From a virus, in the IMG/VR virus record IMGVR_UViG_3300025153_000245, positions 1 through 37,819 of that record: 37,819 nucleotides of DNA; one strand, given 5' to 3'. Position numbers and translations under genes: made by a program. Positions 1 through 37,819 of the stretch are shown here, one piece after another (positions within the stretch are counted from its first letter, which is position 1; every line of letters starts with the position of its first letter). The notes under the pieces are model-generated. The model was not told the DNA's origin and did not search any database. It was given only the letters and a program-made list of their open reading frames with translations.

Positions 1-537
1 TTAAGTTGTTTCTTGAGTAGTTACGGAGCCAGCTTTGCCGACCGTATGGCGTTGAGTAAAATTAAGCTTCTCTTCTAAGAGTTCTATAATCTTTTGTTGA
101 CTTTTAAGTTCTCTTTCCTGCGATATTATCACATGTTCGCGCTCCTTTAATAATTTACTCAGAAAATCTATCTGTTCATCAGTTTTATGGGTTCCGTAGA
201 GTGGCGGTGGCGGTTCTGCGGCCATATGTACCTCTAATTCTTTACTTTTGGATATAATGGTACTTTTACTGGTACTTTTTAGAGGTACATCGCCGTCTCC
301 TTCCTGAGGAATATTCACATTTCTGAACATTGACCCCTCGTTCATCATTAACCAATCTGGGTTAACATTTCTGTACACCCTCAGTACCATACTTAAAAGG
401 TCTGAATCGGGCTTATTTCTCTCGTTAATGATATTTGATATTCTACTACTCGACGTATTTAATGCTTTTGCGAACGCGTTCTGAGATACCCCCAGGGCGA
501 CATTTAAGCTTTTTATACGTGAATTTATCGAATCCAT
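1..537 (-). CDS. Phage repressor, HTH (XRE-like) with C-terminal coiled coil
   Basis: Likely the lysogeny repressor that silences the early operon, the counterpart of Mu c. The 178-residue protein has an N-terminal helix-turn-helix at about residues 12-45 (GVSQNAFAKALNTSSSRISN) followed by a linker rich in P, S and T. Residues about 118-165 form a long charged helix of heptad type, probably for oligomerisation. It is transcribed away from the early operon, as in Mu and lambda-type switches. Two operator-like motifs lie inside its own reading frame, where they encode the repeated peptide RNVN. I see no S24 peptidase domain, so RecA-stimulated self-cleavage is not suggested. The gene is complete, its TAA falling on the first three bases of the window. 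Confidence 0.8.
   Translation of the reverse strand: MDSINSRIKSLNVALGVSQNAFAKALNTSSSRISNIINERNKPDSDLLSMVLRVYRNVNPDWLMMNEGSMFRNVNIPQEGDGDVPLKSTSKSTIISKSKELEVHMAAEPPPPLYGTHKTDEQIDFLSKLLKEREHVIISQERELKSQQKIIELLEEKLNFTQRHTVGKAGSVTTQETT
317..373 (-). repeat. Two operator-like motifs inside the repressor gene
   Basis: On the minus strand TTCAGAAATGT (317-327) and CAGAAATGTTAA (362-373) repeat the core of the two direct repeats found at 545-579. They are about 45 bp apart and both lie in coding sequence, encoding FRNVN and YRNVN. Their function as extra operators is inferred. Confidence 0.5.
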
Positions 538-544
538 CCAAAAT

Positions 545-579
545 ATATTCAGAAATGTTAGTGATATTCAGAAATGTTA
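545..579 (+). promoter_or_regulatory. Tandem operator repeats over the early promoter
   Basis: The 16-base sequence ATATTCAGAAATGTTA occurs exactly at 545-560 and again at 564-579, a 19-bp repeat step. The pair covers the spacer and -33 region of the predicted rightward early promoter, so a protein bound here would block RNA polymerase. The repressor at 1-537 is the natural candidate. The repeat itself is seen directly; its role is inferred. Confidence 0.65.
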
Positions 580-588
580 ATACCTTTG
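558..588 (+). promoter_or_regulatory. Early promoter (Pe), Bacteroidetes type
   Basis: TACCTTTG at 581-588 matches the Bacteroidetes -7 consensus TAnnTTTG exactly. TTAG at 558-561, 19 bp upstream, is a partial match to the -33 TTTG. The expected start near 594-596 would read into the Ner-like and transposase genes. The promoter overlaps the tandem operators. Confidence 0.6.
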
Positions 589-593
589 CAAAC

Positions 594-611
594 GTACAAG
601 ATAACTTGTAC
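594..611. promoter_or_regulatory. Perfect dyad between the two face-to-face promoters
   Basis: GTACAAG-ATAA-CTTGTAC is a perfect 7-bp inverted repeat with a 4-base centre. It lies between the -7 elements of the rightward early and leftward repressor promoters and covers both expected transcription starts. It has a different sequence from the 545-579 repeats, so it may be the site of the second regulator, the Ner-like protein. Confidence 0.55.
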
Positions 612-617
612 ACAAAA

Positions 618-625
618 CAAAAATA
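618..625 (-). promoter_or_regulatory. Candidate repressor promoter -7 element
   Basis: On the minus strand TATTTTTG fits TAnnTTTG. Transcription would start near 608-611 and give a leader of about 70 bases before the repressor ATG at 537. No convincing -33 element was found. The transcript would overlap that of the early promoter, as with the facing promoters of Mu. Confidence 0.4.
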
Positions 626-654
626 AAAATTTAAACTGATTAAACGGTAAGCGG

Positions 655-846
655 ATGGATTTGCGTGGAAAACTTAGATACGGAGACATCAAGCAAATCG
701 CCATAATGGCAGGTTCAAGCTATGATGCTGCTTATAGTGTACTGTCCGGGAGGAGAGGGAAGCGTGGGGGTATTAAAATAAAAAATGTAGCAAGCAAACT
801 TTTGGCTTCCCGTGAAGCTCTCGTGGAAGAAATTAATCAACAATAG
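655..846 (+). CDS. Ner-like small HTH regulator
   Basis: A 63-residue basic protein, first gene of the early operon and directly before the transposase, the position of ner in Mu. The sequence DIKQIAIMAGSSYDAAYSVL at about residues 11-30 reads as a helix-turn-helix, and the basic SGRRGKRGG stretch follows. In Mu, Ner turns down both the early and the repressor promoter. By position this protein may do the same through the dyad at 594-611. The ATG at 655 is the only good start; the stop is TAG. The function is inferred from position and HTH appearance. Confidence 0.6.
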   Translation: MDLRGKLRYGDIKQIAIMAGSSYDAAYSVLSGRRGKRGGIKIKNVASKLLASREALVEEINQQ

Positions 847-857
847 CTAGGAATTAC

Positions 858-2945
858 GTGCGTACCCTCTCAAATGAAATCTGGCTAACGGTATCTGATC
901 TAGTAAGATCTGGTGTAGAGGAAAATTGTGTATTGATGGGATTGAAAAGGAAATCAAATCGTTGGTTTGCTATCAAAGACCCAGATGATGGCCGTAAGCG
1001 CCTGATTCGTTATGCCACTTTGGGGGAATCGTATAAAGAAGCTGTAAGGGCGGAGTTGTGTGGAGGGTTGGAGCCTGGTGAGTGGTTGGTGATGTTGGAA
1101 GAGCAGGCCAAGCAGGACAAATCGCTTGGTAATCGGGCGGCGTTGGTTGACAAGTTGGCGGAGGTATGTGAGGAAGGGTACATGCGGCATTTGCGGCTGT
1201 ATCGTGGGGTTGATGTGGGTCAACAGCGCTGCCTGAGCCGGGCGGCTGGTGTGGTGGAAGTGTTGGTAGAATGGTACAAGGCTAATAATATCAGCTGGAA
1301 ATCATACGAGCCGATCAAACAAGCCGCTACCTGGGTTGAAGAAAAGGAAAGGGAGTTTTTCTATAAAAAATACCTTCCTACTAATCCGATCCGGTTAAAA
1401 GAAAAGGTTCTTGCTTATGCGTTGAAGGGGGTGAAATTGGACGAGGTGATAACCCTCCCTCGTAGCGGCAATGAGAATAGGGCGACAAAGAAAAAGGAAA
1501 TGTGGTGGCAGACCTACGCTATTGAATTGCGTAAGGATACCAAAAACTACACCCAGGCGCAAATATTCAGGAAGCTTAGAGACCTGGCCCCGATCATGGG
1601 AAAGGAAACGCCTAGTGAAACCACGGTGCGGGCCTTCCTGAACTCTAAGGAGCATTTGACGGTAGCGCTGCATACGGATTTGAACAATAAAAGAGGACAG
1701 CGCCACCGGCCAAGTTTACCAAGCGTTGGCCCGGACAAAGTGGATATGTGCTGGCAGATGGACGGCACGAAGGTTCAGTTTGCGGGGCATTTAACCGGGA
1801 AAAAGACAAAGGACGGACGAAAGGAAACCAAGTCTCTTTCTATTGTGGCTGTTCGCGACGTACATAGTGGAGCGTTCATTGGTTACTGGTATGGATATGG
1901 CGAGGACGAAAACGCATACCGTTGTGCTTTAAAAATGGCGGTTGATATTACTGGAAAGTTGCCATACGAGCTTCGTTATGACCAGTTTCCGGGGTCTAAT
2001 TCGGGAAGCTGGAAGCTGATGGAAGGCACAAAAGAGGAACCGGGTGCACTACAACGGGCTGGCGTAAAGCTTACTAAAACCAGCTCGGCCAGCGGTAAAG
2101 CGCACTTAGAAAGAGGCTTTTACACGCTACAACAGGTATTTGAAGCAGAAAAAAAGGAGTTTATTGGCCTTGGTATTAAGGCGGGTATTGCCCACGCCAG
2201 GCCAACGGAGCTATACATTGCCAGGATGCAGCGTGAATACCTGAATAATGGGTGGGATTTTGACCAGGCTTGGATGAGCCATGCGGATGTAATTGCTACT
2301 TATAACCACACTGCGGTAAGTGATTACAGCCGGAAACACAAAGATCTGCATTTAACCCCCTGGCAGATATATCAAAACGGGGCAGCGGAAAGCAGCGGCC
2401 TTAATCCTGATGCGATTGCTATATCAGAATTGTTCTGGCAGTCACGCGAGGAGGGTATCAGGAATGGCAAAATCCTGTTTGAGATCAAGAAAACGAAGTA
2501 TGAGTATAAAGTTTCCGCGAAAGAATTCGATCTTCTTGAATATCAGCGCAATGGTGTGAAGGTGGTTGTAAAATTCGACCCTGCTGATATGTCGGAGGTG
2601 ATGATTTTCAGCAAAAAAGGCGAGTATTTGACCGACTTGAAAGAACAAAGCTTGATCCCAACTTTTGGGCCAAATGCGGACTGGAAAGCGGTGAGCGAGT
2701 GGAAACAGGATGAAGCTGAAATCAAGAAGATCCGCAAGGAAAAGCTTAATGAATTCGCCCTGAGTGATGACGTAGCGGCGGCATTAGCTACAATGGTACC
2801 TAAAAAGGTCCATCACGACGCGCTGGAAAACTATGCTATGAATAACGTAAGCCGCTGGAAGAATGAAACCAAGGCCAATAAAGCCGTTCCAGTGACTACA
2901 ATGGATGATTTTGACCTGGATGCTTTCACGCAGGACCAGTACTGA
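858..2945 (+). CDS. Mu-type DDE transposase (MuA homologue)
   Basis: Catalyses strand transfer of the phage ends for integration and replicative transposition. At 695 residues it is close to MuA (663). An N-terminal DNA-binding region with winged-helix character (about residues 5-60) precedes helical end-binding domains and an RNase H-like core. The catalytic triad can be read as D302 (WQMDGT), D375 (LRYDQF) and E418 (KAHLERGF). A beta-barrel domain follows (about 520-590). The acidic C-terminal tail would be where MuB binds. The start is GTG at 858, 11 bases after the Ner-like stop, and the next ATG is internal to conserved sequence. I call it the MuA homologue with high confidence because the MuB, DUF3164 and GemA equivalents follow. 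Confidence 0.93.
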   Translation: MRTLSNEIWLTVSDLVRSGVEENCVLMGLKRKSNRWFAIKDPDDGRKRLIRYATLGESYKEAVRAELCGGLEPGEWLVMLEEQAKQDKSLGNRAALVDKLAEVCEEGYMRHLRLYRGVDVGQQRCLSRAAGVVEVLVEWYKANNISWKSYEPIKQAATWVEEKEREFFYKKYLPTNPIRLKEKVLAYALKGVKLDEVITLPRSGNENRATKKKEMWWQTYAIELRKDTKNYTQAQIFRKLRDLAPIMGKETPSETTVRAFLNSKEHLTVALHTDLNNKRGQRHRPSLPSVGPDKVDMCWQMDGTKVQFAGHLTGKKTKDGRKETKSLSIVAVRDVHSGAFIGYWYGYGEDENAYRCALKMAVDITGKLPYELRYDQFPGSNSGSWKLMEGTKEEPGALQRAGVKLTKTSSASGKAHLERGFYTLQQVFEAEKKEFIGLGIKAGIAHARPTELYIARMQREYLNNGWDFDQAWMSHADVIATYNHTAVSDYSRKHKDLHLTPWQIYQNGAAESSGLNPDAIAISELFWQSREEGIRNGKILFEIKKTKYEYKVSAKEFDLLEYQRNGVKVVVKFDPADMSEVMIFSKKGEYLTDLKEQSLIPTFGPNADWKAVSEWKQDEAEIKKIRKEKLNEFALSDDVAAALATMVPKKVHHDALENYAMNNVSRWKNETKANKAVPVTTMDDFDLDAFTQDQY

Positions 2946-2970
2946 CTAGTAACTCTTAAATCTTGAATAT

Positions 2971-3210
2971 ATGAATATCACGACGGCTATCCATGCCTAC
3001 AATGTGGGCAACCTGGAAGGTTTCAGCACTTTGCAGCTGAATGAATTGGGGATTATTCTTGAACAGAAAATTACCTACATGAACCAGGTAATTCGTGGGC
3101 AGGAGGTTTCGCAGGATGTGAGGGACGACCTAAGAAAGTACCGGTTGGTGTCCGGCGAAATAGCAAAGCTTATAAACCGTCGTATTGAGCCGGTTTGCAC
3201 CATCATCTAA
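2971..3210 (+). CDS. Small early protein, unknown
   Basis: Unrecognised 79-residue protein between the MuA and MuB homologues. It is predicted mostly helical, with no cysteines apart from one near the end, no signal peptide and no membrane segment. It starts 25 bases after the transposase stop with an A-rich leader. A CCCCG-N9-CGGGG inverted repeat follows just after its stop (about 3217-3235), lacking a T tract. Co-transcription with the transposition genes is the only hint of role. Confidence 0.6.
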   Translation: MNITTAIHAYNVGNLEGFSTLQLNELGIILEQKITYMNQVIRGQEVSQDVRDDLRKYRLVSGEIAKLINRRIEPVCTII

Positions 3211-3272
3211 AACAAAACCCCGCCAAATGGACGGGGCCTGCAAGTAATACCAACAATAACCCAAATATAACG

Positions 3273-4217
3273 ATGATAACGGAATTAAAGAAAAGAGAGA
3301 TCGTATTGGCGATCAATAGGGAAAAGGAACGGCTTGGAAGCATGAATAACGTTGCGAAAAAGCTAGAAATAAGCCATGCGACAATTAGTGCCAACCTGCT
3401 TAAAGAGGAAAATTGGGGCAAGGTAGCAGAGACAATGTGGGCGGGCGTAGCGGCTTCCCTGGGTGTAACGTTGGTTAGTCGTGAATGGCATCTGGCTAAG
3501 ACCAGTAATGTGAAGATCATGCACCGCACCCTTTTAGATGCTCAAAAGGAAGCCCTTTTTATGGCGGTAAGCGAAAAGGCAGGCAGTGGAAAAACGGCAA
3601 GCATCGCCGATTTTGTGGAACGTGACAAGCAGCACGCCGTTTATGCTTTGCAGTGTGAAGAATGGGGTCGTAAGGGTTTCTTAATAGCTCTTTGCCGGAC
3701 ACTGGCCGTACCAGCGGGCCGCTACGATTCCGCTGATGACATGATTGAGGGGATTGTCATGTTTTTCAAACAGCGCTCAAAGGATGTAAGCCCGCTGCTC
3801 ATCCTGGATGAGGCTGATAAGCTTCGCCCAGCTGCAAAGCGACTGATTATCCCTTTTTATAACAAGCTGGAAGGTGAAATAGGGCTCGTGTGTGTTGGCA
3901 CTGAAAATCTTGAAAAAGAGATCAAAAACGGCGTTCGCAGACAAGAAAAGGGGTATGACGAAATTGATAGCCGCCTGGGCCGTTCGTTCGTGCATCTTAT
4001 TGGCTACACCAAGGACGATGTAAAGGAAATATGCAGGGCGAACGGTGTCACCGATCCTGACGTGATCAACAAGATTTGGGATGACTGTAAGCCAACGCAA
4101 AAGCGGGTAATGAAGGCTTTCAACCAGGAAGGTTTTGCCCAGATCGTAGAGGATGGCCGGTTGATCCAACGAAAGATTACAAGGGTAAAGCTTCGCGCTG
4201 CCCATGCCACTGCCTGA
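3273..4217 (+). CDS. MuB-like AAA+ ATPase, transposition target selection
   Basis: In Mu, MuB is an ATP-dependent DNA-binding protein that chooses target DNA and activates MuA. This 314-residue protein has an N-terminal HTH (about residues 22-45, NNVAKKLEISHATISANLL), Walker A EKAGSGKT ending at residue 108 and Walker B LLILDEAD at 175-182. It is the same length as Mu B (312). I place the start at the ATG at 3273. The open frame extends to 3195, but the extra 26 residues are low in complexity and overlap the previous gene. The stop codon shares one base with the next gene's ATG, suggesting translational coupling. Confidence 0.88.
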   Translation: MITELKKREIVLAINREKERLGSMNNVAKKLEISHATISANLLKEENWGKVAETMWAGVAASLGVTLVSREWHLAKTSNVKIMHRTLLDAQKEALFMAVSEKAGSGKTASIADFVERDKQHAVYALQCEEWGRKGFLIALCRTLAVPAGRYDSADDMIEGIVMFFKQRSKDVSPLLILDEADKLRPAAKRLIIPFYNKLEGEIGLVCVGTENLEKEIKNGVRRQEKGYDEIDSRLGRSFVHLIGYTKDDVKEICRANGVTDPDVINKIWDDCKPTQKRVMKAFNQEGFAQIVEDGRLIQRKITRVKLRAAHATA

Positions 4218-4375
4218 TGGAAAAGCTTCACCACATTCTGCTCAAATCTACCGAGCAATATCTACTGGTTTCCATCGAAGGTGATGAGGTGGAAATTGAA
4301 ACGAATCTACCTGACGTAAAGGTCATTCAGCTGCTTACTGAACACCTGGATAAACTCAAAGCAATCACTATTTAA
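4217..4375 (+). CDS. Small early protein, unknown
   Basis: A 52-residue open frame beginning MEKLHHILLKSTEQYLL and ending KLKAITI, whose ATG overlaps the MuB stop in TGATG. The protein is acidic and amphipathic with no recognised motif. The tight coupling and clean fit between neighbours make it a likely gene despite its size. No function can be assigned. Confidence 0.55.
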   Translation: MEKLHHILLKSTEQYLLVSIEGDEVEIETNLPDVKVIQLLTEHLDKLKAITI

Positions 4376-4389
4376 ACGGTATTTAAACA

Positions 4390-4749
4390 ATGGAAATAAT
4401 GGAACGAATGGGAATTTTAGAAATGAACGAGCTGCACAAAGCTGAGCTTATACGCCAGCTTGAAAACGACAGCAAACCTTCATTTGCCTTTACGACGCTT
4501 TTGGAAAATGATTTCAGCTGTATACCTGAGGGGTTCACAGGTATATACATGCGGGATGACGAATGCCAGATTGTCCCTAATGAATTGCTTCCTAAGATCA
4601 AGGAAATGAGCCTTGGAGGATTCGACGACGCACCCGAGGACCACGAACTACACCTTTTCGTAGGCAAGCGGACGGTAACCGGATTCTTTATGTCAAACCA
4701 GATCGTTGAAATGGTTCACCGCTGGCTAGACAAAGAGATTGAGCGATGA
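4390..4749 (+). CDS. Early protein, unknown
   Basis: A 119-residue acidic protein with no family I recognise. It combines a helical N-terminus (about 1-28) with a mixed alpha/beta remainder and has three cysteines. Its last bases overlap the next gene in ATGA, so the two are probably translated together. By position, in the early operon between MuB and DUF3164, it could affect host functions or replication; this is only context. Confidence 0.6.
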   Translation: MEIMERMGILEMNELHKAELIRQLENDSKPSFAFTTLLENDFSCIPEGFTGIYMRDDECQIVPNELLPKIKEMSLGGFDDAPEDHELHLFVGKRTVTGFFMSNQIVEMVHRWLDKEIER

Positions 4750-5063
4750 AAACAGTCAAGGAGCTTCAAAGAATGGTGGCTGGTGAACCTAAGCCACGCA
4801 AGCGAGACCACCTACGGGAACTGATAGCGTACCTGCAAACAAAACCCTCAGAAGGCTACCTTTTACGCGAAAAGGAGCGGTTAATCAACCAGATCAAACT
4901 CGCAGGGGGGGGGTACGAAAAGTGGCTTAAACAGCAAGATACGATCATTCAGAACAAGGGCGGACGGCGGGAATTCAACAAGGAATCAGGGATTACAAGG
5001 CTTAAAAGGCAACTCGACAACATCACATTTTTGATAGGAAGCAATGACAGAGCAACTAATTGA
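4746..5063 (+). CDS. Basic early protein containing a G9 tract
   Basis: A 105-residue, very basic, helical protein of unknown function, coupled to its upstream neighbour by an ATGA overlap. Lys and Arg are spread along its length, suggesting nucleic-acid contact. A run of nine G bases at 4905-4913 encodes Ala-Gly-Gly-Gly-Tyr in mid-gene. A one-base slip there would truncate the protein. The end overlaps the next gene by 20 bases. Confidence 0.6.
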   Translation: MKTVKELQRMVAGEPKPRKRDHLRELIAYLQTKPSEGYLLREKERLINQIKLAGGGYEKWLKQQDTIIQNKGGRREFNKESGITRLKRQLDNITFLIGSNDRATN

Positions 5064-5310
5064 GCCGATAACAATCTCCGACCTGGTGGAGCTTGGCTTT
5101 AAATCCGAAGTAGTTGGAAAACACCTGAATGACCCGGAACCATCCGGCATTTGGTTTCTCCCAGGCTGGGAGCCAAAACCAAAGGTTGACCACCGGGACC
5201 CGCTTCGAGCCTGGGCGTCTGTTGGATCACAGCAGAAATACATTAAGTCCAGGGCAGACCTGGAAACATGGTTAGACAAAACAGTACCAACATTTTCAGA
5301 ATTAAAATAA
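5044..5310 (+). CDS. Small early protein, unknown
   Basis: An 88-residue protein with an acidic N-terminal helix and a Trp/Pro-rich centre (GIWFLPGWEPKPK). No known domain was recognised. It overlaps the preceding gene by 20 bases and stops three bases before the DUF3164 start, so it lies in a tightly packed operon segment. The role is unknown. Confidence 0.55.
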   Translation: MTEQLIEPITISDLVELGFKSEVVGKHLNDPEPSGIWFLPGWEPKPKVDHRDPLRAWASVGSQQKYIKSRADLETWLDKTVPTFSELK

Positions 5311-5312
5311 AG

Positions 5313-5942
5313 ATGGCAACTCCAAGATTTCAAAAAAAGACAGACAAGGTTTGGATAGACGAAGCGGGCATAAAGCTTCCGGTCAACAGGTTACTTAAGA
5401 GCGAGAAATTTGCCGAAATAACGGCAGAGAAGCTCTACAAGCAAGGGTTAAAAATCAACGACCTACTCGAAAAATTCAAAGAGTCGATGATTGCTGAATG
5501 TGAGGCAGTAATGAAGCAGGTGTATGCTGATCACAGCCAGGACCCGGACAAAAGCAAGGGAAATTTCACCTGGTACAATTTCGACCGCTCCCTTAAAATC
5601 ATGACCAAGATCAACGAACGCATTGATTTTGACCAGACTTTGATTGAGCTATGTCAAAACAAACTAAATGAATTCCTTGACCAAACGGTTGAAACCAAGG
5701 ACGATTTCATTAAGCAGTTTGTGACAGATGCTTTCAGCCAGTCAAAGGGCCAGTTGGATGCAAAAAAGGTCATGAGCCTTTTAAAATACCGCTCCAAAAT
5801 AGTGAACCAATTATTTCAGGAAGCCCTGGAACTACTGGAAAAGAGCATTCGACGCCCAGACAGCAAGCGATATTTTCAGCTTTACGTCCGCAACGAAGAA
5901 GGCGCTTACGATAACATTGACCTTAACTTTTCAAATATATGA
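5313..5942 (+). CDS. DUF3164 family protein of Mu-like phages
   Basis: A 209-residue early protein of the DUF3164 family, which occurs almost only in Mu-like phages; its biochemical role is not established. It opens with the family-type stretch KTDKVWIDEAGIKLPVNRL (residues about 7-25), followed by a long helical body with a conserved DxxLKIMTKINERIDFD region near the middle. The frame is open from 5268, but I start at the ATG at 5313 because the family begins close to the WxDxxG motif and the earlier residues overlap the previous gene. The stop overlaps the next ATG by two bases. Confidence 0.8.
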   Translation: MATPRFQKKTDKVWIDEAGIKLPVNRLLKSEKFAEITAEKLYKQGLKINDLLEKFKESMIAECEAVMKQVYADHSQDPDKSKGNFTWYNFDRSLKIMTKINERIDFDQTLIELCQNKLNEFLDQTVETKDDFIKQFVTDAFSQSKGQLDAKKVMSLLKYRSKIVNQLFQEALELLEKSIRRPDSKRYFQLYVRNEEGAYDNIDLNFSNI

Positions 5943-6073
5943 GCAAGATATTAAGATGGTTTTTCGCCCTGATTTTAGCTGTTTCGGTGCTTATCGCACT
6001 TCCACTCACCGGCCTGGTGCTCTGTTTCATCTGGCTAATTAACATCCACGATGAGACGATACGGCGAGTTTAA
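5939..6073 (+). CDS. Single-pass membrane microprotein
   Basis: A 44-residue open frame that starts inside the DUF3164 stop (ATGA) and encodes a basic N-terminus (MSKILRWF), one long hydrophobic segment at about residues 7-34, and a short charged tail. It is probably an inner-membrane protein with the N-terminus in the cytoplasm. Early phage membrane microproteins often act on host processes such as superinfection. Nothing in the sequence says which. Confidence 0.5.
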   Translation: MSKILRWFFALILAVSVLIALPLTGLVLCFIWLINIHDETIRRV

Positions 6074-6182
6074 CCATGAGATTTGGCGGATCTGCCAAAA
6101 CTGTGGGTACTACTACGATTTGAGAATGAGTTCCATGTGCTTCAAATGTAAATACGACAATAAAGATGGATATAGTAATTGA
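6051..6182 (+). CDS. Small zinc-finger-like protein (two CxxC)
   Basis: A 43-residue open frame, MRRYGEFNHEIWRICQNCGY then YYDLRMSSMCFKCKYDN. It has two CxxC pairs (ICQNC and MCFKC) about 14 residues apart, the usual spacing of a zinc ribbon or zinc knuckle. It overlaps the membrane microprotein by 23 bases and the HAD gene by 17. Such overlaps are normal in this operon. The paired cysteines argue against chance. It may bind nucleic acid or a host protein. Confidence 0.6.
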   Translation: MRRYGEFNHEIWRICQNCGYYYDLRMSSMCFKCKYDNKDGYSN

Positions 6183-6600
6183 CTTCGATGGGACTTGTGT
6201 AGCGCACGAGTTCCCACAAGTTGGCCGGAATATCGGCGCTCAACCGGTTTTGATTGACCTGATCCGGGCTGGTCATCGCCTGATTCTGTCAACGATGCGT
6301 AGCGATGTATCCGAAGCACAAAGCGAACTGCCGGAAATTCATTGTAAGCCTGGAATGTACCTTACTGAGGCGCTGGAATGGTTCAAAGTGCAGGGGATTG
6401 ACCTTTATGGTATCCAGGTCAACCCAACACAAGACAGGTTTACAACAAGTCCCAAATGCTACGGGCACCTATACATTGATGATGCCGCGCTAGGGATTCC
6501 CCTGGTGTACCCCTTGAAAGGGAAACCTTACGTGTACTGGAAAAAGGTCCGGTTACTGCTTGAAGAAAGAGGACTATTGAATATTACAGAAAAGTGTTAA
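6166..6600 (+). CDS. HAD-superfamily hydrolase-like protein
   Basis: A 144-residue compact HAD phosphatase-like protein. Motif I is DFDGT with D6 and D8. A motif II-like Thr is in LSTMRS at about 41-46. The acidic motif IV is YIDDAALG with D105 and D106. There is no large cap domain, which resembles small polynucleotide-phosphatase or nucleotidase types. Substrate cannot be read from the sequence. It directly precedes the retroelement target genes, with 14 bases before the first ATG. Confidence 0.72.
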   Translation: MDIVIDFDGTCVAHEFPQVGRNIGAQPVLIDLIRAGHRLILSTMRSDVSEAQSELPEIHCKPGMYLTEALEWFKVQGIDLYGIQVNPTQDRFTTSPKCYGHLYIDDAALGIPLVYPLKGKPYVYWKKVRLLLEERGLLNITEKC

Positions 6601-6614
6601 ACCAACCAAAACCA

Positions 6615-7028
6615 ATGAATACAAATACCGAAACCCGTCCAGTCACTGAGATTGTTACCACCTACGAAGCCGCCTGTGAGCTGACAGGAACTACACCTCT
6701 AACGATTGAGGACTTTGCAAAGCACCCAGCAAAACACCGTGATTCGGATTTTGCCTCGCACCAGATTAACGTCATTGCCGATGCGCTCAATGGCCCGGAC
6801 GAGTTTGACTATGCCAACCATAACCAGAACAAGTATTACCCTTGGTTTTGGTGGAAGCAGGATCGTGCTGGTGGTCCCGGTTTCTCGTCCCGCGGTTACG
6901 GCTGCGATTTCTCGGACTCGTGCGTCGGTGCCCGCCACTCGTTTCGCACCAGGGAGCTTGCAAAGTTCGCCGGGACTCAGTTTGAAGATATTTACAACCG
7001 CTTTTTATCCCCGTATAGGCCACTATGA
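6615..7028 (+). CDS. DGR variable protein 1
   Basis: First of three paralogous target proteins of the retroelement (137 residues). After a helical N-terminus comes YYPWFWW, then GGPGFS, the variable segment and a conserved ending FRTRELAKFAGTQFEDIYNR. The variable repeat VR1 covers residues 85-107. Diversified residues include S, R, G, G, C, F, D and C at positions where the template has adenine codons. The fold is likely the C-type-lectin-like type common in DGR targets, but this is inferred. No signal peptide is present, so it is cytosolic or virion-borne. The start at ATG 6615 is preferred over an upstream GTG at 6594 inside the HAD gene. Its stop overlaps gene 2 in ATGA. Confidence 0.85.
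   Translation: MNTNTETRPVTEIVTTYEAACELTGTTPLTIEDFAKHPAKHRDSDFASHQINVIADALNGPDEFDYANHNQNKYYPWFWWKQDRAGGPGFSSRGYGCDFSDSCVGARHSFRTRELAKFAGTQFEDIYNRFLSPYRPL
6867..6935 (+). repeat. Variable repeat 1 (VR1)
   Basis: Aligns without gaps to the template at 7928-7996. It differs at 16 of the template's 19 adenines and at no other base. Four of those (the 5' AGT to GGT and, at the 3' end, AGT to GGT and CAA to CGC) are shared by all three VRs and look fixed. The remaining 12 fall in a core of 15 adenines. Confidence 0.9.
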
Positions 7029-7513
7029 AGACAGTAGAAATAAGTATCGAAAACGCCCGCACAGCCTATAATGAAGCCGGTGCGGAAATTAAACAAACGC
7101 TTTTAAAGCTGATCGGTCCAAAGGTTTTATTTGATAAAATCACCGACGTGGTGAAGTCCTACGAGGATGCTTGCCAGATTGAGGGAAGTAAGCCGCTGAC
7201 GATTGAAAATTTTGCATTCCTGCCAAAAAAGGATCGTCAGCACCATTTTGCCGCGCATCAATTAATCGTAATTAACCGTGTGCTAAATGAGGGTTGGGAG
7301 CCTGATTACAGCAACGGCAGCGAGTACAAATACTACCCCTATTTCATTTGGAACAAGGATGCTGCTGGTGGTCCCGGTTTCTCGTACATCGTTTACGACT
7401 GCGGTAACTCGGACTCGTTCGTCGGTGCCCGCCTCGTTTTTAAATCGTCTGATCTGGCGAAATACGCCGGGAATCAATTTCTATCTATCTACAACCAATA
7501 CTTACAACTTTGA
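7025..7513 (+). CDS. DGR variable protein 2
   Basis: Second retroelement target, 162 residues, with an N-terminal helical extension of about 40 residues not seen in the other two. The shared module begins near residue 45 (VVKSYEDACQIEGSKPLTIE) and runs through YYPYF, GGPGFS, VR2 (residues 113-137) and the ending FKSSDLAKYAGNQFLSIYNQ. The ATG overlaps the gene 1 stop by four bases (ATGA), so translation is probably coupled. Like its paralogues it has no secretion signal and is not near tail genes. Binding partner unknown. Confidence 0.85.
   Translation: MKTVEISIENARTAYNEAGAEIKQTLLKLIGPKVLFDKITDVVKSYEDACQIEGSKPLTIENFAFLPKKDRQHHFAAHQLIVINRVLNEGWEPDYSNGSEYKYYPYFIWNKDAAGGPGFSYIVYDCGNSDSFVGARLVFKSSDLAKYAGNQFLSIYNQYLQL
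7361..7435 (+). repeat. Variable repeat 2 (VR2)
   Basis: Aligns without gaps to 7925-7999. All differences are at template adenines: 12 of 19 up to base 7996, plus two more in the last codon. One AAC codon of the template is unchanged, showing partial mutagenesis. Confidence 0.9.
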
Positions 7514-7515
7514 TC

Positions 7516-7902
7516 ATGGATATCACCGAAAACGTTAAATTTTTTGAAAATGCCTGCGCTGTTGAGGGTATTAATCCAGCGGAAGCCCTGCCGTATGTAC
7601 CGCCTGTAACAGCGGATCAGAGGTCTATCAATGCCTATGCGAAACTGATCATTATAACCAGGGTCTTGAATGAGGGTTGGGTGCCGGACTTCGACGATAG
7701 CGATGAATGGAAGTATTTTCCTTGGTTTTACATGCAGTCCGTTGCTGCTGGTGGTCCCGGTTTCTCGTACCACGTTTTCAGCTGCGATGTCTCGCACTCG
7801 TTCGTCGGTGCCCGCCTCGCGTTCAAGTCTGAGGAGCTGGCAGAATACGCCGCCAATCAGTTTCTGGACATTTATGAGGACTTCATGGTAATTCCGAAGT
7901 AA
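7516..7902 (+). CDS. DGR variable protein 3
   Basis: Third retroelement target, 128 residues. It has the same module: helical N-terminus, KYFPWFYM, GGPGFS, VR3 at residues 76-100, then FKSEELAEYAANQFLDIYED. The ATG at 7516 follows the gene 2 stop by two bases; an in-frame TTG at 7510 is a less likely start. It lies closest to the template repeat, 19 bases downstream of its stop. The short CCTTGGTT shared by this gene and the DNA before the template suggests the template arose from a copy of such a gene. Confidence 0.85.
   Translation: MDITENVKFFENACAVEGINPAEALPYVPPVTADQRSINAYAKLIIITRVLNEGWVPDFDDSDEWKYFPWFYMQSVAAGGPGFSYHVFSCDVSHSFVGARLAFKSEELAEYAANQFLDIYEDFMVIPK
7741..7815 (+). repeat. Variable repeat 3 (VR3)
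   Basis: Aligns without gaps to the template from 7922 to 7996 with 14 substitutions, all at adenines. Identity of non-adenine bases extends slightly further left than in VR1 and VR2. The paired changes AAC to GTC and AAC to TTC alter both adenines of a codon. Confidence 0.9.
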
Positions 7903-7921
7903 AGACCCTTGGTTGTGTGCT

Positions 7922-7999
7922 GTTGCTGCTGGTAGTCCCGGTTTCTCGTACAACGATTACAACTACGATAACTCGAACTCGAACGTCAGTGCCCAAATA
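7922..7999 (+). repeat. Template repeat (TR) of the diversity-generating retroelement
   Basis: Non-coding template between target gene 3 and the reverse transcriptase. Its core holds five AAC codons, plus TAC and GAT codons, in the target reading frame, so adenine mutagenesis changes mainly first and second codon positions. All three VRs read GTCGGTGCCCGC where the TR has GTCAGTGCCCAA. This fixed 3' difference is what an IMH versus IMH* pair would look like, which would make transfer one-way. In the gene frame TAA follows at 8003, so the copy is not translated through. The rest of the gap, 8000-8118, holds no gene I can support. Confidence 0.92.
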
Positions 8000-8118
8000 T
8001 GTTAAGGAAGATTTTGACAGCACAGACCCTGCCCACATGGCAAAAAATGACCTCAAACTTTTAAAGCGCGTTAGTATCTCATTTTGATTGAAAATACGAG
8101 CTGCAAAACATAGGCCCA

Positions 8119-9120
8119 ATGAAACGAATAGGAAATTTATACAATAGCATCTGCAGCCTGGATAATTTGATCCTGGCTGACAAGTTGGCAAGCAAAGGTA
8201 AAGGCCGTCAGATCGGTGTAAAGCAGCACATGGCTAACCAGGAAGCAAACCTGCAGGCGCTACATGAAATGTTAACGGCAAAAACCTTCAAAACCGGGGC
8301 TTACAAAACGTTCATCATTTTTGAACCAAAACGACGCGAGATTTTCAGGTTGCCATATTTCCCTGATCGCATTGTACACCACGCTATTATGAATGTATTG
8401 GAGCCTATCTGGGTGCCAATGTTCACCGCTGATACTTACAGTTGCATCAAAGGCCGTGGTGTTCATTCTGCTGGCAGGAAGGTAAAAGAAGCACTCAAAA
8501 ACGAACCGGAAACACGGTATTGTCTCAAACTGGATGTGCAAAAATTCTACCCGAGCGTTGATCATGACGTTTTAAAGCAGATCATTCGTAAGAAGATTAA
8601 GGACGCGGACCTGCTCAACCTGCTGGATTCTATTATTGACAGTTCGGACGGCTTACCAATTGGCAATTATCTCAGTCAATACCTGGCTAATATGTACATG
8701 ACCTATTTTGACCACTGGCTCAAAGAAGTGGTGAAGGTTAAGTATTACTTCCGTTACTGTGATGACATGGTGATACTAGCAAGCAACAAACCTGAGCTGC
8801 ACCAGATATTAGCCCAAATTAGAGCGTATCTATCCAATGAACTAAAACTAACCATCAAAGGCAATTATCAGATTTTTCCGGTCCAAAGCCGGGGTAACGA
8901 CTTTGTAGGCTACAAGTTTTTCCACACCCACACACTACTTAGAAAATCTATCAAACAAAGTTTTGCCAGAGCAATTGCCAGGCGTAAAGGGCTTGAAACA
9001 ATTGCTGCCTATAACGGGTGGGCAAAGCACGCAAACACTCTCCATTTAATAAAAAAGCTGTGCAATGACAATAAAGAACTTTCGAGACTTCGGGATAAGA
9101 ACCGAATACAAAGGGTTTGA
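8119..9120 (+). CDS. DGR reverse transcriptase
   Basis: Copies the template RNA with infidelity at adenines and supplies cDNA to overwrite the variable repeats. The 333-residue protein has palm motifs in order: LKLDVQKFYPSV with catalytic D139; LPIGNYLSQ with IGNxxSQ at 181-187, the DGR-type replacement for the QGxxxSP of group II intron enzymes; and FRYCDD with YCDD at 213-216. The thumb motif FVGYKF is at about 262-267. There is no maturase or endonuclease domain, as usual for DGR enzymes. The start at ATG 8119 fits the family's short N-terminus. The last 56 bases overlap the next gene. No Avd homologue is visible next to it. Confidence 0.93.
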   Translation: MKRIGNLYNSICSLDNLILADKLASKGKGRQIGVKQHMANQEANLQALHEMLTAKTFKTGAYKTFIIFEPKRREIFRLPYFPDRIVHHAIMNVLEPIWVPMFTADTYSCIKGRGVHSAGRKVKEALKNEPETRYCLKLDVQKFYPSVDHDVLKQIIRKKIKDADLLNLLDSIIDSSDGLPIGNYLSQYLANMYMTYFDHWLKEVVKVKYYFRYCDDMVILASNKPELHQILAQIRAYLSNELKLTIKGNYQIFPVQSRGNDFVGYKFFHTHTLLRKSIKQSFARAIARRKGLETIAAYNGWAKHANTLHLIKKLCNDNKELSRLRDKNRIQRV

Positions 9121-9373
9121 AGGTGAGAAGATCCACCTAAAAAAAGTGCTCAACAAGGAAATTGAAGTTCACCGGTGTAAGATTGAAAAATCAAAGTTTC
9201 CCGGTTCTGGTAATGGAAATAGACTGGATATGGAAATTGTGGTTGACGGCGTAAAAAGGGTTCTATGGACTAGCTCAGTTGTCTTACAAGAAATGATCGA
9301 AAAGCTTCCAACAAATGCCTTTCCATTTCGGACGACCATAGTAGAAGAAAATCAAAGACTTGAATTCACCTAA
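9065..9373 (+). CDS. Unknown protein overlapping the reverse transcriptase
   Basis: A 102-residue protein that starts 56 bases inside the reverse transcriptase gene in another frame. It contains alternating beta strands with conserved-looking stretches: GFEGEKIHLKKVLNKEIEVH, a Gly-rich turn, LDMEIVVDGVKRVLW and FPFRTTIVEENQRLEF. It reads like a small beta-barrel, perhaps OB-like. It bears no resemblance to the four-helix Avd protein. The overlap suggests co-expression with the enzyme, so a retroelement accessory role is possible. A plain early phage protein is the alternative. Confidence 0.6.
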   Translation: MTIKNFRDFGIRTEYKGFEGEKIHLKKVLNKEIEVHRCKIEKSKFPGSGNGNRLDMEIVVDGVKRVLWTSSVVLQEMIEKLPTNAFPFRTTIVEENQRLEFT

Positions 9374-9385
9374 AAACGAAATATC

Positions 9386-9805
9386 ATGCAGCGATTAAAA
9401 TCACAAAATCAACGGTTTCACGGATTAATCGGCAAGATGAAGATTGACCCGGACGAGAAGAAAGCAATAGTACGGGAAGTGTCGGCTGGCCGCTGCACTT
9501 CCTCCAAGGATCTGACCGCCCACGAAATGCAAAAGGCAATAGATATCCTGGAAGGTGGCATGAATAGCAGCATTGCAAGGATGCAGGCCAAAGCGAGGGC
9601 CATTGCTAATGACCTGGGCATTTTGAAGGTTATAGGTCAGAAAATGGATTATAGTGCCCTGGATACATTTGTGCAAAAAACTTGCAAAAAGCCTAGCATG
9701 TTCAAGCTTGAATACAACGAGCTGGTAGTGCTGGTTACCGCGCTGGAACGCTGGCGGGATTACAGGACAAACAAGATGGTTAACCAGGCTTTAAATCCCG
9801 TTTAA
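9386..9805 (+). CDS. gemA: GemA-like (Mu gp16, DUF1018) early regulator
   Basis: A 139-residue homologue of the Mu gp16/GemA family, reported to affect host gene expression and DNA supercoiling. The recognisable N-terminus has FHGLIGKMKIDPDEKKAIVR, then SSKDLTAHEMQKAIDIL, a family signature. It is predicted all-helical. It sits late in the early operon as in Mu-like phages and directly abuts the next gene. The family call is good; the detailed function is known only for Mu. Confidence 0.75.
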   Translation: MQRLKSQNQRFHGLIGKMKIDPDEKKAIVREVSAGRCTSSKDLTAHEMQKAIDILEGGMNSSIARMQAKARAIANDLGILKVIGQKMDYSALDTFVQKTCKKPSMFKLEYNELVVLVTALERWRDYRTNKMVNQALNPV

Positions 9806-10171
9806 ATGGAAAAGCTGACATTGAAACTTAGTCACCAGGATCTTAAAATAATGGGCGCTGTGCTATGGAAGATCCTGGGTGGAACAGACGTTAAAACGCT
9901 TAAAAGCGAACTTCATATTGATTATGTGCTTTTCTCCGCCGTGCACCCATTTTACAACAAGCTGGAAGCAAAATGCAGGGAGTTTTCAATTTATGGTTAC
10001 CCACCAGGCAAGATGATCAGGGTGACTATCAAGCAACATGAAGCTTTGTCCTTCTTCTTTTTGACGGACGAAGGAAGCCCGGACGGCTGTTATTTGCCGC
10101 AATTGCAAAGCCTGGAATTGAACCTGATACGCACAATTAGGGGGGAAATACACAAAACATTTTTGATATGA
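9806..10171 (+). CDS. Early protein, unknown
   Basis: A 121-residue protein whose ATG immediately follows the GemA stop and whose stop overlaps the next ATG (ATGA). It has a helical N-terminal half and a beta-rich C-terminal half. There are no cysteine clusters or membrane segments. I do not recognise the family. The packing means it is translated as part of the same unit as GemA and the replication-like gene. Confidence 0.6.
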   Translation: MEKLTLKLSHQDLKIMGAVLWKILGGTDVKTLKSELHIDYVLFSAVHPFYNKLEAKCREFSIYGYPPGKMIRVTIKQHEALSFFFLTDEGSPDGCYLPQLQSLELNLIRTIRGEIHKTFLI

Positions 10172-10593
10172 TAAAATACATTGCACAAAGCCCTGCCTTT
10201 AATGGTGACCTGATCTTAGGGTATGATGATGACGGTTTTTTAGCTGTTGTGGAAGTTGCCGCGAAGTTGGACGAAAAACAATGGGCTTGGCTAGGTAGGA
10301 ACTTCCCAGTAACAAGCACAGCATTGAAGCTGCTCACCGTCACGTCCAAATTAACAGTTAAGGAAATGCCCAATGATCTTTCATTTGACCTGTTTTGGAA
10401 GCTTTACAACTATAAGGTTGGCGACAAAAAAGCGACTGAAAAAAGCTGGAATTTGCTACCCGAGGTTGATAAAGTGGCCGCTCTTGCCGGTATTCCGAGA
10501 TACTTGTTTTGGCTGTCCACAAAAACGATTGAGCAATCCCACGCTAAAACCTGGTTGAACCAAAGGCGCTGGGAAAACGAGTACAAGAAATAA
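10168..10593 (+). CDS. Replication-like protein with phage O/DnaT-type C-terminal domain
   Basis: A 141-residue protein. Residues about 70-140 follow a pattern seen at the end of many phage replication proteins: FDLFWKLYNYKVGDKKATEK, then W-x-L, ALAGIPRYLFWL, and AKTWLNQRRWENEY. The N-terminal half is unlike any DNA-binding domain I know. It may recruit the host helicase loader or replisome after transposition, a step Mu needs for replication. The domain resemblance is seen; the role is inferred. Confidence 0.5.
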   Translation: MIKYIAQSPAFNGDLILGYDDDGFLAVVEVAAKLDEKQWAWLGRNFPVTSTALKLLTVTSKLTVKEMPNDLSFDLFWKLYNYKVGDKKATEKSWNLLPEVDKVAALAGIPRYLFWLSTKTIEQSHAKTWLNQRRWENEYKK

Positions 10594-10596
10594 TTT

Positions 10597-10622
10597 GGTT
10601 ACATCGTTGGAATAGAGTAACC
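10597..10622. promoter_or_regulatory. Dyad upstream of the small HTH gene
   Basis: GGTTAC and GTAACC form a perfect 6-bp inverted repeat separated by 14 bases, in the 74-base gap before the gene at 10668. It could be an operator for a middle promoter, as Mor is controlled in Mu. I found no clean TAnnTTTG nearby. Confidence 0.35.
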
Positions 10623-10667
10623 TATGATTGAACTTTACAATTACGAATAACCCCCTACAATCAGTTT

Positions 10668-10865
10668 ATGCGTGTCGCTAAGCAGCAGGAGAAAAGAGAG
10701 AGACTGAAGGAACGTAACGACAAGATCAGGGCCGCCTATAAAAAGGAGTGGGCGCGTGGGTTCCGTAATGATAAAATTGTTTCAGATTTACAAAGGGAAT
10801 ATTTTTTGGACGCCTACACCATTGAGGCAATTGTTTATGGAAAAGGAGTTTACAAGGATTTTTAA
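10668..10865 (+). CDS. Small HTH protein, candidate Mor/C-like late activator
   Basis: A 65-residue, highly basic protein, last gene of the rightward early unit. The N-terminal helix is rich in K, R and E. The segment NDKIVSDLQREYFLDAYTIEAIVYG at about residues 34-58 reads as a helix-turn-helix with recognition helix AYTIEAIVYG. In Mu the Mor and C activators, which end in such a motif, come at this place in the genome and switch on late transcription. It lacks the N-terminal dimerisation domain of Mor (129 residues), so it may be a different family doing a similar job. A strong terminator follows at once. Confidence 0.5.
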   Translation: MRVAKQQEKRERLKERNDKIRAAYKKEWARGFRNDKIVSDLQREYFLDAYTIEAIVYGKGVYKDF

Positions 10866-10885
10866 AATAGAGGAGGGTAAGTTTT

Positions 10886-10915
10886 AAAGAGCCTGGACGA
10901 TTGTCCAGGCTCTTT
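10886..10915. terminator. Bidirectional intrinsic terminator
   Basis: AAAGAGCCTGGAC, loop GATT and GTCCAGGCTCTTT form a perfect 13-bp stem, with T runs on one strand and A runs on the other. It ends both the early operon (stop at 10865) and the convergent leftward late operon (stop at 10922). Confidence 0.93.
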
Positions 10916-10921
10916 TTGTTG

Positions 10922-15223
<4,302 letters not shown>

Positions 15224-15247
15224 AATTTTTAGTTTGTTGAGAGCGTA

Positions 15248-15574
15248 TTATAAAATTTCGAAAATGCCAGCGTAAAGGGTGCTGGTTATGTTTTCTTTGG
15301 TGAAGTGTATTTCATGTAGGTATTTCCCAGGGCGAACATTCATGTCTGTTAATTCCTTGTGGAATGTAATTTGCTGGCCGCTAATGGTGATATCGTCATC
15401 ATCGCTATCAAAGCTTAAAATTGCAGGCTCCGGGATATCGCCAGAGGGTTTTACTTGCATTTGTATCCGGGTGTCTCCTGTGATCTCGTAAGCGTCATCG
15501 ATGGTGAATGTTACCTGGAAGGTGTCCGCCCGCATCACCTTCAAAAAATTAAGCTTCGTTGCTATGTAGTTCAC
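15248..15574 (-). CDS. Tail-fibre-associated beta-sandwich protein
   Basis: A 108-residue beta-rich protein. The pattern RADTFQVTFTIDDAYEITGD, then MQVKPSG, FDSDDDDITISGQQITF and PGKYLHEIHF resembles the N-terminal fibre-attachment domain of many phage fibres (an upper-baseplate-like beta sandwich). Lying just upstream of the giant fibre in the same operon, it may connect fibre to baseplate. Its ATG overlaps the stop of the spanin gene. Family resemblance is from memory only. Confidence 0.5.
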   Translation of the reverse strand: MNYIATKLNFLKVMRADTFQVTFTIDDAYEITGDTRIQMQVKPSGDIPEPAILSFDSDDDDITISGQQITFHKELTDMNVRPGKYLHEIHFTKENITSTLYAGIFEIL

Positions 15575-16029
15575 TGGATTTGTGGTTTACGTAATGCTAA
15601 GAAAATGATGATCGCGATGGCGAAAATCAGCAGATTGAATGCCACCAAAAAGGCGTTTCTGTAAAATGGCTTAACTCCCCAGACCTTTCGAGGGCCTTCT
15701 ACCATGATTCGTTGATACTTGGTAATGGTCACCGTATCGCACCTGGCTTGTACCGTGGTAATGGTGTTTGTCCGCTCGATAATTACCTTTGCGCGGCCTT
15801 GCTGGATCTCTTTGTATACGTAGGTGGTGTCGGTTACAAAGCTGGTTACTACGCTATCCCTGGGCACTAAAACAGAGACCGGAACCGTGACCCGGACGCT
15901 GTCATTTGTCGTGAGTTGGTTGGAAAATTTGACCTGGCAACGCTGGTATGTCGCGCAGCTGTTCAGGGTCAGAATTATAATGATCAGCACGACCACCGGC
16001 CAAAAGAGGGTTTTTAGTTTAGCTTTCAT
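15571..16029 (-). CDS. Putative unimolecular spanin (lipobox plus C-terminal TM)
   Basis: A 152-residue protein with an N-terminal hydrophobic segment ending in a lipobox L22-N-S-C25, a Thr/Val-rich periplasmic region (about 26-120), and one C-terminal transmembrane helix at about 126-146 with a positive tail. Lipid anchoring to the outer membrane plus an inner-membrane helix is the design of one-protein spanins such as T1 gp11, which fuse the two membranes at lysis. No other spanin candidate is visible. The endolysin is far away, in the rightward unit at 26029. It overlaps both neighbours by four bases. An alternative is a plain phage lipoprotein. Confidence 0.6.
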   Translation of the reverse strand: MKAKLKTLFWPVVVLIIIILTLNSCATYQRCQVKFSNQLTTNDSVRVTVPVSVLVPRDSVVTSFVTDTTYVYKEIQQGRAKVIIERTNTITTVQARCDTVTITKYQRIMVEGPRKVWGVKPFYRNAFLVAFNLLIFAIAIIIFLALRKPQIQ

Positions 16030-16502
16030 ACGGGTAAAATGATGTTTGTTGAAATGGTTGGAACTGGTTTTGGTATTGTTCTTATAGGCACTTCGTAATT
16101 GACTTCCAGATCATACTGTTGTTCGATCACATACCAATACTTCGTGAAATAATCGCTGCTTCGGCGGCGCTCATGGACATATTCAAGTTGCCCGACAACC
16201 TGGTGCAGTTTATCAGCCAGGGCATTGAAAACGGCGTATTCCTGCAATGGGTTATTATCCCTGGTGAAGGTTTCGCCGGGCTTGACAAAGATCAGTTTGG
16301 TTGTGATCGTCAAATCTCCCAGCTGGTTTCCACGGCTTAGCCCTGTCCAGTTTGTTTCTCCGAAGTCCAGCAGCACGGCAGGACAAAGGATGCTGTTGAA
16401 TTCTTCCTCATGGTCGATCTGGCCCTTATCCCGGTCGATCCATTCGATTTCAGGCATCATGTCAAAAATGTGCTGACCAATCTCTAAATAGGTGTTAAGC
16501 AT
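16026..16502 (-). CDS. Head-tail connector or tail-terminator-like protein (Mu gp37-type position)
   Basis: A 158-residue protein with an alpha/beta N-terminus (YLEIGQHIFDMMPEIEWIDR) and a beta-rich middle (PAVLLDFGETNW, DLTITTKLIFV) ending in a segment that reads YDLEVNYEVPI. This order is like tail-completion proteins, which sit between the gpG-like gene and tail genes in Mu-type genomes. I cannot name the Pfam family with certainty. It is 7 bases downstream of the gpG-like gene. Confidence 0.5.
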   Translation of the reverse strand: MLNTYLEIGQHIFDMMPEIEWIDRDKGQIDHEEEFNSILCPAVLLDFGETNWTGLSRGNQLGDLTITTKLIFVKPGETFTRDNNPLQEYAVFNALADKLHQVVGQLEYVHERRRSSDYFTKYWYVIEQQYDLEVNYEVPIRTIPKPVPTISTNIILPV

Positions 16503-16509
16503 CGTTTAA

Positions 16510-17049
16510 TTAGCGTTTAAAAATTTTGTCAAGCTGTTTTGCAATCTTGTCAACGATCTTCTTTTCCAGCGTCCGCGACGGCCCCATAAATTGCCGCTTC
16601 GGCATCTCAATTGCACGCTGCTGGAAGGTGAAACCTTTACCGGCTGTGGTGCCTTTTGCAAAGCGGTTTTTATCATCCCGGTTGCGAACAAATAGTTCAG
16701 ATCGTGAGCCCTGGGTAATTGTCCCGCCTTCATTGTGAATCTGGGCGTAGGGCCTGTCATTGGAAAAAACCACACCACCAGCGCCGTAGTCCGCATTCCA
16801 GTCAATGGCGTCTTCCAAATGTCCCTGGTCGTGCAGGATCTTGGATACGTTGCCGTCTTTCTTGGTTTTTCGCTTCACAGTGGCGGGTTTCAACTCTTTC
16901 CATTTTTCAAGATTTTCATCCGTAAAACCTTCATCCTGGAACGATTTCTTAAAATGCTTTTCACCTTCAATGCCTATGATCCGATAAGCATCCTCAGTCA
17001 TCAGCTTTTTAACCTGGTCTGCTGCCGTCTTCATTTCTTCTGGTGACAT
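16510..17049 (-). CDS. Phage virion morphogenesis protein (Mu gpG-like)
   Basis: A 179-residue tail-completion/morphogenesis protein of the Mu gpG and P2 gpS family. Characteristic parts are an N-terminal helix, GFTDENLEKWKELKPATVKR, a GHLEDAI segment, the PYAQIHNEGG motif and the closing MPKRQFMGPS. In Mu gpG the protein acts at the head-tail junction. Its start lies 41 bases inside the end of the MuF gene, so the two are coupled. The call is firm. Confidence 0.82.
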   Translation of the reverse strand: MSPEEMKTAADQVKKLMTEDAYRIIGIEGEKHFKKSFQDEGFTDENLEKWKELKPATVKRKTKKDGNVSKILHDQGHLEDAIDWNADYGAGGVVFSNDRPYAQIHNEGGTITQGSRSELFVRNRDDKNRFAKGTTAGKGFTFQQRAIEMPKRQFMGPSRTLEKKIVDKIAKQLDKIFKR

Positions 17050-17863
17050 ACTCTTTGGCTTTTTTGGTTACCTGCTTCAATTCTTCGGGCGTCAGCTTTG
17101 CTATGTAAGGATGATTGTCACTGAATAACTGCCCAGTTTGTCCAGGGTTATTATCCAGGCCGGGTGATGGTTCGGAAACCTGTTCAATTGCGCCGGTCGG
17201 ATCATCGTCTGTTGGACTGGCCCCACACTGGCAATTGTATCGGCTGGGCGGATAGTGTTTCTTCCAGAATTCGTCGCCAATTGGCTTTATGATGTGCCAG
17301 TACACTTTATGCTCCTCAGATGGCGTAGCGGCCCTGCTTGGCATGTATTCCAGGTTTGGATACAGATCTGCGTTTGACTCATACTTTTTCCATTCTACTG
17401 CCGCCCTGGATTGCCTGATGCCGGTGTTGTATTCGACTTTTAACCAGTGCTCGTTGTAATCTTCAACCACTGATTTCGAAAGTGTATGAAACTCTTCCCA
17501 GCTGCGGATCTTGCCATCTGGGCGAACTCTAAGCGCTGCAAGCTCTTTGGCCTGCTGCTCGGTTTTGCCAGCAGCGAAGAAAGCCGCTGAATCCTTCAAC
17601 TCCTGGGCAAGAGCGTAGTTTGGTTTTCCGTACTCGATCTTTCCAGCTCCGAGGTCTACCGAATCTTCCAGGGCTTTGTAGGTGATTTCAAAAAGATCCG
17701 GATCAATATCTGTCTTTCCTTTTTTGAAAATCCTGTCAAGGGCTTTTGCAACCAGTTCGTCGATCCTTAAAAAGCTGGGCAGCTCATACGTTTTATCACC
17801 CGCTACCAGGTGCACATGATTATGCTCACAATCAAAATACAGTTGATTGATCGGTACGGCCAT
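17009..17863 (-). CDS. Minor head protein, MuF / SPP1 gp7-like (Mu gp30)
   Basis: A 284-residue minor head protein bound to the portal. The MuF domain is in the middle: KVEYNTGIRQSRAAVEW, then MPSRAATPSEEHK, and the Cys-containing PPSRYNCQCGASPT at about 205-220. The tail (PYIAKLTPEELKQVTKKAKE) is usual for Mu gp30. It follows the portal gene with 29 bases between. No toxin domain is attached, unlike some MuF proteins. Confidence 0.85.
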   Translation of the reverse strand: MAVPINQLYFDCEHNHVHLVAGDKTYELPSFLRIDELVAKALDRIFKKGKTDIDPDLFEITYKALEDSVDLGAGKIEYGKPNYALAQELKDSAAFFAAGKTEQQAKELAALRVRPDGKIRSWEEFHTLSKSVVEDYNEHWLKVEYNTGIRQSRAAVEWKKYESNADLYPNLEYMPSRAATPSEEHKVYWHIIKPIGDEFWKKHYPPSRYNCQCGASPTDDDPTGAIEQVSEPSPGLDNNPGQTGQLFSDNHPYIAKLTPEELKQVTKKAKEYVTRRNEDGSRPG

Positions 17864-17892
17864 TTCTATAACAGGCCCGTGCGGTGACGGGC

Positions 17893-19179
17893 TCAGGCGA
17901 AAAAATCTAACCAGCGGTCAAAGAGGCTCAAAGCAAGCTTTTTTGTTTCCGGGTCTTTCTTGCCTGGAATGGCTGTTTGCTTTGCAATTTTCTGCTTTTC
18001 TTCTTCCTGTATTTTGGCTGCTTCTTCGTCAAACGGGACGTTGTACTCTTCTTCGAAATACTCCTTTTTGATCGGGCCTACTGCATTGTGAATGCTCAAA
18101 TCCATTTCCAGACGGTCCTTTTTAGAGATCGTTTCCTCTTCATCGATGAACTGAAATTCTCCTGTAGATGCTTCCGGGAATCCCTGGGCGATTAGCATTT
18201 CACGGATACGGCCATTGAGTAGCCTTGTGACATACTGCCGGTCGGATCTTGCGATACCCTGCGCAACACGTTCGTGAACTTCGCCCTGGCTGCGGCTGCT
18301 GCCGTCCTCGGTGGTCATGGTCTGGCCTACAATGAGCTTGGACATACCTTTTTCCATCCGCTCGTAAAGCGTGTCATAGGTGTCAGTTGCTCCCGACTTA
18401 TTGGCCTCAATGAATTCGACATTACTCCCTGTAGGAACGGCGATGTATGCCAGCGCCCCAGCCTGGGCGAGGGCGTCCATGAGCTGTTTTTTGTTGCCAG
18501 GCATGTGCGGGTCATACGTGCCCTTTCGCATCGGTTGACCGAAAAGCTCGTTAAAACCTGCCCAGTCGGAAAGGTTTCCGCGCTTGATCAGTACCAAAGG
18601 CGTTGCGATGAGCAGTAAACCCAGATCATCCGGCTTTCCGACACCGACATAGTAGTTTTTGTAAGGCCCCGTGCTGTAATCAATCCCTTTGTCGTCGTAA
18701 GGGTTTTGAACAACAATCCGCTCTGTTGGATTCACGTGGGAACGGTTAACCAGCTCCACCACATTGGCCCTGAAATCGGCATGAACGAGACTGTATCCAT
18801 AAAACCGGTGGTCAATTACATGTTCCAGTAGGCCGTTAAAACACTCTGAGGCTATGACCTGGTTAATGGACTCAACCGGATTTCCATTGTTTTGAAATAC
18901 AATGGATGTATTTGTGACCGAAAGCCGCCTTTGTCCCATTACAGAGGTTAGGTGATCATCCAGCACGATATTGGTATAAAGATCCATTAACGGCTGGCGT
19001 ATCGGGCGAACGGTGGAGATTGCAGATTCGTAAGCGGTACGCCACTTGTTGAGATCCTTGCGGGTAGTATCAATGTTCTGGATCTGAATCCCGAAATCAT
19101 TGATTACTGTTTGCCCTGGTTTGGGTTGATTTGCGGTTGAAGTGTTGCGGTTTTTAAAACCCCTGTTTTTCTTCGCCAT
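17893..19179 (-). CDS. Portal protein (Mu gp29, DUF935-like)
   Basis: A 428-residue portal protein forming the DNA entry ring at one capsid vertex. Features include the N-terminal IQNIDTTRKDLNKWRTAYES, the clamp region GDLSDWAGFNELFGQPMRKG-like segment (DWAGFNELFGQPMRKG at about 210-225), EFIEANKSGATDTYDTLYER and the TEDGSSRSQGEVHERV stretch typical of the DUF935 family. It lies between the gp36-like and MuF genes in the leftward unit. Start ATG 19179; gene complete. Confidence 0.88.
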   Translation of the reverse strand: MAKKNRGFKNRNTSTANQPKPGQTVINDFGIQIQNIDTTRKDLNKWRTAYESAISTVRPIRQPLMDLYTNIVLDDHLTSVMGQRRLSVTNTSIVFQNNGNPVESINQVIASECFNGLLEHVIDHRFYGYSLVHADFRANVVELVNRSHVNPTERIVVQNPYDDKGIDYSTGPYKNYYVGVGKPDDLGLLLIATPLVLIKRGNLSDWAGFNELFGQPMRKGTYDPHMPGNKKQLMDALAQAGALAYIAVPTGSNVEFIEANKSGATDTYDTLYERMEKGMSKLIVGQTMTTEDGSSRSQGEVHERVAQGIARSDRQYVTRLLNGRIREMLIAQGFPEASTGEFQFIDEEETISKKDRLEMDLSIHNAVGPIKKEYFEEEYNVPFDEEAAKIQEEEKQKIAKQTAIPGKKDPETKKLALSLFDRWLDFFA

Positions 19180-19256
19180 ACGGCCTTTGAATTTTAAAAA
19201 TGACTCTTGGTACGTAAAAAGTATTTGCTCGTTAGTTAAACAGGACTTAAACAGCC

Positions 19257-19676
19257 TTAAACGAGTAGTGCCCTTGGTGGCCTCGATCCAAAACCGATCT
19301 GATCGCCATCCGGCGTTCCTGCCTCGGGATCTGGTGCGGAAGGAACGCCAGGCAGTGAAATGATTCCTTCGGCGTAGTTGCCCAGCACTCGGATTGCATC
19401 GTCGTAGCGTTTGACTACTTTGGCAGGCAGCGTTTCGGCTGGTGCGTACAGGTGATAGATTGCGATATCACGGCAAAGCATAACCAGCAGCGTGTCACGC
19501 TCCTCAATGGGTTTTTCCAGCTCTGGCCGGATCAGGTAGCGTTTTGAAAGATAACTTTCCAGTTCTCTTTCAGCTGTTTTGCAGGCTGTCAGAATAAATG
19601 CCTCTGACGATCTTGCCAGGGTGTTCTTTATTTCCGGGTAAACGCCCGTTGATAAGTCTGAGCTTGTGATGAACAT
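19257..19676 (-). CDS. Mu gp36-like head protein (DUF1320)
   Basis: A 139-residue protein of the DUF1320 / Mu gp36 family, likely a head-completion protein. The typical N-terminus MFITSSDLSTGVYPEIKNTL is followed by helices with AERELESYLSKRY, RDTLLVMLCRDIAIYHLY and KRYDDAIRVLGNYAEG. The C-terminus is Pro/Gly-rich. It sits 2 bases after the terminase stop. The order terminase, gp36-like, portal differs from Mu, where gp36 follows the capsid gene. Confidence 0.78.
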   Translation of the reverse strand: MFITSSDLSTGVYPEIKNTLARSSEAFILTACKTAERELESYLSKRYLIRPELEKPIEERDTLLVMLCRDIAIYHLYAPAETLPAKVVKRYDDAIRVLGNYAEGIISLPGVPSAPDPEAGTPDGDQIGFGSRPPRALLV

Positions 19677-19678
19677 AT

Positions 19679-21238
19679 TTAAAGTCGGTTGTCTGCTGAT
19701 CTGCGTCTTTTGCCTTGTGGTTCGTCTTCGGGTTCTGAGACCCTGCTTTTTTCATCTGCTATGGTCTTGGCTCCCTCAAAGGCGTCCGGCGCGTCATCGT
19801 GACCACCGGGGAAAGACAATAACTGATCAATAAAATTTTGCATGTGCCTGCTCTTTCGAAGCTTTTTCCAGAACCTGACAAGGCCCCTTTGCCATAGCGG
19901 TGTACAGTTTTCAATGCGTCCTTTCTTGTCGGGCTTCTTTCTGGCATCCCCTTGAATGGGCAGCATGTAGCCGCGCTTGATGGATTCGTTCACATATTCG
20001 GTTAGGTGCATGTCCTGGATAAAATTGGTTTCCAGAAAGTGATACACCAGTAGTGCCCCGTTTCTTTGAAGCTCTTCTGCCATATCATAGTGAGCCACAA
20101 CCATATCAGTCAAGGTGCACTGATCGACAAAAGCGCCCAGTACGTCATAGTATTTGCCCAGCCTGCCTATTGCGATAATGGCTTTGTAATCATTCTTGGT
20201 CGTGTCTTTATAGCTCGGATCACAGTAGGTGATGATATAGCTGTAAGCGCTTAGGTTTGGCAGATCCTCCCAGATAAACCATTCAGCTTTGAACTTGTCA
20301 CCTTCCTGCAAATGGATGTGAAAGTACTCACGCTGACTGGCCCGGTAGCCCATCTTTCGCATACGGTCCAATACATCGGCACGGGTAAGCCGCTCTTTCC
20401 AGGCAGGCACCCCTTTCTCCGACTGATCCATTTTATGGGTCTTCGGATTTTCAAGGGCGAAAACCTTGATGTGGACGATGTAGTCCTTAACCGGCTGGTC
20501 GTCTTCAACGTCACCGATCAGGTAAGCAAGTATCGAATGCTTGTGAATCCGGTTACCGGCCACAATGAAGCGTCCACCGATCAAAGGATCAAAACAGCCC
20601 ATCAGATCCTCTAAACACCAATCTACTTTTTCCTTGACGCGCTGGGTGTTCTTGCAGATCTCTTTATCGTCAATGTCATCGCAGACAATGTAATTAGGGC
20701 GCTTTTCACCTACCCGGATACCACGCGGGGATTGATCACGTCCAAATGCCCAAAAGCCTATACCGTCTGCAATAAATGAGGAGTCGCCCCAATCGCCAAA
20801 AGTTTTCTGTATGCCGAAGTCGTTTTTGAACCGGTCGTTAAACTCAAATTCCGCCTTTACATCGGCAAGAAGCATGATGGCCTTATTCTCGTTGTTTGAG
20901 GCAATGACCATGCCGTTAAGTTGCCCGAGCACTTTTAAAAACAAAGGCACCATTACATCTGAAAAGATTGATTTGGCGTGTCCCCTGGGCCATTCCAGAC
21001 CGGCAAAAATATTAGGATCTGCAATGATCTCCTTTGAAGCTTTTTTATGGAACCAGCCAAAAGGACTGGTCATATAATGCGGGAAATAGTAATCGCAGAA
21101 CTTGTTAAAGTCTGCCAGTAAGCCTTTAATTCGCAGCGCTTTCGAATCAACTGATTCGTTTACCGGAATACTCCTGCCTCCAATAATGCGCTTTTTCTCG
21201 GCCTGGTATTCTTTCCAGAGCTTTTCATCTTTGGTCAT
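19679..21238 (-). CDS. Terminase large subunit (Mu gp28-like)
   Basis: The 519-residue DNA-packaging motor. The N-terminal ATPase has Walker A-like WPRGHAKS at 83-90 and Walker B YIVCDDID near 183-190. The C-terminal RNase H-like nuclease has YCDPSYKDTTKNDYKA and the closing GGHDDAPDAFEGA acidic motif. Mu-type terminases cut by headful packaging from inserted DNA, so host flanks are packaged. The start overlaps the small-subunit stop by one base. The extreme C-terminus is Arg-rich (GKRRRSADN). Confidence 0.92.
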   Translation of the reverse strand: MTKDEKLWKEYQAEKKRIIGGRSIPVNESVDSKALRIKGLLADFNKFCDYYFPHYMTSPFGWFHKKASKEIIADPNIFAGLEWPRGHAKSIFSDVMVPLFLKVLGQLNGMVIASNNENKAIMLLADVKAEFEFNDRFKNDFGIQKTFGDWGDSSFIADGIGFWAFGRDQSPRGIRVGEKRPNYIVCDDIDDKEICKNTQRVKEKVDWCLEDLMGCFDPLIGGRFIVAGNRIHKHSILAYLIGDVEDDQPVKDYIVHIKVFALENPKTHKMDQSEKGVPAWKERLTRADVLDRMRKMGYRASQREYFHIHLQEGDKFKAEWFIWEDLPNLSAYSYIITYCDPSYKDTTKNDYKAIIAIGRLGKYYDVLGAFVDQCTLTDMVVAHYDMAEELQRNGALLVYHFLETNFIQDMHLTEYVNESIKRGYMLPIQGDARKKPDKKGRIENCTPLWQRGLVRFWKKLRKSRHMQNFIDQLLSFPGGHDDAPDAFEGAKTIADEKSRVSEPEDEPQGKRRRSADNRL

Positions 21239-21696
21239 CAGGATACGATCAAGTCGCGTTTATGCATCAGGAATGCGTCGGTATGCTCGACAACCAGCTT
21301 TGCCAGCTCGTTGTCTCTGGATGAAAGGAATTCGATCAGCTCACGGGTTACGTTCACATATTGCGACCAGGTAACGTCCCTACCTTTGATGGTTGAGAAA
21401 AGCTTGCTTAGTGCGTCTATTTCGCCCTTGTCCAAAAGTTTGAGCTTACCCGCTGACCGGTGTTCGTCGGTCAGGTTTTGCAGGGCTTCGATCTGGTAAT
21501 CAATCAGTCCGAGCATTCTATCAGCGCGGGATTCTTCCAGGGCGAACTTTTGGGAACGCTGTTCTCGCCAGTTCCCCTCCTTTGCCCATTTGGACATGGT
21601 GGTCTCTGATATCTTTAAAACCCTGGCGACGTATTGCTGATCCCTGCCCAGCATAAACAGATCGCGGGCGGCGACCCTTTCATCATCCTTATTCAC
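21238..21696 (-). CDS. Terminase small subunit-like HTH protein (Mu gp27 position)
   Basis: A protein of about 152 residues with an N-terminal helix-turn-helix (LGRDQQYVARVLKISETTMS, WAKEGNW) and a helical C-terminal half for oligomerisation, as in small terminase subunits that recognise DNA and present it to the motor. No ATG is available. I chose GTG at 21696 because the sequence from there (VNKDDERVAARDLFML) looks like the family start. The frame is open to a TTG at 21753, and that longer version would run toward the late control region. Confidence 0.72.
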   Translation of the reverse strand: MNKDDERVAARDLFMLGRDQQYVARVLKISETTMSKWAKEGNWREQRSQKFALEESRADRMLGLIDYQIEALQNLTDEHRSAGKLKLLDKGEIDALSKLFSTIKGRDVTWSQYVNVTRELIEFLSSRDNELAKLVVEHTDAFLMHKRDLIVS

Positions 21697-21762
21697 GTTT
21701 GCTGATTTTGTTTGTCCAAAATTGGGCAAACACCCTCGAATTTCAGAAAACAATAAACTACC

Positions 21763-21822
21763 GTTGTCTTATATACGACAACCATTCCACCACAGGGTAC
21801 AACCATTCTTTTTTGAGGTTGT
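21763..21822. promoter_or_regulatory. Divergent late control region with repeated dyads
   Basis: Between the two late units lie GTTGTC-N8-GACAAC (21763-21782) and ACAACC-N12-GGTTGT (21799-21822). ACAACCATTC occurs twice, at 21778-21787 and 21799-21808, 21 bp apart (two helical turns). Such symmetry suits an activator serving promoters in both directions. No TAnnTTTG match is evident, which fits activator-dependent late promoters. The candidate activator is the HTH protein at 10668. All function is inferred. Confidence 0.5.
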
Positions 21823-21870
21823 GGACTCAAAAAAATGCCTTCAATTTTGGGTCACTAATCAACTGAAACA

Positions 21871-22818
21871 ATGCCAAAACCATTTCTTATTCTTGACGAG
21901 TCAATGACCATGCACGGGATTCGCTTCCGAATGGACGGCGGGCGTTGGGAACGGTTCAACAAAAACCCGATCATGCTTTTCATGCATGTAAGAGGTGAGG
22001 TTATCGGGAAGTGGGAGAATGTAAGGTTTGAAGGTGGTGCCTGGATCGCTGACCCTGTTTTCGACAAGGCAGACAAATTTGCAGAAGGTATCGCCGGGAA
22101 AGTAGAGCGCGGGTTTCTTAATGCCTGTTCGCCTGGTGTCGGTATCCACGCTGCTGAACTCATCGATAATGAGGTGGTAGCAACGGACTGGGAGCCTTTC
22201 GAGACGAGCATTGTAGATGCTGGTAGCAATCTTAACGCCCTTCACCTTTATACGACTTCCGGGGAAATGATTGCGGACACTGAGTCATTTATCAAAACTT
22301 TAACTTTATCCATAATGGACAAAAAAGAGAAAACGGGCGAGGAGCTTGTTAAGGAAATCGTTGAAAAGGAAGTATTTCCTAAGGGCGTCGTGCTGGCACT
22401 CGGAGCGCCGGAAGGTGCAAGCAATGAGGTTGTGACGAAAGCAATTACTGATTTGATTGCAAAAAATGTATCACTTGAATTGGCGTTGAAGGCGAATGAA
22501 ACCACAAAAGCCCAGACACTTGTCGATACTGCGTTTGCTGCTAAAAAGATCACTGACTCAGACCGTACACATTATCTGAAATTGGCTGCTGCTGATTTCG
22601 AAACTACGAAAGCAATTTTGGACGGAATTGAAGCGCCAAAGAACCTTTCTCAATTCGCTGCTGCTGGTGCTGCCGCTACCGAAACGACCGTTAAAGCTGA
22701 CAAGGAGGAATATAACGAGCTGTTCAAGTCGGGTACCTTGTTTACCTTGAAGCTGGAAAACCCTGACAAATTCAAAAGACTATTTAAGGCGGAGCACGGA
22801 TTCGATCCGGAAGCCTGA
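21871..22818 (+). CDS. Prohead protease with C-terminal scaffold (Mu gpI/Z-like)
   Basis: A 315-residue first gene of the rightward late unit. Residues 1 to about 130 look like the caudovirus prohead serine protease: MTMHGIRFRMDGGRWERFNK, then MFMHVRGEVIGKW and FLNACSPGVG with a candidate catalytic Ser. Residues about 150-315 are a helical, acidic, Ala-rich scaffold. An in-frame ATG at 22315 (MDKKEKTGEELVKEIV) could start a separate scaffold, as gpZ is made within Mu gpI. The end is followed by a 155-base gap holding a structured RNA candidate. Confidence 0.75.
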   Translation: MPKPFLILDESMTMHGIRFRMDGGRWERFNKNPIMLFMHVRGEVIGKWENVRFEGGAWIADPVFDKADKFAEGIAGKVERGFLNACSPGVGIHAAELIDNEVVATDWEPFETSIVDAGSNLNALHLYTTSGEMIADTESFIKTLTLSIMDKKEKTGEELVKEIVEKEVFPKGVVLALGAPEGASNEVVTKAITDLIAKNVSLELALKANETTKAQTLVDTAFAAKKITDSDRTHYLKLAAADFETTKAILDGIEAPKNLSQFAAAGAAATETTVKADKEEYNELFKSGTLFTLKLENPDKFKRLFKAEHGFDPEA

Positions 22819-22855
22819 AACCCATAACACCACGAATCAACAAACCGCGAAGAAT

Positions 22856-22931
22856 GAGGGGTTCGCCGGGTAAGAACGGCAGGAGTTTTACACACTACCG
22901 GGTAGCAGAGCTGCCTACCTGGCGACCTCTC
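22856..22931 (+). ncRNA. Putative structured RNA leader of the capsid gene
   Basis: In the gap between protease and capsid, 22856-22867 (GAGGGGTTCGCC) can pair with 22921-22931 (GGCGACCTCTC), giving 11 pairs with one G-U and one bulged T. It encloses a hairpin GGTAGCA (22901-22907), loop GAGC, and TGC-C-TACC (22912-22919). The heptamer CCGGGTA is repeated at 22866 and 22898, so alternative pairings are possible. It does not fit tRNA. A role in capsid expression is a guess. Confidence 0.45.
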
Positions 22932-22973
22932 TAAACTGAAAAACTTACATCATCATCAAACTAAAAACTATAA

Positions 22974-23888
22974 ATGGCAGGCTTAATTAAAGAAGTTTGG
23001 AGAAAGGAGATTATGGGCAGTCTGTTCAAAAACAACGAGTTTATGCGCTATTCTGTCAGTGCTGACGAATATGTAAAGGAAGGCACCATTGTCCACATCT
23101 CCCAGGCGGGAGTTCCCTCCAATGTGGAAGTAGACCGTACCTCGTTACCGGCAACGATCTCGGAACGCACCGACACGGATATCGTGTACACGCTGAAAGA
23201 ATTTACCTCTGATCCTAAACTGATCCGTCACATTGACCAGATTCAGCTTAGCTACAACAAAATGCAGAGTGTGCTTTCTGAGGATATGGGTAATATCCGT
23301 GAAAAGTCCGCTGACTGGATGCTACGCCTTTGGGCACCGGCTCCAATAGGCCGTATCCTTCGCACAACCGGTGCTAACGTTACAGCTTCCGCACCTGGTG
23401 CAACTGGTGTACGTAAAGGATTGGTTAAGGAAGATTTGAAAAGAGCTCGTTTGCTGTTGAACAAAGAAAACGTGTCTTCGACCGAGCGTTATGCTTTGAT
23501 CCCATCTGATCAGATGGACTTTTTACTCTCTGATGCGGACTTGTTAAAGCGCGATAGCTCGCTGGAACTTGATGTAAAAGGCGGGGTTATCACACGTCTT
23601 TACGGGTTCAACCTGATCGAACGCTCTACCGTCAATGTTTATACTGAGGCTGGTACACCATTGGCTAAAAACCCCGGTGCTGCTACTGCTGTCACCGATA
23701 ACCACGCTGCTTTGATCTGGCAAAAAGACGCCGTTGAATGCGCTGTGGGGAATGTTGAAGCTTTCTATGACATGGACAAACCGGAATACTACGGTAGTAT
23801 ATTCTCATTCTTGTTAATGATGGGTGGTCGAATCCGCCGCGAAAGTAATAAGGGGATTATCTCACTTGTGGAAGCTGTCGGAGTATAA
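22974..23888 (+). CDS. Major capsid protein (Mu gpT position)
   Basis: A 304-residue protein, the length of Mu gpT, directly after the protease/scaffold. It reads as an HK97-fold coat protein: N-arm MAGLIKEVWRKEIMGSLF, E-loop-like region with EVDRTSLPATISERTD, a spine helix around DMGNIREKSADWMLRLW, and a P-domain ending FSFLLMMGGRIRRESNKG. The leader is A-rich (AAACTATAA) with no Shine-Dalgarno. A strong hairpin terminator follows immediately, which would raise the capsid to tail transcript ratio. Confidence 0.82.
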   Translation: MAGLIKEVWRKEIMGSLFKNNEFMRYSVSADEYVKEGTIVHISQAGVPSNVEVDRTSLPATISERTDTDIVYTLKEFTSDPKLIRHIDQIQLSYNKMQSVLSEDMGNIREKSADWMLRLWAPAPIGRILRTTGANVTASAPGATGVRKGLVKEDLKRARLLLNKENVSSTERYALIPSDQMDFLLSDADLLKRDSSLELDVKGGVITRLYGFNLIERSTVNVYTEAGTPLAKNPGAATAVTDNHAALIWQKDAVECAVGNVEAFYDMDKPEYYGSIFSFLLMMGGRIRRESNKGIISLVEAVGV

Positions 23889-23893
23889 CCAAT

Positions 23894-23940
23894 CACATAA
23901 GTAAAAAGCCTTATGTGAACCTAGCATAAGGCTTTTTACT
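23894..23940 (+). terminator. Terminator with competing hairpin after the capsid gene
   Basis: AGTAAAAAGCCTTATG (23900-23915) and CATAAGGCTTTTTACT (23925-23940) form a perfect 16-bp stem with a 9-base loop and a T5 run. An alternative 8-bp hairpin, CACATAAG (23894-23901) with CTTATGTG (23910-23917), uses the same left arm, so the two cannot coexist. Partial termination between capsid and sheath genes is likely. Confidence 0.75.
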
Positions 23941-23958
23941 ATACCACATCAACAAATT

Positions 23959-25134
23959 ATGGCACTACCTGGTGTTAGTATACAAATTAAAGACGGCGGT
24001 CTGGGTCGAACCACCGCGACCGATGACGGTGTGGCGGCTCTGGTTGTAACGGGCATCGCCGCAACAAGCTTAGCCCTGAATGTCGCCAAAGTGATTTACA
24101 GTCTTCAGGAGGCAATTGCCCTTGGTATTACCCTTGCAACACACCCACACGCCTACACGCAGATATCGGACTTTTACGATGAAACAAACGGCGGTGCGGA
24201 GCTTTGGATCATGCTTGTCGCAGAAGCTACCACACACACCGCTATCTATACCGCACTTACCGGGCCAATGGCCGTGCTCTTAAACGCTGCTGGTGGCCGT
24301 GTGAAAATTTCCGGTGACAGCATGGGCCGTGCAGGTGGTTACAGTCCTACAATGGTTGGGCTGGTTGATTACGATTTACCGGCAGTGGCAGCACTTGCCC
24401 AGACCTTGGCAAATGCTCAGGCTGCTAAGTTTGCATACGTGCGTATAGTTTTAGACGGTAGTTACCTATTGAACCCTTTAACGGGTGTAGTGAGCATCAA
24501 AGGAGCTGGTGCAAATACGGCTGTTTTTTGCGGTGCAACTGAAACTGGAAAACGTGCCTGCTCAATGGGCCGGTTCCTTGGACGGCTTGCTGCTAAGCCG
24601 CTACACTATTCTGTTGCCCGTGTGAAATCGGGCATATTCAGCGCTAACGGATTTCTTACATCAGGTCTTGCACTTTCGTCTTATTCAGATGGACAGCTCG
24701 CAAGTTTACACGATGCTGGATATATCATTCTGAGATCGTTCCCTGGACGTTTTGGGGCGTTTGCTTCGGACGACGTAACGCTGGCCGCTGCTGATAGCGA
24801 TTTCTCATCTATCTCCCGTGGCCGGTTGATGGATAAAGCTTGCCGCCTTGCCTATGAGGCTTACGTGTATGAGCTTAACGATATCGTGGAGCTTGACCCG
24901 GAAACTGGAAAGTTGCTGCCTACAAAGGTTAGCTATCTGGAAGATGTGATGAACAGGCGCTTACAGCAAAGGATGCTTGCAGAAGGCAATTGCAGTGATG
25001 CTAAAACCTACGTTGACGCCAATCAGAATGTACTTTCTACGGATAGCATCACGGTTACGGTTAGTATCCTTCCGCATGGAACGATCAAATATATCAATGT
25101 TCAATTGGGCTTTATAAACCCCTTAACTGCATAA
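23959..25134 (+). CDS. Tail sheath protein (DUF2586-like)
   Basis: A 391-residue protein beginning MALPGVSIQIKDGGLGRTTA, with a C-terminus ending in a beta strand (KYINVQLGFINPLT) as in contractile sheath proteins that hand a strand to the next subunit. The conserved sheath-like part is ISRGRLMDKACRLAYEAYVY near residue 290. It belongs to the DUF2586 type that replaces Mu gpL in Bacteroidetes phages, as I recall. Its presence with the tube gene next door indicates a contractile, myovirus tail. Confidence 0.75.
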   Translation: MALPGVSIQIKDGGLGRTTATDDGVAALVVTGIAATSLALNVAKVIYSLQEAIALGITLATHPHAYTQISDFYDETNGGAELWIMLVAEATTHTAIYTALTGPMAVLLNAAGGRVKISGDSMGRAGGYSPTMVGLVDYDLPAVAALAQTLANAQAAKFAYVRIVLDGSYLLNPLTGVVSIKGAGANTAVFCGATETGKRACSMGRFLGRLAAKPLHYSVARVKSGIFSANGFLTSGLALSSYSDGQLASLHDAGYIILRSFPGRFGAFASDDVTLAAADSDFSSISRGRLMDKACRLAYEAYVYELNDIVELDPETGKLLPTKVSYLEDVMNRRLQQRMLAEGNCSDAKTYVDANQNVLSTDSITVTVSILPHGTIKYINVQLGFINPLTA

Positions 25135-25135
25135 T

Positions 25136-25555
25136 ATGGCACGCCAAAATAGTAGAACATATAGCTGGTCACACATTGAGATACGTGTCAACGGGCAGAT
25201 GATGGTTGAAGTAGTCGGCATAGATTGGGACCACCAACAGGAAATGGAATACACCTACGGAAAGGGAACCGAGCCGCTGGACATTGCGGAAGGCAATGAG
25301 TCAACAGGTGGCACGCTGACGCTGCTTCAAGGTGCATTGGAGGATCTGCTTGATGCGAGCCCACAGGGAAAACTTGTGAAGCTCAAAAATGTAGATATTC
25401 AACTAGCCCTGGTTAAAAATGCCGGTGACGAAATGGTGCGTTACTCTTTCACAGGCGTACGCTTCCAAAGCCAGCCTATGTCACTCAAACAAAACGATAA
25501 GCGCATGGAAGTCGCTTGCCCATTTATGGCAATAGGTTACCGCCGCGTGTCATGA
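25136..25555 (+). CDS. Tail tube protein
   Basis: A 139-residue beta-rich protein directly after the sheath gene (one base between), the usual place for the tube. The strands RTYSWSHIEIRVNGQMMVEV, the GTEPLDIAEGNESTGGTLTL loop and VRYSFTGVRFQSQPMSLKQ resemble Mu gpM and Hcp-like tube folds. The stop overlaps the next ATG in ATGA. Confidence 0.7.
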   Translation: MARQNSRTYSWSHIEIRVNGQMMVEVVGIDWDHQQEMEYTYGKGTEPLDIAEGNESTGGTLTLLQGALEDLLDASPQGKLVKLKNVDIQLALVKNAGDEMVRYSFTGVRFQSQPMSLKQNDKRMEVACPFMAIGYRRVS

Positions 25556-25731
25556 GCGAATTAGATCAGCTCATCAAAATGTATCCTGGTCAGAGGTATG
25601 TATACCGTACCTCTGACTCAATTTATCACCTCACGGAAGCGGGTGCAATTGCGCAAGCGGCACACCTGGCTAATGGCTCTATCGACAGAATCACATGCAA
25701 GACACGCAAAGTATCCTTAGTTCTTTCCTGA
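25552..25731 (+). CDS. Small late protein, unknown
   Basis: A 59-residue protein starting at the ATGA junction with the tube gene (MSELDQLIKMYPGQRYVYRT). It reads YVYRTSDSIYHLTEAGAIAQ, then a small C-terminal beta segment. It overlaps the next gene by 37 bases. An upstream ATG at 25516 lies inside the tube gene and is less likely. Role unknown. Confidence 0.55.
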   Translation: MSELDQLIKMYPGQRYVYRTSDSIYHLTEAGAIAQAAHLANGSIDRITCKTRKVSLVLS

Positions 25732-26039
25732 GCCTTTTGGGAGGCGGAATTATTACCTGGTTTGGGCGATGGCTTTTTGACAGGCAAAGGGAAAGGAACG
25801 AAACCCAGAAATCAGAAGTAGAACTTTCCGAGCAAGTTGCGAAGATGTGGCGTGAAATGTCGCAGGAGTTAGAGTCTAAGGTTAAGGAAATGCGGAGTGA
25901 AATGGACAAAATTCTTGATGAAATGTCGGTGCTTAAAACGGAGAATAAGAACCTGAAAACGGAAAATTCCCGACTCAAATCCGAACAGACTAAACTAACA
26001 GAACGCATCAAGGAACTTGAACAAACACATGGGAAATAG
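25695..26039 (+). CDS. Membrane-anchored coiled-coil protein, possible lysis factor
   Basis: A 114-residue protein with one hydrophobic segment at about residues 6-26 (ILSSFLSLLGGGIITWFG) followed by a long, highly charged heptad coiled coil to the end. It directly precedes and overlaps the endolysin gene by 11 bases. A holin or endolysin-regulator role is possible on position alone, but one TM plus a long coil is not a classical holin. The TAG stop shows TAG is a working stop in this phage. Confidence 0.5.
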   Translation: MQDTQSILSSFLSLLGGGIITWFGRWLFDRQRERNETQKSEVELSEQVAKMWREMSQELESKVKEMRSEMDKILDEMSVLKTENKNLKTENSRLKSEQTKLTERIKELEQTHGK

Positions 26040-26469
26040 AAATATAAACGATGCGCATTTGCGCCTACAGAAGGCTTGGGCATTCATTACAAAGGAATGG
26101 CCTAAGCGCTACCCCGGTGAGCCGGTGCCCTTTCTTTCGGAGGTGTACCGCTCGCCGGATCTACAACGGGCTTATTATGCCCAGGGTCGTGAGCCGATAG
26201 CAAGGGTAAACAGCCAGCGCCGCCTGGTGGGCCTTGGTCCTTTGTCGGAAGATGAAAACCGGCGTACGGTTACCAACAGTAAACCAGGGCAGAGCAAACA
26301 CCAAAAGCAGCCAAGCGAAGCGATTGACATTTCGTTTGCAAAAGGAAAGCAGCTGCTGGGGGACCCTGAGCTATACAAAAAGCTAGTCCGGCTAATGGAT
26401 GAAGCTGACCCGGCTATCAACTGGGGCGGTCAATTCCGCATTGTTGATATGCCTCATTTTGAAATTTAA
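26029..26469 (+). CDS. M15 family peptidoglycan peptidase (endolysin)
   Basis: A 146-residue D-Ala-D-Ala/L-Ala-D-Glu type endopeptidase expected to cleave cell-wall peptides at lysis. It has the motif SEVYRSPDLQRAYYAQGR, then zinc ligands H91 (SKHQ), D100 (AIDISF) and H143 in the final MPHFE. No signal peptide is present, so it needs a holin or similar for export. I start at ATG 26029 rather than 26017, giving MGNRNINDAHLRLQKAW. Gene is complete. Confidence 0.85.
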   Translation: MGNRNINDAHLRLQKAWAFITKEWPKRYPGEPVPFLSEVYRSPDLQRAYYAQGREPIARVNSQRRLVGLGPLSEDENRRTVTNSKPGQSKHQKQPSEAIDISFAKGKQLLGDPELYKKLVRLMDEADPAINWGGQFRIVDMPHFEI

Positions 26470-26489
26470 ACACTTTAATCATCAATAAC

Positions 26490-26717
26490 ATGTCACAAAA
26501 AGTAAAAGCAAAATTCAAATGCTTTGCAGTCACTGAATTTGAATCGGGAGGCAAGGAAGCAAAGTTGCAGCCGGTATCTGGGCCAGGCAATGAGGATTAT
26601 TCCCGTTACACTCCCTTGGGCGAATTGAGATTGACAATTACTACTGAGACGCCAGCTCTTGAATTTTTTAAGCCTGGCAAAACTTATGATTTATTGATCT
26701 CTGAGTCGGAAGAGTAA
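26490..26717 (+). CDS. Small late protein, unknown
   Basis: A 75-residue beta-rich acidic protein (KAKFKCFAVTEFESGGKEAK, LGELRLTITTETP, FFKPGKTYDLLIS). The pattern suggests a small beta barrel. It lies 20 bases after the endolysin and before the tail chaperone, in the tail gene set. I do not recognise the family; a structural tail role is possible. Confidence 0.6.
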   Translation: MSQKVKAKFKCFAVTEFESGGKEAKLQPVSGPGNEDYSRYTPLGELRLTITTETPALEFFKPGKTYDLLISESEE

Positions 26718-26761
26718 CGGTAAAATACAGTATTTAAACACGATTAAACGATATTTTAAAC

Positions 26762-27124
26762 ATGGCAAAGGAAATCATTACCGAGGTTACCCCCGAAATT
26801 TTAACAGGCTGGAAAGCCGAACATACCCGCATATTCCGGCTGGAAGTTGCGGACGAGACAATGAACCTGGACCCGCATTTGCTTACTGCTGAACTGGATG
26901 CACAGCCCAGGGCAACCGGGTATATCAAGCACCCTGACAACAAGGTTCTCAATTACGCGATGCAGAAGCTTCCAAACATGCAGGAAGCGGGAAAGGTCAT
27001 CATTAAAAACTGCTGGCTTGGCGGTGATGAAAGACTTATCAAGGACGACACATTTTTGAATAGTGCTGCCCTTCAAGTGATAGAGCTAATCCAAATTAGA
27101 CAGGGTCGCTTAAAGGAAGTTTAG
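26762..27124 (+). CDS. Tail assembly chaperone, unshifted product
   Basis: A 120-residue protein placed just before the tape measure gene, the usual position of the tail assembly chaperone (lambda gpG, Mu gp41). It is a mixed alpha/beta protein with ITEVTPEILTGWKAEHTRIF at the start and helices at the end. Most ribosomes should end at TAG 27122-27124. Close to the end is a slippery site that would give the longer fusion. The call rests on position plus the frameshift signal. Confidence 0.7.
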   Translation: MAKEIITEVTPEILTGWKAEHTRIFRLEVADETMNLDPHLLTAELDAQPRATGYIKHPDNKVLNYAMQKLPNMQEAGKVIIKNCWLGGDERLIKDDTFLNSAALQVIELIQIRQGRLKEV

Positions 27125-27315
27125 ACGACGAACCGGAAATTAGTTCGTCGGACGATGACCAATTTAGAGGTTCGTGTGCGTGGATCAGATACTTTTTTCA
27201 CAACGATCCTTACCTGCTGGAACCCGAAGAATACGCCAGGCAATGGCGGGAAGCGCAATACCTGATAAGATTAATGAAACCCATTAAGCCCGACAAGAAT
27301 GAATCGAGTATATGA
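26762..27315 (+). CDS. Tail assembly chaperone, -1 frameshift fusion
   Basis: A -1 slip at C TTA AAG (27109-27115) joins codon 118 to a 66-codon frame ending at TGA 27313-27315, giving about 184 residues. The added part starts with an acidic stretch (PEISSSDDDQ) and continues with a good protein-like sequence, CAWIRYFFHNDPYLLEPEEY then ARQWREAQYLIRLMKPIKPD. This segment has no start codon of its own of use, and it overlaps the tape measure start by 17 bases. The gpG/gpGT arrangement of many tailed phages matches. Confidence 0.72.
27109..27150 (+). promoter_or_regulatory. Programmed -1 frameshift signal
   Basis: Slippery heptamer CTTAAAG in the frame C TTA AAG, a 10-base spacer, then a stem CGACGAAC (27126-27133) with GTTCGTCG (27143-27150), 8 perfect pairs and a 9-base loop. 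The second tRNA re-pairs well (AAG to AAA); the first (TTA to CTT) less well, so efficiency may be modest. Confidence 0.72.
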
Positions 27316-29197
27316 GCTGATGATCAAATTGCAAGATATGGTCAGCCCTCAAATGATGAAGCTGGCAGGAACCTACGGCAAGGTGATTGGCAATATGGAG
27401 CGCAAGAAAGGCGCTTTGGGCAATATTTTCAATACTGCCGGGCAATCGGTTGACAGTCTTCGTCGCAAATTATTGGGATTATCGTCTACTCCTACACGTC
27501 TGAGGGTCGATACGAGCGAACTTGATTCGGCTACACGTAGAGCGGGTAAACTTCGTGACGCAATGGGCCGATTTACTGGCGGTGGTGGTGGAGCTGGCGG
27601 CGGTCGCGGGTCTGGCGGCATCTCCGGTATGCTTGGAAGTGCAATGAGAGGCGGCGCTCTGGGTGGTATGCTCATGGGCGGAATAGGTGGATATATTGGA
27701 ATGCAAAGTGCCCAGGCTATTGGTGCCGCTACAATTTCGCCCGCTATGGAAGCTGAGCGCAATCAGTTCAGTATGGGTGTTATGATGCACTCGCCAGAAA
27801 ACGCCCAAATACTTACTGATCAGCTTCGTAAATATGCGGCAGACAATCCTTTATTGGGCAATGCGGAAGTACAGGGAATGGGTACGCAAATGGTTGGCCT
27901 TGGCTATGAAATGGGCAAGATTTTGCCAGTCATGAAAAGCCTGGGTGATGTAGCAGCAGGAAGTGGAAATAACCTTTCGGAGCTTGTTACTGTGTTGGGC
28001 CAGGTGAAAATGAAAGGGCGTCTACAGGGAGAAGAGTTGATGCAGTTCATGGAAAGAAAAGTTAACCTTATTCCATATCTGGCTAAGATCAAAGGTGTTG
28101 GAGAGGACAAAATATCTCAAATGGTAACAGATAAAAAAATCTCTTATCAGGATGTAGAGAGCGCATTAGGTAAGATGAGCGGCAAGGGGGGCATTTTCGA
28201 CAACATGAGCGAGCGAACCGCTAATGAAACATCATTTGGAAGGTACCAGAAGTTGATCGGGGATCTGGAAAACAAAGGGCTTGACCTGGGCAAGGCGATG
28301 CTTCCGTATGTGGAAAAAGTAATGGGATTCGTCAATCAGCTGATGGAGAATATTGGGCCACTTGAAAAAGGATTTTCTGTATTTACAAGTGCGGTTGGTG
28401 GTGCATGGGCATATGTTTCTAATCTACTGAAAGACCTAGGACTTATCAGTGAAAAAGGGGGTGCCGCGAGCCTTATAATGGAGACATTGGGTGTCGCATT
28501 CACATATCTAGGCAATGCGATTAAGTTTGTTACCGGGGTATTGCAGGCATTCACTGATAGCCCTTTGGCGATGTTTGTCGCCGGGATCACAGCAATTCCA
28601 TACTTAATTAGCCTTGTCAGTTCCGCATGGGTTGCTCTTAACGTTGCATTTACGGCTACTCCAATAGGTTTTATTATCGCTGCTGTCGTGGGCATAGTTG
28701 CCGCATTGATGACCGCATATGACAAAGTTTCATGGTTTCGTGAAGGTATTTTAGCGCTTTGGGAAACGGTTAAGTCGGTCTTTTCAAATATGGGCAGTTT
28801 CTTGAAAATGATCTTTACCGGAGATGTGGCCGGGGCGCTCGCTGTGATTAGCCGAACAATTACAGAGGCTGGAACAAATAGTGTGAGAGCAGTCAAAGCG
28901 GATAGAAACTCGAGAATAGTTGCAGGCATCCCAAAAGCAGTTCAGGGCGGTTTTACTCCTGCCGGGGCAGGCGGTGGTGGTGGCTCAGGTGGTGGTGGAC
29001 TTGGTGGATCAACTGGCTTAAATTCAACGGTAGGCAATTCAAAAAGCCAGAGCATAAATATCAACGTCGGCTCTCTTATCGCCAAATCAGAGATCCATGT
29101 AATGGACTTCAACGGGGATATTTCCCAGCTGGAAAGCAAGATCATTGAATCGCTTTCAAGGCTTATCAATTCGGCAAACCAACTGGCAGTATCGTAA
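27299..29197 (+). CDS. Tail tape measure protein
   Basis: A 632-residue protein setting tail length. Features are the N-terminal MNRVYELMIKLQDMVSPQMM, a Gly-rich patch at about 97-115 and hydrophobic stretches at about 112-150, the tape-measure domain with AKGVGEDK-like KIKGVGEDKISQMVTDKKIS at about 260-290, and a membrane-like region around 420-475 that may insert into the host inner membrane. The C-terminus is Gly-rich then ordered (SININVGSLIAKSEIHVM). At 632 residues it predicts a short to medium tail. Its last base overlaps the next ATG. Confidence 0.85.
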   Translation: MNRVYELMIKLQDMVSPQMMKLAGTYGKVIGNMERKKGALGNIFNTAGQSVDSLRRKLLGLSSTPTRLRVDTSELDSATRRAGKLRDAMGRFTGGGGGAGGGRGSGGISGMLGSAMRGGALGGMLMGGIGGYIGMQSAQAIGAATISPAMEAERNQFSMGVMMHSPENAQILTDQLRKYAADNPLLGNAEVQGMGTQMVGLGYEMGKILPVMKSLGDVAAGSGNNLSELVTVLGQVKMKGRLQGEELMQFMERKVNLIPYLAKIKGVGEDKISQMVTDKKISYQDVESALGKMSGKGGIFDNMSERTANETSFGRYQKLIGDLENKGLDLGKAMLPYVEKVMGFVNQLMENIGPLEKGFSVFTSAVGGAWAYVSNLLKDLGLISEKGGAASLIMETLGVAFTYLGNAIKFVTGVLQAFTDSPLAMFVAGITAIPYLISLVSSAWVALNVAFTATPIGFIIAAVVGIVAALMTAYDKVSWFREGILALWETVKSVFSNMGSFLKMIFTGDVAGALAVISRTITEAGTNSVRAVKADRNSRIVAGIPKAVQGGFTPAGAGGGGGSGGGGLGGSTGLNSTVGNSKSQSININVGSLIAKSEIHVMDFNGDISQLESKIIESLSRLINSANQLAVS

Positions 29198-29685
29198 TGG
29201 CAACAGGTTCAATAGGTGTAGGTGGCGGGGTTTTAAAGCCAGGTATCAGTAAGCAGACCATCAAGGAAACCGGCGCGATCATGCAGATGCCGGTGAGTAT
29301 TGGCTATCGGGGTAACATGTGGGTTTTGCCTCGTGAACCACTCGTGTCTGTTCGTGGCCGCAATATCATTACCCGCCGTAATATCGCCAAAAAGACCGGC
29401 GTAGGGTCGGTAAAAGAGCTCTGGAGTACGGACGATTATGAGGTGATCTTAACCGGTACGTTGGTAGATGGCGAAGTAACGGACGAATTACCATCCCAGA
29501 TGATCAGCCGCCTGAATGCGCTATACCAGGCTAAAAAGAGTGTCATCATTGAATGTGCATTGCTGGAAGCGGTAGGGGTTGCGCTGCTGGCAATTGAAAG
29601 TATAGAATTCCCGCCAACGAAAGGAATTGGCCGCCAGGAATACATTATAAGGGGCTTTTCCGATGAAGATCATGAATTACTTTAA
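29197..29685 (+). CDS. Baseplate-proximal tail protein (DUF6046-like)
   Basis: A 162-residue beta-rich protein between tape measure and hub, the slot of the DNA-circularisation/LysM-type proteins of other myophages. It contains WVLPREPLVSVRGRNIITRR, a VKELWSTDDYEVILTGTLVD segment typical of a tail-protein strand and ends GRQEYIIRGFSDEDHELL. I recall this as DUF6046, found in Bacteroidetes phages. It overlaps the tape measure stop by one base. Confidence 0.6.
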   Translation: MATGSIGVGGGVLKPGISKQTIKETGAIMQMPVSIGYRGNMWVLPREPLVSVRGRNIITRRNIAKKTGVGSVKELWSTDDYEVILTGTLVDGEVTDELPSQMISRLNALYQAKKSVIIECALLEAVGVALLAIESIEFPPTKGIGRQEYIIRGFSDEDHELL

Positions 29686-29711
29686 TCAATTATACAACAA
29701 ACCAGAATCGA

Positions 29712-30755
29712 ATGAAACAGTTAAAAACGCTCATGTTTGCACTCATTTTTGTATGTGCAGCGCTAACCGCCAATGCTATGTTTAGTTTGGATTATGAAAT
29801 TGAAATCGGGGCTTACAAGCTCAAAGGCGTTGAAAGTGTAAAGATCGAAACCTCACAGGATCTCCTGTCTGATTTTTGCCAGATCACTATTCCGGGTATG
29901 ATCCGGGGTATACCTTATAAGGTTGAAGACAAGATTAAGCGAGGTGACCAGGTGACGGTAAAACTTGGCTATGATAACGGATTGAAAACGGAATTTAAAG
30001 GCTATTTAAAAGCCATTTATCCAGAAAATCATATGAAGCTGGAATGTGAGGATAGTGTGTATCTGTTCCGCCGTAAAGTAGCCAGCAAGGTGTTAACCAA
30101 TGTGAGTGTAAAGAAGATCCTTGAATATGTACTCAGTCAGGTAAACCCGCAAATTGCAACTCCTTTCACCCTGGTAACTTCGTTATCTGCCGATAGCTTT
30201 AAATGGGAGAAATTCACCATTCATAATGCGACCGGATTCGAGGTCCTGGACAAGCTCCGCCAGGAATCGGGGCTTATGATCTATGCCAGGGACAGCACAT
30301 TGCAGGTGCACCTGGCCTTTACCGAAAATGCGGGCGTAAATGTCACTTACGATTTTGAGAAGAATATAGAGGATACCAATGAGCTTAAATACGTAAAAGC
30401 CCAGGACATCAAAACGAAAGTGGTAGTTGTAGGTAGGACAAAGAAAGGTGCAAAGCTGGAAGGTGAGGCGGGTGAGAGTGGCGGCGACGTCAGGACCATA
30501 CAGCGCCCAACGATTTCAGATAAGTCTACACTTGAAAACATTGCCAAAGAGGAGCTTAAAAAGCTCTCTTACGATGGCTATAAAGGTGAAATAATCAGTT
30601 GGCTTACGCCTTACTGCACCACCGGATATGCCGCTAAGGTCATAGATAAAGACTACCCCGAGCGTGCCGGAAAGTATTATGTGATGGGTACCAAAATTGA
30701 GTTTTCCCAGAATGGCGGCATTCGAACCGTAAGCCTGGGATTTAAACTAGCATAA
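29712..30755 (+). CDS. Baseplate hub protein (gpD / late control D-like)
   Basis: A 347-residue hub protein of the P2 gpD, Mu gpP type, bound by the spike. The fold can be followed from FSLDYEIEIGAYKLKGVESV through GFEVLDKLRQESGLMIYARD (the hub's second domain) to the C-terminal IEFSQNGGIRTVSLGF. Oddly the open frame begins with what looks like a Sec signal peptide: a basic start, a hydrophobic run at about 7-18 and ANA before residue 23. An in-frame ATG at 29778 gives a 325-residue protein starting MFSLDYEIEIG, the more usual hub start. Which start is used is unclear. Confidence 0.75.
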   Translation: MKQLKTLMFALIFVCAALTANAMFSLDYEIEIGAYKLKGVESVKIETSQDLLSDFCQITIPGMIRGIPYKVEDKIKRGDQVTVKLGYDNGLKTEFKGYLKAIYPENHMKLECEDSVYLFRRKVASKVLTNVSVKKILEYVLSQVNPQIATPFTLVTSLSADSFKWEKFTIHNATGFEVLDKLRQESGLMIYARDSTLQVHLAFTENAGVNVTYDFEKNIEDTNELKYVKAQDIKTKVVVVGRTKKGAKLEGEAGESGGDVRTIQRPTISDKSTLENIAKEELKKLSYDGYKGEIISWLTPYCTTGYAAKVIDKDYPERAGKYYVMGTKIEFSQNGGIRTVSLGFKLA

Positions 30756-31348
30756 TGAGCCAATCAAGCAGGCAGGCGGTTTTAGATTTTATGAGGGGAA
30801 GCCAGTCGGGTGTTCAAGTATACCCGGCTGAACTCCTCTCACTTCAAGGTGATTCCTGTACCGTTCGGCTGTTATCGTCGGATCTGGAAATTGACGAAGT
30901 TCGTTTATCGGCTGACCCAGATCAAAAGGGAAAGGTTGTTTTTTACCCGCGTGTAGGTAGCACCGTTTTAGTTGGCTGTATTGAAAATGAGCTTTCGAGC
31001 CTTTATGTAGCTCAGTGTAGTGAAATTGATTCCTTTGATATTGTTATCGGTGATGCAGGGTTGAAGGGAGATAAAGATCAGATTACAGCAAGCCGGTCAA
31101 AAACTTCGGTGAAGATTGAGCAGGACAAACTTTCGTTCGTCCAGGATACCGTAAGCGTTGAGCTTGGCAGTAAAAAAGTAAGCGTCACCAATGGAACAGT
31201 TAGCCTTAAAACGCTATTTACAGACCTGACTACACTACTGAAGACTTTTATTGTCATCACTACAACAGGTCCAAGCACTGCGGTTTCACCTACTTCTCTG
31301 ACAAGCATTACGCAACTGGAAACCAAAATAAACCAGCTTCTTTCGTGA
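30755..31348 (+). CDS. Baseplate spike protein (gpV / Mu gp45-like)
   Basis: A 197-residue spike subunit. The N-terminal OB-type domain shows VQVYPAELLSLQGDSCTVRL then GSTVLVGCIENELSSLYVAQ. A repetitive beta region follows (SVKIEQDKLSFVQDTVSVEL, KKVSVTNGTVSL), fitting a trimeric beta-helix needle. The C-terminus is helical. It sits between hub and wedge genes as in Mu. Overlaps of one and four bases tie it to both neighbours. Confidence 0.7.
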   Translation: MSQSSRQAVLDFMRGSQSGVQVYPAELLSLQGDSCTVRLLSSDLEIDEVRLSADPDQKGKVVFYPRVGSTVLVGCIENELSSLYVAQCSEIDSFDIVIGDAGLKGDKDQITASRSKTSVKIEQDKLSFVQDTVSVELGSKKVSVTNGTVSLKTLFTDLTTLLKTFIVITTTGPSTAVSPTSLTSITQLETKINQLLS

Positions 31349-31629
31349 ATGATTTTAAGATAGACGATACGGGCGACCTGGTGATAAAAGACGGTGACCT
31401 GGTTGTTACCGAATCAACACTGCAACACCAGGCAGATATTATCTGGGCCGAAAAAGCCTGGTTTAAAGGCGCTCCTGCTCTTGGGGCTGGCTTGCAAAGT
31501 TACCTGAATGATGCCGGGTCGGCACCTGGACTGCTTCGAAGTATCCGACAAGAGCTTGAACGGGACGGAATGGCGGTTAATAGCATTTCGTTCGCGAACG
31601 ACAACATCAATATCGACGCTTCCTACTAA
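31345..31629 (+). CDS. Baseplate wedge protein (gp25/gpW, Mu gp46-like)
   Basis: A 94-residue wedge protein. The start FKIDDTGDLVIKDGDLVVTE is a frequent opening of Mu gp46-type proteins. The family part is HQADIIWAEKAWFKGAPALG and IRQELERDGMAVNSISF, matching the gp25-like fold. It is coupled to the spike gene (ATGA) and followed directly by the LysM-like gene. Confidence 0.75.
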   Translation: MNDFKIDDTGDLVIKDGDLVVTESTLQHQADIIWAEKAWFKGAPALGAGLQSYLNDAGSAPGLLRSIRQELERDGMAVNSISFANDNINIDASY

Positions 31630-31908
31630 ATGAAAAACCATGTTGTGTGCTCGGGGCAAAGCCTCTTTGATATAGCTGTGATCTGTTACGGATCGGTTAC
31701 GGGGATTACATTTCTGGTAGCCGACAATGCGTTAAACGGCCCGGTTGACCGGATCTATGAAGGGCAGATACTCAAATACCGCGACGAGCCGATTGACCCC
31801 CGGAAAAAGATTTACCTGGATGACTATGCGGTCATTGCAACGATCAGAAAAGAGGATATGCCTGAGGGAATTGGTTACTGGCGGCTGGATGAATATGTAA
31901 TACAATAA
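31630..31908 (+). CDS. Tail protein X / LysM-like
   Basis: A 92-residue protein whose first 50 residues resemble a LysM repeat: VVCSGQSLFDIAVICYGSVT, then the GQILKY ending common to gpX-like tail proteins that act between hub and tape measure and may touch peptidoglycan. The start directly abuts the wedge stop. The second half is unlike known domains. Confidence 0.6.
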   Translation: MKNHVVCSGQSLFDIAVICYGSVTGITFLVADNALNGPVDRIYEGQILKYRDEPIDPRKKIYLDDYAVIATIRKEDMPEGIGYWRLDEYVIQ

Positions 31909-31919
31909 AACCCCATTAG

Positions 31920-32201
31920 ATGGAAAATATCAATTATACAGAAGCCGAAGCGCTGATGCGTCAGGCAAAAGAAGTGCGTCGTAAAGCCTGGCCAGTTGGC
32001 AAAAAGGCATACTACGACATTGACCTGGACGGCAAGCCCGATGAGCTGGATATCAACAGCCCCGACTTTGTCAAAAATGCAATCGCTAACTATGAAAAGT
32101 TTCGCCGTGCTATCCGAATTGCCATTGATGGCATCGTGCAACCTGGTGCATGGATCACACAAGCGGATAGCCTGGAATCAGACTGGGAGCTGGTGGAGTA
32201 A
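31920..32201 (+). CDS. DUF2829 (Tad2)-like protein, possible anti-Thoeris factor
   Basis: A 93-residue cytosolic-type protein. The pattern EALMRQAKEVRRKAWPVGKK at residues about 10-28 and the ending WITQADSLESDWELVE match what I know of DUF2829 (xEAL..lk.GkkvrRxgW ... DxlaxDWe). DUF2829 includes Tad2, a phage protein that sequesters the cyclic ADP-ribose-type signal of Thoeris defence. The middle is longer and more charged than usual. It stands among baseplate genes where a structural role would otherwise be expected. The match is by eye only. Confidence 0.5.
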   Translation: MENINYTEAEALMRQAKEVRRKAWPVGKKAYYDIDLDGKPDELDINSPDFVKNAIANYEKFRRAIRIAIDGIVQPGAWITQADSLESDWELVE

Positions 32202-32241
32202 ACCAAATTATATTTTGCGCAGCATGTGCAATTTTCGGTAT

Positions 32242-32268
32242 CCTGACCCGGAGCAGCCCCTGGTCAGG
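32242..32268 (+). other. Hairpin in the gap before the baseplate J gene
   Basis: CCTGACC (32242-32248) and GGTCAGG (32262-32268) form a perfect 7-bp stem with a 13-base loop. An adjoining CCTGGCCAGG gives alternative pairings. There is no T tract, so it is not a simple terminator. The rest of the 125-base gap shows only a 21-codon open frame I do not believe. Confidence 0.4.
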
Positions 32269-32326
32269 CCCTGGCCAGGAGCGAAATGAGCAAAAAGCAA
32301 CAAACCAAACCAAACATTATTCGGAA

Positions 32327-33139
32327 ATGAGGACAACAGAGGAAATACAGAGTGAGATGGATACCGTGAAGGGTGGCTTTCCTACTTTGGACACGCTTGA
32401 TACAGTGAGCAGCGCCGGGCTATACCCGCAAATGAAAGGATACTGGACTTTACTTGTACAGCTGCTGGAAAGTAGCTGGGATTCCATTGTTGCGAAGGTG
32501 GAGTCGCGGATCACTGAAACGAAGATCGGAGGCTTGTCCTGGTATGTGAGCCAGGCCAGGGCGTTCCAGTATGGCGACGCTGTAAGCATCGTAAACGGAC
32601 AGGTTACTTACGCGGTACTGGATGCTGAAAAACTGATCGTTAAACAAGCGGCCATCACCGAGGATATAGCCACGGGACGACTCATGCTGCGTGTGGCAAA
32701 AATGACCGAGGGGACTATTGTTCCGCTATCGGAGGGAGAATTGAAGGCGTTTAAAGCATATGCTGGTAAATTCAAATATGCAGGGGTGGTTTTAGATGTT
32801 ACAAGCCTGGAAGCCGATCAGGTAAAATTGGTGGCTAGCGTCAAAGTTGACAGGCAGATACTCAGTGACACTGGTTCTTTGCTAACCGACAATACAAAAT
32901 ACCCGATAAAGGATGGCATCAATGCATACTTAAAGAGTCTGCCATATGATTCCATTATCAGCAATACGGGGCTGACCGATGCTATACAGCAAATAAAAGG
33001 GGTTAAAGATTTCACAATTAACCAGAGCTACACACGTAGGCCGGTTTCTGTTGAATGGGTTTCTTATGCACGTGAAGTAGCAAGCACGGCGGGACATGGG
33101 GTGCTTCATAATGATTCCACTTTTAGCTACTCGTACTGA
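32327..33139 (+). CDS. Baseplate J-like wedge protein (Mu gp47-like)
   Basis: A 270-residue wedge protein. The order is helical N-terminus, the QYGDAVSIVNGQVTYAV segment, a conserved beta part with VVLDVTSLEADQVKLVASVK, then YLKSLPYDSIISNTGLTDAI near the end. This corresponds to the C-terminal arch of gpJ/gp6 proteins. It is shorter than Mu gp47 (360). The stop overlaps the next ATG region by one base. Confidence 0.65.
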   Translation: MRTTEEIQSEMDTVKGGFPTLDTLDTVSSAGLYPQMKGYWTLLVQLLESSWDSIVAKVESRITETKIGGLSWYVSQARAFQYGDAVSIVNGQVTYAVLDAEKLIVKQAAITEDIATGRLMLRVAKMTEGTIVPLSEGELKAFKAYAGKFKYAGVVLDVTSLEADQVKLVASVKVDRQILSDTGSLLTDNTKYPIKDGINAYLKSLPYDSIISNTGLTDAIQQIKGVKDFTINQSYTRRPVSVEWVSYAREVASTAGHGVLHNDSTFSYSY

Positions 33140-33906
33140 TGCTGCTAGACATAGAGAAATTTGTTCAACAAATCCTGCCGCCCAACCGCAGGAAAGACAA
33201 TCATATTGGTATACTGACGACGCTTTTTCGTGCCGACTATGTGATTGAAAAGCAAAACAGCTTCGAATATGACCTGCAATTTGACCTGGGAACAGCTGGG
33301 CAGGTGGGTGTATTGGAGCACGTGCTGCAAAGCTATATTCATGAGGGGATCACGATTCTGGATGCAGATGGTGTCCGTGTTGATTTCCGCGTGTTGGTTC
33401 CTGATGTGGTATCTATTGCTGAAAGAGGCGAAGCAATTCGCCTGGTGGAACGGTATAGGCTTTCATCAAAGCGCTACGAGGTTGTAGATGTGATCAATTG
33501 GAGCAATCAAGGATCTGACCCAGTTACGGGGCTGGATTTCTCGGGTACACCCAATATAAACGACACCTATTTTCTGTTTTACGGTATCAATAAATCAGGC
33601 GTTTACTTTACCAACATAAGGAACCTAGATACAGGGGAGGTATTCCGAAACCAGGATCTTGAATACACTGCACACTCACAAATGGGGTGGCAGCTACCAG
33701 GCGCTGGCCGCTGGCGGATTCAAGTCGGCAGTATTTTTCGCATTGTGAACAGGGTCAACGTTGAGTACGTCACCTATGCTCCTGACTGGCTTTCCTGGAT
33801 TGGGTACACCTTCGACGTGAACAGTAGGGAGGGCACCATTTACATAGACGCCAGTATAGATTGTAAACTCAAAATAAAACGAAAGGAGCTCAGCATAAGT
33901 CGATAA
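33139..33906 (+). CDS. Baseplate-associated tail protein, unknown
   Basis: A 255-residue beta-rich protein, last phage gene in the rightward unit, in the Mu gp48 slot. The N-terminal part (ILPPNRRKDNHIGILTTLFR, VLEHVLQSYIHEGITIL) differs from gp48, and the C-terminal half is rich in aromatic residues (QMGWQLPGAGRWRIQ, DWLSWIGYTF) as in adhesion modules. It may link the baseplate to the fibre encoded on the other strand. No family recognised. Confidence 0.55.
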   Translation: MLLDIEKFVQQILPPNRRKDNHIGILTTLFRADYVIEKQNSFEYDLQFDLGTAGQVGVLEHVLQSYIHEGITILDADGVRVDFRVLVPDVVSIAERGEAIRLVERYRLSSKRYEVVDVINWSNQGSDPVTGLDFSGTPNINDTYFLFYGINKSGVYFTNIRNLDTGEVFRNQDLEYTAHSQMGWQLPGAGRWRIQVGSIFRIVNRVNVEYVTYAPDWLSWIGYTFDVNSREGTIYIDASIDCKLKIKRKELSISR

Positions 33907-34004
33907 CAAACTGCTAATTCGGGCTTAATTACTCAAACGTACAATTTTCCCCGCGGGTCTCGTAAAATCAATTTGATGTACAGTGAGTAGCAAATAGCCA
34001 ATTC

Positions 34005-34553
34005 TCAGCCCTTGAAAAGATTCAAAATTGCTTCCATGTCAAAAGTCGGTGCAATCTGCTGTTCACTGAAATCAAATTCACCGTGCAAATTGATGTGATG
34101 CCAGGTATGTGTAGATGTTCGGGAAATCATTTTTATTAATTCTTCCTTTTGCTCGGCTGTTTTACAATTGCAGATCTGTTGAGAGAGCAGTAGTAAATTA
34201 TAATAGTTAATCGAATTGATGATCAGCCTTTTGCATCCTTCCGCTACAAGCTGATCATAATGCGTGTTCCAGTTAAACTCCTGTGGGTTTCCAAGCATGA
34301 CTGCTTTAGCAAAATGATTGGCGTTTTCTACTTTCGACAATACTGATTCAACAGATTTACGAAGGTCTTCCTCACTGATATACCGTAGTATATAAATGGT
34401 TTTGTAGAGTTTGCCTAATTCTTTCAGTGCTTTGTATAAGGGATTTTGTCGGGAATAGGAATTTAACCGTCTCAACAAAACAGATGCCTTTTCATAGCCG
34501 AGTTTAATCGTTGTGACAAGCCGTAAAATATCGTCCCAGTGTTCAATAATCAA
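34005..34553 (-). pseudogene. Tn3 transposase, C-terminal fragment
   Basis: Third piece of the split transposase (182 codons from TTG 34553). It reads straight on in frame from the second piece through a TAG at 34569-34571 and KVDYE. It holds the Tn3 C-terminal signature with the catalytic Glu region, MLGNPQEFNWNTHYDQLVAE then GCKRLIINSINYYN, and RTSTHTWHHINLHGEFDFSE. Without the stop it would complete a normal transposase. Confidence 0.82.
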
Positions 34554-34568
34554 TTCATAATCTACTTT

Positions 34569-36275
34569 CTAATTTGGAACTATCTGATAGCCAAGCTCCT
34601 TAAAATTTGATATAGCATCAATAGAATAAAGCTGTAATTTATGAATGGATGCCAATCTGGGACGGGATTCTATCTCCCAAAGGCCGGTTATACCAGCGAT
34701 TGCTTCGGTAAACCCATGGGTGTCTGTGGAATGTGCATCGGCAATAATTATTTCGTCATGTGACAATGCATCAAGTACGTATGGGGCTTCCCGTTCTCCG
34801 GCACTGAAAACCGTCGAATATATTAGTTGACCGGCTTCGTCCAGATGGGAATAAATTGTAATCCCTTTTCCATCTCCAAAATATTTAAAAGAAGCAGAAG
34901 CCCTCAGTGAAGCAACAGAGACATCAAATTTTTGCCCATCGCTTCCAGTATGAACAAATTCGGATTGGTAACGGAACAGGTCAATGATTGGCAACTGATT
35001 GCTTTGTTTTAAAATCAGGTCATTGGCTTGCAACGTCAATTCAGGTGAGAAATAATGAGTAGCTACCGATTCAAGCGAATCAACAGTGACATCTTTAGAA
35101 ATAAGCCCCATTTTTCTTATGCCAATATTTTCACCATAGCCGATAATAGCGGCATAAAATAGCCTGTCATCCGGACGTTTAGGTACATAGTCTACTGTTT
35201 TGTATTGAAAAGCTGCCAGGAAACCGGTAAGCTCATTGACCTGGCGTAGAACTTCCAGGACTGAAATTACTTTTCGTTGGGGATATAGGGTTATGTGGCT
35301 AACTTCCTTTTCCTCTTTTGCCCGATAACGGTGTAAATGCCACTGCCCGTCTTTATCAAAATACACGAACTGATTTGTCTTGATTCCCGCATTAACGTAA
35401 TCAAATTGTTGATTAAGGGTCTGGTTCAGGTTTAATAAAAACTTACCTGCCGAAAGGCAATGTTCCATGCATGCCTGCTTCAATAGGGTTTCTCTTTGCT
35501 TGGCCCACGTCTGTTTATCTATTAAATATTGGTCAAATGAACGATATTCATAAGAAGATAAAACATTCAGAGATCCGGCTTTCACATGTAAGACAATCTC
35601 CTTGAATAATAGGGCTTTATATAGTGAAATTCTGAGTTTTCCGGTGTCAGTGTAAATATTGTTGCGGTCGGCAATAGAGAGAAAATCAAGTGGCAATTTT
35701 GTATTTTGAGCTATTTCTCCTTGCTTACCCTGATAATAACCCACCGCTTGCCATATATCGGTCTGCGAGGAACTTTCATCAAAAACCAGACATTGCAGCA
35801 ATGCCGAAACCCTGTTTTGAAGATAAATACTTTCCTTCTCGAGTTGGCCATACAATTCCTGGCCTTGCTGTACTTTTTGCTGGGTAGCTTGAAGCGAAAG
35901 CACATGCTGATGGTCTTCATCAAGGGCAACAGGGTTAATTCTTTTGCGGGTAATGATATTTTTGATTTGTGAAACCTTATTACCGTCATCGAGGGAATCA
36001 TCATTGGCTATTTTTTCAATCATACCCAACACGTCAATATGCACTTCGTTGCGTTTGGTTACCTGCCCAACCAGGGATGCCGTTTGGTAGCGCTGGCGGT
36101 AGAGTTGCTCTTTGATCCGATTTTCGCAATTGTTCAGACAGCTACTCAGTGTGTTGAGAAGCGTTAATATCAATGCATCACCCAGGCTTAAATACTGGTG
36201 TATGACAAAAGCAATTAAAAGAAGGTACTTATCATTGCCCCGCCGAGCCATATTCGCACTTCTGTTATCAAGCAC
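34569..36275 (-). pseudogene. Tn3 transposase, central fragment
   Basis: Second piece, 568 codons of core sequence, including YLLLIAFVIHQYLSLGDALI, the YFDKDGQWHLHRYRAKEEKE region and the catalytic-site motif DTHGFTEAIAGITGLWEIES. It is bounded on both sides by TAG codons (36363-36365 before it, 34569-34571 after it). The frame is the same in all three pieces, whose sum of about 1,010 codons with the joining residues is the usual length of Tn3 transposases. Confidence 0.85.
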
Positions 36276-36362
36276 ATATTCTGCATAGTAGCGGATTGTA
36301 GCATCCGATAAATTTAGTTTTTTTATCAGTGGATCGAGCTTTTGGACGATTGTTTTAAAACG

Positions 36363-37061
36363 CTAAAAAAGTTCGACCCGGTATTTAATCACTGATGGGC
36401 TCATTGATTGCGGTATCCTTTTCAAAAATGTTAGCTCATATCTTTTTAAGTTATCCGGCTTATCAAGAAATTCATTGAGTAATATTTTCTCCGGCTGTTG
36501 AAGATACTTTTCAAGAGTTTGTTCAAGATCTGATTCATATTCGGACAATGCAGTATAGATGATGCTACGCATGATGGTATACGAAGGTATTTCTACACGC
36601 CTTTCACGAAGATACATTATACAGGAGTCTACAATATTGGCGGGCTTTACCTGTAGATGAGCCAGGCGTTTGGCTTCTTTCATTAAGACAAGCTGATGTT
36701 GATTATTAAAAGATTCAAATCCCAAATAACTTAATATCTCCTGCTGATGCCGGTAGTAGCTGCTCGACTGCTTGTATAGAAGCATATCAACCGCATTGGG
36801 ATCTATATTTTTACCTGTTTTCTGTATGAAAGTGATATCTTCCGGACGGAATTGTAACGGGTCAAAAAAGCGGCAAACTATCCGGAAGTAACCAAGTTGC
36901 AATAAAAAGCCAACCTGGTTAGTAGGGGTTATGAGCATTTTATAATAACGCTCAGCCCAATCAGGTAGTTGAATGAAAATGGCTCGTTGCATATTGCTCA
37001 GGATGGGAGGTGAATCAAAACGTTGACGCTCCTCATAAGAAAGATATTCTTTACGGGCCAT
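36363..37061 (-). pseudogene. Tn3 transposase, N-terminal fragment (DUF4158)
   Basis: First piece, 232 codons from ATG 37061: MARKEYLSYEERQRFDSPPI and LLQLGYFRIVCRFFDPLQF are typical of the DUF4158 DNA-binding N-terminus. It ends at TAG 36363-36365 after VELF. Beyond it the same frame continues RFKTIVQKLDPL and LNLSDATIRYYAEYV into the central piece. The N-terminal fragment alone could still bind transposon ends and act as a competitor; this is speculation. Confidence 0.83.
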
Positions 37062-37163
37062 AATCGGAGTAAAATCAAATGTGGGTTTGTTTGTACTTTT
37101 TCAGCTTATATTCAAATGCAAGTAAAATGGACAGTATGCGTCTTATTTAGTAAACCAAACTTG

Positions 37164-37181
37164 TATACTTATCAAAGTATA
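37164..37181. promoter_or_regulatory. res-like dyad between transposase and resolvase
   Basis: TATACTT-ATCA-AAGTATA is a perfect 7-bp inverted repeat in the 155-base divergent gap. TTGTATA (37161-37167) and TATACAA (37211-37217 region) flank it as inverted half-sites. Tn3 res sites lie here and double as the promoter region of both genes. Confidence 0.55.
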
Positions 37182-37216
37182 ATTACTTTACACAAAACTT
37201 GAATAAAGATATACAA

Positions 37217-37819
37217 ATGTTAGTTGGCTAAGCAAGGGTATCAACCAAAGACCAAAATCTGGAACTCCAACTGGACGCACTTAAAAAAGACGGGTGTGAA
37301 ATCATTTTTCAGGAAAAAGCATCGGGCATCAAAGTAGATCGTCCGGAGCTGGAAAAGATGATAGCCCAGCTCCGGAAGGGGGATGTAGTTTGTATTTATA
37401 AACTCGATCGTTTAGGCCGTTCACTGAAAAACCTGCTGAACCTGGTTGCCGATTTTGAAAAAAGAGAAGTTGGGCTTCGTAGCCTGACGGATTCCATTGA
37501 CACAACCACACCCCAAGGCCGGCTGATACTAAATATCTTCGCATCCCTTGAAGAGTTCGAGCGGGACCTGATCCGGGAAAGGACTAAGGCAGGTTTGGAA
37601 GCTGCCCGAGCAAGGGGCAGAAAGGGAGGCAGAAGAAGTGGGCTTTCTGCAGAAGCACAGAAAAAATCGATGTTAGCCGAGATGTATTATAAAGAAGAAA
37701 AGTTGGGTGTGGACGAAATTGCAAAAACTATTGGTGTTTCAAAAATGACACTTTATAAGTATTTACGCTTACGTGGTGTTCAAATCAGTGCTTATCAAAG
37801 CAAAATAGAAAAAACCTAA
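37217..37819 (+). pseudogene. Tn3 resolvase (serine recombinase), nonsense at codon 5
   Basis: A 200-codon serine resolvase that would resolve cointegrates at res. From ATG 37217 it reads MLVG-stop-ARVSTKDQNLELQLDA. The TAA at 37229-37231 replaces the conserved Tyr of GYARVST, so translation ends four residues before the catalytic Ser. The rest is intact: KLDRLGRSLKNLL, SIDTTTPQGRLILNIFASLE, RERTKAGLEAARARGRKGGR and a C-terminal HTH (VDEIAKTIGVSKMTLYKYL). A product from the next ATG (37358) would lack the catalytic Ser. Confidence 0.85.

Follow-up and report, generated by a model that had tools for sequence, protein, structure and literature searches.

A diversity-generating retroelement with three small target genes in a Mu-like Bacteroidota phage

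In phages, diversity-generating retroelements (DGRs) are known chiefly as a means of switching receptors, acting on tail fibres (PMC8144416). The BPP-1 DGR has a single tail target, mtd, followed by the template repeat (TR) and the reverse transcriptase (RT), with Avd encoded upstream of the TR. Differences between its TR and variable repeat (VR) are adenine-specific, fixed differences of the IMH/IMH* type are present, and the TR-RT spacer folds and recruits both RT and Avd (PMC12875486). Hankyphage, a transposable Mu-like phage of Bacteroides, carries a very large C-type-lectin ORF that ends in its only VR, together with a small ORF likened to Avd (PMC6199706). In the DGRs of crAss-like phages (LMMB, PMC7290462; Zeta group, PMC12386605) a tail-protein target lies beside the RT, and those of the archaeal viruses ANMV-1 and vir525 have Mtd-like tail targets. 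For ANMV-1, Avd has been proposed for another ORF, and the accessible text of that report does not discuss the gene downstream of the RT (PMC4372165).

The DNA analysed here (the window) is a whole virus record of 37.8 kb. Its genes indicate a Mu-like phage: a Mu-type transposase C-terminus; an AAA protein in the MuB position; a Mu portal; a tape measure; and a GemA-like protein. A collagen-repeat protein of 1433 aa (10922-15223, - strand) is probably the phage fibre. Toward the other end, a Tn3-family transposase (DDE_Tnp_Tn3, 2e-45; 34569-36275) and a resolvase truncated where the window stops (37358-37819) suggest that the right end of the record is Tn3-type transposon or host DNA.

The cassette of interest occupies 6615-9373, all on the + strand: three tandem paralogous genes, a TR, an RT gene, and a small overlapping gene, here termed gene X. 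By the defining features tested, the element is a DGR, a reading that can be held with high confidence, and the window is a transposable (Mu-like) Bacteroidota phage carrying an active-looking DGR. The features are these.

6615..7028, + strand: target gene 1, ORF of 137 aa (PHROG_11581, 2.6e-17), VR near the C-terminus
6866..6936, + strand: VR1, changed at 12 of 15 mutable template adenines
7025..7513, + strand: target gene 2, ORF of 162 aa (PHROG_11581, 9e-29), its start overlapping the stop of target gene 1
7360..7435, + strand: VR2, changed at 8 of 15 mutable template adenines
7516..7902, + strand: target gene 3, ORF of 128 aa (PHROG_11581, 3e-25)
7741..7818, + strand: VR3, changed at 10 of 15 mutable template adenines
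7922..7999, + strand: TR, with mutable adenines at 7950-7983 and fixed differences at edge adenines 7934, 7988 and 7995-7996
7985..7994, + strand: IMH*-like 3' end of the TR, GTCAGTGCCC, named by analogy with BPP-1
6924-6933, 7421-7430 and 7804-7813: GTCGGTGCCC, the VR counterpart of TR GTCAGTGCCC
8018..8118, + strand: structured spacer RNA between TR and RT, from covariation in 49 sequences
8119..9120, + strand: DGR reverse transcriptase of 333 aa, from profile, structure-relative and tree evidence
9065..9373, + strand: gene X, 102 aa, pI 9.1 (PHROG_19665), a candidate accessory protein with a predicted OB-fold, overlapping the end of the RT gene

The locus shares with BPP-1 the target-TR-RT order, adenine-specific TR-VR differences, IMH/IMH*-type fixed differences, the RT family, and the structured TR-RT spacer. 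It differs in having three small early-region targets, no Avd, and gene X after the RT. Hankyphage, too, is Mu-like and transposable, infects Bacteroidota and has a DGR; the window has small tandem targets instead of one very large ORF. The crAss-like phages provide the closest annotated RTs (46-57% identical), and one of them (cr115, locus L013) has the spacer RNA; gene X, however, was not found in the crAss-like records searched. The RTs of ANMV-1 and vir525 are basal in the clade to which the window RT belongs, and a gene X homologue directly follows them.

Three variable repeats, one template

The TR-VR alignment was anchored on CCCGGTTTCTCGT (TR 7937; VRs 6876, 7373 and 7756). An earlier sequence-only reading had counted 16, 12 and 14 TR-VR differences up to TR base 7996, all on 19 template adenines and none elsewhere; recomputation gives identical figures. 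Adenine-only differences of this kind would arise by chance with probabilities of 1e-13, 2e-10 and 1e-12 (hypergeometric, over the longest matched stretches, 71-78 nt). The three tandem paralogous VR-bearing genes, the single TR and the DGR-type RT that it described are likewise all present. Neither strand of the window has a further VR-like site: the closest remaining candidate carries at least 27 non-adenine mismatches. Each VR lies inside a coding gene near its C-terminus, in all three ORFs, and across the family the VR ends about 22-29 codons before the stop. Stem-loops following the VRs, as in BPP-1, were also sought: inverted repeats are slightly in excess of shuffled sequence, and none in the window is convincing.

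Comparison with relatives separates the 19 adenines into two classes. In 141 family TR-VR pairs, the edge adenines differ in 96-100% of cases, almost always to a single base: to G on the 5' side; and AGC to GGC and CAC to CGC on the 3' side. The IMH*-like 3' site shows the fixed A-to-G change in 127 of 132 pairs. Interior adenines (offsets -39 to -5) are changed in 28-86% of the 141 pairs, as a rule to all three bases. This near-constant change to one base marks the edge adenines as fixed IMH/IMH*-type differences, not mutagenesis events. By analogy with IMH and IMH* in BPP-1, these sites look like the bounds of the exchanged segment. Thus 15 interior adenines (7950-7983) stand as mutagenesis sites, whereas the remainder of the 19, at the edges, do not.

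Within this mutable core, none of the 32 non-adenine positions is changed in any of the three VRs (P 9e-9, 2e-5 and 6e-7). The pattern extends to the family: in 167 TR-VR pairs, 2479 of 3649 template adenines are changed, compared with 42 of 9716 other sites, the latter a lower bound because the pair finder favours adenine mismatches.

The reverse transcriptase

The RT contains the motifs LPIGNYLSQ and YCDD and matches PHROG_1423 at 4e-124. Its best solved relative is 8ub7, a 328-aa reverse transcriptase chain (2e-47); the best group II intron RT scores 3e-18. In a tree of 55 rows, whose bootstrap support is not fully settled, it groups with the RT of Dyadobacter sp. Leaf189, to which it is 71% identical. 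Both belong to a supported clade of RTs from Bacteroidota phages, separate from BPP-1 and from Bacteroidota DGR RTs that are more distant and in part accompanied by Avd. Profile, solved relative and tree therefore all group it with DGR RTs, and not with those of retrons or group II introns.

Two features of crAss-like RTs deserve separate mention. Read under table 11, the RT genes of cr115 (L013, 449-1471) and cr53 (L196, 4001-5023) are interrupted by in-frame stops; relatives have Q at several of these positions, which would fit recoding of a stop codon. Those of cr55 and LMMB (L195, 3917-5242; L198, 3001-4296) encode RTs 431-441 aa long, of which about 80-90 aa form a C-terminal extension. 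These extensions were considered as fused gene X and are not claimed as such (hhalign probability 20% and 0.1%).

Relatives and natural activity

Scans of IMG/VR and of genome contigs, based on the RT, the targets and gene X, yielded about 130 loci. Their layout is strikingly constant: a target of about 155 aa; a target of about 135 aa; TR; RT; and gene X. Among 99 loci with at least one small VR-carrying target, two targets are present in 80, one in 12 (some of these cut by contig ends), and three in 7 (6 distinct loci after removal of one duplicate, the window included). Three targets on one template, described earlier as uncommon, are indeed a minority variant. Multiple targets as such are not rare here: with two the standard number, several genes per template are the normal state of this family. 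For comparison, two targets have been reported for about 13% of DGRs, with up to eight (PMC10743442), and several target genes for 235 of 948 (PMC6642488). Some family targets lie from several kb to 38 kb from the cassette (L043, 635-1054, the same as L130, 680-1099; L185; L186), suggesting targets in trans.

Near-identical relatives provide the cleanest test of activity, unbiased in that the comparison is independent of how TR-VR pairs were found. Between L082 and L083, 9 of the 45 adenine sites in the VRs are changed; the 115 other VR sites and the 1924 sites outside are all unchanged. Between L088 and L099, the corresponding figures are 12 of 44, 0 of 125, and 1 of 1687. VR variation among related genomes thus exists and falls almost only at template adenines, which indicates that the DGR family is active in nature. 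Moreover, only one of the two targets changed in each pair, which argues for independent retrohoming per target.

Activity of the window's own DGR is judged from these relatives, as none retrieved was close enough to reveal change in the phage itself. Its VRs might instead be remnants of past activity in a decayed element. Such decay is very improbable: the RT is intact with YCDD, the target frames are intact, the VR cores are free of non-adenine changes, and relatives are active. An active-looking element remains the preferred description.

The sequence-only reading had proposed a complete DGR with adenine-specific mutagenic retrohoming, and had named three observations that would speak against it: non-adenine substitutions in the VR cores; an RT grouping with retrons or group II introns; and invariant VRs among relatives. 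None of these was encountered, and the proposal is supported. That account ended at 9120, and both gene X and the structured spacer RNA were absent from it.

A structured spacer RNA

The spacer of about 100 nt between TR and RT forms 12 pairs in three helices: hairpin P1 (about 8030-8042); stem P2 (about 8065-8071 with 8096-8102); and an inner P3. Across the alignment, 93.7% of cells are paired, compared with 76.4% in shuffled and 34-43% in slid controls, and two-sided changes occur in 110 cells versus 30 in shuffled (49 sequences). The inner loop of P2, (A/G)GUA facing GAA, may be read from its sequence as resembling a bulged-G motif.

A covariance model, R1, built with the window among its sequences, scores 67 bits at 8020-8116. 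It also finds the RNA beside the TR in the genome loci outside its building set, among them the RT-less locus L139 and crAss-like L013; it has no match in the distant loci L160-L183. Rfam gives no match in 6000-9500 at E up to 1. Given that the BPP-1 spacer recruits RT and Avd, a like role for the family spacer RNA is probable by analogy.

Gene X, a candidate accessory protein

An Avd or HRDC accessory gene is not required of all DGRs, so the lack of one leaves DGR membership unaffected. In the NCBIfam search, neither occurs among 124 ORFs flanking RTs in 27 loci, including the window; as a positive control, the same search finds three Avd and two RecQ/HRDC-type proteins near distant RTs.

Wherever a locus is informative, gene X is linked to a DGR. 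In searches starting from gene X, a DGR RT lies within 2 kb in 27 of 27 viral loci, and directly upstream in 21 of 23 genome loci. The remaining two are L139, which has TR, target and RNA without an RT, and L144, which is cut by a contig end. Five of 395 evenly sampled Bacteroidota genomes carry gene X, each time adjacent to such an RT, and a sixth RT has a more diverged copy immediately upstream; none was found near the distant DGR RTs examined in this sample. A tblastn search of 50,697 phage records returned only two archaeal viruses, in which gene X adjoins the DGR RT. The distance from the RT is about 350 nt in L034 and L036 and 1.6 kb in L021, and in three loci gene X is fused in frame to the RT C-terminus (L041, 4032-5318; L042, 367-1653; L126, 4837-6300).

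The predicted structure (AF2, pLDDT 91.9) aligns best in VIA with OB-folds: 2cqa (Z 6.7); PriB (Z 5.4); and the PRD1 SSB P12 (Z 5.3 over 80 residues). These Z values, all below 8, are modest and show no function. Foldseek returned nothing below 0.1 (best E 0.18). The family's median pI of 8.9 is compatible with nucleic-acid binding.

Not every such RT needs gene X: searches found no copy in crAss-like cr53 and cr115, Versailles or L007, all inside the RT clade, where it was probably lost or replaced. These absences, along with the weak structural matches, would fit a phage gene cotranscribed by chance that is no DGR component. This is improbable, however, as gene X was never seen apart from a DGR in the searches made, is fused to the RT in three loci, also occurs in the archaeal viruses whose RTs are basal in the clade, and is retained with TR and spacer RNA in RT-less L139. 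Gene X is thus likely to be a DGR accessory protein, and we infer that it stands in for Avd.

Where the targets act

The targets, of 128-162 aa, belong to PHROG_11581, a family with no annotated function. Their helical N-terminal part is modelled confidently, the VR region poorly (pLDDT about 53). No hydrophobic or membrane segment occurs in 80 family targets. Neither targets nor gene X gave anything significant against Pfam, NCBIfam or PADLOC. A PDB sequence search with target 2 produced chance matches only; Foldseek and VIA found no solved relative of the target model, and a viral structure library matched only uncharacterised phage proteins. There is accordingly no fold match for a C-type lectin in the VR domain, at the low pLDDT of that region.

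Upstream of the cassettes, tallies include DUF3164, ATPase, primase, helicase, RecT and methyltransferases; downstream, methyltransferases, HNH and terminase. Tail families are absent from the top 25 lists. Target homologues distant from any RT adjoin either NinB and a replisome organizer, or methyltransferase and Lar-like genes. These DNA-metabolism neighbourhoods favour an intracellular role over a virion role; the targets, which are encoded in the early/DNA-metabolism region and not in the tail region, have about an even chance of acting inside the cell.

Phage DGR targets are mostly tail proteins (PMC8144416), and the targets could instead be virion proteins (short tail or decoration) that bind receptors and switch tropism as in BPP-1, while being encoded outside the tail module. 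In crAss-like phages and Versailles, which have related RTs, tail targets adjoin the RT, with lysis genes downstream in cr53/cr115 and Versailles, and one RT-distant family member in phage Versailles is annotated as a tail protein. In L139, a tail-fibre-like protein of 528 aa ends in a VR of the same type, with the GSRLCF end, so this C-terminus can also serve on a virion. A virion role is nonetheless rather unlikely here: the cassette sits among early and DNA-metabolism genes, as do the RT-distant homologues; the targets are small; and the window's own collagen-like fibre has no VR. (L139, 3729-6303, carries that protein with TR, spacer RNA and gene X, with no RT in the whole 5.5-Mb assembly; it is either an RT-less DGR remnant or a trans-acting DGR.)

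One form of intracellular role would be protection of the lysogen, through superinfection exclusion or the detection of rival phages, recognition being kept up to date by the DGR as in conflict-system DGRs of multicellular bacteria. Such conflict-linked DGRs have been described (PMC10907252, PMC7159879), and the cassette is found in sequenced Bacteroidota genomes, with Dyadobacter sp. Leaf189 and Niastella caeni among the relatives, presumably in prophages. No effector domain was found on the targets, however, and PADLOC detects nothing, leaving this specific form an unlikely one; the broader intracellular role remains the favoured reading.

A working model

In the proposed mechanism, the TR and structured spacer would be transcribed, and the RT, probably with the gene X protein in place of Avd, would bind the spacer RNA. 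The RT would then copy the TR with errors opposite adenines, and the cDNA would replace the core of one of the three VRs at a time, between the fixed template-target differences at either end. The fixed edge positions suggest these exchange limits, and relatives with a single changed target suggest replacement of one VR at a time. The products would be variants of three small soluble proteins, each conserved and helical in its N-terminal part and hypervariable in a patch at the C-terminus. With roughly equal chances either way, these variants may act inside the cell, for example by binding varying host or competitor proteins, as suggested by the early-region position of the targets.

In the open literature that was searched, no DGR seems to combine gene X, a covarying spacer, and small early-region targets; the apparent novelty is provisional, as the supplementary tables of earlier surveys lay outside that scope. 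A broader scenario can be offered tentatively, at somewhat less than even probability: one DGR clade spans archaeal viruses and Bacteroidota phages, and in it an OB-fold protein, free or fused to the RT, partners that enzyme in place of Avd; and in the Bacteroidota phages, the targets shifted from tail fibres to pairs or triplets of small cytosolic proteins, hypervariable intracellular binders directed against host defences or used for takeover.

This widespread DGR family with small early-region targets raises a testable question: what is gained from hypervariable proteins inside the cell? In addition, the linkage of gene X and the covariation of the spacer RNA suggest that such mutagenesis can be run without Avd, which would help both in understanding its mechanism and in developing targeted mutagenesis tools.
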